64,000 nt of DNA from Vicinamibacteria bacterium (GCA_035570235.1 DATMML010000030.1:1-64000), one strand, 5' to 3'; counted from the stretch's first letter, positions 1 to 64,000 are shown. The notes: a model not told the origin generated them from the letters alone. Numbers and translations: made by a program.

Positions 1-3000
1 TCTCTCTGGACACAGGAACAAGCTGCCGGTCGCCTGCTTCGGACCCACGGAACCGGCCGACCCAGGATGAGATCCGTCCGAAATACAGATAGATGACCGG
101 CGTCGTGAAGAGCGTCAGCACCTGGCTGACCAGCAGTCCCCCGATGATGCAGATGCCCAGCGGTCTTCGCAATTCGGAACCGATGCCGGTGCCGAAGGCC
201 AGCGGGACGGCGCCGAGCAGCGCGGCCATCGTGGTCATCATGATCGGACGGAAGCGGACCAGACAGGCTTCATGGATCGCTTCAGCCGGCGTTTTGCCGT
301 GCTCGCGCTGCGCTTCCACCGCGAAGTCGACCATCATGATGCCGTTTTTCTTGACCAGGCCCACGAGCATGATGATGCCGACGAAGGCATAGAGGCTGAG
401 CTCCACCTTGAAGAGATACAGCGTCAGCAGCGCACCAAAGCCGGCAGACGGCAGACCCGAGAGAATCGTCAGCGGGTGGGTGAAGCTCTCGTAGAGGATC
501 CCGAGCACGATGTAGATGACGAGGATGGCTAGGACGAGGAGCCAGCCCAGGCCCCGGGTGGAGGCCTCGAAGGCCTGGGCCATCCCCTGGAAGCTCGTGC
601 TGACGGTCGGGGGCAGGGTGGCCTTGGCCGCCCGGTCCACGCCCGCCACCGCCGGGCCCAGGGCCGCGCCCGGCTTCAGGTTGAAGGACAGGGTCACGGA
701 CGGAAGCTGGCCGAGGTGGTTCACGGTCAGCGGGCCCAGGCTGCGGGTCAGGCGGGCCACCGCCTCCAGGGGGACGAGGGCGCCGCCGGTGGAGCGGATG
801 TAGAGCAGGGAGAGGTCGGTGGCAGCGCGCTGGTACTCGGGCTCCAGCTCCATGATCACGCGGTACTCGTTGTTGGGGGCGTAGATGGTGGAGATCCAGC
901 GGTTTCCGAAGGCGGTGTAGAGCGCGTCCTCCACCTGCTGCGCGGTCACCCCCAGGGCCACCGCCCGGTCGCGGTCGATCTCCACGTTGACCTGAGGGTT
1001 CGTGATCTGGAGGTCGCTGGTCACGTCTTGAAGCCCCGGGACCTCGCGCAGCTTCGCCTCCAGCTCCGGAGCACGCCGGTAGAGCTCTTCGGTGTCGGGG
1101 CTCTGGAGGGTGAGCTGGTAGAGGCTCTTGCTGAGCTGTCCCCCGATCCTTATGGGCGGGGGGTTCTGGGGGAAGGCCCGGATCCCGGGGATGCTGTTGA
1201 GTTTCGGGCGGAGCTCCTGGATGACCTGGTCCGCGGAGAGCTTGCGCTCGGACAGGGGCTTCAGGCGGATGAAGATGCGCCCAGAGTTGCCGGTGGCGTT
1301 GGGCCCGCTGGCCCCTATGCTGGACATGAAGTTCGCCACGTTCGGGTCCTGCAACACGACCGCGGCCAGGGCCTGTTGGTGCCGGGCCATGGCTTCGAAG
1401 GAAATCCCCTGCGCGGCCTCCGTGAAGGCGAAGATCTGCCCGGTGTCGTCGCTGGGGAGGAAACCCTTGGGCATGACCGCGAAGAGGTAGACGGTCAAGA
1501 CGAGGAGGCCGCCGGAGATGACCATGGTCGCGGGGCGATGGTGCAGGACCCGGTCGAGGCTCCATTTGTAGGCGGCCAAGGTCCTCTGGAAGACCCGCTC
1601 CGAGGCGGCGTCGAACCGGCTGCGGGTCCCGCCCCCGTGGGGCTTCAGGAAGCGGCTGCAGAGCATGGGGGTGAGGGTCAAGGACACGAACCCGGAGACG
1701 AGGATGGCCACGGATATGGTGACCGCGAACTCGTGCAGGAGGCGACCCACGAGGCCGCCCATGAAGAGCACGGGCAGGAAGACCGCGACCAGGGAGAGGG
1801 TCATGGAGAGGATGGTGAAGCCGATCTCCCGGGAGCCGGCCAGGGCGCCCGCCAGCGGCCCCTCCCCCATCTCTAGATGGCGGACGATGTTCTCCAGCAT
1901 GACGATGGCGTCGTCCACCACGAAGCCCACGGACAGAGTCAGGGCCATAAGGGAGAGGTTGTCCAGGCTGTAGTCCAGGAGGTACATGACCGCGAACGTC
2001 CCCACGATCGACATGGGCAGGGCCAGGCTGGGGATGACGGTGGCGGAGAGGTTGCGCAGGAAGAGGAAGATGACCATGACCACCAGGCCCACGGTCAGGA
2101 GCAGCGTGAACTTCACGTCGTCCACGGAGTCCCGGATCGACTCCGAGCGATCGAACAGGATGTTGAGTTTCACGGACGCCGGCATCTGCGCCCGAAACGT
2201 GGGGATGAGGGCTTTGATCGAGTCCACCACCTCCACGGTGTTGGTGCCGGGCTGGCGCTGGATGGCGAGCACGATGGACCGAGTGCCGGTGTACCAGGAG
2301 GCGATCTTGTCGTTCTCGACGCTGTCGATCACCCGCCCCACCTCTTGCAGGCGCACGGGCGCGCCGTTGCGATAGGCCAGGATGAGCGGCCGGTAGGCGC
2401 TAGCGTCGGTGAGCTGCCCGTTGGCCTCCACCGTCAGGGCCTCGTGCTTGCCGTAGAGGACCCCCGTGGGCAGGTTCACGTTGCCGTTCTGCACCGCCGC
2501 CGAGGCCTCATCGATCCCGATCCCGCGGCTGGCCAGGGCGTCGGGATTGAGCTGGATGCGCACCGCGTACTTCTGGGATCCGAAGACCTGGACCTGGGCC
2601 ACCCCGCTCACCATCGAGATCCGCTGGGCAATGAGCGTCTCCGCGTACTCGTCGACCTGGGACAGGGGCAGGGTGGGGGAAGCCAGGGCCAGGTAGAGGA
2701 TGGGCTGGTCGGCGGGGTTCACTTTCGTGTAGGCGGGGGGCGTGGGCATGCCGGGGGGAAGCTGGGTGGCCGACTTGGCAATGGCGGCCTGGACGTCCTG
2801 GGCGGCGGCGTCGATGTTCCGGGAGAGGTTGAACTGCAGCGTGATCTGCGTGACCCCGAGGGCGTTCACCGAGCTCATGTTGTCGAGGCCGGCGATGGTG
2901 GAGAACTGCCGCTCCAGGGGGGTGGCCACGGCGGAGGCCATGGTCTCCGGATTCGCGCCCGGAAGGTTGGCGATCACGAGCAGGGTCGGGAAGTCCACGT

Positions 3001-3115
3001 TGGGCAGGTCGCTCATGGGCAGGAGGCGGTAGCCGGCGATGCCGAAGATGAGGATGGCGAGCATGACCAGGGTGGTGGCGATGGGCCGTCGAATGAAGAG
3101 CTCGGCGATGTTCAT
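1..3115 (-). CDS. RND efflux permease, AcrB/MdtB (HAE1) family, 3' end cut by window
   Basis: Inner-membrane pump subunit of a tripartite RND system that exports drugs or toxic organics using proton flux. The frame is open from ATG at 3115 to base 2 with no stop, giving about 1038 residues; the C-terminal end lies outside the window. It begins with the family N-terminus (MNIAELFIRRPIATTLVMLA), followed by the porter region. The TM4 segment carries the VGFVVDDAIVMLENI signature whose paired Asp residues relay protons. Late transmembrane helices (LYAFVGIIMLVGLVKKNGIM) are present. Its ATG overlaps the TGA of the adaptor gene (ATGA), indicating translational coupling. It lies in the operon marR-adaptor-permease. 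The substrate cannot be told from sequence. Confidence 0.95.
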   Translation of the reverse strand, partial: MNIAELFIRRPIATTLVMLAILIFGIAGYRLLPMSDLPNVDFPTLLVIANLPGANPETMASAVATPLERQFSTIAGLDNMSSVNALGVTQITLQFNLSRNIDAAAQDVQAAIAKSATQLPPGMPTPPAYTKVNPADQPILYLALASPTLPLSQVDEYAETLIAQRISMVSGVAQVQVFGSQKYAVRIQLNPDALASRGIGIDEASAAVQNGNVNLPTGVLYGKHEALTVEANGQLTDASAYRPLILAYRNGAPVRLQEVGRVIDSVENDKIASWYTGTRSIVLAIQRQPGTNTVEVVDSIKALIPTFRAQMPASVKLNILFDRSESIRDSVDDVKFTLLLTVGLVVMVIFLFLRNLSATVIPSLALPMSIVGTFAVMYLLDYSLDNLSLMALTLSVGFVVDDAIVMLENIVRHLEMGEGPLAGALAGSREIGFTILSMTLSLVAVFLPVLFMGGLVGRLLHEFAVTISVAILVSGFVSLTLTPMLCSRFLKPHGGGTRSRFDAASERVFQRTLAAYKWSLDRVLHHRPATMVISGGLLVLTVYLFAVMPKGFLPSDDTGQIFAFTEAAQGISFEAMARHQQALAAVVLQDPNVANFMSSIGASGPNATGNSGRIFIRLKPLSERKLSADQVIQELRPKLNSIPGIRAFPQNPPPIRIGGQLSKSLYQLTLQSPDTEELYRRAPELEAKLREVPGLQDVTSDLQITNPQVNVEIDRDRAVALGVTAQQVEDALYTAFGNRWISTIYAPNNEYRVIMELEPEYQRAATDLSLLYIRSTGGALVPLEAVARLTRSLGPLTVNHLGQLPSVTLSFNLKPGAALGPAVAGVDRAAKATLPPTVSTSFQGMAQAFEASTRGLGWLLVLAILVIYIVLGILYESFTHPLTILSGLPSAGFGALLTLYLFKVELSLYAFVGIIMLVGLVKKNGIMMVDFAVEAQREHGKTPAEAIHEACLVRFRPIMMTTMAALLGAVPLAFGTGIGSELRRPLGICIIGGLLVSQVLTLFTTPVIYLYFGRISSWVGRFRGSEAGDRQLVPVSRE

Positions 3116-4242
3116 GACTTTGCCTCTCCCCCTTCCGGCCCGGGCGCGGGCTTCAGCTCGACCTTGGCTCCCGGCACCAGCCGCAGCTGGCCGTCCGTGA
3201 CCACCTGCTCCCCCCCCTGCAGCCCCTTGGTCACCACCGTCTCCTCCTCCCCACTGCCCGCCTCCACCACCACCGTTCGGGCCTCGACCGTCAAGTCGGG
3301 CTTGATGAGGAAGACGAACGTCCCCGCCTGTCCGGTCTGCACGGCGGGGGAGGGGATCACGACCGCGCCTGCTCTCGTGCCCAGGGTCAGACGCGCGTTC
3401 ACGAACTGCCCCGGCCAGAGGCGCTTTTCCGCGTTGGCGAACGTGGCCTTGAGCCTGATCGTTCCCGTGCCCCGGTCCACCGCGTTGTCGAGGAAGGAGA
3501 GCTCGCCCCGCAGGGGACGCGACTCCTCCCCCGTGACGAGCGCGTCCACGCCCAGCCGGTGGGAGACGAGGGCGGCCCGCACCTCGGGAAGCCGTTGCTC
3601 GGGAATGGTGAAGGACACGAAAATGGGATCGGTGCGGTTGATGATCACCAGCGGCCCGCCATCGATGCCCTTCACGAAATTCCCCTGATGCAGGAGCAGG
3701 CTTCCCGTGCGCCCTTCGATCGGGGAACGGATGGTGCAGAACTCGAGGTCCAAGCGGGCCCTCTCCAGGGCGGCCCGGTCCGCCCGGACGGTGGCCTCCA
3801 GGGCGTCCGCGGAGGAACGAAGCTGGTCGTAGCTCTCTTTGGACAGGATCTGCTGCGTGAACAGGGACTCCCCGCGCTGGGCTTCGGCCTGGCCGTTCCG
3901 CAGGCTGGCCTCATCCTTGGCCAGGGTCCCTTCCGCCTGCTGGAGGACGGCCTCGTACGGTCGGGGGTCGATCGTGAAGAGGAGATCGCCCGCGGCCACG
4001 TAGCTGCCCTCCGCGAAGTGCACGATGGTGATCACCCCCCCCACTTGGGGTTTCACCGCCACCGTGGTCAGGGGCTCCACCACCCCGATGGCCCTGAGCT
4101 GCACCTGCACGTCCTTGTGCAGGGCCGCCGCCGCCACCACCGGCACCCCCGCCGAGCGGGGAGGCTCCCTCTTCGTGCCGCAGGCCAGGGGCCCCAAGGC
4201 GAGGGTGCAAGCAACGAGCGCGAAGCGACCCCGCGCGCTCAG
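3112..4242 (-). CDS. RND efflux periplasmic adaptor (membrane fusion lipoprotein)
   Basis: Membrane fusion protein linking the permease to an outer-membrane channel. The order is a biotinyl-lipoyl-like half (VVEPLTTVAVKPQVGG), a helical hairpin (about residues 90-150), the second lipoyl half (FCTIRSPIEGRTGSLL), then a beta-barrel domain with the DNAVDRGTGTIRL motif and a membrane-proximal domain. A conservative TTG start at 4197 would remove the signal peptide. In the same frame upstream, a CTG at 4242-4240 gives MSARGRFALVACTLALGPLAC, a good lipoprotein signal with lipobox GPLAC. That CTG overlaps the marR stop (CTGA) and has GGAGAGG about 5 nt before it. I chose 4242 for these reasons; the non-standard start is an inference. 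Family assignment is secure. Confidence 0.9.
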   Translation of the reverse strand: MSARGRFALVACTLALGPLACGTKREPPRSAGVPVVAAAALHKDVQVQLRAIGVVEPLTTVAVKPQVGGVITIVHFAEGSYVAAGDLLFTIDPRPYEAVLQQAEGTLAKDEASLRNGQAEAQRGESLFTQQILSKESYDQLRSSADALEATVRADRAALERARLDLEFCTIRSPIEGRTGSLLLHQGNFVKGIDGGPLVIINRTDPIFVSFTIPEQRLPEVRAALVSHRLGVDALVTGEESRPLRGELSFLDNAVDRGTGTIRLKATFANAEKRLWPGQFVNARLTLGTRAGAVVIPSPAVQTGQAGTFVFLIKPDLTVEARTVVVEAGSGEEETVVTKGLQGGEQVVTDGQLRLVPGAKVELKPAPGPEGGEAKS

Positions 4243-4721
4243 CGGCCTCTCCCCGCGGAGACGGCCCGGAGCCGGGCTCCCCCCCTTTCGAAGCGGTCCA
4301 TGTTCTGGAGGATCTTGCGCAGGCCGTTGCGAAGCGCGGCCTGCTCCGCGAGGCTGATGCCTCCGACGATCGCGGCCCGCACCTCCAGGGCCAGGGGATG
4401 GACGCGCTCGGCCAGGGCGCGGCCGGCGGCGGTGAGGCGCAAACGGCGGCGGCGCCGGTCCCGGGGATCCCCTTCCTCTCGCACCAACCTCTTCCCGATG
4501 AGCGTGGTCACGATGCGGGAGGTGGTGGGCTGGTCCGTGCGCAGGCGCTCCGAAAGCTCGCGCAGCGAAAGTCCCTCACGCTCCACGATGGCTACCAGGA
4601 GCCAGAACTGCTGCGCGCTCAACCCGTGCGGACGCACGCGGCGCCCCACCGCCTGCTTGATCCGCCGTCGCGTCACCGCCACCAGGAGACCGATCTTTTC
4701 TTGTTCTGGCAATACTTGCAT
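4239..4721 (-). CDS. MarR-family transcriptional regulator
   Basis: Winged-helix repressor of about 160 residues, the family's usual length. The helix-turn-helix region reads LSLRELSERLRTDQPTTSRI, followed by the wing GDPRDRRRRRLRLTAAGRAL. Dimerisation helices occupy both ends. It is the first gene of an operon with an RND adaptor and permease, so it most likely represses its own pump and is relieved by a pump substrate. ATG at 4721 is preferred over the upstream TTG at 4727 because a good promoter lies 8 nt upstream of it and there is no Shine-Dalgarno, suggesting a leaderless message. An inverted repeat overlaps the predicted transcription start. Confidence 0.93.
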   Translation of the reverse strand: MQVLPEQEKIGLLVAVTRRRIKQAVGRRVRPHGLSAQQFWLLVAIVEREGLSLRELSERLRTDQPTTSRIVTTLIGKRLVREEGDPRDRRRRRLRLTAAGRALAERVHPLALEVRAAIVGGISLAEQAALRNGLRKILQNMDRFERGGARLRAVSAGRGR

Positions 4722-4728
4722 TGACAAG
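4710..4728. promoter_or_regulatory. Candidate MarR operator over the transcription start and start codon
   Basis: Two overlapping inverted repeats lie here: CTTG-N6-CAAG (4715-4728) and CAAT-N6-ATTG (4710-4723). They cover the predicted +1 and the marR start codon. MarR proteins commonly bind such short palindromes to repress their own operon. Binding is inferred, not shown. Confidence 0.45.
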
Positions 4729-4729
4729 G

Positions 4730-4758
4730 ATGTTAGCCAGAAGCCAGGGGGCGGTCAA
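4730..4758 (-). promoter_or_regulatory. Sigma70-like promoter of the marR-RND operon
   Basis: On the minus strand TTGACC (4758-4753) is followed by a 17-bp spacer and TAACAT (4735-4730). The marR ATG begins 8 nt downstream, so the transcript would start at or within a base or two of the start codon. Confidence 0.65.
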
Positions 4759-4767
4759 TCCGTCTTC

Positions 4768-4790
4768 GGGGGGGTGCCCCCCGGGGGGCC
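4768..4790 (-). terminator. GC-rich inverted repeat after the beta-barrel gene, possible terminator
   Basis: Runs of seven G, six C and six G can fold into a strong hairpin just after the stop of the gene ending at 4791. There is no T-tract, so intrinsic termination is only possible. Confidence 0.3.
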
Positions 4791-5309
4791 TTAGGATTTG
4801 CCCAGTCGGTAGACCACACCCGCGGAGAGTCGCGTCCCCGTCACGCTCGTGCCTTGCGCACGGCTCCACTGATAGTCGCCCTGGAGGCGGATGGCCCACT
4901 TCCCGCCCACGCCGATGTCCACTCCCCCTCCGAACTGCAGGCCGAATCGGTTGTCGTTCTCGGAAATGGAGACGTCGAAGACCTGAATATTGACGCTCTC
5001 GCGGTGGAGGCCGGCCAGGGCATGGACGAAGACCACGACCGGGCCGCCCCGGAGGAAGGCGAGGCCGGGCCCGGCCATGAGGTTGAGCTGGCGGCGGCCC
5101 GCACTCCCGTAGTGGCCGCTCGCGTCCGCCACCAGGGACAGCGACCCCGCGACGTCGACGGCCAGCGATGCGTTCCATCCGTTCAGGTTCTGCTGATCGC
5201 TGCGCACGAACGAGTAGCCGGCGAAGAGCTCGGCCCGGGGAGCGTCCTGGCCCCGGACGGGAAGCGCCGAGCACAAGAGAGCCGCCACCGCCAGCCAGGG
5301 CTTTCGCAT
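4791..5309 (-). CDS. Small outer-membrane beta-barrel protein
   Basis: A 172-residue exported protein. An N-terminal signal peptide (MRKPWLAVAALLCSALPVRG) ends before QDAPRAELFAGYSFVRS. The rest alternates aromatic and small residues in 8-10-residue strands (GPGLAFLRG, RFGLQFGGGVDIG, WAIRLQGDY) and ends in VVYRLGKS, as in OmpA/OmpX-like eight-stranded barrels. It has AAAGGAA 5 nt before the ATG. Ligand or role unknown. It stands alone between the efflux operon and the DUF1501 gene on the same strand. Confidence 0.8.
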   Translation of the reverse strand: MRKPWLAVAALLCSALPVRGQDAPRAELFAGYSFVRSDQQNLNGWNASLAVDVAGSLSLVADASGHYGSAGRRQLNLMAGPGLAFLRGGPVVVFVHALAGLHRESVNIQVFDVSISENDNRFGLQFGGGVDIGVGGKWAIRLQGDYQWSRAQGTSVTGTRLSAGVVYRLGKS

Positions 5310-5334
5310 GCCGTTCCTTTCTTCTAAGCGGGAG

Positions 5335-6558
5335 CTAGCCGACGATACCGGGTCCGGGGCCCGGCGTGTACCCGGGGAAGAGCGAGTCCGTGATCCCGAA
5401 CTGGGCGCGCGCCATCTCCTGGAAGGCGTCGCGGAAGTCGGTGGTCACGGCCAGGTCCCGCTCCTGGTAGAGCTGGCTGCTGCTGAGGCCCGGCCAGCGA
5501 CCGTAGACTTTCCCCCCCCGCACCCGGCCCCCCATGACCATCATGCAGTGGGCGGAGCCGTGGTCGGTGCCGGCGGAGCCGTTCACGTGGGCGGTGCGGC
5601 CGAACTCGGTCGCGACCAGAAGCACCACGTCGTCGAGCAGGCCCCCGAGGTCGGTGGCGAAGGCGGTCAGGGCGGGGCCCAAGCTGCGGTAGTCGCGGGT
5701 GTTGCCCTCCAGCTGGTTGGCGTGGGTATCGAAAGAGCCGGTCACGTTGACGAAGATGCAGCGCGTCCCGAGACCGGCTTTGATGATCTGGGCCGCCTGA
5801 CGGAGGGAGCTTCCCACGACCGCGTTGGGGTAGAGGGCGCCGTTTGCGGGCGGAGCGAGGACGGCCGGGGACTGGGTGAGGATGCTGATGGCGGAAAAGG
5901 TGTCGCGTCCCACCTGGCCGATGGCGTCCGCGCGAGAGCCGTACATCGACTGTAGCAGGGTCGATGCCTCGGGCTTCCAGCCCCGGGCTCGCAGGTCGAA
6001 GGTGGCCAAGTCCTGGGCCACGAGCACCGGTTGCGGCCCCAGGAAGGAGCGGGTGAGCTGGGTGGAGAAAGAGACGGCCTGGGCAACGTTGTGGCCGGGC
6101 ACGAGGGCGATCGTGCGGTCCAGCCAGCCGGTGGAGGTGCCCCGGATTCCTGGGGTACCCGTTTCCATGAAGTCCTGGGCATCGAAGTGGGAGCGGCTGA
6201 GGTCGTAGTTTCCGACCGCGTGGAGCAAGGCCAGGCGACCGTCGTCGAAGAGGGACTTCAAGGGAGTCAGGTCGGGATGCAGGCCGAAGAAGCCGTCCAG
6301 GTTGGCCACCCCTCCCGACTGGTTGGGCCTGGGCAGGGCGATCTGGCCGTGCAGACCGTAGTAATCGGGGTCGCCGTAGGGGACGCAGAGGTTCAGGCCG
6401 TCGGCCCCGCCCCGCAGGAAGACCATCACGAGCACCTTGTTGCCGGCGGAGGCGGCCTCGGCCGTGCGCACCAGCAGCGACGAAGGGTGAAAGCCAATCC
6501 CCAGAGCGGCCAGCCCGGCGCCCCTCAGGAAGACCCGGCGTGAGATGTCCCAGGGCAT
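5335..6558 (-). CDS. DUF1501 family exported protein
   Basis: A 407-residue protein with a twin-arginine signal (SRRVFLRGAGLAALG). The body carries DUF1501 features: VMVFLRGGADGLN near the start, GNYDLSRSHFDAQD in the middle, and a metal-site-like ATEFGRTAHVNGSAGTDHG stretch near residue 330. DUF1501 is related to the alkaline-phosphatase/sulfatase fold; its reaction is not established. The gene starts just after the stop of the DUF1800 gene (4 nt apart) with GAGGTAGAGCC before the ATG, so the two are co-translated. Confidence 0.92.
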   Translation of the reverse strand: MPWDISRRVFLRGAGLAALGIGFHPSSLLVRTAEAASAGNKVLVMVFLRGGADGLNLCVPYGDPDYYGLHGQIALPRPNQSGGVANLDGFFGLHPDLTPLKSLFDDGRLALLHAVGNYDLSRSHFDAQDFMETGTPGIRGTSTGWLDRTIALVPGHNVAQAVSFSTQLTRSFLGPQPVLVAQDLATFDLRARGWKPEASTLLQSMYGSRADAIGQVGRDTFSAISILTQSPAVLAPPANGALYPNAVVGSSLRQAAQIIKAGLGTRCIFVNVTGSFDTHANQLEGNTRDYRSLGPALTAFATDLGGLLDDVVLLVATEFGRTAHVNGSAGTDHGSAHCMMVMGGRVRGGKVYGRWPGLSSSQLYQERDLAVTTDFRDAFQEMARAQFGITDSLFPGYTPGPGPGIVG

Positions 6559-6562
6559 GGCT

Positions 6563-7975
6563 CTACCTCGCCTGCATTTCGGGGCTGGCCAGGCACAGGC
6601 CCAGAACCCGCGCGGCCACGCTCACCGTCCCCCCCGGAGCGACCCTCGATGCCGCGTTCAGGGTGTCGGGAGAGAGGCTCCGGCCGAAGAGGTCGGCGGA
6701 GATGGAGTTGGCCGCCGACCGAGGATCCTCGGGACTGCCCGCCGTGCTGCGCACCACCGCGCGCGCGTCCACCGCTACCCCGGGCACGGCGCCCGCGGCC
6801 AGGTCGAGGGCGAAGTTCATGCGGGCGAGCTGGGAGGAGGGGTTGATCCAGTCCACCCCGCGGTTGGTGTACCCGGTGGGGGGCACGGCGCCGTAGAGGG
6901 GCATGCCCATGTTGGTGAGGACGCCTCCCACGCCGCGGCCGTGGCTGACCTGGGCGTCCGCGGCCCGCAGCGCGCTGGCCACGAACTCCAGGGGGGTCTT
7001 GGGTTTTCCGGGGCCGAAGGCCTCCCCCCAGAACTCGGCGCTGCTCACGATGGTCTTGACCGTGGCCGCGAGGTCCCCGCTGGTATGCAGGAAGGTGTCG
7101 GCGCAGCGGGCCACCAGGGCCACCGGCGGGTCGTCGGCCACCAAGCGTTGCACGAGGCGCGAGGAGACGTGGTGGGCGGTCGCGGGGTGGGTGGAGAGAT
7201 AGTCGAGCAGCTTTTCCCCGTCGTCGCGGCCGCCGCCCGCGGGCAGGTTGAGGCCGAAGACGCTCTTGGCCGCGGTGTCGTGGGCCTGGCCCCGATAGAC
7301 AAAGCTCCCGCTGGTTCTAAGACTGTCGATCCCCCAGCCCGTGAAGCAGCGGGCGGAGTTGATCACGTCCTGCTGCGTGTAGCCGGCGTCGACCCCCACC
7401 GTGTGCAATTCCAGCAGCTCGCGTCCGTAGTTCTCGTTGAGACCGGTCAGCCTTCCCCCCACCACCCGCGGGGCCGTGCTCAAGTAGTTATCCAGGAAGA
7501 AGAGCATGGCGGGGTGCTGGGCCGTGGCCCCCAGGAGATCTCGGAAGCGGCCGAGCACATGGGGCCGGATGGCGTCGCGCTCGTAGGCGGGCGAGCTCTG
7601 GCGGGTGAAGTCGTCGGCGATGTAGACGTTGAAGTGGTTGAACCAGAAGTCGACCAGCACCTCCTGGAGCTGGTTCTGGGCGTGGACCATCCGGATCGCC
7701 TTGGCGCTCGCGAACTCGTCCAGGATCACGCCCGTGGTGCGCTGGTCGGCGTTGTAGAGGGCCAGGACCTGCGAGATGGGATAGTTGAGGGTGGGAAGGT
7801 GGCTGAGCCGCGTATCCAGCTCGGGGTCGGCCGCCGGCGCCAGCTGCTCCTCGACGTAGGCCTGGAGGCCCCGGTCGAGGATCCGTTGCGCCTCCCCCGG
7901 GCGTGGTCCGAAAGCCAGCCGGTTCAACAGGAAGATGGCTGCCCGCGGGCCCAGGTCGTCCAGGGATACGCTCAT
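6563..7975 (-). CDS. DUF1800 family protein
   Basis: About 470 residues, mostly helical, with typical DUF1800 blocks: FLLNRLAFGPRPGEA at the start, MVHAQNQLQEVLVDFWFNHFN, LLELHTVGVDAGYTQQDV and VARCFTGW-like ARCFTGWGI. The family is nearly always paired with DUF1501, as here, and its function is unknown. A GTG at 7981 is possible, but ATG 7975 has GAGG about 7 nt upstream. No signal peptide is evident, unlike its DUF1501 partner, so the two may meet before Tat export; that is speculation. Confidence 0.92.
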   Translation of the reverse strand: MSVSLDDLGPRAAIFLLNRLAFGPRPGEAQRILDRGLQAYVEEQLAPAADPELDTRLSHLPTLNYPISQVLALYNADQRTTGVILDEFASAKAIRMVHAQNQLQEVLVDFWFNHFNVYIADDFTRQSSPAYERDAIRPHVLGRFRDLLGATAQHPAMLFFLDNYLSTAPRVVGGRLTGLNENYGRELLELHTVGVDAGYTQQDVINSARCFTGWGIDSLRTSGSFVYRGQAHDTAAKSVFGLNLPAGGGRDDGEKLLDYLSTHPATAHHVSSRLVQRLVADDPPVALVARCADTFLHTSGDLAATVKTIVSSAEFWGEAFGPGKPKTPLEFVASALRAADAQVSHGRGVGGVLTNMGMPLYGAVPPTGYTNRGVDWINPSSQLARMNFALDLAAGAVPGVAVDARAVVRSTAGSPEDPRSAANSISADLFGRSLSPDTLNAASRVAPGGTVSVAARVLGLCLASPEMQAR

Positions 7976-8084
7976 GGCCACCTCTTCCGGTCTTAGACCA
8001 CCCCTACCGGAGGGAGTTTAACGAACTTAACAAAAAGGATGGGGTGACGGTCCTCACCGCTCCAGCCCACCCCGCCCCTTGGCC

Positions 8085-8113
8085 TTGTCCAATCCGGAAA
8101 GCTCTGGTATCCT
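8085..8113 (+). promoter_or_regulatory. Promoter for the rpmE-prfA-prmC operon
   Basis: TTGTCC (8085-8090), 17-bp spacer, TATCCT (8108-8113); four of six matches in each box. It would give an untranslated leader of about 75 nt before rpmE. Confidence 0.55.
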
Positions 8114-8195
8114 TATGGTTTGCGGTCATCCATCGTGACCGCTGATCAAGGGACCTTTCCCGGCCGTCCCGGGGGGGCGCCGGAGGGGAGCACCG

Positions 8196-8417
8196 ATGAA
8201 GCCTGGAATCCATCCGGAGTACAAAGTCACGAGTGTCCACTGCGCGTGCGGAGCGACCTGGGTCACCCGGTCCACCAAGAAGGAAGAATTGCGCCTGGAG
8301 ATCTGCTCGAGCTGCCATCCATTCTTCACCGGCAAGCAGAAGCTGATCGACTCCGCCGGCCGGGTGGAGCGTTTCACCCGCAAGTACAGGAAGAAGGACG
8401 CGCCCGCCCCCGCGTAA
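8196..8417 (+). CDS. rpmE: 50S ribosomal protein L31
   Basis: A 73-residue ribosomal protein of the zinc-binding L31 type. Four cysteines are arranged as CAC-G near residue 16 and CSSC near residue 37, followed by [20 protein letters not shown], the L31 signature. The C-terminus is a basic tail. It is first in a row with prfA, prmC and murA, a common bacterial order. Zinc-type L31 is often swapped for a zinc-free paralogue under zinc limitation; none is in the window. Confidence 0.97.
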
Positions 8418-8509
8418 AAGGGGACTTGGGGCCGAGAGCGGCGGACTCCGCCGCGGAGCGACCCTGGGGAGACGGAGGTTCTTAAACCGTCCTCCCCGGC
8501 AGGGCTAAC

Positions 8510-9604
8510 ATGGACGCGATCACGTTTCAGAAGCTGAAGGACATAGAGGCTCGTTTCGGGACCGTCGAGGCCCAGATGTCCGACCCCGTCCTGGTCCGCG
8601 ACCCCGGCGCCTATCAGAAGCTGGCCCGGGAATCGAAGGAGATCGCTCCCGTGGTGGAGCGGTATCGGGCCTACAAGGGGACCCTGGCCGAGCTCACCAA
8701 GGTCCAGGAGATGGCGCGGGCGGAGAACGATCCGGAGCTGAGGGAGCTGGCCCTGGAGGAGGTCCGCACCTTGGAGGCCCGGCGGGACCGCTTGGACGCC
8801 GAGATCCCGCAGCTGCTCATTCCCAAGGACCCCAACGACGAGAAGAACGTCCTCCTGGAGATCCGGGCCGGCACGGGGGGCGATGAAGCCGCCCTCTTCG
8901 CGGCCGAGGTCTTCCGCATGTACTCCCGCTTCGCGGAGCGGCAGCGCTGGAAGATCGACGTGGTCTCCGCGAACCGCACCGGCCAGGGCGGGATCAAGGA
9001 AGTCGTGGCCATGATCGAGGGCCAGCGGGTCTACTCCAAGCTACGCTTCGAGAGCGGGGCGCACCGCGTGCAGCGGGTGCCCGTGACGGAGGCCTCCGGC
9101 CGCATCCACACCTCGGCCATCACGGTCGCCGTACTCCCCGAGGCGGAGGAGGTGGACGTCCGGATCGACCCCAAGGACCTGCGCGTCGACACCTTTTGCT
9201 CCTCTGGCCCCGGGGGCCAGAGCGTGAACACCACCTACTCCGCCGTGCGGGTCACCCACCTCCCCACCGGCACCGTAGTCTCCTGCCAGGACGAGAAGAG
9301 CCAGATCAAGAACCGCGAGAAGGCCATGAAGGTTCTGCGGGCGCGGCTCTACGAGGTGGCGCTGGCGGAGCAGCAGAAGGAGATCGCGAGCGAGCGCCGC
9401 AGCCAGGTGGGTTCGGGGGACCGCAGCGAGAAGATCCGGACCTACAACTTCCAGCAGTCCCGGGTCACCGACCACCGCATCGGGCTCACCCTCCACCGCC
9501 TGCAGGAGATCCTGGACGGCGACCTGGACGAGATCGTGAATTCCCTGATCGCCCACCACCAGGCCGAGAAGCTCAAGGAGCCGGAGCCCAGCCCCACGCG
9601 CTGA
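8510..9604 (+). CDS. prfA: Peptide chain release factor 1
   Basis: RF1, 364 residues, full length; it terminates translation at UAA and UAG. The GGQ loop that triggers peptidyl-tRNA hydrolysis is at residues 235-237 (GPGGQSVN), its Gln being the substrate of the neighbouring PrmC. The codon-recognition tripeptide is PVT ([15 protein letters not shown]), which marks RF1 rather than RF2 (SPF). The domain 1 helices fill residues 1-100. prmC starts 7 nt downstream. Confidence 0.98.
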
Positions 9605-9611
9605 GGAGCCC

Positions 9612-10463
9612 GTGAACGTCGCCCAGGCGCTGGAGCGAGCGGCCTCCCACTTGAAGGACGCGGGGATCGAGTCCGCCCGTCCGGATGCGGAGCTGCTGCT
9701 GCGCCATGTCCTGGGCTGGGACCGAGCAACCCTCTACGCCGAGGCGGGGGCCCTCGTTCCACCCTCTGAGGAGGGCGCGTTCTTCTCCCTCGTCCAGAAG
9801 AGGGCAGAGCGCCGGCCCCTCCAGCACCTGACGGGCCGGCAAGCCTTCTGGGGCCGGGAGTTCCTGGTGGGGCCGGACGTCCTCATCCCGCGCCCGGAGA
9901 CGGAGATCCTCGTGGAAGCAGCCCTGGGCTGGCTGCGGGGGGTCGGAAATCCCCTCGTCGTCGACGTGGGGACGGGCAGCGGGTGCATCGCCCTATCCCT
10001 GGCCGCAGAACGGCCGGACGCGGAGGTCCACGCCACGGACATCTCCGGGCCCGCGCTGGCCGTGGCCCGGGAGAACGCCCGCCGCCTGGGCCTCGCCGAG
10101 CGGGTCCGCTTCCACGAGGGCGACCTTCTGCAGCCCGTCCCCCAACTCGAGGGCCGCCTCCACCTGGTGGCGAGCAACCCCCCCTACGTGGATCCCCTCG
10201 AGGCCCCCCGCCTCGCTCCCGAGGTGCGGGACCATGAGCCGGCCGTGGCCCTCTTCCCCGGCGCGGACGCTTACGCCCTCTACCGCCGCTTGGCCCCCGC
10301 GTCCGCCCGCATGTTGCGGCGGGGGGGCAGCCTGCTCCTCGAGATCGGTCAGGGCATGGAGTCGGAGGTGGTCCGGCTCTTGGCGGAGGCGGGGCTCCGC
10401 GTCGCCAGGGTGATCCCCGACCTTGCGGGGATCCCGCGCACGATCGTGGCCGAGCGCGCATAG
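9612..10463 (+). CDS. prmC: Release factor glutamine N5-methyltransferase
   Basis: PrmC, 283 residues; it methylates the GGQ glutamine of release factors using S-adenosylmethionine. The N-terminal helical domain is followed by [15 protein letters not shown], the SAM loop [16 protein letters not shown] and the catalytic NPPY motif ([10 protein letters not shown]). GTG start at 9612, 7 nt after the prfA stop, with GAGGAG overlapping that stop. Pairing with prfA supports the assignment. Confidence 0.97.
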
Positions 10464-10507
10464 GCCCCGTTCGCCCCCTCGCCCCTCCTGACTTAGACTG
10501 GACGAGC

Positions 10508-11761
10508 GTGGACAAGATCCGGGTCGTAGGGGGCCGGCCCCTGGAAGGAACGGTCCGCATCTCGGGGGCGAAAAACGCCGCCCTCCCCGATCTCTGCGCC
10601 GCCCTCCTCACCGACCACCCGATCCGGTTGCACAACGTTCCCGAGGTACGGGACATCCGCACCATGGGCCTGGTCCTGGGCGCCCTGGGAGCCGAAGTCG
10701 AGTTCCGGGTGGGAGGGGTGGTCGAGGTGCGGGCGGCCCGGCTCCAGTCCCTGGAGGCCCCTTACGACCTGGTAAAGACCATGAGGGCCTCGGTGCTCGT
10801 GCTCGGCCCCCTGCTCGCCCGCGAGGGGCGGGCCCGGGTCTCCCTGCCCGGCGGCTGCGCCATCGGAGCCCGGCCCATCAACCTCCACCTGCAGGCCCTG
10901 GAGAAGATGGGGGCCGCCATCACCGTGGAGCACGGGTACGTGGAGGCGCGCGCGGAGCGTCTGCGGGGGGCCGAGATCTACTTCGACACCGTCACCGTGA
11001 CGGGGACGGAGAACGTCCTCATGGCGGCCTCGCGGGCCGAGGGCGAGACCATCATTCGCAACGCGGCCTGCGAACCGGAAATAGCGGACCTGGCCGACCT
11101 CCTGATCCGTATGGGCGCGCGCATCCAGGGGGCGGGCGGGTCCACGATCCGCGTGGAGGGCGTCGACGCCTTGCGCGGGGCCGAGCATGCCGTCATCCCG
11201 GACCGGATCGAGACCGGCACCTTCGTGGCCGCCTGTGCCATCGCGGGGGGTGACATCGAGGTGCGGGCCTGCTATCCCCCCCACCTCAAGGCCGTGCTTG
11301 AGAAGCTGCGGGAGACGGGGGTCCGCATCGAGGAGGGACCAGACAATCTGCGGGTGCGGACCCCCCGCCAGCTGCGAGCGGCCAACCTCACCACCCTTCC
11401 CCACCCCGGCTTCCCCACCGACATGCAGGCCCAGTGCATGGTCCTCCTCACCCAGGCCAAGGGTGTGAGCACGATCATGGAGTCGATCTTCGAGAACCGG
11501 TACATGCACGTGGCGGAGCTGCAGCGCATGGGTGCCAACGTCCGGGTGGAGGGCCGCACCGCGCTCGTGACCGGCCCCACCCCGCTCTCGGGGGCCCAGA
11601 TCATGGCCACCGACCTGCGGGCTTCGGCCTCCCTGGTCCTGGCCGGACTGGCCGCGAGCGGCGAGACCATCGTGGACCGCGTCTACCACCTTGACCGGGG
11701 CTATCACCGCATCGACGAGAAGCTCCGGGGGCTGGGGGCGGACATTGAGAGAATCAGCTAG
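10508..11761 (+). CDS. murA: UDP-N-acetylglucosamine 1-carboxyvinyltransferase
   Basis: MurA, 417 residues, catalyses the first committed step of peptidoglycan synthesis (enolpyruvyl transfer from PEP). The N-terminus [20 protein letters not shown] is typical, as is the catalytic loop [12 protein letters not shown] with the active-site Cys at residue 117, so fosfomycin sensitivity would be expected. GTG start. There is no clear Shine-Dalgarno; instead TAGACT sits 8 nt before the start (10494-10499), suggesting an internal, leaderless promoter. mutY begins inside its 3' end. Confidence 0.97.
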
Positions 11762-12821
11762 ACCGACGAGGCTGCAGGAGCGGCTCCTCGACTGGTACCG
11801 CCGCCACCGCCGCGACCTGCCCTGGAGACGGACCCGCGATCCCTACCTGATCTGGCTCTCCGAGGTCATGCTCCAGCAGACCACGGTCAAGACCGCGACG
11901 CCCTATTTCGAGACCTTCCGTCTGCGGTTCCCGAGCCTGGAGGCGCTGGCCGCGGCCGGAGAGGAGGAGGTGCTGGCGGCGTGGTCGGGCCTCGGCTACT
12001 ACCACCGGGCGCGGAACCTCCAGCGGGGCGCTCGCCACCTTTTGAGCCACGGGCAGGGCCACTTCCCCCGGACGCTGGAAGCGGCCTTGGCCGTGCCCGG
12101 GGTGGGGCTCTACACGGCGAGCGCGGTGCTCTCGATTGCCTACGGCGTGCCCCTGCCGGTGGTGGACGGCAACGTCCGCCGGGTTCTGGCCCGCTACTTC
12201 GCGCGGCGGGGCCCAGAGGGGCGGAGCGACGCCACCTACTACAACCTGGCGGAGGAGCTGCTCAGGCGCGATTCTCCCGGCGAGTGGAACCAGGCCCTGA
12301 TGGAGCTGGGCGCCACCGTCTGCACGCCCAAGAAGCCGGCGTGCCCGGTTTGTCCCTTGCGTGTCTCCTGCCGCGCCTGGGCCCAGGGGGTCGCGGAGGA
12401 GCTCCCCGAGGGGCGCGCCCGGCGCTCCCCGGTGGCGGTGACGGTGGCGGCGGCGCTCATCGAGCGGGACGGGCGGGTCCTGCTCGTGCGCCGGCCCGAA
12501 GGGAGGCTGATGGGAGGGATGTGGGAGGTGCCCCAGACCTCGCTGGAGTCGGGGGGCCGGGCCGACCTCGCCCGTGAGCTCAAGGAGCGGCATGGCCTGG
12601 ACGTGGTCCCGGGGGCCCTGGCGGTACGGGCCCGCCACGCCATCACCTTCCGCCGCATCCGGGTGGAGGGGTACCGGGCGCGTCTGCGCTGCCCGCCCCC
12701 CCGGGACGGAGAGCGTTTCCGCTGGGCCACCGCTCGGGAGGCGGCGGCCCTCCCCGTCTCCTCTCTGACCAAGAAGCTGCTGCGGGGTCTGGGCTCGCCG
12801 CAGCTCCCCCTGGAGCTTTGA
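11745..12821 (+). CDS. mutY: A/G-specific adenine DNA glycosylase
   Basis: MutY, about 358 residues, removes adenine mispaired with 8-oxoguanine. It has the [10 protein letters not shown] motif with catalytic Glu, the helix-hairpin-helix [13 protein letters not shown] followed by VDGNVRRV with the catalytic Asp, and the [4Fe-4S] ligands as C-x6-C-x2-C-x5-C (about residues 185-201). The C-terminal NUDIX-like 8-oxoG recognition domain starts near [20 protein letters not shown] longer frame runs from 11691 but its N-terminus is non-conserved; TTG at 11745, overlapping the last 17 nt of murA, fits best. Confidence 0.93.
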
Positions 12822-12824
12822 ATC

Positions 12825-13247
12825 ATGCGCCTTCTCAAGCAGATCGCCCTTTTGGCCGCGGTAGGCGGCGCTCTCTGGGTGGCGTTCGCCTTCCCCCGGC
12901 TCTGGGACGTGGAGACCGACCGCACGCCGGAGTACCCGGATCTCAAGGCCCAGATTTACATGGCCAGCGAGGAGAAAGTGGCCAAGGGGGTCAAGGACGC
13001 GATTGCGCGCCTACCCCGCTGGACCCTGGTCGGGAGCGGCCAGGGCCCAGGGGGCCATTCCCTCCAGGCCGTGCACGAGAGCCGGTTTTTCCATTTCAAG
13101 GATGACGTGACGATTCGCGTGAAGCGGGAGGGCGGGAGCACCCGGGTCAGCGTGCGATCGCGATCTCAGATGGGGGTCTGGGACTTCGGTCAGAACGCCC
13201 GTAACATACAGGAGCTGCTGGCCGAGCTGAACCGGGAGGTGCTCTAA
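12825..13247 (+). CDS. DUF1499 family membrane-anchored protein
   Basis: A 140-residue protein with one N-terminal hydrophobic segment (LLKQIALLAAVGGALWVAFA) and a DUF1499 domain: FFHFKDDVTIRVKR then TRVSVRSRSQMGVWDFGQNA, the family's hallmark. Function unknown. It starts 3 nt after mutY with GGAG about 9 nt before the ATG, so it is probably in the same transcript. Confidence 0.85.
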   Translation: MRLLKQIALLAAVGGALWVAFAFPRLWDVETDRTPEYPDLKAQIYMASEEKVAKGVKDAIARLPRWTLVGSGQGPGGHSLQAVHESRFFHFKDDVTIRVKREGGSTRVSVRSRSQMGVWDFGQNARNIQELLAELNREVL

Positions 13248-13276
13248 CCCCGCCCCCGGGTGTAGACTGATCCCAC

Positions 13277-13618
13277 ATGGCCTGCCTCTTCTGTGGGATA
13301 GTGGAAGGGAAGATCCCTTCCCAGAGCGTCTATCAGGACGAGGCCCTCTACGGTTTCCACGACATCAACCCCCAAGCCCCGACCCACGTGCTCCTGATCC
13401 CGAAGAGGCACATCACCAGCCTCCTCGAGCTTGGTCCAGGGGACGACACGCTCGTGGGCTCCCTCATCCGGACTGCTCGGGACCTGGCGCGCGAGATGGG
13501 TCTCGCGGATCGGGGCTTCCGGCTGGTTTTCAACGCCGGCGCCGACGCCGGGTACAGCGTCTATCACGTTCACCTGCACCTCCTGGGCGGTCGCACGTTC
13601 CGCTGGCCGCCGGGGTGA
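13277..13618 (+). CDS. HIT family protein (HinT-like nucleotide phosphoramidase)
   Basis: A 113-residue histidine-triad protein that hydrolyses nucleoside phosphoramidates or related nucleotides. It opens with CLFCGIVEGKIPSQSVYQDE and ends with the triad HVHLHLLGG (YSVYHVHLHLL). Length and N-terminal CxxC match HinT. No Shine-Dalgarno is visible; TAGACT lies 8 nt before the ATG (13263-13268), the same arrangement as at murA. Confidence 0.95.
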   Translation: MACLFCGIVEGKIPSQSVYQDEALYGFHDINPQAPTHVLLIPKRHITSLLELGPGDDTLVGSLIRTARDLAREMGLADRGFRLVFNAGADAGYSVYHVHLHLLGGRTFRWPPG

Positions 13619-13649
13619 GGGGCATTCGCTTCACTTTATCGAGGTTTCC

Positions 13650-15500
13650 TTGAGCCAGACCAGAGCGGGGGCGCCGGAGCCGACCGAGATCGCCGGTCGC
13701 TACCAGATCGTGCAGAAGCTGGGAGCGGGGGCCTTCGGCACCGTCTACAAAGCCAAGGACAAGATCCTGGGACGGATGCTGGCCATCAAGACCATCAAGA
13801 CGGAGAGCCTGGTCGCGGCCGGGGCCAGCCTCGAGGAGATGAGCGAGCGCTTCGAGCGCGAGGCCCAGGTTTCTGCCCAGCTGAAGCACCCGAACATCGT
13901 GACCATCCACGACCTCGGCGACGCCGAGGGGATGAAATACCTGGCCATGGAGTTCATCGACGGGGTCGGCCTCGACAAGGTCATCGCGGAGGCGGGGCGG
14001 CTGCCCGTGGAGAGGGCCGCCAACATCGGGGCCCAGGTCGCGGACGCGCTCGCCTTCGCCCATAGCCACAAGGTGGTCCATCGCGACATCAAGCCCGCCA
14101 ACATCATGATCGAGCCCGGGGACCGGGTTAAGGTCACGGACTTCGGGATCGCCAAGCTGACCGAGGGCGAGCAACACCTCACGATGACGGGGAGCCTGCT
14201 GGGTACGCCCTCCTACATGAGCCCGGAGCAGGCACGCGGCAACCCGCTCGACGGCCGATCCGACCTCTTCTCCCTTGGCTGCGTCCTTTACGAGATGCTG
14301 GTCGGACGCAAGGCCTTCCGCGGAGAGTCCATCACCGCCCTCATCTTCAAGATCATCACCGAGGAGCCGCCCCCCATAAGGGAGGTGGACCCCGAGATCC
14401 CCGAGGAGTTCGAGCGGATCATCAGCAAGGCCCTGGCCAAGACGTCCGAGAAGCGCTACCAGACCGGCCGCGAGATGGCCGACGACCTCTTGGCCCTCAC
14501 CCGCCCCGGGACGAGCCCCACCGTCCGCCAGGTGGAGACCCCCACCGTGCCCGCGGGAGCGGCGGGTGCGCCTCCCACCGTACGCGCCAACCCGACTGTC
14601 CACTCCGCGGCCACCGTGGTGCCTCCCGCCCCCCCCACTCGGCTCATGGAGGCGCCGACGGCGCGTCCGGCGACGGCCGCCCGACCCTCTCCCCCCCGGC
14701 CCTCCCCGCCGCCCCCGCCGGCGGCCCACCCCCCGGCGCGCAAGTCGGGAGGCGGGGCGGCGCTCTTGGTCGGCCTCGGCCTGGCCGGCCTCCTCTTCGT
14801 GGGGGTGGCCGCGGGAGCGGGCTGGTACTTCTTCTTGCGCCGACCCGCGGACACTCAAACCGTCGGCGGTCTCGGGAGCACGCCTGAAATCACGGCCCCG
14901 CCCCCCACCCAGGCCCCGCCCACGCTCGGGCCCGAGCTGCCCCCGACTACCGCAGCGCCCGTGACCGCCCCGTCGCGGACTACCCCCCCCCGGGACACCC
15001 CCGCCACGCTAGCGCAGACCATGCCCCCGCGGCCGCCGGCCACGGAACCCCCCGTCCCCCCCACGCCCCCGAAGTCCATCCTCGACGAGGAGCCCCCGGT
15101 CTCAGACGGCCGGGGAACCGGAGAGGACTTGGCCAACAAATACCGGAATCCCCAAGGGGGAACCAGCTATGGCTCGGGCCGAAACCTCCGGCCGCGCGCG
15201 CTGAGCCCCCATCCCCTGGCCCAAACCGAGCGGCCCGCCGTCGCCACCATGCGTCACATCATCAACGCGGAGGAGGCCTTCAACAAACTGCACGGCCACT
15301 ACGCCACGCTCGCGGAAATGTCCAACAAGACCCTGTTCCTGGACGTTCCCCACCAGGGGGGTGCCTTCCAGCGCGCGGGCTACCGGTTCAACCTGAGCGT
15401 GACCGGGGACGGCTTCAAGGTGATGGCCATGCCGATGTCGGCCGGCGGTCGTCCCTTCACCGGCGACGACTCCGGCTACATCCGCACGGGCGTGGAATAG
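13650..15500 (+). CDS. Ser/Thr protein kinase with transmembrane segment and pilin-like C-terminus
   Basis: About 616 residues. Kinase domain 15-290: GAGAFGTVYKA (24-34), Lys47, catalytic HRDIKPANIM with Asp146, DFG at 164-166, SPEQARG. A Thr/Pro-rich linker follows, then one transmembrane helix near 368-395 (LLVGLGLAGLLFVGVAAGAG) and another Pro-rich stretch outside the membrane. The last 85 residues (IINAEEAFNKLHGHYATLAE, GYRFNLSVTGDGFKVMAMP, DDSGYIRTGVE) resemble the globular part of type IV/II pseudopilins without the N-terminal helix. A longer frame upstream overlaps the HIT gene; TTG 13650 with GAGG 5 nt upstream is preferred. Confidence 0.9.
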   Translation: MSQTRAGAPEPTEIAGRYQIVQKLGAGAFGTVYKAKDKILGRMLAIKTIKTESLVAAGASLEEMSERFEREAQVSAQLKHPNIVTIHDLGDAEGMKYLAMEFIDGVGLDKVIAEAGRLPVERAANIGAQVADALAFAHSHKVVHRDIKPANIMIEPGDRVKVTDFGIAKLTEGEQHLTMTGSLLGTPSYMSPEQARGNPLDGRSDLFSLGCVLYEMLVGRKAFRGESITALIFKIITEEPPPIREVDPEIPEEFERIISKALAKTSEKRYQTGREMADDLLALTRPGTSPTVRQVETPTVPAGAAGAPPTVRANPTVHSAATVVPPAPPTRLMEAPTARPATAARPSPPRPSPPPPPAAHPPARKSGGGAALLVGLGLAGLLFVGVAAGAGWYFFLRRPADTQTVGGLGSTPEITAPPPTQAPPTLGPELPPTTAAPVTAPSRTTPPRDTPATLAQTMPPRPPATEPPVPPTPPKSILDEEPPVSDGRGTGEDLANKYRNPQGGTSYGSGRNLRPRALSPHPLAQTERPAVATMRHIINAEEAFNKLHGHYATLAEMSNKTLFLDVPHQGGAFQRAGYRFNLSVTGDGFKVMAMPMSAGGRPFTGDDSGYIRTGVE

Positions 15501-15503
15501 CGC

Positions 15504-16043
15504 TTAGAACTTGAGGGGCCGGGCGTCCACCAGGTAGGGCGCAACCGCTTCGAAGAGATCCTGTGCGCGCTTCACGTCGGCGGGGGTGAAGTCGGGACCC
15601 GACTCCCCGGGCGTCTCACCCTTGCGGCTGATCTGGGCGACCCCCACCGCGTTGCCCCGGAAAAGGATCGGCACCGTGATCATCTTCTGGATGGGCACCA
15701 CGCGGTCGCGCAGCTTCACGCTCTCGAAGAAGGCCACGTGCTTGACCATGGGCACGTTGTTCATGGCCTCCCCTGATTTCTTTCCGAGCACGTTCACCGC
15801 GATCGAGTCCCGCTTGGTGATGGGGATGGTCCCGAGGTCGGTGAACTTGCGGGGGGCCACGAAGCGAAGGTGGCGGTTGTCGGAGGTGAGGACGAGGATG
15901 GCCACCTCGTCCGCCTTGGAGCCAAAGGTGGCGCTCACCGCCTTCACCACCCGCTCCGACATGTCGAGGAAGAGCTCGCGTGGGTTGTCGACTTTTGCTT
16001 TCTGACCGGCCATGGCCCCCAGGATGTCGAGGAGGTCCTTCAT
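15504..16043 (-). CDS. GAF-domain protein
   Basis: About 179 residues with a single GAF sensor domain: VKAVSATFGSKADEVAILVL, then VVPIQKMITVPILFRGNAVG and VAQISRKG. No output domain is attached, so it may bind a small ligand or act with a separate partner. ATG 16043 is preceded, 9 nt upstream, by a perfect TATAAT (16058-16053 on the minus strand) and no Shine-Dalgarno, so a leaderless message is likely. A longer in-frame start at 16154 would cover that box and overlap the divergent gene. Confidence 0.78.
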   Translation of the reverse strand: MKDLLDILGAMAGQKAKVDNPRELFLDMSERVVKAVSATFGSKADEVAILVLTSDNRHLRFVAPRKFTDLGTIPITKRDSIAVNVLGKKSGEAMNNVPMVKHVAFFESVKLRDRVVPIQKMITVPILFRGNAVGVAQISRKGETPGESGPDFTPADVKRAQDLFEAVAPYLVDARPLKF

Positions 16044-16138
16044 AGGGAGCGGATTATAGCATGCGGCCTTTGGGCGCCCGGACCGCGGCGACGTTTGTGC
16101 TAGAGTCACCGTTCTCACACTTCCCCCGCGAGGTATCA

Positions 16139-18826
16139 ATGATAACGACGCCACGCTCCATCATTTTCTCGACCGTCTTCTGCGCTGCCACCTCCGCTCT
16201 CGCCGCGCAGCCTGCAAAACCCCAGCCCGCACCCACTCCCCCCGCGGGTCTTCTCGTGGCCCCGGCGACGATCAAGGCCCTGAAGGCCCGCAGCATCGGC
16301 CCCGCGGTGATGGGAGGGCGGGTCTCCGACATCGGCTTCGATCCCTCGAATCCCTTCACGTTCTACGTGGGTCTGGGAACGGGGGGCCTAATGAAGACCG
16401 CCGACAACGGCGGGACCTTCCAAGCGGTCTTCGAGAAAGAGGCGGTGGCCTCCATCGGCGCCGTGGCGGTGGCCCCCTCGGACCCCAAGGTGGTCTGGGT
16501 GGGGACGGGCGAGGCCAACGACCGCAACAGCTCGAGTTGGGGCAACGGTGTCTACCGTTCCACGGATGGAGGCTCCACCTGGACCCAGGTGGGACTCAAG
16601 GAGAGCAAGACGATCGCCCGCCTGGTGGTCCATCCCCAGGATCCGGCCACCGCCTACGTGGCGGCCATGGGCGACGTGTGGAACCCCGGGCCCGAGCGGG
16701 GCCTCTTCAAGACGACCGACGGGGGCCGAACCTGGAAGGCTGTCTTGGCCGCGCCCGCTCCGTTCGCGAACCGGCTCGGTTGCCGGGACGTGGTCCTCGA
16801 CCCCTCCGATCCGAACACGCTCTACGCCTCGCTCTATGCCCGCCGCCGCACTCCCTGGTCGTTCACGGCCGGGCCCGCGGCGACGGAAGGAAAGGATCTG
16901 GGGGGGATTTTCAAGAGCACGGATGGCGGCGCGACCTGGAAGAAGCTGGGCAAGGGCCTGCCCACGCAAACCGGCAACATCGGCCTCGCCATCTTCGCCC
17001 GAAACCCAAAGATCGTTTATGCCGTCGTGCAGAGCGACGAGGCCGGACAGGCCGGCATTCGGTCCGTGCGGAGCCCGGCGGGGGGAGTGTTCCGATCCGA
17101 GGACGGGGGCGAGAGCTGGACCCGGGTCAACGACCTCGACCCGCGTCCGTTCTACTTCACGCAAGTTCGGGTGGACCCCGGTAACGACCAGCGGGTGTAC
17201 GTGCTGGGCTTCTCCCTCCACGTCTCGGACGACGGCGGGCGGTCCTTCCGAGAGGACCATTTCGGGAAGGCGCATCCTGACTGCCACGCCCTCGCCATCG
17301 ATCCCCGCAACTCCCAGCGCATCCTCCTGGGCACCGACGGGGGCGCCTACCAGAGCTTCAGCGCAGGCGAGAAGGGGTGGGCGCACCTGAACACCATGGC
17401 CGCGGGCGAGTTCTACCGGATCAGCGTCGACTCCGGGACTCCCTACCGCATCTGCGGCGGGCTCCAGGACAACCTGAACTGGGTGGGCCCGAGCATGACC
17501 CGCAGCAAGGAAGGGATCCTCAACCAGGACTGGACCAACCTGGGGGGAGGGGACGGTTTCTACTGCGTCTTCGACCCCGAGGACCGGGACATCATTTATG
17601 CCGAGTCGCAGCAGGGCGCCCTCCAGCGCATGAACCTGCGCACAGGCGAAGTGAAGCAGCTGCGCCCGGAGCCGGGGGAGGGACAAGCCGCCTTCCGCTT
17701 CCACTGGAACTCCCCCCTCATCGGCAGCCTCCACGAGAAGGGGACGAACTACCTGGGCGGCAACCGGGTCTTCAAGCTCACCGAGAAGGCGGAGCACTGG
17801 CAAGCCATCAGCCCGGACCTCTCCCACCACGATCCCGAGAAGACCGTGACCGCGGGCAGCGGGGCGGAGAACTACGCGGTCGTCTACACCCTGGCCGAGT
17901 CGCCCCTCAAGGCGGGGCTGCTCTGGGCAGGAACCGACGACGGCAAACTCTGGATCACGGAGGACGGGGGGGCGAACTGGACGGACCTCACGGCCACCCT
18001 GCCCGCCCAGGCCCGGGGACAGTGGATGGGCCGCATCGAGGCGGGCACCCACGATCCCAAGGTCGCTTACCTCGCGGTTTCCGCCTATCCAAGCGGCAGC
18101 TACGCGCCCCTAGGCTACCGCACCGCCGACGGAGGCAAGACCTGGGCCTCCATTGGCTCGAACCTTCCCGCCGACGGGCCGCTCAAGGTGATCCGCGAGG
18201 ACCCGAAGACCCCTGGCCTGCTCTACGCGGGGACGGAGTTCGGGCTCTACGTTAGCCTTGACCGCGGCGGCCACTGGACGCCCCTGGGCGGGTTACCCAC
18301 CGTGGCCGTGGACGACATCCTGGTGCATCCGCGCGATCTGGATCTGGTCGTGGCCACACACGGCCGCAGCCTCTATATTCTCGACGACGTCCGCCCCCTC
18401 CAAGAGCTGAGCCAGGAGGTTCTGGCCAAGGAGGCCCACCTCTTCCCTCCCCGCCCCGCCTTGGGCTTCTACCCCCTCCCCGGCTTCGTGGACTGGGGCG
18501 GCACAGCCGTCTTCCGTGGCGCCAATCCCCCGGAGGGAGCCCTCATCACCTTCTATTTGAAGGAATACACGGGTGATCCGGTGAAGTTCGCGATCAAGGC
18601 CCCGGGTGGACGGCCCGTCGCCAACCTGACCGCCCCCGGTTCCCCCGGTCTCAACCGCATCTCCTGGGACCTGAAGCCCACCAAGGACCTGCTCTTCGAA
18701 TATGCGGGCGAGGGCCCGCGGTTCGTGGTCCCCGGGGAATACACGGTGACGCTGACCTACGGGAAGACCAAGCAAGAGCAGAGCCTAAAAGTGGAGCTCG
18801 CGCCCGGAATAGAGACCCGCTGGTAG
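16139..18826 (+). CDS. Large exported BNR/VPS10-type repeat protein
   Basis: About 895 residues. The signal peptide ends near ATSALAAQPAKP. A beta-propeller follows with many BNR/Asp-box-like repeats (TADNGGTF, STDGGSTW, TTDGGRTW, STDGGATW, SEDGGESW, TADGGKTW), as in sortilin/VPS10 and photosystem assembly-like propellers. The last 150 residues form a beta-sandwich-like domain (LITFYLKEYTG, PGLNRISWDLKP). Such proteins are abundant in Acidobacteriota and often annotated as glycosyl hydrolases, but no catalytic motif is visible. ATG 16139 has GAGG 6 nt before it; TAGAGT at 16101-16106 may be its -10. Confidence 0.85.
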   Translation: MITTPRSIIFSTVFCAATSALAAQPAKPQPAPTPPAGLLVAPATIKALKARSIGPAVMGGRVSDIGFDPSNPFTFYVGLGTGGLMKTADNGGTFQAVFEKEAVASIGAVAVAPSDPKVVWVGTGEANDRNSSSWGNGVYRSTDGGSTWTQVGLKESKTIARLVVHPQDPATAYVAAMGDVWNPGPERGLFKTTDGGRTWKAVLAAPAPFANRLGCRDVVLDPSDPNTLYASLYARRRTPWSFTAGPAATEGKDLGGIFKSTDGGATWKKLGKGLPTQTGNIGLAIFARNPKIVYAVVQSDEAGQAGIRSVRSPAGGVFRSEDGGESWTRVNDLDPRPFYFTQVRVDPGNDQRVYVLGFSLHVSDDGGRSFREDHFGKAHPDCHALAIDPRNSQRILLGTDGGAYQSFSAGEKGWAHLNTMAAGEFYRISVDSGTPYRICGGLQDNLNWVGPSMTRSKEGILNQDWTNLGGGDGFYCVFDPEDRDIIYAESQQGALQRMNLRTGEVKQLRPEPGEGQAAFRFHWNSPLIGSLHEKGTNYLGGNRVFKLTEKAEHWQAISPDLSHHDPEKTVTAGSGAENYAVVYTLAESPLKAGLLWAGTDDGKLWITEDGGANWTDLTATLPAQARGQWMGRIEAGTHDPKVAYLAVSAYPSGSYAPLGYRTADGGKTWASIGSNLPADGPLKVIREDPKTPGLLYAGTEFGLYVSLDRGGHWTPLGGLPTVAVDDILVHPRDLDLVVATHGRSLYILDDVRPLQELSQEVLAKEAHLFPPRPALGFYPLPGFVDWGGTAVFRGANPPEGALITFYLKEYTGDPVKFAIKAPGGRPVANLTAPGSPGLNRISWDLKPTKDLLFEYAGEGPRFVVPGEYTVTLTYGKTKQEQSLKVELAPGIETRW

Positions 18827-18953
18827 CGCTCCCAACAACTCCCGGATGGACATGGTGTGCTTAGTCTCGGCGTACAAGAAGCCAATCGTCAGCGGAACCC
18901 TCGTGTCTGACTCCCTTCGGACGAGTGACTTCGCGTGAAGGAGGACAGGCCCC

Positions 18954-19835
18954 ATGAGGATTATTGCTGTCATCACCCTCGTTCTTCTGGGCGCCGGGTG
19001 CGGCGGTGGCGGCGGCTCTGGCCCGACCGCCGTGCCCCAAGCCACGGCGACACCGGTTCCGGCGCCCGTGGTTCGCGATGGCTCGAACGAAGCGACGCTG
19101 ACCGCGGATGTCGCACCGCCACATCCCACCATGGGACAGGCGGTCACCGTTCGGGCGGCCGGTTACTTCTTGCGGGAAACGCTCTTCGATGCCACGCCCC
19201 TCTACCTCTGGCCTACGACCGATGAGGCATTCGAACGCCAGCTGGTGTACACCTGGTCAGATACCACCGACCTCCACAGCATGTTTCGCTGGAAGTCGGG
19301 GTTCGTTCTCTCCGCGCCCCCCGACGTGCTGGCGGACAGCCAGGAACGCGCCACCCTCTCCGAGGTGGCGGCCGAAGCCATCCGCGTCACTGGCCTACCG
19401 GTGACGGTTGGGACCTCGGGTCCGGTGAGCTACACCGTGAATCCGGACGACCCGTTCTTCCAGCAGGTCGACGCGCTTGCCTTCACCAGCTTCAGCCTTC
19501 GCGGCTCGGAGATCGTCGCCGCCCGCGTGGTCTTCAGAGCCAGAGAGCATCTGAATGGTGGCTGCGCCCGCATTTACGACTGCTACAACAACACGGCGTT
19601 CCATGAACTGGGACACGTCCTCGGCCTGGGCCACGTCAACGACCCGAGTTGCGTGATGGCACCGGCCACCCGCAAGGGGCAGCGGTGGTGGAGCGAGCGC
19701 CGTTTCTCTGATCGGGAGACCGTCGTGCTCCACATGATGTACGCGCACCGCCAGCCGGGGAATGCCTTCCCGGATCGAGATCCGAGCCTGGGCCCAGCCG
19801 ATACTCGCACGCGCACGATCATCGTCGTTGATTGA
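18954..19835 (+). CDS. Metzincin-type zinc metalloprotease lipoprotein
   Basis: A 293-residue lipoprotein: the signal MRIIAVITLVLLGAGC has lipobox LGAGC and is followed by a Gly/Pro/Thr-rich tether. Near residue 218 lies HELGHVLGLGHV, an HExxHxxGxxH zinc site, followed at about 15 residues by CVMAP, a plausible Met-turn. This places it with matrixin/astacin-like metzincins. No propeptide cysteine switch is obvious, and substrates are unknown. AGGAGG-type site (GAAGGAGGACAGGCCCC) precedes the ATG. Confidence 0.85.
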   Translation: MRIIAVITLVLLGAGCGGGGGSGPTAVPQATATPVPAPVVRDGSNEATLTADVAPPHPTMGQAVTVRAAGYFLRETLFDATPLYLWPTTDEAFERQLVYTWSDTTDLHSMFRWKSGFVLSAPPDVLADSQERATLSEVAAEAIRVTGLPVTVGTSGPVSYTVNPDDPFFQQVDALAFTSFSLRGSEIVAARVVFRAREHLNGGCARIYDCYNNTAFHELGHVLGLGHVNDPSCVMAPATRKGQRWWSERRFSDRETVVLHMMYAHRQPGNAFPDRDPSLGPADTRTRTIIVVD

Positions 19836-19994
19836 GGTCGTGCGCTTTCGCGGGCCCGACGGGGCGAGCGCTCCAGCGGCGGCCTCGAGGCGGGGCCCCA
19901 ACCGACGCTGGTTCGGCTTCCCCGCGGAAGCCACCCGCGGCTGAGGAGCGTCATCTTTCGCCCTGCCGGCCGTACCGTCAGCGTCGAGGACGTC

Positions 19995-21203
19995 TCACGC
20001 CGTCGCTTCGTCGGGTGGCTTGCCCGCGGGGTCGGGCCGGAAGGAGATCCCAAGAAGCCAAGGTGCCGCCAGACCCGGGTGTGCGCTCCGCAGCCTCTGC
20101 AGCTTCCGTCCGACGTCCTTGTCGATCCGTCTTCCCTGACCCTCCACGACCATTCCGAGACCCCCGGGCGCGGCCGCATCCATTAGGGACGGCGCTCCGT
20201 AGAGGGGCCGCCCCGCGACCAGCACCAGGGCGAGAGCGCTTCGGTCTCCCTCCAGCAGCCCGTCCCAGGCGTCAACCGCCACGAAGTCGGCGGGGGCGCC
20301 CGCCTGGAAGCCCCCGACCGGCAGCCGCGCGACCTCGGCCGTCTCTTGCGTGGCCAGGGCGAGGAGCTCGACCTCCTGCAGGCTCTCCCGGCGGGCAGCG
20401 GCCAGGTTAGAGAGAGCGTCCCGGGCGCCGGTCAGCGGGCTGTCGCTGCCCAAGCCCACGCGGACACCAGCGGAACGGAAGACGGAGAGCGACGCCGTGG
20501 CTCCGTAGAGCCGGCGGTTGGCCTCCGGGCACCACACCAAGCAGGCCTGGGCCGTGGCCATCCGCGCCGCATCCTCGGCGCCGAGGCCGATGCCGTGAAT
20601 GATGACCGTGTTCGCCCGGAGCACGTTGGCTTCGACGAGGGCGGCGAGCTCCCCGCGGCTTTGCTCGTCCGTGCCTTCGGCCACGTGCACGAACCAGGGG
20701 ATGCGCCGATCGGTGGTGCGATACGTCTTGCGGAGGCGGAGAGTGAGCCGCGGGGAGTGCGCGAACCCATAGCGGGCGAGCACCCGAACGGGGAAGCCAG
20801 GCCGGGCCAGGGAGCGGTGGAAGGGGCCGTGGTGCGCGACCGCCGTGGCCCCGCTCAACAGGTTCCGGACCCCGCCCAGGAAGAGCCGCTCCGCGAGCGG
20901 CACGCCCAGAGCCAGAGCGGCGGCGGGTTCACCGACCAGCTCCGCCGCCCACTCGTGGGCGCTGGCATAGGGCGGTCGGCCGAGGGGCGGGAAGGTGGAG
21001 AGGTCAAGGTGGTCGTGGCCGTTCACGAGGCCGGGAAGGAGGACGCGCTCCTCCAGGTCCACGTCGCGGTCGCCGCGTCCGAGAGCACCGGGGGCTCCCA
21101 CTGCCGTCACCCTCCCTTCGGCCAGAGCCAGGTCACGCCGGGAGAGGAGGCCGTGCTCCCAGGTCCGCGCGTTGCGGAGGGTGAGGACAGCCTTCGTGGG
21201 CAC
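19995..21203 (-). CDS. Amidohydrolase-superfamily protein
   Basis: A 402-residue metal-dependent hydrolase. First metal motif PGLVNGHDHLDLS (HxH), a middle His in PWFVHVAEGTDEQ, another in VIIHGIG, and catalytic Asp in GLGSDSPLTG. This arrangement matches the chlorohydrolase/SAH-deaminase branch (HVAE and SDSP), which remove amino or halide groups from rings; the substrate is not identifiable. GTG start, 9 nt after the radical-SAM homologue, and fourth in an operon with two methyltransferases, so it may process the product of those enzymes. Confidence 0.88.
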   Translation of the reverse strand: MPTKAVLTLRNARTWEHGLLSRRDLALAEGRVTAVGAPGALGRGDRDVDLEERVLLPGLVNGHDHLDLSTFPPLGRPPYASAHEWAAELVGEPAAALALGVPLAERLFLGGVRNLLSGATAVAHHGPFHRSLARPGFPVRVLARYGFAHSPRLTLRLRKTYRTTDRRIPWFVHVAEGTDEQSRGELAALVEANVLRANTVIIHGIGLGAEDAARMATAQACLVWCPEANRRLYGATASLSVFRSAGVRVGLGSDSPLTGARDALSNLAAARRESLQEVELLALATQETAEVARLPVGGFQAGAPADFVAVDAWDGLLEGDRSALALVLVAGRPLYGAPSLMDAAAPGGLGMVVEGQGRRIDKDVGRKLQRLRSAHPGLAAPWLLGISFRPDPAGKPPDEATA

Positions 21204-21212
21204 GGTCCTGCG

Positions 21213-22604
21213 TCAGTCCTCGGCCGCGGGCCGGCGCGGCCGATCGCGGCCCGTGCGTGCCTCGGCCACCCAGAGCACGGCGCGACGCTCGAGATCGAGG
21301 CCGAAGAAACCGAGCCGGACCCGGGCCCGGGCGAGGGCGTGGACCAGCCTCTTCCCCCAACGCCGGCCGGGCGGGCGGTAGGCCTGGTCCAGATAGAAGT
21401 TGTACCGAGAGACCCGTTTGCTCAACAGCTTGGGCGGCCCGGGCGCGGAATCAAGATCGATCTGCGACCACTCCTCGAGGGTCGAAGCGGCCGGAGAAGC
21501 CTCCGGCCCGGGCTCCGGAGGCCCGGGATAGGGAGCGTAGAGGTAGAGGGGCGTCTCGAAAGAACCGTCGATCTCGCGAATGGCTTTCGCCGTCCGGTAC
21601 ACCTCCCGCAGGCGCTCCCGGGGCTCCCCGGGGTTGCCGGCCAGGAACGAGACCCGCATCCCGAGGCCGGCCCCGCGGAGCCTCTCCGCGAGCTCGAGGA
21701 CCTCCCCCCGCCCCTTCTCGGCGGTTCCTGGCCGTCCCGCTTCCACCCCTACGCCGACGCGCCGGCAGCCGCTTGCTTTTAGCAGCCCCAGTTGGTCGTC
21801 GCTCAGGCGGCGCAGGGAGTCGATGCGACCCGCCCCCGACCAGGAGACCCGTCCCTTCCCCTCCAGGAGACTCTGGGCGATGGCCTCCAGCCGCCGCGCG
21901 TCGTGGAAGAAGTCTTCGTCGCGGAAGCACACCTCGGACAGCTTGTGGCCGCGGGCCAGGTCCCGGACCTCCTCCACCACGCGCTCCGCGCAGAGGCCGC
22001 TCCACGCGGGTTCTCTTCCCGCACCCGGAAACGCGTCCGTCTGGCTGGTGCAGTAGTCGAGCCGCCTCGAGCCCCGCGCCTGGAAATAGCGCTCCAGGTC
22101 CAGGAGCCCAAAATTGGCGCGCGGGAGCCCGTTCACGTCGGCGAAGAAGCCGGGAGGGTTTCGAACCACGTCCCCGTCGCCGCTCCGCCAGACCAGCCCC
22201 GATACCTCGTGCAGCGACCCCCTTTCCTCCAGAACGTGCACCGCGGCCGCGAACGCGCCCTCCCCTTGGCCGACCACGCAGGCGTCAACCGCTGCCGAGG
22301 ACAGACACTGCCCGGGGAGCAACGATGGGTGCCAGCCGCCCCAGATCACGGGGAGACCCGGGCTCGCGGCCCGGGCGGCGTGGCAGATGCGAAGGGCATC
22401 CTGAATGGGCGCGCCCGTCCTGACCGTGACCCCCAGGCACACGGCCTCGCGGCACAGGGCCACCACCTGCGCCTCCGGGGCCAACTCCACCCGCCCATCC
22501 ACGATCGTGACCCGTCGGTCGCGGAAGAGGGATCCCAGGTGGACGAGGCCCAGGGGAAGAGTGGGATGGTCGCCCCCCGGGTGATAGAGGACGATCGGCT
22601 TCAA
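21213..22604 (-). CDS. B12-binding/radical-SAM homologue lacking the iron-sulfur cysteines
   Basis: About 463 residues. N-terminal Rossmann-like half with GLVHLGSLFRDRRVTIVDG and PVIWGGWHPSLLPGQC, as in cobalamin-binding radical-SAM proteins. The barrel half keeps WSGLCAERVVEEV, VCFRDEDFF and GCRRVGVGVEAG. Where CxxxCxxC should be, residues 184-203 read YCTSQTDAFPGAG then REPAWSG: none of the three cluster Cys is present, while the frame stays intact on both sides. It therefore may no longer do SAM radical chemistry. TTG 22604 overlaps the upstream stop (TTGA) with GGAGGGG 8 nt before it. Confidence 0.8.
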   Translation of the reverse strand: MKPIVLYHPGGDHPTLPLGLVHLGSLFRDRRVTIVDGRVELAPEAQVVALCREAVCLGVTVRTGAPIQDALRICHAARAASPGLPVIWGGWHPSLLPGQCLSSAAVDACVVGQGEGAFAAAVHVLEERGSLHEVSGLVWRSGDGDVVRNPPGFFADVNGLPRANFGLLDLERYFQARGSRRLDYCTSQTDAFPGAGREPAWSGLCAERVVEEVRDLARGHKLSEVCFRDEDFFHDARRLEAIAQSLLEGKGRVSWSGAGRIDSLRRLSDDQLGLLKASGCRRVGVGVEAGRPGTAEKGRGEVLELAERLRGAGLGMRVSFLAGNPGEPRERLREVYRTAKAIREIDGSFETPLYLYAPYPGPPEPGPEASPAASTLEEWSQIDLDSAPGPPKLLSKRVSRYNFYLDQAYRPPGRRWGKRLVHALARARVRLGFFGLDLERRAVLWVAEARTGRDRPRRPAAED

Positions 22605-23134
22605 CTTCGCGTCCCCTCCAGCACCACGATCTCTCCCCGCCCGCGGAGACCGGGCCAGCGCCGCAAGATCCGCTCCAAGGCGGCTAGGAGACCGAAGGCT
22701 TGAGGGTGTTTGGAGATCCAGGCCGCGTCCCGGGGGAGGAGAAGCCCCCAGCCGAACGAGCCTCGCCAACGGAAGGCGGGGCCGAGCCGCTCCCGCACCT
22801 GGCGCAGCGACAGGCGGGCGGGGGGAGACGACCGCGGGTTCGCAAGGCCGAGTAAGACGCGGGCGCCCGGGCGGAGGGCCGCGGCCAAGTCACATCCCGC
22901 CCGGCCGATATCCGCACCCTCGAGCGCACCCACGGCGCAGTAGGCACCGTCGAAGACGGGGGCCAGACCCCCCAGGTACTCCGGCGCCCACACCTCCACC
23001 CCGACCCCCGTCCCGCGCAGCAAAAGCGCGTCCTCGCCCGCGTGCGTCCCCACCTCGAGCACCCGGGCGGGAGGAGCGAAGACTGCCCGCAATCGTTCCT
23101 GGAAGGCGTAGCGAAACAGCGGGAGGCTAGCCAT
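22601..23134 (-). CDS. Class I methyltransferase-like protein
   Basis: A 177-residue Rossmann-fold protein. Motif I is RVLEVGTHAGEDALLL, followed by an acidic strand end (VEVWAPEYL) and LRPGARVLLGLANP resembling motif post-III. It is short for a methyltransferase and motif I (GTHAGED) departs from GxGxG, so activity is uncertain. It overlaps the upstream methyltransferase by 8 nt and the downstream radical-SAM homologue by 4 nt, so all are co-translated. Confidence 0.7.
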   Translation of the reverse strand: MASLPLFRYAFQERLRAVFAPPARVLEVGTHAGEDALLLRGTGVGVEVWAPEYLGGLAPVFDGAYCAVGALEGADIGRAGCDLAAALRPGARVLLGLANPRSSPPARLSLRQVRERLGPAFRWRGSFGWGLLLPRDAAWISKHPQAFGLLAALERILRRWPGLRGRGEIVVLEGTRS

Positions 23135-24020
23135 CCCGTCTCGCGAGCAGGATCGGGAAACGGGGCGCTCTACGGCCCCCGCGCAGGAGGCTGAGGGCGT
23201 CGCCTGCCCACTCCCGGGGCGGGGTCGGCCAGCCGTGGACCTCGAGGGTCCAGCCCGCCCCCGCGAAGAGGCTCACGAGCTCTCCCCGGACCAGGTATCC
23301 GGGCTGGCTCTCCCGCGGAACGGCTATGCCGTACCGCCGGCCCTGCAGCTTCATGCGCCGCGCCACCTGGGCCTCCCCATCGCTCCGTCGGCGGTAGACG
23401 GGGGAGTCCAGGACCAGGAGCACACCGTTGCGCTGGGTGACGCGTCGCAGCTCCACCAGCGTGCGGGTGAGCTGACCCTGGTAGTGCAGGGAGCCCACCG
23501 CCAGTACGAGGTCGAATCGGCCCGGCTCCAGGGGCAGCGCATCCATCTCCGCTTCCGCCCGGGGCAGCCGGCCCATCTCGATCAGGAGGTTCGCACCCAA
23601 CAAGCCGTCCTCCGCGTCCAGGTTCACGTCCACCGCTGCCACCCGATGACCCAGCTCGACCAGTCGCACGCTTGCCCAACAGCACCCCGCCCCCACCTCG
23701 AGCACGCGCCAGGGCCCTCGGCCCAAGGCGGCGGCCAGGAGGGGAAGGGCCTCCCGGAACCTTCGGCCGCACGACCGCCAGATCGTCGCTTGGGGATGGG
23801 AGGCCGCCACATCGGGCAGGCCCGGCTCCGCCCGCCAACCCTCATCGCGCCGAACACGCTGGTACAGCTCCAAGAAGGGGAGGATGTCTCGCCGCCGCTC
23901 CTCGGGGAGCAGTCGATGCACCCCCCGATGGGTCGCAAACCAGCGGCCCTCGGCCGCGCAAAAGAGGCCGTGGGTCCGGATTTCGAGGGGAGCGGCGCAA
24001 TAAGAGCAGCACCAGCCCAC
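23127..24020 (-). CDS. SAM-dependent methyltransferase with N-terminal zinc ribbon
   Basis: About 297 residues. The first 30 carry CCSYCAAPLEIRTHGLFC and a following aromatic/His stretch (GRWFATHRGVHRLLP), resembling the Trm112/RlmA-type zinc ribbon. The methyltransferase core has RVLEVGAGCCWASVRLVELG (motif I), VDVNLD, and FDLVLAVGSLHYQGQL. A longer frame reaches 24146, but GTG 24020 has GGGAGG about 11 nt upstream and begins just before the zinc ribbon; TTG 24074 is also possible. It is first in the four-gene operon ending at 19995. Substrate unknown. Confidence 0.78.
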   Translation of the reverse strand: MGWCCSYCAAPLEIRTHGLFCAAEGRWFATHRGVHRLLPEERRRDILPFLELYQRVRRDEGWRAEPGLPDVAASHPQATIWRSCGRRFREALPLLAAALGRGPWRVLEVGAGCCWASVRLVELGHRVAAVDVNLDAEDGLLGANLLIEMGRLPRAEAEMDALPLEPGRFDLVLAVGSLHYQGQLTRTLVELRRVTQRNGVLLVLDSPVYRRRSDGEAQVARRMKLQGRRYGIAVPRESQPGYLVRGELVSLFAGAGWTLEVHGWPTPPREWAGDALSLLRGGRRAPRFPILLARRDG

Positions 24021-24167
24021 CCAGGACTCGGCCTCCCGAGGTTCCGACGCCCGAACTTGATCTCGTATCCGCAAGGGGGCGGGGGTGAGTGTATCGGCGG
24101 CCCCGAAAAGCGTCAATGCATGGCTCTTCGGCACCAGACCTCCCATGGTATTCTTTACGGTCCGACC

Positions 24168-25001
24168 ATGCAGAGCCGCCTTCTCAGCTTGCTGGGCACG
24201 TGGGCCTTGGGCTCGACCCTCCTTTGGTGGCCACGACTGTCCGGGGCTTGGCGCCGGAAACTAGCCGTTCTCTCGAGCGCGGCCGGCCTTCTCTGCCTCA
24301 TTTTGGCCATGAACACCGAAGGCTTCCGGGAGTCCCCGACGATGGCGGTCTTCCTGGTCGGAGCGCCCTACGTCACGGAGCGGGCCTCGGCCTCCGCGAG
24401 CCTGCCTTACTACGTGCTCACCGCTGTCTGCCTGTTGCTGGGGGTGGCCGGCCTGGGGGTGGGGGACGAGCTGGCCCGGGGGCTCAGCCGCCACTGGCTG
24501 GCCACCGCCGTGGGGCTGAGCGTGGGGATTGTCGTCCTGCGCTTCCTGCTCGAGAAAACCGCCGCCCCCTGGCCCTTAACCCAAGCGGTAGGGGTCACGG
24601 GGCTGGCCCCCGTGGTGGGCGCTTATTTCGCGGTCTGCCTCCGCTCGGAAGCGAAGGGCTTTCGCTCCCTCCTGGGGGGCCTCCTCGTCTACGCCGTCTC
24701 GGTGCGCGGGGCCCTCGCCGCGCTCATGGTGGTAGCCACGACGCGTCGACTGGGATCCCACTACGACATCTCCCCCCTGACCATCGTTCGGAACCCTTTC
24801 ACGCAGCGCCTCTACAGCTTCGAGCCGGGCAGCCTCGCCCAGATCATGAATGTCGTCCTGATCCCCCAGCTCCTGGTCTGGCCCCTCTACACCCTCCTGA
24901 CAGGCCTCCTGGGGGCATGGCTCATATCCACCGTCTGGGGGAGCCCCCGACTGCCCAGCGTACCCGCCGCCGTTCGGGTGGCGCCAGCCGAGCAGGACTG
25001 A
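24168..25001 (+). CDS. Multi-pass membrane protein of unknown function
   Basis: A 277-residue protein with about seven hydrophobic segments (LLSLLGTWALGSTLLWW, AAGLLCLILAM, YYVLTAVCLLLGVAGLGV, AVGLSVGIVVLRFLL, VTGLAPVVGAYFAVCL, LLGGLLVYAVSVRGALAAL, VLIPQLLVWPLYTLLTG). No family is recognised. It is divergent from the zinc-ribbon methyltransferase operon, 147 bp away. The upstream part of the long open frame (from 23235) is antisense to that gene and is not coding. ATG 24168 is the first Met of the hydrophobic protein. Confidence 0.75.
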   Translation: MQSRLLSLLGTWALGSTLLWWPRLSGAWRRKLAVLSSAAGLLCLILAMNTEGFRESPTMAVFLVGAPYVTERASASASLPYYVLTAVCLLLGVAGLGVGDELARGLSRHWLATAVGLSVGIVVLRFLLEKTAAPWPLTQAVGVTGLAPVVGAYFAVCLRSEAKGFRSLLGGLLVYAVSVRGALAALMVVATTRRLGSHYDISPLTIVRNPFTQRLYSFEPGSLAQIMNVVLIPQLLVWPLYTLLTGLLGAWLISTVWGSPRLPSVPAAVRVAPAEQD

Positions 25002-25023
25002 CCGCCGCTTGTTCTTGAGTATT

Positions 25024-25233
25024 CTAGTGGACCCGGCAGGTGGTCGTCCCCACCCCGGACCCGCAACGTTTGCCGACCACGTTCCCCGTGGCGGGGTCCT
25101 GGAAATTAACGCAGAGAAGGCCCCCCTTGCAGTCGGCGTCTACCGTGCAAGTGTCGCATTGGCCACCGCTCGAGCATCCGCAGAGGGGCAAGGCCAGGAG
25201 CACGGCCAGGCACAACCGCCAACGGGATCGCAT
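25024..25233 (-). CDS. Small Cys-rich lipoprotein
   Basis: A 69-residue protein. Signal MRSRWRLCLAVLLALPLCGC with lipobox PLCGC, then a mature part with seven further cysteines: CDTCTVDADCKGGLLC, KRCGSG, TTTCRVH. The C-x2-C-x5-C-x5-C pattern resembles Dickkopf-like Cys-rich repeats of secreted bacterial proteins, probably disulfide-bonded. AAGGAG lies about 9 nt before the ATG. Its 3' end converges with the membrane protein at 25001. Confidence 0.75.
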   Translation of the reverse strand: MRSRWRLCLAVLLALPLCGCSSGGQCDTCTVDADCKGGLLCVNFQDPATGNVVGKRCGSGVGTTTCRVH

Positions 25234-25331
25234 CACTAATGGCTCCTTGCCGAGAAAAGAGGGCGCGCGCAACCCGATTCTACCCGATGCCGGGCCCCGG
25301 CGGCGCCCAAAAACACGGCTAGACCCTTCAT

Positions 25332-25361
25332 TTGACGGGTTTTCGAGGCCCGTGATACCGT
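25332..25361 (+). promoter_or_regulatory. Candidate ileS promoter
   Basis: TTGACG (25332-25337), 18-bp spacer, TACCGT (25356-25361). The first box is strong and the second weak. No T-box leader is visible. Confidence 0.4.
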
Positions 25362-25407
25362 ACTTATTGAATGTATGGTGGCGGTGAGGACCGCCAAGAA
25401 CTCCGCG

Positions 25408-28263
25408 ATGACCACCGCCCAGGATCTCAAGTCCACCCTCAACCTGCCCAAGACCGACTTCCCAATGAAGGCCAACCTGCCTCATGCGGAGCCTGAGCGG
25501 CTGGCCATCTGGCAAGGGGAGGACCTTTACCGCCGCGTCCGGGCCGCACGTCGGGGCCTGCCCATCTTCGTCCTCCACGACGGCCCGCCCTACGCCAACG
25601 GCCACATCCATCTGGGCACGGTGGTCAACAAAGTCCTCAAGGACCTGGTGGTGCGTAGCCAGAGCATGGCCGGGCGCGACGCCCCTTATCTGCCGGGGTG
25701 GGACTGCCACGGCCTTCCCATCGAGCTACAGGTCGACAAGGACCTCGGACCGCGCAAGAAGGAGATGAGCCCGGTCGCGTTCCGCCGGCAATGCCGGGCC
25801 TACGCCGAGAAGTTCGTGGCCATCCAGCGCCAGGAGTTCGAGCGCCTGGGCATCCTCGGCGAGTGGAACCAGCCCTACCTCACCATGGCCCCCAGCTACC
25901 AGGCCACCATCGTGCGGCAGCTCGCCGACTTCGCGGCCAAGGGAGAGGTCTACAAAGCCAAGAAATCCGTTCACTGGTGCATCTCCTGCCGGACGGCCCT
26001 GGCGGAAGCGGAAGTGGAGTACGACGAGCACCACGTCAGCCCCTCCATCGACGTGCGCTTTGCCCTTGCGGATAGCGAGCGGGAGAGGCTCTCCGCCCGG
26101 CACCCGGGTCTCAAGGACAAGAACGTTTTCGCGGTGATCTGGACGACCACGCCCTGGACGCTGCCCGCCAACCTGGCCCTCGCCTTCCACCCCGAGGCCG
26201 ATTACGCGTTTTATCCCGTGGTGGGCACGAGCGACGTGCTTCTCCTCGCCAAGGCCGTGAGCCAGGCCGCGCAGGCGCGGTATTGGGGCGGGGAGAAGCG
26301 CCTGGGCACGCCCCTCGCAGAGACCAAGGGCGCCGCCCTCGAGCACGTGCGCTTTCGTCATCCCTGGCTCGACCGCGACGCGCCGGGCGTCCTCGCCGAC
26401 TACGTGGCCCTGGACACGGGGACAGGCGTCGTCCACACCGCCCCCGGACACGGCTGGGACGACTACCTGACCGGCGTCCGCTACGGTCTGGACATCTACT
26501 GCCCGGTCGACGAGGCGGGCCGCTTCCTGCACGAAGTCGAGCATTTTGCCGGGCAGAAGGTCTTCGAGGCCAACCCGAAGATCATCGACTTCCTCCGCGG
26601 GCGGGGGGCCCTGGTCTGGGCTGGCCAAGAGACCCACTCCTACCCCATCTGCTGGCGCTGCAAGCATCCCATCATCTTCCGGGCCACTGAGCAGTGGTTC
26701 ATCGCCCTCGATGGGGAGGGGAAGCTCCGCGAGAAGGCCCTGGCCGCGATCGAGGACGTCAAATGGTTTCCCTCCTGGGGCAAGGAACGCATCCGCAACA
26801 TGATCGCCACCCGCCCCGATTGGTGCATCTCAAGGCAGCGGCTGTGGGGCGTCCCCATCCCCGCCTTCTACTGCAAGAGCTGCGGGGAGGCCGTGCTGCG
26901 CAAGGACCTCCTGGAACGCGTGGCCGACCTCTTTGAGAAGGAAAGCGCCGACGCCTGGTACGAGCGGGAGGCCAAGGATCTGCTCCCGCCCGGCTTCCAC
27001 TGCCCGCGGTGCCAGGGCGAGGCCTTCGACAAAGAGCGGGACATCCTCGACGTGTGGTTCGACTCCGGCTCCTCCCAGGCCGCGGTCCTGGGCCATCGGG
27101 CGGACCTGCCCTGGCCGGCCGACGTCTACCTGGAGGGGAGCGACCAGCACCGGGGATGGTTCCATTCCTCGCTGCTCATCGGGGTGGGTACGCGGGGGGC
27201 CCCCCCCTACCGGCAGGTCATCACCCATGGCTTCACCGTGGACGCGGAGGGCAAGAAGATCTCCAAGAGCCTCGGCAACGACGTGGACAGCCAGAAGCTC
27301 ATCGCCTCCCATGGCGCGGAGATCCTGCGGCTGTGGACGATCATGGTCGACTACCGGGAGGACATGCGCTTCTCCGACGACATGCTGAAGCGCGTGTCCG
27401 AGGCCTACCGCAAGATCCGCAACACCTGCCGCTACTTGATCTCGAATCTCTATGACTTCGACCCCGCTACAGACGCGGTCCTGGACGCGGAGTTGGACGA
27501 TCTCGATGGCTACGCTCTGGCTTACCATTGGCAGTTCGTTGATCGAGTGCGCGCCGCCTACGACTCATACAGCTTCCACATCGTCTACCACGAGCTCGTC
27601 GGCTACTGTGCAGAGATCTCGTCGATCTACTTCGACATCCTCAAGGATCGCCTTTACTGTGACGCTCCGAATGATCGACGCCGGCGCTCAGCGCAGACCG
27701 TACTGCATCGGATCCTGGATGAGTTGACTCGCCTGTTAGCACCAGTGCTGCCGTTCACGGCGGATGAGGTGTGGTCGCATGTCTCTGGCCATGGCGCTGA
27801 TTCAGTGCATACAACCCTCTTTCCGGCAAAGACTCCTCTAGTTCCAGGAACGCCCACGAAAACAGGCGAAGTCGTCCGAATGCAGGCGAGCGATTTGATA
27901 CTTCGATGGTCACAGGACCTTTTCCCGTTGCGAGAGGAGGTCTTGAAGAAGCTAGAGGAAGCTCGCGCGGCGCGGACCATCGGCTCGAGCTTGGAAGCTC
28001 GCGTACACATCACCGCGCCCGCCAAGCAGTTGGACGCCCTCCGCAAGTACGAGAGTCAGAGCACTGTCTTCCCAGGCAACCTGGCCAATCTCTTCATCGT
28101 GAGCAAGGTCGACCTGGAGGCGGAGGGGCCGCTCGCGGCCCGGGTGGGTCCCGCCCCCGGCCGCAAGTGCGAGCGCTGCTGGACCTACTCCGAGAACGTG
28201 GGGCGGCTCCCCGTCCACCCCGCGGTCTGCGAGCGCTGCGCGGCGGTGCTGGAAAGACGATGA
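25408..28263 (+). CDS. ileS: Isoleucyl-tRNA synthetase
   Basis: Class I synthetase of about 951 residues. N-terminus STLNLPKTDFPMKANLP; HIGH motif as HIHL in GPPYANGHIHLGTVVNKVLKD; editing (CP1) domain with TTPWTLPANLAL and DTGTGVVHTAPGHG; KMSKS as KKISKSLGN; C-terminal zinc cysteines KCERCWTY and CERCAAVLE. ATG 25408 matches the usual family start; ATG 25375 is also in frame. Codons from about 27480 to 28080 are richer in A/T at third positions than the rest. Its TGA overlaps the lspA ATG (ATGA). Confidence 0.97.
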   Translation: MTTAQDLKSTLNLPKTDFPMKANLPHAEPERLAIWQGEDLYRRVRAARRGLPIFVLHDGPPYANGHIHLGTVVNKVLKDLVVRSQSMAGRDAPYLPGWDCHGLPIELQVDKDLGPRKKEMSPVAFRRQCRAYAEKFVAIQRQEFERLGILGEWNQPYLTMAPSYQATIVRQLADFAAKGEVYKAKKSVHWCISCRTALAEAEVEYDEHHVSPSIDVRFALADSERERLSARHPGLKDKNVFAVIWTTTPWTLPANLALAFHPEADYAFYPVVGTSDVLLLAKAVSQAAQARYWGGEKRLGTPLAETKGAALEHVRFRHPWLDRDAPGVLADYVALDTGTGVVHTAPGHGWDDYLTGVRYGLDIYCPVDEAGRFLHEVEHFAGQKVFEANPKIIDFLRGRGALVWAGQETHSYPICWRCKHPIIFRATEQWFIALDGEGKLREKALAAIEDVKWFPSWGKERIRNMIATRPDWCISRQRLWGVPIPAFYCKSCGEAVLRKDLLERVADLFEKESADAWYEREAKDLLPPGFHCPRCQGEAFDKERDILDVWFDSGSSQAAVLGHRADLPWPADVYLEGSDQHRGWFHSSLLIGVGTRGAPPYRQVITHGFTVDAEGKKISKSLGNDVDSQKLIASHGAEILRLWTIMVDYREDMRFSDDMLKRVSEAYRKIRNTCRYLISNLYDFDPATDAVLDAELDDLDGYALAYHWQFVDRVRAAYDSYSFHIVYHELVGYCAEISSIYFDILKDRLYCDAPNDRRRRSAQTVLHRILDELTRLLAPVLPFTADEVWSHVSGHGADSVHTTLFPAKTPLVPGTPTKTGEVVRMQASDLILRWSQDLFPLREEVLKKLEEARAARTIGSSLEARVHITAPAKQLDALRKYESQSTVFPGNLANLFIVSKVDLEAEGPLAARVGPAPGRKCERCWTYSENVGRLPVHPAVCERCAAVLERR

Positions 28264-28790
28264 AGCGCCTCTACTACGTCGGCCTGGTCATCGCGATCGT
28301 GGCCCTGGATCAGCTCACGAAGTGGTTGATCGTGAGCTCGATGGAACTGCACGAGTACCGCTCGCTCATCGACGGCTTGCTCAGCTTGAGCCACGTCCAC
28401 AACCGGGGGGCGGCCTTTGGGATCCTCTCCGACGCCGACCTTCCCCACCAGGCCATGCTGTTCTCCGTCTTGAGCCTGTTCGCCCTGGGCGCCATCGCCG
28501 TCTACGCCTTCCGGCTCCCGGTGGCGGCCCGTCTCCCCCAGTTCGCCCTGGCCCTGATCCTGGGCGGGGCGGTGGGGAACCTGCTGGACCGCATGCGTCT
28601 CGGCTACGTGGTGGATTTCGTCCACGTGTACGTCAAACAGCACCAATGGCCGGACTTCAATCTCGCCGACTCCGCGATCACGGTGGGGGTGGCGCTCCTC
28701 ATCCTGGACATCCTGCGCACCCCGCAGCCCAACCCCGGGCGGAAGGCGGGGATGGCGGAGGCCGCGTCGCCGGCCGGGAGGACCGACTAG
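28260..28790 (+). CDS. lspA: Lipoprotein signal peptidase (signal peptidase II)
   Basis: A 176-residue inner-membrane aspartyl protease that removes lipoprotein signal peptides after diacylglyceryl addition. Four membrane helices, with the catalytic Asp pair in GNLLDRMRLGYVVDF and FNLADSAITVG. HNRGAAFGIL is the conserved N-terminal-half motif. It starts inside the ileS stop (ATGA) and abuts lgt, placing two lipoprotein-maturation enzymes side by side. The window holds many lipoproteins for it to process. Confidence 0.97.
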   Translation: MKRLYYVGLVIAIVALDQLTKWLIVSSMELHEYRSLIDGLLSLSHVHNRGAAFGILSDADLPHQAMLFSVLSLFALGAIAVYAFRLPVAARLPQFALALILGGAVGNLLDRMRLGYVVDFVHVYVKQHQWPDFNLADSAITVGVALLILDILRTPQPNPGRKAGMAEAASPAGRTD

Positions 28791-29612
28791 ATGTACCCTC
28801 GCCTCTTCACCCTGCCCGCGTTCCATGTGTTCGGCCGGTCCTTCGGGCCCACCCTCCACACCTACGGTGTGCTGCTCGCGGTGGCCTTCCTGGCCGGCTT
28901 GTGGGTCGTCAGCCGGCAGGCCAAGAAGGCCGGGCTCGACCCCGGCCGCGTCACCGACCTGGCGGTCTGGGTCCTGATCGCTGGGCTCTTGGGGGCCAAG
29001 GTGCTCCTGGTGGCCGTGGAGGGGCGCTTCTACTTCAGGAACCCCCGCGAAATCCTGTCCATCCTCCAGAGCGGCGGGGTATTTTATGGTGGGCTCATGG
29101 GCGGGATCGCCGCGGCGTGGTTCTGCGCCCGGCGCTACGCCCTCCCCGGATGGCAGACCGCGGACGTGCTGGCCCCGGGGGTCATCATCGGCCAGGCCAT
29201 CGGCCGCCTGGGCTGTTTCGCCGCCGGTTGCTGCTGGGGCAAGCCCGCGCAGGTGCCCTGGGCGGTGACCTTTCGGGACTTCTACGCGAGCCACGCCGTA
29301 GGCACGCCGCTCGAAACCCCCCTCCATCCCACCCAGATCTACGAGTCGCTGGGTGCCTTCCTTATCTTCCTGGGCCTGCTTTGGCTCGCGCCCCGCAAGC
29401 GGTTCCATGGCCAGGTCGTCCTCGCCTATGCGTTTGCCTATTCGGTGCTGCGTTTCGTGATCGAGTTTTTCCGGGGCGACCCGGACCGGGGCTCCGTGTT
29501 CGGGGGCGCTCTCTCCACTTCCCAGCTCATCGCCATCCTGCTGGTTGCGGGGGCCGTCATCATCCTGCCGTACCTGGCCAAGACGCAGCGGGTCAACCCG
29601 GCCCCCGCCTGA
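28791..29612 (+). CDS. lgt: Prolipoprotein diacylglyceryl transferase
   Basis: A 273-residue membrane enzyme that transfers diacylglycerol from phosphatidylglycerol to the lipobox Cys, the step before LspA. It carries the Lgt signature GQAIGRLGCFAAGCCWG and the essential Arg region YGGLMGGIAAAWF. About seven transmembrane helices. It begins on the base after the lspA stop codon. Confidence 0.97.
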   Translation: MYPRLFTLPAFHVFGRSFGPTLHTYGVLLAVAFLAGLWVVSRQAKKAGLDPGRVTDLAVWVLIAGLLGAKVLLVAVEGRFYFRNPREILSILQSGGVFYGGLMGGIAAAWFCARRYALPGWQTADVLAPGVIIGQAIGRLGCFAAGCCWGKPAQVPWAVTFRDFYASHAVGTPLETPLHPTQIYESLGAFLIFLGLLWLAPRKRFHGQVVLAYAFAYSVLRFVIEFFRGDPDRGSVFGGALSTSQLIAILLVAGAVIILPYLAKTQRVNPAPA

Positions 29613-29657
29613 AACGCCACGCGGCACTCGCTCCTGGTCGACGCCTCTGCCGCGGGC

Positions 29658-30599
29658 TTGCGGCTCGATTCCTGGCTGGCGCGTGAGCTCCCCGGTCTGA
29701 GCCGGGCCCGCATCCAGTCCCTGATCGCGGCCGGCCACGTGCGGCTGCAAGGGAAGGACACCCGGGCCTCGGCCCGGCTCCGCCCGGGCCAGGCCGTCTC
29801 CGTTGTCGTGCCCAATCCCGTTCCCGCCCATCCCCAGCCCGAGGACATCCCGCTCGACATCGTCCATGAGGACCCACACCTCTTGGTCCTTAACAAGCCG
29901 GCCGGCCTCGCTGTTCACCCGGGGGCGGGGAGGCCGGGGGGCACCCTCGTAAACGCGCTCCTCCGGCACGTCCGCGACCTCTCGGGGGTGGGAGGGGTCC
30001 TGCGCCCGGGGATCGTGCACCGCTTGGACCGCGGCACCTCCGGCCTGCTCGTGGTGGCCAAAGACGACGAGACCCACCGGGCGCTGGCCCAGCAATTCGC
30101 GGGACGGACGGTCGAGAAAGAGTACCTGGCCCTCGTCCTCGGTACGCCCACCCGCCGGGAGGGGACGATCGACGCCCCCGTCGGCCGCGATCCCGTCCAC
30201 CGCAAGCGGATGTCCGCGCGGTCCCCCCGCGGCCGCGAAGCGCGCTCCTCCTACGTGGTCGAGGAAGCCTTCGACGGCGCTGCTCTCCTGCGGGTGCGGA
30301 TCCACACCGGGCGCACCCACCAGATCCGGGTCCACCTCGCCTCCCTCGGCCATCCGGTGGCGGGAGACGCCACCTACGGGGGAACGCGCCCGCCCACCTC
30401 CCGCCAGGCCGCCTCCCGCGCGGCCCTGGCCTCCCTGGAGCGCCCCGCTCTCCACGCCGCCCGCCTCGCCTTCACGCACCCCGGGGCCGGCCAGCGGGTC
30501 GTGTTCGAGAGCCCCTTGCCCCCCGACCTGCAGGGTGTGGTCGACCGCCTCCGGGCGGGAAGCGGCGGCCAACCGCGGACAAAGAGCTTGGTATCATGA
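29658..30599 (+). CDS. RluA-family pseudouridine synthase (RluD-like)
   Basis: About 313 residues. N-terminal S4 RNA-binding domain (LSRARIQSLIAAGHVRLQG), then the catalytic motif HRLDRGTSGLLVVAK with the essential Asp, and GRTHQIRVHLASLGHPVAGD. This is the RluA/RluD family that isomerises uridine in 23S rRNA; the target site cannot be fixed by reading. TTG 29658 is used; a CTG 24 nt upstream in frame is possible. Its stop overlaps the NUDIX gene start (ATGA). Confidence 0.93.
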   Translation: MRLDSWLARELPGLSRARIQSLIAAGHVRLQGKDTRASARLRPGQAVSVVVPNPVPAHPQPEDIPLDIVHEDPHLLVLNKPAGLAVHPGAGRPGGTLVNALLRHVRDLSGVGGVLRPGIVHRLDRGTSGLLVVAKDDETHRALAQQFAGRTVEKEYLALVLGTPTRREGTIDAPVGRDPVHRKRMSARSPRGREARSSYVVEEAFDGAALLRVRIHTGRTHQIRVHLASLGHPVAGDATYGGTRPPTSRQAASRAALASLERPALHAARLAFTHPGAGQRVVFESPLPPDLQGVVDRLRAGSGGQPRTKSLVS

Positions 30600-31177
30600 C
30601 CATCATGAGCCGTTCCGCCGACGCTCCCCCCGAGGGGAGGGCGCGCGTGGTGACCCGCCGCCGCGTCTATGAAGGCAAGGTCCTCGCCCTCGACGTCGAC
30701 CTGGTCGAGGAACCGGGGGGGGTACAGGCCGTGCGCGAGGTCGTCCGCCACCGCGGCTCGGTGGCGGTGCTGCCCGTGCACGAAGACGGGCGGGTGGTCC
30801 TCGTGCGGCAGTACCGCTACCCCGTGGACGCGAGGGTCTGGGAGCTGCCCGCGGGCCGGTTGGACCCCGGCGAGACCGCGGAGGAGGGGGCGCGGCGGGA
30901 GCTGGAGGAGGAGGTGGGGCTGCAACCCTCCAGCCTCGAGCCGCTGAGTGTCTTCTACACGACCCCCGGCTTCTGCGACGAGACCATGTACCTCTTCCGG
31001 GCCACCGCCCTGCGCGCGGTCCCTCCCCGACCGGAGGCGGACGAGCGCATCGAGGCGGGCGTCTTCACCCTGGAGGAGGCCCGGGACATGATCCGCCGCG
31101 GCGAAGTCCGGGAAGGCAAGACGCTGATCGCCCTCCTCTTGGAAACTGAGCGGCGGGCCGGGGGAAGGGCGGGATGA
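30596..31177 (+). CDS. NUDIX hydrolase, ADP-ribose pyrophosphatase-like
   Basis: A 193-residue protein with a perfect Nudix box G-x5-E-x7-RELEEEVGL (GRLDPGETAEEGA then RRELEEEVGL) near residues 87-109. Upstream VVLVRQYRYPVDARVWELPAG and downstream FYTTPGFCDETMYLFRA are typical of ADP-sugar pyrophosphatases. ATG 30596 overlaps the upstream stop; ATG 30605 is the alternative. Coupled by ATGA to the PilZ gene. Confidence 0.93.
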   Translation: MTIMSRSADAPPEGRARVVTRRRVYEGKVLALDVDLVEEPGGVQAVREVVRHRGSVAVLPVHEDGRVVLVRQYRYPVDARVWELPAGRLDPGETAEEGARRELEEEVGLQPSSLEPLSVFYTTPGFCDETMYLFRATALRAVPPRPEADERIEAGVFTLEEARDMIRRGEVREGKTLIALLLETERRAGGRAG

Positions 31178-31677
31178 AGGAGCGCCGGCGGGCCCGGCGA
31201 AGAACCATCCCCTTCGTCCGCAGCGCGGTCCTGGAGGTGGACGGGCGCAGCCACATCGTGGCCCTGCTCGACCTCGGTCCCGACGGAGCCTTTCTGCAGA
31301 CGCGCACACCACTCGAGCCCACCCAGTCCCTCCGCCTCCGCCTCGTCCTCCCCCGCAGCGGGCAGGAGGTCGTCCTCCCCTGCCAGCTCGTCTGGCGGAG
31401 CGACACCTTCGATGCCGTCACCGGCCGGCCCGCGGGCCTGGCCGTGCGATTCCATGGCCTGGATGCGGGCGTGGTCCGCCGCGTCGAAGAGTTCGCCCTG
31501 GAGGGCTTCCTGCCCTCACCGAATCCGGCCCCGAACGCCCACTACGAGTACCGGCTGCTCGACCGGCCGGAGGTCGACACCGAGGAGCTGAACCACCTGG
31601 GCTTCGATGGCTGGCGCCTGGCCGCCGCCCTGCCCTCACCGGCGGGGGTGCGCCTCGTCCTCCTGCGTCGGCTCTGA
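31174..31677 (+). CDS. PilZ domain protein with DUF4177-like C-terminus
   Basis: A 167-residue protein. Residues 1-105 form a PilZ domain: basic start KERRRARRR (RxxxR), then LLDLGPDGAFLQT in place of the usual D/NxSxxG, with Gly for Ser, so c-di-GMP binding is likely but not certain. Residues about 120-167 (HYEYRLLDRPEVDTEELNHL, GFDGWRLAAA, LVLLRRL) match the small DUF4177 fold. The two-domain pairing is unusual. It starts in an ATGA overlap with the NUDIX gene, closing the operon. Confidence 0.85.
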   Translation: MKERRRARRRTIPFVRSAVLEVDGRSHIVALLDLGPDGAFLQTRTPLEPTQSLRLRLVLPRSGQEVVLPCQLVWRSDTFDAVTGRPAGLAVRFHGLDAGVVRRVEEFALEGFLPSPNPAPNAHYEYRLLDRPEVDTEELNHLGFDGWRLAAALPSPAGVRLVLLRRL

Positions 31678-31690
31678 GCCGCTCGACCCT

Positions 31691-32146
31691 TCAAAACGGC
31701 CGGGCCGCGGAAAGCCACACGAGCAGGGGGAGGCCGATGCCGAGCAGGGGCACGGCCAGGGTCGCGATCATCTCCTGCACGGCCAGGCCCCGGGCTAGGT
31801 CCTTCGAGAGGGGGGGAGCCGGGGTCTGACGGAGGCCGCGCGCAATCCAAACGTGCGCGATCCAGGCGTGGAAGGCTTCGAGCGGCACCACCAAAAAGAT
31901 CACCAGGCCGAGCTTGACCAGAAGCCAGCGGGCGTGGCCGAGGCCCCAGCCCCGTTGGCGCATGAGCAGGAGACCGGAGACGAGGAGCAGGAGCAGGGAG
32001 GCGTGCTCCAAGAGGAGCAGGGGCTGGAGGCGACGGCGGGCGGCGAGGGCGGCCGCGGGCACTCCTGGGCTGCGGGCCATGGCAAGCGCGTAAGCGGCGG
32101 CCGCGCCCACCCAGAGAACGAGGGCGGCCAGGTGGACTGCCCGCAG
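31691..32146 (-). CDS. Small integral membrane protein, CopD/DUF2269-like
   Basis: Four hydrophobic segments with LLRAVHLAALVLWVGAAAAY at the start, a typical CopD/DUF2269 opening with His in helix 1, then LLLEHASLLLLLVSGLLLM and VKLGLVIFLVVPLEAFHAW, which also keep His residues that could bind heme or copper. A GTG at 32110 would cut into helix 1; the only way to restore the helix is a CTG at 32146. No Shine-Dalgarno is seen at either, so the start is unsettled. Confidence 0.65.
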   Translation of the reverse strand: MRAVHLAALVLWVGAAAAYALAMARSPGVPAAALAARRRLQPLLLLEHASLLLLLVSGLLLMRQRGWGLGHARWLLVKLGLVIFLVVPLEAFHAWIAHVWIARGLRQTPAPPLSKDLARGLAVQEMIATLAVPLLGIGLPLLVWLSAARPF

Positions 32147-32199
32147 TAGGGTGAGGATGGCCTAGGCCCCGGGAGGGGAGGTCGCGGCCCGGCCCCCGC

Positions 32200-32424
32200 T
32201 CAGAGCTTCTCCTCGGCCAGCAGCACGTAGGTGATGCTGGCCCAGGGTATGAGCAGCTGGCTGTGCACGTGCTCCACGTCGCCGCCGGCATCGGTGATGG
32301 TGCGCTGAACCTCGAAGAGAAGGCCCACCACGTCGGACCGGATCACCGAGCAGTTGCGGTAGATGACGTCCTGCGTCGCCACCTCTTTGAGGTGGGTCCC
32401 CATCCCCAGACCCTGGATCTCCAT
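32200..32424 (-). CDS. Small protein of unknown function beside inositol-phosphate synthase
   Basis: A 74-residue protein (MEIQGLGMGTHLKEVATQDV, then RSDVVGLLFEVQRTITDAGG and ITYVLLAEEKL). AGGAG lies 7 nt before the ATG, and the gene begins 10 nt after the inositol-3-phosphate synthase stop, so it is translated from the same message. No signal peptide or known domain is visible. A regulatory or accessory role for the synthase is only a guess. Confidence 0.7.
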   Translation of the reverse strand: MEIQGLGMGTHLKEVATQDVIYRNCSVIRSDVVGLLFEVQRTITDAGGDVEHVHSQLLIPWASITYVLLAEEKL

Positions 32425-32434
32425 GGGTAGGCTC

Positions 32435-33757
32435 CTAATCGTAGTACTCGAGGCCCAGATGGGTGATGAGCTCTTCCCCCCGCAGATGCCGCAGCGTGTT
32501 CTTGAGCTTCATGAGCTGGATGAAAAGGTCATGCTCGGGGTAGAGGCCGGGGGCGTGCATCGGGCTCTTGAAGTAGAAGGAGAGCCATTCCTGGATGCCG
32601 CTCATCCCCGCCCGCCCCGCGAGGTCGAAGAAGAGAGCGAGGTCCAGCACGATGGGGGCGGCCAGGATGGAGTCACGGCAGAGGAAGTCCACCTTGATCT
32701 GCATGGGGTAGCCCATCCAGCCGAAGATGTCGATGTTGTCCCAGCCTTCCTTGTTGTCCCCCCGCGGCGGGTAGTAGTTGATGCGCACCACGTGGTGGAT
32801 CTTCCCGTAGAGGTCGGGGTAGAGGTGGGGCTGGAGGATGTGCTCCAGGACCCCCAGCTTCGAGACCTCCTTGGACTTGAAGGACTCCGGGTCGTCGAGC
32901 ACCTCCCCGTCCCGGTTGCCAAGGATGTTGGTCGAGTACCAGCCATTCATGCCCAGGAGGCGGGCCTTGAAGCCGGGGGCGAGGATCGTCTTCATGAGGG
33001 TCTGGCCGGTCTTGAAGTCCTTGCCCCCAATGGGGGTGCCTGTCTTCCGGGCCAGGTCGGTGAGGGCGGGAATGTCGGCGGAGAGGTTGGGGGCCCCGTT
33101 GGCGTAGGGGATTCCCGCCTTGATCGCGCAGTAGGCGTAGATCATGGATGGGAGAATGTCGGGGTGATCCTCGGCCAGGCCCCGCTCAAACTTCTCGATC
33201 GTGGAGTGGACCTCGCTCGCCTCGCGGTACACCTCGGTGGAGCCGCACCACACCATGACTAGGCGGGCGAGCCCCTTCTCCTTGCGGAAGCCCTCGATGT
33301 CGGCGGAGACCTGCTCCGCAAGGTCCCGCTTGTTCTTCCCCTTCTTCACGTTCTCGCCCGTCAGCCTCTTGACGTAGGCGGGGTCGAAGACGGCCGGCCA
33401 GGGCTTCACCGTCTCCAGGAAGGGCTTCAGGGCGCTCAGATGCTCGGGGTTGAGCACGCCTGCCTTGCGCGCGGCCTCGTAGGCGTTGTCCCGGTAGATG
33501 TCCCAGCCGGCGAAGACCACGTCGTCCAGGGAGGCGAGGGGGACGAACTCAGCGATGCGGGGATTGCGCCCTTCCGTCCGCTTACCCAGCCGCACCGTTC
33601 CCATCTGGGTGAGGCTCCCGATGGGTCGGGACATGCCCCTGCGTATCGCCTCCACCCCCGCCACGAAGGTGGTGGCCACCGCCCCCATGCCGGGCAGCAA
33701 CACCCCCAGCTTGCCGTCCGCCCGCCCGATGGGCCGATTCTTCCCCGTCGTGGTCAT
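32435..33757 (-). CDS. Inositol-3-phosphate synthase
   Basis: A 440-residue NAD-dependent enzyme turning glucose 6-phosphate into 1L-myo-inositol 3-phosphate. Rossmann start KLGVLLPGMGAVATTFVAG; core motifs WCGSTEVYRE, PYANGAPNLSADIPA, GKDFKTGQTLMKT and NGWYSTNILGNRDG, all typical of the family. The product would feed inositol lipids or compatible solutes. GGAGG lies about 7 nt before the ATG. Followed at once by a 74-residue conserved protein. Confidence 0.96.
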   Translation of the reverse strand: MTTTGKNRPIGRADGKLGVLLPGMGAVATTFVAGVEAIRRGMSRPIGSLTQMGTVRLGKRTEGRNPRIAEFVPLASLDDVVFAGWDIYRDNAYEAARKAGVLNPEHLSALKPFLETVKPWPAVFDPAYVKRLTGENVKKGKNKRDLAEQVSADIEGFRKEKGLARLVMVWCGSTEVYREASEVHSTIEKFERGLAEDHPDILPSMIYAYCAIKAGIPYANGAPNLSADIPALTDLARKTGTPIGGKDFKTGQTLMKTILAPGFKARLLGMNGWYSTNILGNRDGEVLDDPESFKSKEVSKLGVLEHILQPHLYPDLYGKIHHVVRINYYPPRGDNKEGWDNIDIFGWMGYPMQIKVDFLCRDSILAAPIVLDLALFFDLAGRAGMSGIQEWLSFYFKSPMHAPGLYPEHDLFIQLMKLKNTLRHLRGEELITHLGLEYYD

Positions 33758-34070
33758 CGACGATCCTCCGTGGCGCCGTCCGCGCGCGGTCGCGAAAGGG
33801 CAGATGGTACCATGGCTCGGGACACCGGCCGAAGGGGGGCCGGAGCCTCATGATGCGATCCGTCGGCTTCCCCTGAAAGACCCGCGGGTCAACCCCGGGG
33901 AGAGAACCCCGCTGACGCCATACAACGGCGTTGTCACCGGTGAAGGACAGGCAATGTCCGTGGCGAGATACGAGTCCCGCGGCTACGGATCCCGCTCTTC
34001 CTTTTCTCGGCCAAAAGGGCTCGACTCAAACCGGGCCTCGGTGGCATGCCCATTGCTCGGGCTCACGCCA
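33758..34070. other. 313-bp intergenic region between divergent genes
   Basis: No protein-like frame except an in-frame upstream extension of the cytochrome gene (ATG 33954), which would put 68 residues before the lipobox Cys and is unlikely. It holds ATGGTACCAT (33804-33813) and the perfect 13-bp palindrome ACAACGGCGTTGT (33922-33934). Confidence 0.6.
33922..33934. promoter_or_regulatory. Perfect palindrome upstream of the redox cluster
   Basis: ACAACG-G-CGTTGT, about 140 bp before the cytochrome gene. It could be a repressor or activator site for the five-gene operon; no regulator is adjacent. Confidence 0.3.
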
Positions 34071-34493
34071 ATGCGCTATCTCGGCCTGAGGGGTGCGGAT
34101 GTCCGCCGGACCCTCGGGTTGGTATGTTTGATTTGCGCTCCCCTCTTGGCCGCCTGCGTGAACGGGCGGCCCGGAACCGACACCTCCAACCCCGGGGTGC
34201 CGGGAGGGCCTACCGCCCCCACGGGCCGGACGGTCGCCTACACCGACCTCCAAACCGCTTTTGCGAATGACTGCCTCTCCTGTCACAACGACTCTCGTGC
34301 GGCCGGCAACTATTCGATGGGCACCTACCAAGAGGTCCTCAAGGACGTGAAGCCCTATGATGCGGCGAGCGCCTTGGTCGTGGACACCCAGCCCGGGGGG
34401 TCGATGTACCGGTACTGGACCGGGGATCCGCAAACGAAGGCGGCGCTCGTCTTCAACTGGGTGGTTGTCTATGGGGCCCCGGGCAGCCGGTAG
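34071..34493 (+). CDS. Mono-heme c-type cytochrome lipoprotein
   Basis: A 140-residue protein. The signal (TLGLVCLICAPLLAAC) ends in lipobox LLAAC, followed by a Gly/Pro/Thr tether. One heme c motif CLSCH at residues 68-72 (34272-34286), with Met candidates for the distal ligand in YSMGTY or GSMYRYW. The overall pattern (DLQTAFANDCLSCHNDSRAAGNYSMGTYQEVL in two parts) resembles small planctomycete-type cytochromes. It leads a tightly packed operon with a TlpA-like protein, DUF4266, DUF3570 and ApbE. The next gene starts 1 nt after its stop. Confidence 0.85.
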   Translation: MRYLGLRGADVRRTLGLVCLICAPLLAACVNGRPGTDTSNPGVPGGPTAPTGRTVAYTDLQTAFANDCLSCHNDSRAAGNYSMGTYQEVLKDVKPYDAASALVVDTQPGGSMYRYWTGDPQTKAALVFNWVVVYGAPGSR

Positions 34494-34494
34494 G

Positions 34495-35025
34495 ATGCGC
34501 CCTTCCTTCTGGGTCGCGGCTCTTGTAACGGTGCTCCTTTCCGGAACGGCCGGGGCCCGCCCGACGCCAACGACAGCACCGACCCTCGAGCTCACCACCC
34601 TCGAGGGCAAGACGGTGAGGCTCGCCGATTTCAAGGGTCGCGTCCTTCTCGTGGACATCTGGGCGAGCTGGTGCGGGCCCTGCAAGAGCTCCTTCCCCTC
34701 CCTGGATGCGCTGTACCTGGAGCTCCACCCCCTCGGCCTCGACCTGTTGGCCGTGAACGTCGACGAGCGGCGTCGCGACGCCGACGAGTTCCTCTCGCAC
34801 CATCCCCATCAGATGCCGGTCGTTCTCGACCCCCAGGGCCGCGTGCCCGAGGCCTTCGGCGCCGAGGCCATGCCCAGCTCCTTCCTGATCGATCGGAGCG
34901 GCAACATCCGCTTCCGCCACGCGGGGTATTCACCCGCCAGCCTTCCGGTCTACCGTCAGGAGATCGCGAGGCTCCTCGAGGAAGCGGGAGCGGAGAGCGA
35001 CGGAGTGGTCGTCATCGGTCCATGA
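34495..35025 (+). CDS. TlpA/ResA-like thioredoxin-fold protein
   Basis: A 176-residue exported thioredoxin. Signal peptide to about residue 21 (VTVLLSGTAGA), then LRLADFKGR-type AhpC/TlpA start, active site WCGPC (Cys60, Cys63) and cis-Pro loop EAMPSSFLID. Such proteins reduce disulfides outside the cytoplasm, often in apocytochrome c or in metal-site Cys pairs. Here the likely clients are neighbours: two CXXCH proteins and a tiny lipoprotein ending in Gly/Cys. It starts 1 nt after the cytochrome stop. Confidence 0.92.
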   Translation: MRPSFWVAALVTVLLSGTAGARPTPTTAPTLELTTLEGKTVRLADFKGRVLLVDIWASWCGPCKSSFPSLDALYLELHPLGLDLLAVNVDERRRDADEFLSHHPHQMPVVLDPQGRVPEAFGAEAMPSSFLIDRSGNIRFRHAGYSPASLPVYRQEIARLLEEAGAESDGVVVIGP

Positions 35026-35035
35026 GGAGGTCTTG

Positions 35036-35257
35036 ATGTCCCTGCTCTGCCGCACGGTGGTCCTCGCGGGCGTGATGGGACTCTCCGCTCAAGGGTGCGC
35101 GACCGTCCAGCCGTGGCAGCGGGGCCGTCTCGCCGATCCCTGCATGACCTTCGATTCCGACGCGGGACGCGTCGCGTACCAGACGCACTGGCAGGAGGCT
35201 CGAGAGGGCGCAGCGGGAGGCTTTGGAGTCCAGTCGGGCGGCTGTGGCTGCAAGTAA
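35036..35257 (+). CDS. DUF4266 small lipoprotein
   Basis: A 73-residue exported protein. Hydrophobic signal (TVVLAGVMGLSAQGC) with a rough lipobox AQGC, then VQPWQRGRLADPCM, QEAREGAAGGFG and a C-terminal tail GGCGCK, all DUF4266 hallmarks. The mature part has four further-conserved-looking Cys/Gly positions and a His. DUF4266 genes are typically next to DUF3570, as here; the function is unknown. A strong GAGGAGG sits 5 nt before ATG 35036 (TTG 35033 is in frame). Confidence 0.88.
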   Translation: MSLLCRTVVLAGVMGLSAQGCATVQPWQRGRLADPCMTFDSDAGRVAYQTHWQEAREGAAGGFGVQSGGCGCK

Positions 35258-36338
35258 GCCTCGCTACCGCTCACGCCTGCGGGCGCTCTTAGTCGTGGGC
35301 ATCGGCGTCTCCGCCCTCGAAGGGGCAGGGTATGTGGACTGGGCGGAAGACGAGCTGAACGTCCAGTTCCACGCCTTCCAGGACACGCGGGACGCCACCA
35401 TCCTGAGCCCAACGATCGAGCTCACCAAAGACTTCACCGACCGAACGACCCTCCGAGCAAAGTTCGGCCTGGACGCCATCTCCGCGGCCTCGGACTCGTG
35501 CGTGCGCTGTCACCGACCGGGCGCCAGGGACACCCGCCTGCTGGCGGGCGCCTCCGTGATCCATAAGCTGAGCGATGACACGAAGCTCACCGTTGGTGCG
35601 GAGGTGGGGCACGAGAACTTCTACCAGGCGACCACCGTCATCGCGCAGATCTCCAAGCGCCTGAACAAAGGAAATACGACCGTGGCGGGCGGCTACTCGT
35701 TCTCCCTCAACCGACCGCAGCTCCACCCCGCCCAGCGGACGGAGAACCAGTTTGCGAGCGACGCCTTCGCCTCCCTCACTCACACCCTCACGAAAACTAC
35801 GGTCGCGCAATTCGGCTACGAGATCGCGCAGATCGACGGGTACCAATCGAGTCCGTTCCTTCGCGCGCTCATCAACGGCGAGCGAGCGGTTGGAGTCTCC
35901 CCGGACAGCCGAACCCGCCAGACGCTAAGCGCGAGGCTTCGGCAAGCCCTACCTCTCGATAGCTATCTCGAGACCGACTACCGACACTACCTGGATACTT
36001 GGTCGATCCACTCCAACAGCCTTCAGGTGGGTCTGTCCCACTATCTGACCCGACAACTCCTGGTAAATGTGTCGTATCGGTGGTACCAGCAGACGGGGGC
36101 ATTCTTCTTTGCTCCGGAATACTTCGGCAACCCCCACTACTTCACGGGGGACTTTCGGCTCCAGCCATTTGACTCCAGCCTCTACGGTGGACGAGTGGTC
36201 TACACGTCCCGGGGCCGTCTCCTTTGGCTCCCGGAAGGCGCCGGCCTGACCGCCGAGTACGAGTTCTACCGGAGCACGACCGGGTTTCAGGCCGCAATCT
36301 TCACGGGAGGCGTCCGCATTCCCCTAGGCAACAAGTGA
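35244..36338 (+). CDS. DUF3570 outer-membrane beta-barrel with an internal CXXCH heme motif
   Basis: About 364 residues. Signal-like start (LRALLVVGIGVSALEGAG) then repeated amphipathic strands (ATILSPTIELTKDFTDRTTL, FGYEIAQIDGYQ, LLVNVSYRWYQQTGAFFF) ending in IFTGGVRIPLGNK, as in outer-membrane barrels. Residues 86-90 are CVRCH (35499-35513), a canonical c-heme attachment site, in a loop after FGLDAISAASDS. A barrel carrying its own heme is unusual. GTG 35244 overlaps the DUF4266 stop; TTG 35223 is also in frame. Its stop overlaps the apbE start (GTGA). Confidence 0.87.
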   Translation: MAASKPRYRSRLRALLVVGIGVSALEGAGYVDWAEDELNVQFHAFQDTRDATILSPTIELTKDFTDRTTLRAKFGLDAISAASDSCVRCHRPGARDTRLLAGASVIHKLSDDTKLTVGAEVGHENFYQATTVIAQISKRLNKGNTTVAGGYSFSLNRPQLHPAQRTENQFASDAFASLTHTLTKTTVAQFGYEIAQIDGYQSSPFLRALINGERAVGVSPDSRTRQTLSARLRQALPLDSYLETDYRHYLDTWSIHSNSLQVGLSHYLTRQLLVNVSYRWYQQTGAFFFAPEYFGNPHYFTGDFRLQPFDSSLYGGRVVYTSRGRLLWLPEGAGLTAEYEFYRSTTGFQAAIFTGGVRIPLGNK

Positions 36339-37381
36339 GACCGCTCCCCGGGAAGGGCGTCGCCTGGGTCGCCTTCGTGTTGGTCGGGCAGGCCTCCGCG
36401 GGCGGGGAGCCGCCGGCGGCCGATCCGGACGTGACGACCAGGGAATACCGATACCTCATGGGGACGTCGGTGGAGATCATGGCCAATGGAGGCTCGGCCA
36501 GCGAGCGCCGGGCCGCCGTCGACGAGGCCTTCGCGGCCGTCGCGGAAGTCGACCGGCTCATGAGCAACTACCGGGACGACAGCGAGCTCGCAGAACTCAA
36601 CCGCAACGCGGATCGCGTCCCGGTGAAGGTCAGCGCTCCCCTGCTCTCGGTCTTGGAGGCGGCACAGCGCGTCAGCGCCTTGAGCGACGGTGCCTTCGAC
36701 ATCACCGTGGGTCCCTTGGTGCGTCTCTGGGGATTTCACGACAAGAAGGCCCACGTCCCCGCCCCGGAGGAGCTGGCCCGGGTGCGTCCCCTAGTTGGGT
36801 ACAAGAACCTACTCATCGATGAGAGCCTGCACACGGCGCGCTTCGCCCGCCCCGGCGTCGAACTCGACTTGGGTGGTATCGCCAAAGGCTTCGCAGTAGA
36901 GCTCGCCGCCAACGTGCTCCGCAAACACGGCCTCACGGGGTTGATCGACGCCGGGGGCAACCAGTACCTCCTCGGCCACCCGCCGGGCAAAGACTCATGG
37001 CGGGTCGGGATCAAGAATCCAGACGCCCCCAACAGGTTGCTCGGCATGCTGGAGGTCGGGGAATGCTCGGTCTCGACTTCCGCCCAGAATGCCAACTACC
37101 TCACCGCAGGCAACCGCACATACGGCCACATCCTCGATCCCCGGACCCTCCAACCCTCCGATGGGGCATTGAGCGCCACCATCATCTCCCCCGATGGGAC
37201 CTTCGCCGATGCTTTGTCCAAAGTAGGCTTCATCCTCGGACCGGGACGGGGCCTGGACATCATCGAGTCCTTCCCCCAGACCGCTGGTCTCATCGCCTAC
37301 CGGCAGCCCGACGGCCGCATCGGTATTGCAACCTCGCCGCGCCTCCGGGGAAAGTTTCATCCAACCTCCGCGCCTCCTTAA
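36335..37381 (+). CDS. apbE: FAD:protein FMN transferase
   Basis: About 348 residues, exported (GVAWVAFVLVGQASAGG). ApbE attaches FMN covalently to Thr/Ser of periplasmic target proteins using FAD. Motifs: MGTSVEIMANG, SALSDGAFDITVGPLVRLWGF, ELDLGGIAKGFAVELAA, GLIDAGGNQYLLG, HILDPRT and FADALSK. GTG start inside the DUF3570 stop (GTGA). I found no canonical target motif (DGxTGAT-like) in the four upstream proteins, so either the target lies elsewhere or the site is non-canonical. Confidence 0.93.
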   Translation: MRPLPGKGVAWVAFVLVGQASAGGEPPAADPDVTTREYRYLMGTSVEIMANGGSASERRAAVDEAFAAVAEVDRLMSNYRDDSELAELNRNADRVPVKVSAPLLSVLEAAQRVSALSDGAFDITVGPLVRLWGFHDKKAHVPAPEELARVRPLVGYKNLLIDESLHTARFARPGVELDLGGIAKGFAVELAANVLRKHGLTGLIDAGGNQYLLGHPPGKDSWRVGIKNPDAPNRLLGMLEVGECSVSTSAQNANYLTAGNRTYGHILDPRTLQPSDGALSATIISPDGTFADALSKVGFILGPGRGLDIIESFPQTAGLIAYRQPDGRIGIATSPRLRGKFHPTSAPP

Positions 37382-37522
37382 CCCCACCGGAGTCGCGGCG
37401 TCGCTCACGCCCTCGGTTCTAGGCGCACCAGCGAGCCGCGCATGAGGAGGCTTCGACGATACGGCCCTCCCGTTCAGAAAGACAAGGGGGCCATCTTAAG
37501 AGGCGGGGGTTCGGGGGCGAGC

Positions 37523-37747
37523 TCAGGATCCCGCGGGAAGGCGGCCCGCGTGGGTGAGGAATTCGAGGGCAGCGGTCGTGAGCTCACGGTCGTGCCGCGG
37601 TCCCACGAAGCGCCCCTCCCCCAAGTGGTAGTGGAGGATGCCGGACCGCGGCAGGTTCTCGTCCGTATCGAATGAGTAGAACATCAGGATCCGAGTGTCA
37701 CGAGGAAGGCCGCTGTCGTCGAAGAAGCCAAACGTCAGGTTACGCAT
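37523..37747 (-). CDS. Short protein of unknown function, possibly a fragment
   Basis: About 74 residues (MRNLTFGFFDDSGLPRDTRI, FYSFDTDENLPRSGILHYHL, EGRFVGPRHDREL). Codons end mostly in G/C, like real genes here, and composition is protein-like. No domain recognised. It stands alone and could be a remnant of a longer gene; the region upstream is richer in A/T. Confidence 0.45.
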   Translation of the reverse strand: MRNLTFGFFDDSGLPRDTRILMFYSFDTDENLPRSGILHYHLGEGRFVGPRHDRELTTAALEFLTHAGRLPAGS

Positions 37748-37753
37748 GACCAC

Positions 37754-37978
37754 CCATGCTGTTCCCGTCCAAGGTTGATTGATGATTCGGTGTCGCCGTT
37801 TCGCGGCGCAATCGCAATGTAGTTGGCGTGTCCTCCCTTGTCAAGATCGCATTTGTCCCGTGCCTGCGCGGGCGCGAAGGGTGTGACCTCCTGAAAGCCC
37901 CGTCCGGGGCGGCTTCCAGAACTCCTAAGAAAAGACTTGAGCCATTGCCGCTTGTGATCTCTCGCACGTCAGCGTCGT
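37754..37978. other. 225-bp intergenic region, lower GC
   Basis: No protein-like frame. A small inverted repeat, GCCCC-GTCC-GGGGC, lies near 37899-37912, downstream of the Smr gene stop; it could aid termination. Confidence 0.4.
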
Positions 37979-38257
37979 TCACGTTGGGTAGAGTTCGACG
38001 AGGGTCGCGCCCCAGCCGCCCCGTTCGGGGGGAGCGTCCGCGAAGGCCGCCACCTCGGACAAGCGGGCAAGGACGCGCCGCACCTCTGCGCGCTGTACGC
38101 CACGGCCGCGGCCATGGATGAGACGCAGTCGGCGGATTCCCTTCTCTCGACAGGCCCGCACGTAGTCCTCGACCAGGGAAGCTACGTCGCGGGGAGCAAA
38201 CGTATGCAGGTCCAATTCGCCTGTGATGGGGATCTCGACCGCGTCCTCGTCCCTCAC
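37979..38257 (-). CDS. Smr domain protein
   Basis: A 92-residue stand-alone Smr (MutS2 C-terminal) domain: GELDLHTFAPRDVASLVEDY with the LDLH motif, then RLIHGRGRGVQRAEVR with the conserved HGxG. Smr domains nick or bind nucleic acids and some rescue stalled ribosomes. Its start overlaps the upstream gene stop (GTGA), so it is coupled with the unknown 141-residue protein. Confidence 0.9.
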   Translation of the reverse strand: MRDEDAVEIPITGELDLHTFAPRDVASLVEDYVRACREKGIRRLRLIHGRGRGVQRAEVRRVLARLSEVAAFADAPPERGGWGATLVELYPT

Positions 38258-38679
38258 GCGTGCCCCGCGGAGACGGCCGCGGCCGCGTAGAAGGCGGGCA
38301 GATACTCTGAATCGCCGAGCTCGAGGCGCTTGTAGGCCTTGCCGATGGGGTCCCAGGCCGAGCCCCCGGGCAGGACCACCACCATCGGCCAGGGGGAAAG
38401 GTCACGGAGCGGCGAGCGGGCGGTCGCCACCCATCGCCCCCCCAGGCCCTGGATCATGACCTGCCCGAGGTAGCAGCCGAACACGAAGAGGGCTTCCGCC
38501 ACGTCCTCCCCCGTCAGCCCCTGCTCGCGGAGCCCTTCGATCTGCTCGTCCAGGCGCTCCAAGCTGGCCGGTGAGTAGTCGAGGTCGACTTCGTTCTCCT
38601 CCCACGATGCCTCCACCGCGAGCTGCGCGTGGTCGAGCGCGTTCTCGGGGCTGGCCGGGAAGCGGAGCTGGAGCTTCAT
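38254..38679 (-). CDS. Protein of unknown function
   Basis: A 141-residue, acidic, soluble protein. Visible blocks are ASWEENEVDLDYSPASLERL, VAEALFVFGCYLGQVMIQGL, GGRWVATARSP and GKAYKRLELG. The GCYLGQV...LGGRW pattern is seen in small families resembling immunity or DUF3806-like proteins, but I cannot assign it. It sits 25 nt after metH and is coupled to an Smr protein. Confidence 0.75.
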   Translation of the reverse strand: MKLQLRFPASPENALDHAQLAVEASWEENEVDLDYSPASLERLDEQIEGLREQGLTGEDVAEALFVFGCYLGQVMIQGLGGRWVATARSPLRDLSPWPMVVVLPGGSAWDPIGKAYKRLELGDSEYLPAFYAAAAVSAGHA

Positions 38680-38704
38680 GGGGGACGGCGGCCTTTGGGC
38701 CTCT

Positions 38705-42469
<3,765 letters not shown>

Positions 42470-42528
42470 AAGCTTCTAGTGTACCAGCGGTTGTTGCCGC
42501 GAGTGAACCAGGGGAGTAGAGTCACCCC
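42470..42528. promoter_or_regulatory. 59-bp divergent promoter region, metH and exported TPR-like gene
   Basis: Minus strand for metH: TTCACT, 18-bp spacer, TACACT, then 8 nt to ATG. Plus strand for the gene at 42529: TTGCCG (42494-42499), 17-bp spacer, TAGAGT (42517-42522), then 6 nt to ATG. Both imply leaderless or near-leaderless transcripts. Confidence 0.5.
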
Positions 42529-43167
42529 ATGAAGCGGCCATGGGGGTGGGCACTGACCCTCGTCCTCCTCTCCTCCCTTGTCGCCGCCGAGGAATGGTAT
42601 GACGCCTACACCGCGGGCGTCGAAGCCCTGAAGCAGCGGCAGGGGCCAAGAGCGGTGGAGGCGCTGAAGCGCGCCCTCAAGTTGCGGCCCGAGCCCGGGA
42701 ACAACGTCGTCACCTACGGGACCAACAAGATCGACCGCTACTACCCCTACCTGCGGCTGGCCGAAGCCTACCTCTTGACGGACGACCCCGAGGCCGCCCG
42801 GGGAGCCCTCAAGCGCTCCGAGGCCATGGCCAGGGAACCCGGGATAGAACGGGCCAGCATTGCCGTGCTCGTGGAGTCAGCCCCCCACAGGCCGGGGACC
42901 CCCGGGCTGCCCCTCCCCCTCGGCCTGGCTGCGATCAAGGTCCCCCTGGATCCCGATGTGGCGGAGGGCGTTCGGCGCGTGGAGAACGGCGAGTTCGAGA
43001 GTGGGATAGCGGCCCTGGACGCGGCCGCCCGGCGGCTCGTCGCGGCGGGCGGGACCACCATGTCCCCCCAGCTCGCCCAAGCCTACCTCTATCTGGGAAT
43101 CGCTTACATGGGGCGGAGCCAGCAAGAGCGTCTGAAGGCCGTCCCCGCGCTCCCTACGCCCCGCTGA
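42529..43167 (+). CDS. Exported TPR-like protein
   Basis: A 212-residue protein with a signal peptide (WALTLVLLSSLVAAEE) and TPR-like helical pairs: WYDAYTAGVEALKQRQGPRA then VEALKRALKLRPEPG, YPYLRLAEAYLLTDDPEAAR, and a last pair LAQAYLYLGIAYMG. Probably a periplasmic scaffold; partner unknown. Stop codon lies back to back with that of the next, converging gene. Confidence 0.78.
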   Translation: MKRPWGWALTLVLLSSLVAAEEWYDAYTAGVEALKQRQGPRAVEALKRALKLRPEPGNNVVTYGTNKIDRYYPYLRLAEAYLLTDDPEAARGALKRSEAMAREPGIERASIAVLVESAPHRPGTPGLPLPLGLAAIKVPLDPDVAEGVRRVENGEFESGIAALDAAARRLVAAGGTTMSPQLAQAYLYLGIAYMGRSQQERLKAVPALPTPR

Positions 43168-43863
43168 TCAGGAGACGAGGCGGGCGATAGCGAAGGCGGC
43201 AGCCGCCGCCAGCCCCCCGATGAGCATGGTCTGCAGCGCCCCCCGAAGGGGGGCGGCGCCCGTGAAGCGCCCCTTCACGTAACCGAACACGGCAAGGGCG
43301 ACCAGGGTGACCCCCACCGAGAGGGGCAGAGCGGCCCGGGCCCTGGCGACCAGGAAGTAGGGGGCAAGGGGGACCAAGCCGCCCGCGATATAGGCCCCCG
43401 CGATCGTGATCGCGCTCTTGCGCGCGCGCTGCGGGTCGGGCTGCTCCAAGCCCAGCTCGAACCGCATCATGAAGTCGACCCAGGCCTCGGGGCGCTGGCG
43501 CAGTGCTTCGACCAAAGGAGCACTCTCGTCCTCGGTGAGGCCGTAGGACCGGAAGATCTCGGCCACCTCCGCCGCTTCGTGCGCGGGCAGTTCCCTCACT
43601 TCGCGCTGCTCACGGGCCCGCTCACTCCGGTAGTGCTCGGCGTCGCTCTTGGCCGCGAGGTATCCGCCCAGGCCCATGGCGATCGAGCCCGCCGCCACCT
43701 CGGCCAAGCCGGCCGTGATCACGATGGCAGTAGCGTCCACGGCCCCCGAGAGCCCCGCCGCCAGGGCGAAGGGGACGGTGAGGCCGTCGGACATGCCGAT
43801 GACCACATCCCTCACCACCTCGCCCGAAGTGAAATGGGTCTCGACATGGGGGGTCTGTGGCAT
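43168..43863 (-). CDS. VIT1/CCC1-family metal transporter
   Basis: A 231-residue membrane protein. The N-terminal helix carries GMSDGLTVPFALAAGLSGAV, a CCC1/VIT1 hallmark, followed by SIAMGLGGYLAAKSDAEHY. A cytoplasmic helical segment with Glu/His residues comes next (about 75-135), then three more helices. Members move Fe2+ or Mn2+; direction and metal cannot be read here. GGAGGAGG precedes the ATG. Confidence 0.92.
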   Translation of the reverse strand: MPQTPHVETHFTSGEVVRDVVIGMSDGLTVPFALAAGLSGAVDATAIVITAGLAEVAAGSIAMGLGGYLAAKSDAEHYRSERAREQREVRELPAHEAAEVAEIFRSYGLTEDESAPLVEALRQRPEAWVDFMMRFELGLEQPDPQRARKSAITIAGAYIAGGLVPLAPYFLVARARAALPLSVGVTLVALAVFGYVKGRFTGAAPLRGALQTMLIGGLAAAAAFAIARLVS

Positions 43864-44023
43864 GGACGACCTCCTCCGGTCCGTGGCAGCAGGACATGGA
43901 ACGACGGCGCCCGTAACTTACTACAGAGACGGGCCGCTGAGCCGCGAGCGGAAATTTGCGTTGCGCCGATCCTGTTCGCCGGCGCAGTGTTTCGAGCGCC
44001 GGATCCTCAGCCGCGAAGTCGTC

Positions 44024-44473
44024 TTATGGGGTGCTCGGCCGTCGGGGGCGAACGGATCGGTCCGTTGCCTCGAATACGTCACGCACCTCGGGGCGCAGGA
44101 GAACGATGATCGTGAACATCCCCAGAACGGTGCCAAAGGGTATACACAGCATGGCCTCGGCGCCGGCCACGACCAGGCAGAGTGTCCTCCGCTTGCGGTC
44201 GGCGAGACTCCTCCCCGCGATGACAAGGCACGTGGCCAGGGACCAGGCCAGGAGCATCCATGTGAGGGCAAGGAGGGTAAAGAAGCCGCCGAAGAGAACG
44301 GCGGGTGCTCCATTCTTTGACTTCGCCACCTCCGACGTCAACAGCCAAACACCGAGCGCGAGATGGAGGCTTGGCATAAAACCGGCGAGGGCCTCGAGCC
44401 CTGCGATGACATAGTGCCCCAGGGACAGCATCCTTAGCCAGTCCTCATCCTCTCTCGAGAGACGGTTCTCCAC
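44024..44473 (-). CDS. Small membrane protein of unknown function
   Basis: A 149-residue protein with an acidic N-terminus (ENRLSREDEDWLRMLSLGHY), then four hydrophobic segments (VIAGLEALAGFMPSLHLALG, AVLFGGFFTLLALTWMLLAW, LCLVVAGAEAMLCIPFGTVLG, FTIIVLLRPEVRDVF). This pattern recurs in Acidobacteriota and Gemmatimonadota genomes as unnamed proteins. GTG start without a clear Shine-Dalgarno. Confidence 0.72.
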   Translation of the reverse strand: MENRLSREDEDWLRMLSLGHYVIAGLEALAGFMPSLHLALGVWLLTSEVAKSKNGAPAVLFGGFFTLLALTWMLLAWSLATCLVIAGRSLADRKRRTLCLVVAGAEAMLCIPFGTVLGMFTIIVLLRPEVRDVFEATDRSVRPRRPSTP

Positions 44474-44859
44474 GGGTCAATTGTCCCTTCTCGGGAACCA
44501 GCATCCTGGGCCTGCCGGTCACGATTCCCGCCCGCGGCCGCCAAGTTTTTGCCGGTTTGTCGCCGCAAGCGTGCTCTTACTTCCGCCTCCTCGCCGTAGC
44601 GCCCGTCCCAGGGCCGTCAGCGTGCCACTCTACTACGGACGGACGTCGCTTTAGGCCCCGTAGCCTTGAGCAGCCTGCCCTCGGACGCAAGTTACCAGGT
44701 GCAGGGGCGACTCTCCCCGCCCGTGTTAGCCTCTCTGGCCTTGGGGGAACCTCGCACCTCAATGTTCTCCCGCGGAGACACAGATCGCGAGCCTCGGCGG
44801 GGACCCCAGCGACCCGCTCCTGGCCTCGGCCGTGGTCGTGGGCGCCCGGGAAGGAGTAA
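44474..44859. other. 386-bp intergenic region before the phosphatase gene
   Basis: Frames here are not protein-like. GGTGC near 44698 and GCACC near 44755 could pair around an inner GGGG/CCCC stem, so a structured leader of the downstream gene is possible but unproven. GGAAGGAG lies just before ATG 44860. Confidence 0.4.
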
Positions 44860-45897
44860 ATGGGATTAGGGGAGTCGGGCCCCACGCGTTCCAAAGGGAA
44901 AGCGCGGTGGAATCGAGACACCGTGCTTTTTGCGGCGCTGGGATGGGACCCGACGTGGCAGCGCCGGCTCCCGATTCGCACGCGAATAGCCTGGACCGTC
45001 GCCGTAACCTTGGCCAGCTGTTCCCTGGGTGGCCTGGCGTTCATCGCCGTCTATTTCGTGTCCAGCCCGCTCCGATGGATCTCGCTCGCGCTCATGTTGT
45101 TGGGATTCGTCATGTTCACTGCCGTTCAGGTCATTCTTCGCCGTGAATTCCTGTGTCGCCTCGACAGAGAAGAGGACCAGCGCACGGCACGGGAAATCCA
45201 GTCCCGCCTACTCCCCGCCCTGCTCCCGGGCATACCGGGCATCGAGTTGGCTGCTCACTACACGCCCTTTCGTCTCATTGGCGGCGATTATTACGATGCC
45301 TTGCCCCTCGGTAACTCCCACCTGTTCATTGCCATGGCCGACGTCTCGGGCAAGGGTACAGGTGCCGCCCTCCTGACCGCGAACCTGCAGGCCACCCTTC
45401 ATTTCGCGCTTTTTTTGACCCGTGACCACTCACTCGAGGCGGTCGCTCACGCCATGAACGCGCAGCTGGCTCACCATACCGCACCGAACGTTTTTGTGAC
45501 CATGGTGCTGGCCGTGCTCGATCTCAGCGCGTACCGGCTGCGCTACGTCAACGCCGGGCATGCGCCCCCCCTGGGCCTTGGTCCCGACGGCAACTTGCTA
45601 CGGCTCGAGGCCACGGGTCTGCCCCTGGGGATCTTCGAGACGTCAACCTACGCGGTGGGCGAGGTAGAGGTTCCACCGGGGACGGCTTTGCTCCTCTACA
45701 CCGATGGCCTGAGCGAGCGGGCGGACCCTTCCCAGAGACTGTACGGCGAGGAGCGCATCGCAGCGGTTCTGAGACAGACCGCCGGCAAGGGCGCGGAGCA
45801 GGTCATCGATGCGATCACGAGTGACGCGGAGAGATTTGCGGGAGGCGAGCAACCCCACGACGACACCGCATTGCTGGTCCTGCGGACGCTGACATAA
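44860..45897 (+). CDS. Membrane-bound SpoIIE/RsbU-type PP2C phosphatase
   Basis: A 345-residue protein. Two transmembrane helices near residues 45-90 (IAWTVAVTLASCSLGGLAFI, WISLALMLLGFVMFTAVQVI), a short linker with REIQSRLLPALLP, then the phosphatase domain: GGDYYDALPL, MADVSGKGTGAALL, NAGHAPPLGL, LYTDGLSER and PHDDTALLVL. Metal-binding Asp residues are all present. Such enzymes act on phosphorylated anti-sigma antagonists; none is adjacent. Confidence 0.93.
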   Translation: MGLGESGPTRSKGKARWNRDTVLFAALGWDPTWQRRLPIRTRIAWTVAVTLASCSLGGLAFIAVYFVSSPLRWISLALMLLGFVMFTAVQVILRREFLCRLDREEDQRTAREIQSRLLPALLPGIPGIELAAHYTPFRLIGGDYYDALPLGNSHLFIAMADVSGKGTGAALLTANLQATLHFALFLTRDHSLEAVAHAMNAQLAHHTAPNVFVTMVLAVLDLSAYRLRYVNAGHAPPLGLGPDGNLLRLEATGLPLGIFETSTYAVGEVEVPPGTALLLYTDGLSERADPSQRLYGEERIAAVLRQTAGKGAEQVIDAITSDAERFAGGEQPHDDTALLVLRTLT

Positions 45898-45912
45898 CGA
45901 GGTTTACTCGGA

Positions 45913-45933
45913 GGGGCAGCGCGGGCGCTCCCC
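45913..45933. terminator. Hairpin between convergent genes
   Basis: GGGG-c-AGCG-CGGG-CGCT-CCCC, just after the phosphatase stop. No T-tract follows. Plausible transcription stop in a 128-bp convergent gap. Confidence 0.35.
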
Positions 45934-46025
45934 CAGAGACCGGTCAGGTAATGCACCGATCCGAGAGGAGTCGCATTAGTGGGCCCTCCCCTCTGCCGCC
46001 CGCGCAACCGTGGCGGGCCGGGCCT

Positions 46026-47270
46026 CTAGGGAATCGGACTCTGCGGGGCGAGCCCGTTCTTACGCGCTAGGTCTAGGAACTCCTGCCGAGACGTTGGGTC
46101 GGGCAGGGCGTGCTCGGCTCCGACCAGCTCCAAGCCCCTGACCTTTAGTACCAGCAGGGCGAACGCCACCAGCGCTTCGCTAGGCTGGAAGGCGCAGTGG
46201 CCATAGCGTAGAACCGGTATCTCGTCGTGGAGGAACAGCGAGCCCGAAAACAGGGTCTTGAGCCAGTAGAGGGCCTCGTGGCCAAAAGGGATGATGGGGT
46301 CCCCGGTGGTGTGGATCGTGACCAGAGGCGAAATCAGCCGCCCAGAGGTCTGGTAGTTGGCCCCGACCTCGTCGAGGGCAACGGGTTGGGCTGCAAAGCG
46401 CTGCACCAGCAGGTTTAGCAGGAAGTCGTTATCAGATCCCGAGTAAAAACGCTGGGTGTTATCGAAGGGCTGGCCGCCCAGCTTGGTTACCCCATCATTG
46501 GTGGCGAAGACGTTGTACCAGAGGAGGCCCAAGATCGTAGCCTCCCGGGTGGCGGGGACGAGGGGATCGGTGGGAGCACCGGTCACGCGCAAAAGCTGGT
46601 CGACGGCGTGGGGGCGCGCGCGAAGGGCCGCGGTGATCCGCGGAACGTAGGTCGTCTGCCAGTTGGCTATGACGTCGGGGGGGATCGTGACAGGGCTGCC
46701 GGGGATGAGGCCGGGGAAGAAATAGTCAAACACCACCCGGAAGTCCCCGAAGTAATCGAGCTGCTGGCGAAAATCGCCGATCGGCCCGCAGGCGGCAAGG
46801 CCGCCGTCGAACGTCTCCGGGAACTGCTCGACGGCCAAAGTAGTGATCAGGCCGCCTTCGGACGCCCCCGTCAGGTAGACCCGGTCCGGCGAGCCGTGCG
46901 CCGCTCGGAAGAGATCCACCAGCTCGCGCACATCCTCGATCCCGTCCTTCACGGCCAGCCCGTTCGTTCGGTAGCTGGTCGTAGCGAAACCGAAACCCAG
47001 ATTGTTGATTAGGCGGGGCAGGGATACACCGCCGATCACAAGCTGGTCCTCTGGGATGCGCACGGGTTCGTTGAACGCCACGTAGCCATGGGCCCAGATC
47101 ACAAGATCGCCGTTCCAGCACCCCGGCTCCGGCATGCACATGCGGAACACGGCGCCGCTCGGCTGTGTTCCGTCCGGTTCACAGGTGCTGGTCGTGCAGA
47201 GGGCTAGGGCCCGGCTGGGAACCGCCAGGGCGATCAGCGAAAGCAAAATGGTGCCCCTGAGAGCGGACAT
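46026..47270 (-). CDS. Exported alpha/beta hydrolase
   Basis: A 414-residue secreted protein. Signal peptide MSALRGTILLSLIALAVPSR; oxyanion region LVIWAHGYVAFNEP; nucleophile elbow YLTGASEGGLIT (GxSxG); later Asp/His candidates in TTGDPIIPFGHE and RYGHCAFQP. Resembles secreted esterases or peptidase-like hydrolases; substrate unknown. A near-perfect AAGGAGGT sits 6 nt before the ATG, indicating strong translation. Confidence 0.87.
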   Translation of the reverse strand: MSALRGTILLSLIALAVPSRALALCTTSTCEPDGTQPSGAVFRMCMPEPGCWNGDLVIWAHGYVAFNEPVRIPEDQLVIGGVSLPRLINNLGFGFATTSYRTNGLAVKDGIEDVRELVDLFRAAHGSPDRVYLTGASEGGLITTLAVEQFPETFDGGLAACGPIGDFRQQLDYFGDFRVVFDYFFPGLIPGSPVTIPPDVIANWQTTYVPRITAALRARPHAVDQLLRVTGAPTDPLVPATREATILGLLWYNVFATNDGVTKLGGQPFDNTQRFYSGSDNDFLLNLLVQRFAAQPVALDEVGANYQTSGRLISPLVTIHTTGDPIIPFGHEALYWLKTLFSGSLFLHDEIPVLRYGHCAFQPSEALVAFALLVLKVRGLELVGAEHALPDPTSRQEFLDLARKNGLAPQSPIP

Positions 47271-47477
47271 CGACTACCTCCTTCCTCGAGACGGCGGAGC
47301 TGTCCGAGTGACGGGATCCAAGTCAACTAGGTCGAACGATGCCGTCCCAAGCGAGCTCATGTTGCTCCCTCAATTTGCGCTATCGGACACGCGGCTGCCC
47401 GCCGAGAGTTCTGACCTCCACCGATTGCTTCCTTGCTCGAAGGTCGGAATACGTTTCATCGCTCAAGTAAGTGTTGG

Positions 47478-47849
47478 TCATCCGGAGCCATCGTCTCCGG
47501 GTATCCGGTCTTCGGACAGCAGCCTTTGCCCCAGGAGGAGGCGGCGCAGAGTCCTGAGGTCGTTGAGCAGCCGACGGCCGGCGGTCATGTGCCCGCGCAG
47601 CTTTTCGAGTTTATAGGTGACCAACCGCAGCGCCTCGAGGGGCCGGCCACTGCCTTCGCCGGCCGCACGGCGGGTTTCCTCGTCGATGGCGGAGACCGCT
47701 TCCTCGATGGCCTCGACGAGCAACCGGACGTACTCGTGGGCGCTCTCGAGATTGTCGAAAGGCGTGGTTGGCTTGTCACTTACTGCCCGAGTCTCTCGCG
47801 TCCGCGCCCGGCGAACGGGCCCGGGATCGGGAACGCTAGAATCTGGCAC
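47478..47849 (-). CDS. Helical protein of unknown function
   Basis: A 123-residue, all-helical, charged protein. Core from about residue 30: FDNLESAHEYVRLLVEAIEE, then LEALRLVTYKLEKLRGHMTA and RRLLNDLRTLRRLLLGQR. Similar unnamed proteins are common in Acidobacteriota. GTG start 47849; the first 25 residues look disordered and the real start may be later. Confidence 0.7.
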   Translation of the reverse strand: MPDSSVPDPGPVRRARTRETRAVSDKPTTPFDNLESAHEYVRLLVEAIEEAVSAIDEETRRAAGEGSGRPLEALRLVTYKLEKLRGHMTAGRRLLNDLRTLRRLLLGQRLLSEDRIPGDDGSG

Positions 47850-48159
47850 GGAAGCCCCCGAGAAATTCAGTCCGATCGAGCCTTGCCGGATAGGGGCCGC
47901 CGAGGTTCAAAATCCAGTCTGGGCGAGAGGCGGGGAAGAAACCCAGCCCGCCGGAAGGCCTCACCTCAACACCCGCAAGGAGGTCGACCACCCTTGGTGG
48001 TCGAGGCGGAAATGCGCCAGGCGTTCCCCCATGTCGCCTCTACTCCCATTCCAGGAAAACCCGCAGATATTGGGCAGACAACGCTACGTCCGCGCGTGCA
48101 CCGACGTCAAGAGCCTAGTTGGAACGAATTATTGGATTACCGGATTGGACTAACGGTTC
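47850..48159. other. 310-bp intergenic region with a perfect hairpin
   Basis: No protein-like frame. It contains the 9-bp perfect inverted repeat listed separately at 47984-48004. Confidence 0.5.
47984..48004. repeat. Perfect inverted repeat, 9-bp stem, 3-nt loop
   Basis: TCGACCACC-CTT-GGTGGTCGA. No T-tract. Could be a protein-binding site or RNA hairpin. Confidence 0.6.
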
Positions 48160-48528
48160 TTGACAGGCATGCTACCCTGTCGGCAGTCGGGCCCCTCCCC
48201 CCAGTCGAATTCTCTCCAAGTGAGGCCACCGTTGGGTCAGGTTCTGATCTCTGGCCAGATCCCGGACTCGCCCAGGAATCGGGCGATTGCAGACGTTCTC
48301 ACACGAACGGTGGCGGCTCAGCCCGCAGTCTGGAACGTGAGAATCCATCGGCTGCCGCACACGACGTGGTGGCTGCTGCGCTTCAAGCGTTCCGCCGATG
48401 GCCTCAAGCGGGAGCTGCTCCTCGATCCTTACGAAGAGCCGCTGGAGATGATCGCCGCCGGCGTCATGGGCGCCCTCAAGGACGAGAGGGCCCTTCAGGA
48501 AGGTCCCGTGAGCGGCTCGACTCGATAG
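48160..48528 (+). CDS. Short protein of unknown function
   Basis: Up to 122 residues. The first 45 look random, but from about residue 57 the sequence is protein-like: VWNVRIHRLPHTTWWLLRFK, LKRELLLDPYEEPLEMIAAG. The real start may be downstream. No known domain. Confidence 0.5.
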   Translation: MTGMLPCRQSGPSPQSNSLQVRPPLGQVLISGQIPDSPRNRAIADVLTRTVAAQPAVWNVRIHRLPHTTWWLLRFKRSADGLKRELLLDPYEEPLEMIAAGVMGALKDERALQEGPVSGSTR

Positions 48529-48688
48529 ATGCGAGATCCCTTCTTGCAAAGCGGGGAAGACTTGTCCTAGTTCCCTCTTGCCGGCCGGGCGCTCGATGAG
48601 GGGCGGGCTGAGCAACGCCGTGCTTCTCAACGCCTCTCGCGTCGATACCTATTCGGGTAAACTCCGCACATTCCGCGGGAGGAAGGTA

Positions 48689-49873
48689 ATGGATAGGTTG
48701 CGGCGTCAGATCTTAGCGGCCGTCCTCACGGCGCACGGCGCTCTGATTAGCCAGGCGGCAAGCGGCGAGGGGCTCGCCCCCACGCCGCCCATGGGCTGGA
48801 ACAGTTGGAACAAGTTCGGTTGCGACGTCAGCGAGAAGCTCGTCAAGGAGACGGCTGACGCCATGGTGACCGCGGGAATGAAGGATGTGGGCTACCAGTA
48901 CGTGGTCATCGATGACTGCTGGCAGGTGAAGCGCGACGAGAAGGGTCGTATCGTCGCCGACCCCGAGCGTTTCGCGTCCGGAATGAAGGACTTGGCCAAC
49001 TACGTCCACGGGAAGGGGCTCCGCTTCGGCCTCTACTCGGACGCGGGCACCGGAACCTGCAAGAAACGCCCCGGGAGCAAAGGCTACGAGGAGCTCGACG
49101 CACGGACCTACGCCGAGTGGGGCGTAGATTATCTGAAGTACGACTGGTGCAACACGCAGGGGCAGGACACTCGCGACTCCTACGGGCGGATGAGCCGCGC
49201 CCTCCGCGGGAGTGGCCGTCCCATCGTCTTCAGCATCTGCGAATGGGGGAGCACAAAGCCTTGGCTCTGGGCGCAGGGGGTGGGCCACCTCTGGCGCAGC
49301 ACCGGAGACATCCAGGACTGCTGGGACTGCGGGAGGAGCTGGGGGGGGATGGGCGTCGTACACATCATCGACCTGGTAGCCGAACTCCATCCCTACGCGG
49401 GCCCCGGCCATTGGAACGACCCCGACATGCTCGAGGTCGGTAACGGAGGCTTGAACCCCTCCGAGTCCCGCGCCCACTTCAGTTTCTGGTGTCTCTTCGC
49501 GGCTCCCCTCATTGCGGGCAACGACCTGCGCACCATGTCCAAGGAGACGATCGAGATCCTCACCAACCGCGAGGCCATCGCGGTGGACCAGGATCCGCTC
49601 GGGATTCAGGGACGCAAGGTCCGGGACAACGGCCCTCACCAAGTGTTTGTGAAGCCCCTGGCCGATGGCTCGCGGGCCGTGATCCTCTTCAACCGCGGCA
49701 CCGAGGCCGGGAAGATCGTGATTCCCTGGGAGGACATCGGCCTCTCCCCGGGCGGGAAGGCCGTGGTCCGCGACCTGTGGAGGAAGTCAGACCTCGGTTC
49801 ATTCGAGGGACGGTTCGAGGCGAAGGTGGAGCCCCACGACGTCGTGATGGTGCGGGTCACACCCGCGTTCTGA
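48689..49873 (+). CDS. Secreted GH27 alpha-galactosidase
   Basis: About 394 residues. Signal peptide (LRRQILAAVLTAHGALISQA) then the GH27 start PTPPMGWNSWNKFGCDVSE. Catalytic nucleophile Asp in DYLKYDWCNTQG, general acid/base Asp in WRSTGDIQDCW; GHWNDPDMLEVG is a further family block. C-terminal beta-sandwich (QVFVKPLADGSRAVILFNRG). Acts on alpha-galactosides outside the cell. GGGAGGAAGG lies just before ATG 48689; upstream frame to 48578 is not conserved. Confidence 0.96.
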   Translation: MDRLRRQILAAVLTAHGALISQAASGEGLAPTPPMGWNSWNKFGCDVSEKLVKETADAMVTAGMKDVGYQYVVIDDCWQVKRDEKGRIVADPERFASGMKDLANYVHGKGLRFGLYSDAGTGTCKKRPGSKGYEELDARTYAEWGVDYLKYDWCNTQGQDTRDSYGRMSRALRGSGRPIVFSICEWGSTKPWLWAQGVGHLWRSTGDIQDCWDCGRSWGGMGVVHIIDLVAELHPYAGPGHWNDPDMLEVGNGGLNPSESRAHFSFWCLFAAPLIAGNDLRTMSKETIEILTNREAIAVDQDPLGIQGRKVRDNGPHQVFVKPLADGSRAVILFNRGTEAGKIVIPWEDIGLSPGGKAVVRDLWRKSDLGSFEGRFEAKVEPHDVVMVRVTPAF

Positions 49874-49957
49874 TCGCCCCTTCTCTTCTGAAGGCCCCGG
49901 GGCGAGATGGCCCGCCCCGTCGGTTTCGTCAGCCTCCTGGATGGAGGCTGGTCACAT

Positions 49958-50428
49958 CTAGAAACCCAACTCTCGGTCGAGTCGCAGCGTGACCGCGGCT
50001 CTCCGCAAGTGCTCCTTAGCCGCGTCGACGTGGCGGTAAGCGAGATTGCGCCAGCCTACCGCGTAGGGATTGTCTTCTTCGCCTGCGATGTCCGCGCGCC
50101 CGCTGTCGAGCAAGGCCATCACCTTGAGAAAGCGCCCCGGGCGATCCAGGCTCGTATCGATCGGCGGGTGATCATCGATGTCTTTGCGGTCCAGCACGGC
50201 CGCGCGGTCGATCTCGCGAATGGCGCGCTCGATATCAACCTGGGTCGCCCGCACCTCACGCATGACATTGGGCTCGTCGTGCACCCTCAGGAGCAGCCAT
50301 GCCGTCCGAAGGTCGCTCCGAGCGCGCAAGTAACGGGGATGGCGGCCCGGTGTGTCGCCTCGTCCCACGAGCGGCAGCAGCAAGGCTAGAGTGGACAGGG
50401 CAACGATCGCTTTGCTGTTCAAGCGCAT
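49958..50428 (-). CDS. Exported protein of unknown function
   Basis: A 156-residue protein. Signal MRLNSKAIVALSTLALLLPL; mature start with HPRYLRARSDLRTAWLLL, a block common in unnamed Acidobacteriota proteins, then charged helices (REVRATQVDIERAIREIDRA, RHVDAAKEHLRRAAVTLR). Probably a four-helix bundle. AAGGAGATAAGCG precedes the ATG. Confidence 0.75.
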   Translation of the reverse strand: MRLNSKAIVALSTLALLLPLVGRGDTPGRHPRYLRARSDLRTAWLLLRVHDEPNVMREVRATQVDIERAIREIDRAAVLDRKDIDDHPPIDTSLDRPGRFLKVMALLDSGRADIAGEEDNPYAVGWRNLAYRHVDAAKEHLRRAAVTLRLDRELGF

Positions 50429-50753
50429 CGCTTATCTCCTTCCGGTCGTCATCAACGACACTTGACCTCCGCCACTGTCGAACGGTTGGAACGCACCCGG
50501 ATGTGGGACTAAGTATGCCACGAGGGGGGACCGAGGCGCTATCGGCATCAGGCGAGACGATGGGGCTCGACCGCGAGGGTCCTGGAATGCACCCGAGTCG
50601 TGTCGGTCCGTAACGTTCTTCGCTAGGTTGGGTGTTTCTTTGTTCGCGTCCGTAACCCTGAGCGGGAGCGGATCACGCTAACTCTCGGTCCCTGCAGGTG
50701 AGCCCGGTCGGAGTGCCTCCACTGGATGCCGGCTTTTCCTCCGGTGAGGCGGA
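50429..50753. other. 325-bp intergenic region
   Basis: Nothing protein-like and no clear repeat; composition is somewhat lower in GC than the genes around it. Confidence 0.5.
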
Positions 50754-51113
50754 CTACCCCTCCCCACGTGCCCACGCCTCGGCCTCGGCGGGATCCCGGA
50801 AGGCGCGGATCTCAACCGAGGTCGCCGCGGAAAGCGCTTCGCCCATCCGACCCATCCCGTAGGTGGCGTCGCCCACCGCCAATACCGCCCATCTGCGAAT
50901 CCCCCGCCCCGCGACGAAGTTCACGCGGGCCTTGCCCTCCTCGATTGATGGCGCCCGCTTGAGCCGTCGCTGATCGTGTAGCACTCCCATCCCCGGCCGA
51001 TAGTCCTTGCTCGCAAGAGCGGCATCAATGGCCGCTTGCCACTCCGCGAAAGTGACCGGCTCGTCGCTCTCAAGAACAACGAGACCGTCGGAAATGCGCC
51101 AAGAGACGGGCAT
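50754..51113 (-). CDS. SpoIIAA/STAS-like protein
   Basis: About 119 residues (PVSWRISDGLVVLESDEPVT, FAEWQAAIDAALASKDYRPG, MGVLHDQRRLKRAPS, WAVLAVGDATYGMGRMGEAL). The strand-helix order and single-domain size match SpoIIAA-like STAS proteins. A longer frame to 51311 has a non-protein-like N-terminus; ATG 51113 is used. Confidence 0.72.
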   Translation of the reverse strand: MPVSWRISDGLVVLESDEPVTFAEWQAAIDAALASKDYRPGMGVLHDQRRLKRAPSIEEGKARVNFVAGRGIRRWAVLAVGDATYGMGRMGEALSAATSVEIRAFRDPAEAEAWARGEG

Positions 51114-51337
51114 GGGGAATCCCTGGCTCCCAGTGTAAGACGCCTGCGTGAGGGGCCGCAAACGCCGGACTCGTTCTGAGGCTCCTTCGGACCCGGTCAT
51201 GCACCGAGGGAGACCCCGGGCGCCTCCGCCTGGTCCGGGCGACAACCGACCGTGAAGGAGGCGTGCAGAAGCGCCCTGGGTCGTTCCCCTCACGCTCAAC
51301 GAGAATCCCAAGAAATCGCCTGTCGCCGGTAGCGGCC

Positions 51338-51366
51338 TTCACAACGACGCTCGTCCCGCCTACAAT
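51338..51366 (+). promoter_or_regulatory. Promoter of the MBL-fold lactonase gene
   Basis: TTCACA (51338-51343), 17-bp spacer, TACAAT (51361-51366); five of six matches in each box. Leader of about 22 nt containing AGGAG. Confidence 0.65.
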
Positions 51367-51395
51367 GCCCGCCAAGACATAGGAGTCATGATGCC

Positions 51396-52220
51396 ATGAG
51401 GACGTTGGTCGCTCTCTTCCTCACTCTCCTGGGCGCTCCTCCCCTCTCCCCGCCGGATTATTCTGTGCACGCCATTCGTTACGGCACCGCGTTGAACGTG
51501 CCCGTAGCCGCCCTGGTGATGGGAGCACCCAAGGACGAAAAGATTGACATCGCTATGGTCATCTGGCTGATCCGGGGCGGCAACCGGAACATCTTGTTCG
51601 ACAGCGGCTTTCACCGGGAAGTCTGGTTCAAGTCCTTTCCTACAGCCGAATACCTAAGCCCCGACGAGGCGGTCAAGCTTGCCGGCGTCAAGCCCGAAGA
51701 AGTAACCGATATCATCATCAGCCACGCTCACTGGGATCACCTGGGTGGAATCGACCTGTTCCCCAAAGCCACGGTCTGGATTCAGAGGCAGGAGTTTGCC
51801 TACTACGCCGGTGACGCCTGGCAGCCCGGCGGACGGCACGGCGGCATCGATCCCGATGACATCAAGGCCCTTGTGCAACTCAACACAGAAGGCCGCTTAC
51901 GCCTCGTCGACGGAGATGACGTGGAGGTCATTCCTGGCATTCGCGCCTACACCGGCGCCCGCCACACGTATGCTTCGCAATACATCCGCGTGGATGGTAG
52001 CCCGCCTTTCGTTCTCGCCTCCGACAATTGCTACCTCTACCGCAATCTCGCCGAGCACAAGGCCAGCGCGACTTTCAGCGAAGTTGACCAACCCGCTAAT
52101 GTCAAGAATCAGGATCGCATGATCCAACTCGCTGGCTCCGCGGACCGCGTCGTTCCCGGCCACGATGCCAAGCAGTTCGAGAGATTCCCAACCCAGGGCC
52201 GCATCGCAAGAATCCGGTAG
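51396..52220 (+). CDS. Metallo-beta-lactamase-fold hydrolase, N-acyl homoserine lactonase-like
   Basis: A 274-residue protein with a possible signal peptide (MRTLVALFLTLLGAPPLSPP). Zinc motif SHAHWDHLGG (HxHxDH), later ligands in TGARHTYAS, VLASDNCYLY and VPGHDAKQF, matching the AHL-lactonase (AttM/AiiA) branch. It might quench quorum signals or open other lactones; export of the enzyme would suit extracellular targets. Confidence 0.9.
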   Translation: MRTLVALFLTLLGAPPLSPPDYSVHAIRYGTALNVPVAALVMGAPKDEKIDIAMVIWLIRGGNRNILFDSGFHREVWFKSFPTAEYLSPDEAVKLAGVKPEEVTDIIISHAHWDHLGGIDLFPKATVWIQRQEFAYYAGDAWQPGGRHGGIDPDDIKALVQLNTEGRLRLVDGDDVEVIPGIRAYTGARHTYASQYIRVDGSPPFVLASDNCYLYRNLAEHKASATFSEVDQPANVKNQDRMIQLAGSADRVVPGHDAKQFERFPTQGRIARIR

Positions 52221-52321
52221 CGAGGAGCGGGGGTCACCCAGGGCAGGAAGCCGGGCAGTGTGCCCCGGGGCGCTCCGTCAGACAAGGAGCTCGCTACCCC
52301 GCTACCCCGCGACTCACTGCT

Positions 52322-52810
52322 CTAGTACGCCGCGATCATGTCGATTTCCACACGAGCCCCGCGTGGGAGGGCGACGGCCTGGATTGTCGAGCGCGCGGGC
52401 GGCTGCTTGCCGAAGAAATGGCCATAGACCGTGTTCATACGCGGGAAGTCAGCCAGATCGACAAGATAGACGGTGGTCTTCACCACATTCTCCGGCCCCA
52501 TCTTGGCCTCCTTCAAGACGGCTAAGAGGTTCTTTATGACCTGTTCTGTTTGGGTCTCGATATCCCCCGGAAGGAGCTCGTTCGTCTTGGGGTCGATGGG
52601 GATCTGGCCGGAAGCGAACATCAACCCGCTGGAGACTACTCCCTGTGAATACGGGCCGATGGGCTTGGGAGCATCGCTGGCGGAGATCAGCGTCTTCTCC
52701 CCCATGAGCGGCGTCCGCAGTTGCTGCAGGCGCGCCGTCGATGTTGATTCCTTTCCGAATGCGCTGGCGTAGACGACCAGCGCCAGGGCGGCAGCAAGGA
52801 TTGGCTTCAT
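52322..52810 (-). CDS. RidA-family protein with signal peptide
   Basis: A 162-residue protein. The last 125 residues are a complete RidA domain: PKPIGPYSQGVVSSGLMFAS, GQIPIDP, QVIKNLLAVLKEAKM, and the active-site Arg in ARSTIQAVALPRGARVEIDM. Cytosolic RidA hydrolyses enamine/imine intermediates. Here an N-terminal hydrophobic segment (PILAAALALVVYASAFG) suggests export. AAGGAGGAACA precedes the ATG. Confidence 0.92.
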   Translation of the reverse strand: MKPILAAALALVVYASAFGKESTSTARLQQLRTPLMGEKTLISASDAPKPIGPYSQGVVSSGLMFASGQIPIDPKTNELLPGDIETQTEQVIKNLLAVLKEAKMGPENVVKTTVYLVDLADFPRMNTVYGHFFGKQPPARSTIQAVALPRGARVEIDMIAAY

Positions 52811-53016
52811 TGTTCCTCCTTTGGGTTAGGCCACAGTACGCCTCAGAGCTCGCTACCTCGAGGCTGCGAATCTTTACTTCGTACGCATCTCCGGCCACAA
52901 GTGGGTGGGGCCTTGGTCCGCCACCCGCGCCCTGGACTCAGGACAAAGCGCAAGATCCTGATAGCGGGCTAACCACCGTCAGCCTAGCCTGAAGGGAGCA
53001 CTGACGGGAGGTGGTA

Positions 53017-53952
53017 ATGGATGGACGAGGCCCAGTACTTAGCTTCTTGTCTCTAGTCGTTCTGGTTAGCGCCCCGGCCCGGCCGTGTTGCAGCGACGAA
53101 GATCCCGATGCCCTCTTCTGGCGACAGGACTGGCCAGCCGCCGAGCGCGCCTACGCCCTCCGGGTCCGCAGCCATCCCGACGACGCCCAGGCGCATTTCA
53201 GGCTCGGGCTCGCGCTCCTACGCCTGGGCAAGGCCAAGGATGCACTCCCCAGCCTGGAACACGCCGAAACGCTCGGCTGGCCCGCGGCACAGGTCGCCTT
53301 CCGCCTGGCCTGTGCTCGTACACGACTCGGTCAGAACGAGGAGGCATGGAGGCAGCTCGAGCTCGCCGGCCGAGACGGCTTCTCCCAGGTCTCGCTGCTC
53401 GAGTCTGAGCCGGACCTCATTCCCCTCCATGGCCAGGCGCGTTTCGCGGCTATGCTCGAGACCGCCGACCGCAACGCGCACCCGTGCCTCTATCACCCGG
53501 GCTATTCCCAATTCGACTTCTGGCTGGGCGAGTGGGATGTTCGACCCGAGGGCGCTTCGGTCAGCTCGCCCGCGGCCAGCAACGTCGTGCGAAAGGTCCT
53601 CGAGGGCTGTGTTGTTCTTGAGGACTGGTCGGGGCAGTACCGCGGCCAAAGCTTCAATATCTTCGACGCCTCCGACACAAAATGGCACCAGACCTGGGTG
53701 GATGCAACCGGGCAACTACATGAGTACGTCGGCCAGATCGACAAGGACGGCAACATGGTATTCCTTGGCTCCGCCCCCAAGTCCGTCGGCCAGCCCAAGC
53801 TTCCAACACGCCTCACGTTCTTCCGGCTGGGGCCCGACCGGGTCCGTCAGTTCTCCGAGAGCTCGAGCGATGCCGGTAAGACGTGGACCACCAACTACGA
53901 CCTGGTCTACACACGCCGCGGACCCCGCGCCGCGCCGCCGTCCGCGCGCTAG
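53017..53952 (+). CDS. Exported TPR protein with DUF1579/lipocalin-like C-terminus
   Basis: About 311 residues. Signal (LSFLSLVVLVSAPARPCC), TPR pair region 30-130 (AERAYALRVRSHPDDAQAHF, LGLALLRLGKAKDALPSLEH), then from about residue 165 a beta-rich domain starting FDFWLGEWDVRPEG and ending TNYDLVYTRRG, like DUF1579. GGGAGGTGGTA precedes ATG 53017. Function unknown. Confidence 0.75.
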   Translation: MDGRGPVLSFLSLVVLVSAPARPCCSDEDPDALFWRQDWPAAERAYALRVRSHPDDAQAHFRLGLALLRLGKAKDALPSLEHAETLGWPAAQVAFRLACARTRLGQNEEAWRQLELAGRDGFSQVSLLESEPDLIPLHGQARFAAMLETADRNAHPCLYHPGYSQFDFWLGEWDVRPEGASVSSPAASNVVRKVLEGCVVLEDWSGQYRGQSFNIFDASDTKWHQTWVDATGQLHEYVGQIDKDGNMVFLGSAPKSVGQPKLPTRLTFFRLGPDRVRQFSESSSDAGKTWTTNYDLVYTRRGPRAAPPSAR

Positions 53953-53994
53953 CCGCCGGGTGCCGATTGGCGTGTTAAGCTGCCCGAGAGATAG

Positions 53995-54951
53995 ATGGCG
54001 GTAAGCGGGAGCTCTCGTGGCGGCATGAGCCCGTTGGTGCACGCTGGCAACGGGTCAATCGCCTCGCTCAGCAACGTAGCCATCGAGTGGCTCTTCGTCA
54101 GCCCATCGCTCGCCATCTCCCGCTATCGATGTCGGGTGCACGACGGGGTCGGTCGGGAGCAGGCCCAGCCCTGGCACGTGATCGTCTTCCCTCATTCCGG
54201 CGCGTTCGAACTCGAGCAGTTCGGACAGCGTGTCTTCGTGGATCCCAACCAAGTGCTTTTGCTGAACGCTGGTGCCCCTTACACGACGCGGCATCCCATC
54301 GGCGGCTGCGATGAGGGATGCGCGATCGTGCTGCGCCCGGATCTGCTCCGCGAGCTCTCATCCACCCATGAGCCGGCCGTCGCCGCTCGGCCCCAGCGTC
54401 CGTTTCTCGCGAACCGGACCCGGGTGTCGGCGCGGGCCGCGCTCTTGCAGCGGTGGCTGTTCCGCGGCCTCGCGGGGGCTCAGCCGTTGGATGCTCTCGT
54501 GATCCAAGAGTCCACGCTGGCCCTGGCTGACGAAGTGCTGGGCAGCATCCCGCGCCAGCGGAGGCCGACGGTAGGCGCGGCCGCGCAGCGCCGCCAGCGG
54601 GATCTCGTCGAGGCAGCCCGCCAGCTGATCGCCGATTCTTACCGACAGTCGCTCACCCTTGACCGGCTCGCCGCCCAGCTCGAGACCTCGCCGTTTCACT
54701 TGTGCCGCTTGTTCCGCGAGCAGACCGGGTTCTCGATCCATCGCTACCTCGTCCGCCTCCGTCTCCAGGAGGCCCTGTCTCGTCTCGACGAGGCGCACGG
54801 GAGTCTGACGGGGCTCGCCCTGGACCTCGGCTTCAGCAGCCACAGCCACTTCACTTCCGCCTTCCGCCGCCATTTTGGTGTCCCGCCCAGTGCCGCGCGC
54901 GATTGTCTGACCCCCGAGCAATTGCGCCACCTGACCCAGCAGCTTGCCTGA
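53995..54951 (+). CDS. AraC-family transcriptional regulator
   Basis: Up to 318 residues. N-terminal cupin-like sensor (WHVIVFPHSGAFELEQFGQR, NQVLLLNAGAPYTTRHP) and C-terminal double helix-turn-helix: LTLDRLAAQLETSPFHLCRL, FREQTGFSIHRYLVRLRL, GLALDLGFSSHSHFTSAFRR, HFGVPPSAAR. Target unknown; the TPR gene upstream or the GH30 gene downstream are candidates. The first Met is ATG 53995; ATG 54025 is also possible. Confidence 0.93.
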   Translation: MAVSGSSRGGMSPLVHAGNGSIASLSNVAIEWLFVSPSLAISRYRCRVHDGVGREQAQPWHVIVFPHSGAFELEQFGQRVFVDPNQVLLLNAGAPYTTRHPIGGCDEGCAIVLRPDLLRELSSTHEPAVAARPQRPFLANRTRVSARAALLQRWLFRGLAGAQPLDALVIQESTLALADEVLGSIPRQRRPTVGAAAQRRQRDLVEAARQLIADSYRQSLTLDRLAAQLETSPFHLCRLFREQTGFSIHRYLVRLRLQEALSRLDEAHGSLTGLALDLGFSSHSHFTSAFRRHFGVPPSAARDCLTPEQLRHLTQQLA

Positions 54952-55069
54952 GGCTTCGCCGGGTCCCCGGGACCTCGACGCGTCCCGGCCTCTTACTAAC
55001 CGTCCGTCCAGGGGGGAAGCTCCTCCCGCGTTCACGGCGGGGCAGGACGCTTGAGAGCCAATCTCATCC

Positions 55070-56500
55070 TCAGTTCCACTTGAGCGTCGTCACCGAATCC
55101 CCCGGCAGGGATACCTCGGTCGCTCGCGGGCCGAGCCGCAACTCGACGCGCTGGCGGGCCGCGCCGGCGTTCGTCAGTACCAGGGCATAGGTTCCGTCGG
55201 GGTTTCGCGCGGCGACATGCGCGACGGGCTCGGGGCCCCCTTGTGAGATGACCACGACTGCGCCGCGCGCCATGGCACGGGAGTAGTGGGCAAAGGCCCA
55301 ATACTGTCCGCTGCGCGTCACCGCTTTCGTCTTTGAATGGACGGTCACGAGCCCGCCGCAATCGAATGGGCCGACTTTAGGCTTGCCGGCCTCGTCCAGG
55401 GCGATGTTCCAACCCATGATGCACCGTGCGCCGTTGCGCAGGATGCCCGCGAATGTCCGACCCCACTTGACCCAGTCGGTTGGATAGGCGGGCTCCGTGT
55501 AGTCGGGGCCGCCTTCGGTCCAGTACATCTCGGCGTCGGGATGGGCGCTGAGCACTTTTTGCATCCACTCCGGCTGGCCCAGATATCCGTGCCACGCCAC
55601 CGCGTTGCTGTACCTCCGAACAGTTGGATCGTCCAGCTCCGCGATAGCGCGGCCCCAGAGGTTGTAGTTGTGGTCAATCAGCCAGATCTTGCTCTCGATT
55701 CCGGCGCGCTCGAGCGCGGGTCCCAGGCTCTTCGCTACAAACCGCACCTCGATCTCTTGTGGAAAGAGGCACGCCGGCATGCTGCTGTCCTGGTCGGTAT
55801 CGACTTCGTTCTGGGCCGACACCGCGTTCACGAAGACACCCTCGTCTCGGTAGGCTTGCAGAAACTTAACGAAGTAGTCGGCGTAGGCGTCCAGGTAGCG
55901 CCTGCGGATAGTTCCTCCAAGCATCGAGTCGTTGTCCTTCATCCAGTTGGGCGGGCTCCAGGGCGTGGCCAAGAGGAAGAGGTCGGGGTTGATAGCGCGC
56001 GCTCGGCGGATGATCGGAAGGACAAACTCCCGGTCGCCGTCGATCGAAAAGCGCTTGAGCTGCGGATCGGGCTCGCCCTCGTCGTAACTGTAGACCTTGC
56101 GCGCATAGTCGCTCGATCCGATGCATGTCCTGCAAACGCTCAACCCCATCTGCTTGGGATCGAAGAGCTCCTGAAGGAGCGCATCGCGCGCCGCCTCCGG
56201 CATCTCGCCGATCACGTAGCAAGCGGCGTCCGTGAACGCAGCGCCGAAACCGAGGATCGGTTGGGCGGCCTGGGCCGGCTCCAAGATCAAGGCATCGGCC
56301 GCCGGCCTTGCAGACGCCTGTCGCCACCGGAGCGGCGGCGCAGCTGCGTATCTGTTGTCGCGCGAAGTCACTCGAACGTCGACGTCACTATTCATCGGCG
56401 GTCGATCCTCACCTGGGGCGGCTACGGCCAGATTCGCCCGCGTAGCGGCCAGTCCGGCAGCGGCCGTGATCAGAAAGCTTCGGCGGGTCCGGATCGTCAT
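55070..56500 (-). CDS. Secreted GH30 glycosidase (glucosylceramidase-like)
   Basis: About 476 residues. Twin-arginine-like signal (TRRSFLITAAAGLAAT). GH30 start block ILGFGAAFTDAACYVIGEMP; acid/base Glu in FVNAVSAQNEVDTDQDS; nucleophile Glu in AEMYWTEGGPDY; C-terminal side beta-sandwich to VTTLKWN. Hydrolyses beta-glucosidic or related bonds outside the cytoplasm. ATG 56500 with AAGGAG 8 nt upstream is preferred to 56533. Confidence 0.95.
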   Translation of the reverse strand: MTIRTRRSFLITAAAGLAATRANLAVAAPGEDRPPMNSDVDVRVTSRDNRYAAAPPLRWRQASARPAADALILEPAQAAQPILGFGAAFTDAACYVIGEMPEAARDALLQELFDPKQMGLSVCRTCIGSSDYARKVYSYDEGEPDPQLKRFSIDGDREFVLPIIRRARAINPDLFLLATPWSPPNWMKDNDSMLGGTIRRRYLDAYADYFVKFLQAYRDEGVFVNAVSAQNEVDTDQDSSMPACLFPQEIEVRFVAKSLGPALERAGIESKIWLIDHNYNLWGRAIAELDDPTVRRYSNAVAWHGYLGQPEWMQKVLSAHPDAEMYWTEGGPDYTEPAYPTDWVKWGRTFAGILRNGARCIMGWNIALDEAGKPKVGPFDCGGLVTVHSKTKAVTRSGQYWAFAHYSRAMARGAVVVISQGGPEPVAHVAARNPDGTYALVLTNAGAARQRVELRLGPRATEVSLPGDSVTTLKWN

Positions 56501-56684
56501 AAGGGCACTCCTTTTGGGCGTAGCCGCGGCCAATCCTCATCAAACCGGGGTAAACAGCCGCTTCGCGAAAGTTCATGCTTCGGGCAAAGGGTGACGGGGC
56601 CGCTCGAGCTTCCATGTTCCGCTCTCTGCGATCGGCTGACCATGGCGCGACACGTGCGCGTGGCTCAAGGCCGCGAGAAAGGTC

Positions 56685-57686
56685 CTAGCAGTTTGTCGCC
56701 TCGATGATTGAGAGCTGGCTGCTGGGGCCGAACGCCGGATGGACACGGATCACGGACAGTCCCGCCCCCTCCAGGAGCGCTCGGTACTGGAACTCCGTTC
56801 GCTCTGCGCCTCCAAAGCAGGCGAGCATATGGAGGTCGAGGACCTTGGCGAAGAAGGGGTAGTCGTCTGGGGGGAGGATCGACTCGACCACGAGCAGCCG
56901 GGCATCCCCGCGCATGGACCGGGCGACCGCCTTGAGAATCCTGTGGCAAGCCTCATCGCTCCAATCGTGGAGCACCAGAGAGAGCAAATAGGCGTCGGCC
57001 ACGGGCAGGTCGGAGTTGAAGAAGTCTCCCGCCACCCACTCCACCCGGCTCTCCCGGCGAGCTTGACGCTCCACCACCGCCGGGCGGTCGAACACCCATC
57101 CCCGGACGCCGGGATGGCGGTCGAGGATGGCGGAGAGCAGGGCCCCGCCGCTGCCCCCCACATCGACGATGCGATCAAACCGGGAGAAGTCGTAGGCTTC
57201 GGCCACCGTCTCGCTGGTCAGCCGTGCTTGGCAGGTCATCGCCGCGGCGAAAACGTCCGAGTCCTCCCGATGGGCGTCGAGATATTCGAAGTAGGAGCAG
57301 CCGTAAACCTCGTCGAACGCGGGCCGACCATTACGAATGCTCTTTTCGAGCGAGCCCCAAGCACGATAGGGCAACTCCAGCGACAGAACGAGCGCCTTTA
57401 ACGAGCGCGGATGGTGTTCGAGGAGGAGCCGTCCTCGATCGGTCAGCCCGAAGCGACCGAGACTGTCCCGGGCAAACAGGCCGACGCTGGCCAGGGCGCG
57501 AAGCAGCCTGAACAAGGAGCTCTCGTCCACGTCCAGTTCCTCGGCCAGTTCCCGAGGGGCGCGATGGCCGGCCTCTAGAGAATCGGCAATCCCCAGCCGC
57601 GCGGCCACTAGGATCGCCTGCGACCACCAGTAGCCGGCTGCCATCTGGAGGACGGAAAGCATGTCGCCGGGGTCGGTCGAGCCCAT
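56685..57686 (-). CDS. O-methyltransferase (Methyltransf_2 family)
   Basis: A 333-residue enzyme. N-terminal dimerisation winged helix (SQAILVAARLGIADSLEAGH, DVDESSLFRLLRALASVGLF) then the SAM domain: RIVDVGGSGGALLSAILDRH, VFDRPAVVE, VEWVAGDFFNSDLPVADAYL, and catalytic His in LVLHDWSDEACHRIL. This family methylates phenols and polyketides. It lies 66 nt after the PKS stop on the same strand, so it probably tailors that product. GGAGGATC precedes the ATG. Confidence 0.93.
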   Translation of the reverse strand: MGSTDPGDMLSVLQMAAGYWWSQAILVAARLGIADSLEAGHRAPRELAEELDVDESSLFRLLRALASVGLFARDSLGRFGLTDRGRLLLEHHPRSLKALVLSLELPYRAWGSLEKSIRNGRPAFDEVYGCSYFEYLDAHREDSDVFAAAMTCQARLTSETVAEAYDFSRFDRIVDVGGSGGALLSAILDRHPGVRGWVFDRPAVVERQARRESRVEWVAGDFFNSDLPVADAYLLSLVLHDWSDEACHRILKAVARSMRGDARLLVVESILPPDDYPFFAKVLDLHMLACFGGAERTEFQYRALLEGAGLSVIRVHPAFGPSSQLSIIEATNC

Positions 57687-57752
57687 CAGAGATCCTCCGG
57701 CATCAGTCCTGGGATCGAGGTCGCTCGGGACGCCGCAGAAGCGCTTGCCGCC

Positions 57753-60700
57753 TCAGTCGCAAGGGGGAAGGATGGGCCCATAGTAGCGATCAAGGGCATG
57801 GGGCGATTGCGTCCAGTAGCTCTCCCGTGCGAAGGGATAGGTGGGCGTGCCTCCCAGCTTGCCGGACGCGGTTGGGATCAGGAGTCGGCTCCAATCCCCG
57901 CGAGCCCCCGCGAGAAATAGCCTCCGGCTCGCTTCGCCCAGGGGGAGTCGCGATCCACCCTCCAGCGAGACCAACGTCCCGGGCCGGCCGCGTAGCACGG
58001 CCGCCGGCACCATGGCCGAATCCGCCATCACGACGACGACTTGATCCTCCAGGATTTCCTGGAGCGCCGGTTCGTCGACACGCGTCGGCGGTTCTCGCGG
58101 ACGGCCGGCTTCCAGCTGCCAGGCCAGGCAGTCCGTCGACACCCCGCCTGCTCCCGGCTCCAGTCGCGACCATGCCTCGGCCAGGGTCAACTCTCCGAGC
58201 AAGTAGCGGGCGGCAATTTGCCCGGAGCCAAACGCGAGCAGCCTTAGAGGCGAGATGCCGACCCCCGTCCAGCCTTCGAACAGGCACACGGCAATGACGA
58301 AGGCCAGGCGCTCCCCGCTGGGACCGCCGGATTCTTGCGGACGGATGGCGGTCAGTGATTCGAGCTGCGCCCTCTGCGGACCGGGCAGTGAGTCGGCCAG
58401 ATGTCGCAAGGCGTCGACCGCCGGAGGGTGAGCGTCCCACAACCACCAAGCCTGGACCCCGGGCTGGGAAGCACAGTCGCCCGGCACCACGAAGATTGGG
58501 TGGCTTGCCTTGGCGATCATGGCCCGGCTGGGCACCGCGTAGCCGGGCGGGGTGGACGCGCCGCTCGCGAACTCCCGGAGCTGCCGAACCAGAGACGCCC
58601 CGTCCTCGCCCAACAGGGCCAGACGATGCGCCAGGTGCGCCCGCCCCGACAGGACCGTGTTCGCGATCTCCAGCATGTAATCCGCGTGGGCCTCCGAGAA
58701 GTCCGCCATGGCCGCGGCGGACTCCCTCAAGGCCGTGGGCGTCCGCGCGGAGAGGAATAGCGGGACCGGCGGTCGTTCCTCGCCCACCGACCGGCGGGAT
58801 GCACGAGCCGGTTCCTGGAGGACGACATGGGCGTTGGCCCCGCCGAGTCCGAAGGAGCTCACCGCGGCTACCCTTGGGCCCTTGGACCGCCACGGCTCAG
58901 CGCAGTCGAGCAAACGGCATGGCACGAGCGCGAGCTCGGGCAAGGGCGGGTTGCCGTGCAGGTGGGGAACGAGCTCCCGGTGGTCGATCATTAGGGCCAC
59001 TTTGATGAGCCCGGCGATGCCCGCCGCGGCCTCGACATGCCCGATGTTGCCCTTGACGGAGCCGAGACAGAGCGGCTGCGCTGGGTCTCGCCCGGTCAGA
59101 AGCTCGGCCCGGATCGCCTCGAACTCGATGAGGTCCCCCAGAGCAGTGCCCGTTCCATGAGCCTCCAGGTAGGTGACCTTGGCGGGCGCAACTCCAGCCT
59201 GGGCCAGTGCGCTCCGGATAACCCTACCCTGTGCGCCCGGGTTCGGCGCGGTCAGCCCGTTCGAATGGCCGCCGTGATTGATGGCCGATCCGCGGAGCAC
59301 GGCGTACACGTGGTCCCGGTCGTCGAGGGCGTGAGACAGGGCCTTGAGCACCACGGCTCCTCCGCCTTCGCTCCGCACGAAGCCGTCGGCTCGGTTCGAG
59401 AAGGCCTTGCATCGGCCGTCGGCGGCCATCGCACCGACCTGAGAGAAATAGATGGTCGGGCCGGGGGAGAGCATGAGGCTGATGCCGCCCGCGAGAGCGA
59501 TCGAGCAGTCGCCGGCCCGTATGGCCTGGCAGGCCAGATGCACCGCCGTCAGCGAAGACGAGCAACCGGTGTCGATCACCATGCTCGGTCCCTGCAGGCC
59601 GAGGAAGTACGAAACCCGGTTCGCGACGATGCTCAGAGAGATCCCGGTGCCGTAGAACTCATCGATCTGGTTCGGGTCGCCGGCCTGCAGCTCCAGGTAG
59701 TCGTTCTGATACGCCCCTACGAATACTCCCGTGTCGGTTCCGGCCAGGCCGTCGGGCGCCTGACCGGCGTCTTCAAGGGCCGCCCAGGCGAGCTCGAGGA
59801 AGATCCGCTGTTGAGGATCCACATGAGGCGCCTCGCGTGGCGAGACGTGGAAGAGGGAAGCATCGAAATTGTCGATCTTCTCCAGGACGCCTCCCCGGCG
59901 GGTGTTCATGCGTCCCCGCCGCGGCGCGGAAGCTTCATATAGCGCCCCCGTGTCCCAACGACTCGAAGGGATCTCCGCGACGCTATCGATGCCCCCGCGC
60001 AGGAGACGCCAGTAGGCGGAGAGGCTCTCGCCGCCGGGAAACCGGCAGGCCATGCCCACAATCGCGATGTCCTCCCCCCCGCCCGCGGATGGAGACTTCC
60101 TCGGCCCCCTCCGGGGGGCGGGGTCGACGCCCGCCGACGCTCTTGGCTCGGTACGCACGAGGCTCGCGGCGATATGCTCGGCGATGGCCAACAGGCTCGG
60201 CCGCTCCCAGGGCACGGTCCGACCCACCGGCCGTCCCAGCCAGGTCTCGAGGCTCTCAATGAGCTGCAGGGTGCGCAGGGAATCGAACCCGTAAGCGGCC
60301 AGGGGACGATCAGCATCGATCGACTCCTCGGGCCGGACCGCGTGCGCAGCCACGCGGGCGACAACAAACTCCAGGACCTCTTGGAGCGAAGTTCCCCCCC
60401 GCCCCTGCGATTCCTCACGGGGTGCCGGGTCGGGTGCGCGAACCGCTCCTTCGGCGGCGGCTAAGCTCGAGGGCTGCCAGACCCGGAGCGCCTCCCGCCA
60501 GCCCTCGCGATGGCGCCGACTCGCTTCTCGCCGTTGAAGCTTCCCGCTCGAGGTCTTCGGGATCGCGCGCGGCGGCAGCAACACCACGACATAAGGCTCG
60601 ATCCCTTGGGTCGCGACAACCTCCTCGTATATCCGTGAGCAGAGACGGCCCGAATCGGCCTGGAAGTGTTCCGCGTCGCGGGCCAGATTCACTTCGCAGC

Positions 60701-62243
60701 AGATCCCGAGGCGCTCTTCCTCGTCCACCTCGAGGGCAAATGCCGCTGTGCACCCGGCACGGAGCGCCAAAGGATCGACCGCCTCCACCGTGCTCTCGAT
60801 GTCCTGCGGATAGTGGTTCCGTCCTCGAATAATGATGAGGTCCTTGATCCGACCGGTGATGAAAAGCTCCTCCCCGTCTAGGAAGCCAAGGTCACCGGTT
60901 CGCAGGAAGGGCCCGGTGTCACCCAGGCGAGCCCCGAAAGTCCGGGCGCTTGCCTCTCCCCCCCTCCAATAGCCGCTGGCCACCGAGGCGCCCCTCACCC
61001 AGATCTCCCCAACTCTCCGCTCGGCGAGGGGTTCGACGGTGTCGGGATCGACGATGCGAATCTCCTGATCGGGAAGGCTTCGGCCACAACCCACCACCGA
61101 GCGGGGGGGCGGGTGCGCTTCGACGTACACCACGCGCCCTCTCTCCAGCTCCCGGGGATCCACGCCACGAACGACGGGGGCCTCCTCGGGCCGTCCCCCG
61201 GACACGGTCGCGCACGCCTCCGCCAGGCCGTAGGACGGCCAGAACGCCTCCCGTCGGAACCCTGCGCGCACGAAGGCCTCACAAAAGCGGTTGATGGTGG
61301 CGGCTCGCACAGGCTCGCCGCCGTCGATGACGAGGCGCCAGGTCGAGAGGTCGAGAGACTCGATGTCCCCGGGGGCGCACTTGCGGGTGCAGAGGTCGAA
61401 CGCGAAGTTCGGAGCGGCGCTGACAGTCGCCCGATAGCGGCTGATGACTTCCAGCCAGCGAATCGGGCGTCGGACGAATACCTCAGGCGACATCAGGACC
61501 GCCGGCATCCCGACGAAAGCGGGAAGCAGGTGTCCAATCACCATGCCGAGATCGTGAGACGGAGGAACCCACGAGACGATGCGGTCTTCCCGCCTCATTC
61601 CCGTCAGGGCGACGATTCCGGCCAGGTTGTGGAAAAGGTTCCGGTTGGTGAGTACGACTCCTTTCGGCTCGCCTTCGGAGCCGGAGGTGTATTGCAGAAG
61701 GAGCGCAGTGTCGGGGGAGGAGTCCGGACGGCGCCAGGCCCGAGCCTCCGCCTCCGAGATCCCGCGGATGTCGATCATCCGCATCTCACGCGTAAGCGGA
61801 TTCCCCTGGAGAAGGGGGACGAGGTGCTGCCCGGCCTCCGGGGTCGTCAGCACGCAGGCTGCACCCGCGTCGTGGAGCGTCCTCAGGGTTCTGGGGAGAG
61901 TGCGCGCCAGGCGGTCGGGTTCCGGGGGGTAGGTCGGAACCGCGATTGCCCCCGCGTAGAAGCAGCCATACAGGCTAACCAGGAAGTCCGGTCCCGGCGC
62001 GAGGAAGAGCAGGACCCGATCACCGGCCTGGACCTCCTGCTGAAGTACAGCCGCCACCGCCCTGGACCGCCGATCCAAATCGGCCATGGTTAATCGGCTG
62101 GTCGCTTCGCCCGGCTCTATAAACTCGAATCCCCCCGTCCCGTCGCGCTCGGCGGCCTCTTCAATGAGAGTCGACCAACTCTCAGGTGCAGAGGTACGCC
62201 CTCCGCCATTCCTGGCGGCGAATCCCCTTCGCCCTTCAAGCAT
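57753..62243 (-). CDS. Polyketide synthase: FAAL-ACP-KS with degenerate AT
   Basis: About 1496 residues. FAAL 1-600: LQYTSGSEGEPKGVVLTNRN, WVPPSHDLGMVIGHLLP, PNFAFDLCTRK, RTGDLGFLDGEELFITGR; it activates a fatty acid as acyl-AMP. ACP with Ser655 in YGFDSLRTLQ. KS about 735-1165: IDTGCSSSLTAVHLA (Cys894), YLEAHGTGTALGD, GNIGHVEAAAG, so condensation is intact. The following AT-like region has AFGSGQIAARYLLGELTLAE where GHSxGE should be, lacking the nucleophile context. It ends PTYPFARESYWTQSP with no second ACP, KR or TE. ATG 62243 is used; TTG 62324 is an alternative with no better ribosome site. Confidence 0.9.
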   Translation of the reverse strand: MLEGRRGFAARNGGGRTSAPESWSTLIEEAAERDGTGGFEFIEPGEATSRLTMADLDRRSRAVAAVLQQEVQAGDRVLLFLAPGPDFLVSLYGCFYAGAIAVPTYPPEPDRLARTLPRTLRTLHDAGAACVLTTPEAGQHLVPLLQGNPLTREMRMIDIRGISEAEARAWRRPDSSPDTALLLQYTSGSEGEPKGVVLTNRNLFHNLAGIVALTGMRREDRIVSWVPPSHDLGMVIGHLLPAFVGMPAVLMSPEVFVRRPIRWLEVISRYRATVSAAPNFAFDLCTRKCAPGDIESLDLSTWRLVIDGGEPVRAATINRFCEAFVRAGFRREAFWPSYGLAEACATVSGGRPEEAPVVRGVDPRELERGRVVYVEAHPPPRSVVGCGRSLPDQEIRIVDPDTVEPLAERRVGEIWVRGASVASGYWRGGEASARTFGARLGDTGPFLRTGDLGFLDGEELFITGRIKDLIIIRGRNHYPQDIESTVEAVDPLALRAGCTAAFALEVDEEERLGICCEVNLARDAEHFQADSGRLCSRIYEEVVATQGIEPYVVVLLPPRAIPKTSSGKLQRREASRRHREGWREALRVWQPSSLAAAEGAVRAPDPAPREESQGRGGTSLQEVLEFVVARVAAHAVRPEESIDADRPLAAYGFDSLRTLQLIESLETWLGRPVGRTVPWERPSLLAIAEHIAASLVRTEPRASAGVDPAPRRGPRKSPSAGGGEDIAIVGMACRFPGGESLSAYWRLLRGGIDSVAEIPSSRWDTGALYEASAPRRGRMNTRRGGVLEKIDNFDASLFHVSPREAPHVDPQQRIFLELAWAALEDAGQAPDGLAGTDTGVFVGAYQNDYLELQAGDPNQIDEFYGTGISLSIVANRVSYFLGLQGPSMVIDTGCSSSLTAVHLACQAIRAGDCSIALAGGISLMLSPGPTIYFSQVGAMAADGRCKAFSNRADGFVRSEGGGAVVLKALSHALDDRDHVYAVLRGSAINHGGHSNGLTAPNPGAQGRVIRSALAQAGVAPAKVTYLEAHGTGTALGDLIEFEAIRAELLTGRDPAQPLCLGSVKGNIGHVEAAAGIAGLIKVALMIDHRELVPHLHGNPPLPELALVPCRLLDCAEPWRSKGPRVAAVSSFGLGGANAHVVLQEPARASRRSVGEERPPVPLFLSARTPTALRESAAAMADFSEAHADYMLEIANTVLSGRAHLAHRLALLGEDGASLVRQLREFASGASTPPGYAVPSRAMIAKASHPIFVVPGDCASQPGVQAWWLWDAHPPAVDALRHLADSLPGPQRAQLESLTAIRPQESGGPSGERLAFVIAVCLFEGWTGVGISPLRLLAFGSGQIAARYLLGELTLAEAWSRLEPGAGGVSTDCLAWQLEAGRPREPPTRVDEPALQEILEDQVVVVMADSAMVPAAVLRGRPGTLVSLEGGSRLPLGEASRRLFLAGARGDWSRLLIPTASGKLGGTPTYPFARESYWTQSPHALDRYYGPILPPCD

Positions 62244-62279
62244 AAATATTAACGTGGATGCTAAGCTCCTTCGGCCCGC

Positions 62280-62328
62280 TGCGCAAATCGCAACCACCGC
62301 TAACCACTGACGCTCATTGCGCAAATCG
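62280..62328. repeat. Paired 11-bp direct repeats upstream of the PKS gene
   Basis: TGCGCAAATCG occurs at 62280-62290 and 62318-62328, with two AACCAC repeats 10 bp apart between them. Possible activator sites for the PKS or the divergent gene. Confidence 0.5.
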
Positions 62329-62360
62329 GCCCCCTGTGTAGACCATCTGGAGGAGAGCGA

Positions 62361-62789
62361 TTGCCCACCAACCTGGCTATCGACGACCAGCTGCTCGCGG
62401 AAGCCCTCCGGGTTGGAGGGCTGCGACGCCGCCGAAAGGGCGAGGCGGAGCAGGTCTTGGCGCGGAAGGTAGACGAGTTGCTACCGAGCGACGAACAGGT
62501 GGCCGCCCCTGGAATCGTCCTTCAGGAATTGCTGGGCGGAATCGCGGAGCGCTCGCAGTACGAGAGGGTGCTGGCAGGGGTGCGGGCAAGCTTTTCCATT
62601 GTTCTGGCCACCGAGGGCGATCACCTGAAGGCAGCGGACATCGTCAACGGAGCACCGGCCAAGGCGGTTGTGCGTTCTGCTCCGGATGCCCTCATCGCTG
62701 CCCAGGCGCCGAACCGTCGAGGCGGCCTGCTGACTAGGGACGCCGATTTCGCCAAGGTGACCAAGTTTGCCTGCCTCCGGTTCGCGTAA
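62361..62789 (+). pseudogene. In-frame fused VapB-VapC remnant
   Basis: A 142-residue frame. Residues 1-33 look like a VapB antitoxin N-terminus (PTNLAIDDQLLAEALRVGGL). From about residue 34 it is a PIN-domain toxin: APGIVLQELLGGIAERSQY, then PDALIAAQAPNRRGGLLTRD and ADFAKVTKF. The first PIN strand with its Asp (usually VDTSVWID-like) and the antitoxin C-terminus are missing, as if a small deletion joined the two genes in frame. Three of four PIN acidic residues remain. TTG start with GGAGGAG 6 nt upstream. Toxin activity is unlikely. Confidence 0.72.
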
Positions 62790-62897
62790 GGTACGGCTCA
62801 CAGATCGAGGGGAAAAACGGCCGTGTCAGGTGTCTACGCCGTAGGAGGTTTCGAAGCACTCAAGCCCTTGCGCTCTTGAGAGTTCATGAGTCAACCA

Positions 62898-63830
62898 TCA
62901 GGTCCTCATCGCCGGTGTGTCTCGTTGGCTTCCAGCCAGGCATAACAGCGCTCCGCTGAATAGGAGATTGTCGACCGGAACATTCAGTCCACTGCCTACG
63001 TCAAAGCCCTGCTGGACGAGGAACGGCACACAGAAGAGGATCGCGGCCAAAAGAACAAACAACCCGCTCCATGTCGCCGCCAGGCGTGCCGCCTTGTTGA
63101 TGAGCAGGCAGATACCGGCAACTAGGTAGACCAGACCGGTCAAGTAGCCCCACACAGAATGGCCCGGAACAAGATTGGGCGTCAGCTCCCCACCGGGGAC
63201 CCCCGGAAGAAATGCGGGGTGAAGAAGGTACTCCGCGGCGAAGAACGTTAGGACAATTCCAATAACCATGCGGGCCGGAGAGATAAGCCGATGCGCGCCC
63301 CTTGTCCACCAGTCCTGCGGGTGCGTCGCGGCAAATGCCAAAGCACCACAGCTGAAAGACAGGTCCCTAAGAGCCAGCGCCCAGCGAAGGTGGTTGAGAG
63401 GGGCGGCCACTACGCTGGGGACATGCATCAGTATCTCAAAGCAGAGAAGCATGACTCCGAACAGGCCGGCGGACAGCCCCGCGTTTTTCTGGACCACGAT
63501 GCTCAAGCCCCCCAGAATGAGGCACGTTCCCACGAGATAGACCCAAAACGCGTGGGCCGGAATCCAGGCAGGTATGATCCGGCCTACTCCGATGGGATCT
63601 AGATAGTGGTCTATGCCAAACACGGCCATGGGCATGGCGATGAACACGGGACCACAAAGAATGATCTTATCCAACGCGTTCGCGTGCGGCGGGGCCTTCT
63701 TAGTCGCTATGCTCACGCCCAGAGCCAACAGAAACACTGCCGCGAAATAGGGTGCCAAGGGGTCCCAAGAGAGCCAGAGAGGCAAGCCCAATAGCGCGAG
63801 ATACAAGAGCGAGAGAGTTGTGAAGCTCAC
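62898..63830 (-). CDS. Membrane protein with an internal duplication, DoxX-like
   Basis: A 310-residue protein with about nine hydrophobic segments. Two halves repeat the same four-helix layout: MAVFGIDHYLDPIGVGRIIP, then AHAFWVYLVGTCLILGGLSI matches VLTFFAAEYLLHPAFLPGVP and GHSVWGYLTGLVYLVAGICL. The layout resembles DoxX-like proteins in tandem. GTG start with AAGGAG about 9 nt upstream. Role unknown. Confidence 0.8.
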   Translation of the reverse strand: MSFTTLSLLYLALLGLPLWLSWDPLAPYFAAVFLLALGVSIATKKAPPHANALDKIILCGPVFIAMPMAVFGIDHYLDPIGVGRIIPAWIPAHAFWVYLVGTCLILGGLSIVVQKNAGLSAGLFGVMLLCFEILMHVPSVVAAPLNHLRWALALRDLSFSCGALAFAATHPQDWWTRGAHRLISPARMVIGIVLTFFAAEYLLHPAFLPGVPGGELTPNLVPGHSVWGYLTGLVYLVAGICLLINKAARLAATWSGLFVLLAAILFCVPFLVQQGFDVGSGLNVPVDNLLFSGALLCLAGSQRDTPAMRT

Positions 63831-64000
63831 GTTTGACGCTCCTTCCTTCCCTTCATCGGCTTAGCAGTGCTCCCGAGCAGAGACATCCAGGTAAGCCTGG
63901 TCCCCTTAGACCCGTCCCTCCGACCTCGTGATCCAGTCGTCTAGACGAGAAGCGACGTCACTATAGAGTCGCGCGTCAACGGTAGCGAGTTCGCAGGCGG
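63831..64000. other. Right-hand end, no gene seen
   Basis: 170 bp of lower-GC sequence with the upstream region of the duplicated membrane protein. No further feature recognised. Confidence 0.4.

Follow-up and report, generated by a model that had tools for sequence, protein, structure and literature searches.

Gene content of the cluster

The window is the whole stretch of DNA that was analysed, 64,000 nucleotides from a Vicinamibacteria bacterium. Table 1 presents an overview of a cluster of five genes on one of its strands at 34071-37381, together with the features of the DUF3570 protein that bear on the argument below. The cluster had been pointed out in an earlier reading of the sequence alone (the sequence-only reading), and the positions given there were all reproduced, as were the gaps of 1 nt and 10 nt and the overlaps that follow them, which measure 14 nt and 4 nt. 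The same reading's assignments to the Redoxin, DUF4266, DUF3570 and ApbE families are borne out by Pfam. The DUF3570 gene most likely begins at GTG 35244, inside the last 14 nt of the DUF4266 gene, and a V-A-A-S start is common to several relatives. ApbE also starts with GTG, within its 4 nt overlap with DUF3570. A consensus scan found no promoter. Residue numbers of DUF3570 (A1 numbering) are counted from codon 35250.

Table 1. Coordinates of the five genes and of selected DUF3570 features in the window
Feature	Coordinates	Strand	Remarks
Monoheme c-type cytochrome lipoprotein	34071..34493	+	Lipobox LLAAC, one CXXCH
TlpA/ResA-like exported thioredoxin	34495..35025	+	Redoxin, E 6.9e-26; WCGPC at about 34669-34683
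DUF4266 small lipoprotein	35036..35257	+	PF14086, E 1.3e-17; C-terminal CGCK
DUF3570 beta-barrel, heme-type	35244..36338	+	PF12094, E 3.6e-32
First flavinylation-like motif D-A-I-S-A-A-S	35472..35492	+	Candidate FMN acceptor Ser at 35490-35492
CVRCH heme c attachment motif	35499-35513	+	Lies in the loop where canonical DUF3570 has its flavin sites
Heme-type-specific invariant His, H41	35370..35372	+	Candidate distal heme ligand
Heme-type-specific invariant His, H159	35724..35726	+	Candidate distal heme ligand, on the barrel side of the CXXCH
ApbE FAD:protein FMN transferase	36335..37381	+	PF02424, E 2.9e-77

A TlpA-like thioredoxin, DUF4266, DUF3570 and ApbE are together known from the literature as a flavinylation module (Meheust 2021, PMC8238504), and the window cluster has the same four core families. 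In Chlorobium luteolum, DUF3570 has been shown experimentally to be flavinylated by its own ApbE at two [S/T]GA[S/T] motifs (PMC8238504), so that the description of DUF3570 in the sequence-only reading as a family of no assigned function is outdated. Among the published clusters of ApbE, DUF3570, thioredoxin-like protein and DUF4266, a DsbD gene is present in some and missing in 316, and for a few DUF3570/DUF4266 clusters a role in iron assimilation has been proposed (PMC8238504). The window cluster has no DsbD-family gene, and two DsbD_TM proteins are encoded elsewhere in the same genome. The DsbD family is found in 13 of the 14 genomes with clusters of the kind described here. Unlike the DsbD-type system, the window cluster has an added gene for a monoheme lipoprotein, and its DUF3570 carries one weakened flavinylation motif, a CXXCH and two new invariant histidines instead of two motifs. 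A literature search found DUF3570 and DUF4266 named in nothing beyond PMC8238504, and nothing linking Vicinamibacteria with flavinylation. The authors of PMC8238504 may have had CXXCH-type DUF3570 sequences without commenting on them.

Heme-type DUF3570 and its lipoprotein neighbor

In canonical DUF3570 proteins of the same phylum, the flavin-bearing loop has sequences such as DQITSASTDNIDDDVSSAS or DSLTGASPNGA...; the loop of the window protein is DAISAASDSCVRCH. Here the Asp and the acceptor Ser of the first motif are retained while its Gly has become Ala, leaving the single variant DAISAAS where the published system has two [S/T]GA[S/T] motifs. The second motif is absent and a CXXCH occupies its place, three residues past the acceptor Ser. 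DUF3570 sequences were collected across the class (193 genomes) and the phylum (396 genomes), mostly MAGs, and 14 of them, that of the window and 13 relatives of the same class, proved to be of this heme type. By alignment, all 14 heme-type sequences have CXRCH, and 0/23 canonical ones do. D75 and S81 never vary among the 14, the same Asp and final Ser being present in 23/23 canonical sequences, and the Gly of the first motif is lost from 13 of the 14. Exactly two cysteines, those of the CXXCH, are found in 13/14 heme-type proteins; canonical proteins have none or one. H41 and H159 are each present in all 14, with Leu, Asn, Gly or Gln at the former position in canonical proteins and Tyr, a gap or another residue at the latter. 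In a group of soil Acidobacteriota, judging from these sequences, one flavin-attachment site of DUF3570 appears to have been exchanged for a heme-attachment site. This heme motif inside DUF3570, which replaces a flavin site and goes together with the lipoprotein, is the main novelty of the cluster and was overlooked in the sequence-only reading.

The heme-type proteins form one clade with support of 100/100 in a tree built without the loop columns; they share 48-81% identity with one another and 16-29% with canonical DUF3570. The ApbEs of the heme-type clusters likewise form one clade, which matches that of DUF3570. DUF4266, whose CXC cysteines lie at 35243 and 35249 in the window, has Lys after its CGC in the heme type and Asn, Ser or Thr in canonical types. 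Since this gene set is also found clustered in another 13 genomes, at the DUF3570 identities given above, a chance arrangement is excluded. Free variation of the neighbors, which the sequence-only reading had named as an argument against a joint role, was not seen, the gene set being conserved in 14/14 clusters.

A scan of public genome contigs with heme-type-derived patterns lying outside the CXXCH returned 12 loci only, all of them in Acidobacteria-type MAGs. One of these, a public record titled Bifidobacterium breve (L069, CALQBJ020000185.1), carries the same acidobacterial cluster, and its title is very likely wrong. None of the 25 genomes with DUF3570 from other parts of the phylum sample has the heme type, and no heme-type DUF3570 was found in the viral contigs searched. 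The DUF3570 of a Hymenobacter plasmid, the one plasmid sequence read, is canonical and has no CXXCH. The 13 other genomes of the window genome's family hold no DUF3570. Heme-type members are scattered without regard to family boundaries, which suggests transfer or frequent loss.

Turning to the lipoprotein, its gene belongs to every heme-type cluster (14/14) and to no canonical one (0/23). Even where the gene order is altered (G066 and G044), it directly adjoins DUF3570; G066 has two copies, and the copy in G044 is split by an in-frame stop. Since the heme type is one clade, this coupling represents one event that was widely retained and not 14 independent ones. In the window the CXXCH of the lipoprotein lies at 34272-34286 and an invariant Met at 34404-34406; across the 14 aligned sequences C68, C71, H72 and M112 are invariant, and the Met is likely the distal heme ligand. 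A CXXCH, a conserved Met and a signal for export and lipidation are the sequence marks of a c-type cytochrome, and the protein has all of them. No Pfam family matched it above cut-off, and its best NCBIfam match, to the LIC11213-family lipoprotein (E 1.7e-7), is weak and under the family cut-off. In a sequence search of solved structures its heme site weakly matched a cytochrome (4rlr, E 3e-4), and a fold search against solved cytochromes gave no significant match. The notion that the family is exclusive to heme-type clusters was rejected, as relatives occur in about ten genomes of the class that have no such cluster. Some of these relatives (L113 5325-6998, L114 5078-7767, L116 6193-7483, L121 5799-7127) adjoin a gene for a small membrane protein (L113, L114, L116) or a Rieske-domain protein (L113, L114, L121), apparently as another redox module.

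A sequence search of solved structures with DUF3570 gave no match. The AlphaFold2 model of the protein is a barrel of 16 main strands with a mean pLDDT of 76, and by Foldseek it is porin-like in fold. Modelled strands 66-75 and 96-106 flank the CXXCH, whose loop (76-95) is modelled with low confidence, the pLDDT being below 50 at residues 78-87. H159 is placed in a long inter-strand loop (158-166). By strand counting, the two loops share the long-loop side of the barrel, which is usually extracellular and would be so in this model.

Possible retention of flavin and alternative readings

Whether flavin persists beside the putative heme turns largely on ApbE. In the window protein the motifs DLGGIAKG, DAGG, GHILDPRT and ADALS are intact by alignment, and the FAD-binding and catalytic motifs are intact in most heme-type relatives. 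Three near-complete genomes (G071, G075, G091) encode a single ApbE each and no FMN_bind or DUF2271 protein, so that among known kinds of substrate DUF3570 is the only candidate in them. Two ApbEs are encoded in the window genome, where neither an FMN_bind nor a DUF2271 protein was found; the second ApbE is at L101 7152-8246 (G000:C1:24726-25550). No ApbE was found in G016 and G044, where the contig stops within or just past the cluster. In the cluster ApbEs of one canonical DUF3570 type (L080-L092, L099), the ADALATA motif has AG instead of AD; in other ApbEs this conserved motif contains an active-site Asp. As for the acceptor motif, a Gly-to-Ala change reportedly retains about 50% of flavinylation (PMC12052999), which makes modification of DAISAAS plausible, and FMN on S81 of the heme-type protein is plausible from its sequence.

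The sister pair G049/G050 points the other way. Key motifs, among them the catalytic-His region, are missing from their cluster ApbE, and the CXXCH of DUF3570 is kept, so FMN may be dispensable there; on sequence grounds the pair is a possible natural case of flavin loss. In the two copies (L033, L039; G049:C7, G050:C185) DLGGIAKG has become TLDGLAKG or SVDGLAKG and the GH-ILDP histidine region is lost. Both genomes hold other ApbEs besides the degenerate cluster copy. Extended to the whole clade, such loss would amount to a full swap, in which heme c replaced FMN in DUF3570 and the cluster ApbE either survives as a relic or has some other, unrecognised protein as its substrate. This reading would also account for the missing second motif and for a first motif that lacks its Gly in all but one sequence, and yet it is considered unlikely: most members retain ApbE in its operon place with active-site motifs unchanged, Asp and acceptor Ser are invariant throughout, and several genomes lack any further substrate family known for ApbE. 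Weighing the retained and mostly intact ApbE, the lone candidate substrate and the tolerance of Gly-to-Ala against the G049/G050 pair, a barrel bearing both cofactors is ranked above the full swap with modest confidence.

The remaining alternatives concern the heme itself and the purpose of the operon. The CXXCH of DUF3570 might be heme-free: a thiol/disulfide or metal site, with TlpA and the DUF4266 CXC as its exchange partners. The cluster is rich in thiol proteins, and a lone CXXCH within the loop of a barrel is uncommon as a place for heme. CXXCH motifs of exported proteins are normally acted on by the cytochrome c assembly (Ccm) system, and Ccm proteins are encoded in 14/14 genomes with heme-type clusters; with the motif His also invariant in 14/14 beside two further clade-specific histidines, and the monoheme lipoprotein always in the cluster, a heme-free site seems distinctly improbable. 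Less probable still is that the operon is mainly a maturation unit, with TlpA as a ResA/CcmG-like reductant for CXXCH and ApbE loading FMN. The thioredoxin does resemble ResA and DsbE, and the operon does encode two CXXCH proteins. However, a TlpA-like gene is present in every DUF3570 cluster examined (14 heme-type, 23 canonical), and the canonical clusters without CXXCH have TlpA in 23/23 cases and DUF4266 in 22/23. Since these proteins accompany a DUF3570 that is free of CXXCH, their basic role cannot be heme loading. The sequence-only reading had offered an envelope electron-transfer path or a cofactor-loading system; its joint envelope redox role is well supported, by the gene set common to the 14 clusters and by the published core, and its loading variant has become less likely.

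Proposed electron path and related systems

An envelope electron-transfer module, consisting of a barrel with FMN and heme c, or with heme replacing FMN, and a dedicated cytochrome lipoprotein, is on balance the probable function of the cluster. Within it, a flavocytochrome barrel is proposed more tentatively: FMN and heme c would sit on neighboring residues of one outer-membrane DUF3570 loop and would pair two-electron thiol chemistry, from TlpA and DUF4266, with one-electron transfer. The TlpA-like thioredoxin would probably receive electrons from a DsbD/CcdA-type membrane protein whose gene lies elsewhere and could exchange them with the CXC lipoprotein DUF4266, which in turn would exchange them with the DUF3570 barrel in the outer membrane. 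The barrel of the heme clade would carry one covalent heme c at the flavin loop of its relatives and would most likely have kept one FMN as well, attached by ApbE to the Ser that precedes the first heme Cys by three residues. In this arrangement the flavin may bridge the two-electron thiol and one-electron heme chemistries. From the FMN and heme, electrons could leave to the monoheme lipoprotein, as a dedicated one-electron partner of DUF3570, or to an acceptor outside the cell, and the reverse direction is possible.

Several known systems offer partial likenesses. The Cyc2/Cyc572 cytochrome-porin fusions, which act in Fe(II) oxidation (PMC10654088), likewise have one CXXCH and a porin-type barrel within the same polypeptide, predicted to lie in the outer membrane, and by analogy heme-type DUF3570 may work as they do. 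In Cyc2, however, the CXXCH is N-terminal, ahead of the barrel (PMC10654088), and that of DUF3570 is in an inter-strand loop beside the flavin site; heme-type DUF3570 is therefore not classed as Cyc2. An operon with ApbE, TlpA and DUF4266, such as the window DUF3570 has, is also not described for Cyc2. MtrAB and PioAB join a barrel and c-type heme to move electrons across the outer membrane (PMC7198977, PMC10654088). They use a separate ten-heme cytochrome with the barrel, whereas the window cluster has one heme motif within the barrel protein and one in a small lipoprotein. In fumarate reductases, heme and flavin modules substitute for each other in related electron-transfer proteins, but there whole domains are swapped (PMC8238504), and the exchange in DUF3570 is at one loop of one domain.

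DUF3570/DUF4266 clusters are widespread, and the DUF3570 variant points to a one-electron partner, which opens their function to spectroscopic tests and to mutation of the CXXCH and the acceptor Ser. Together, the flavin-to-heme variant and the monoheme cytochrome in the operon suggest that the loop is a site of electron transfer and not a structural or binding feature. The heme-type protein would be a case in nature where one redox cofactor takes the place of another within the same protein, and a very local one, as flavin-for-heme exchange has so far been described for whole domains.
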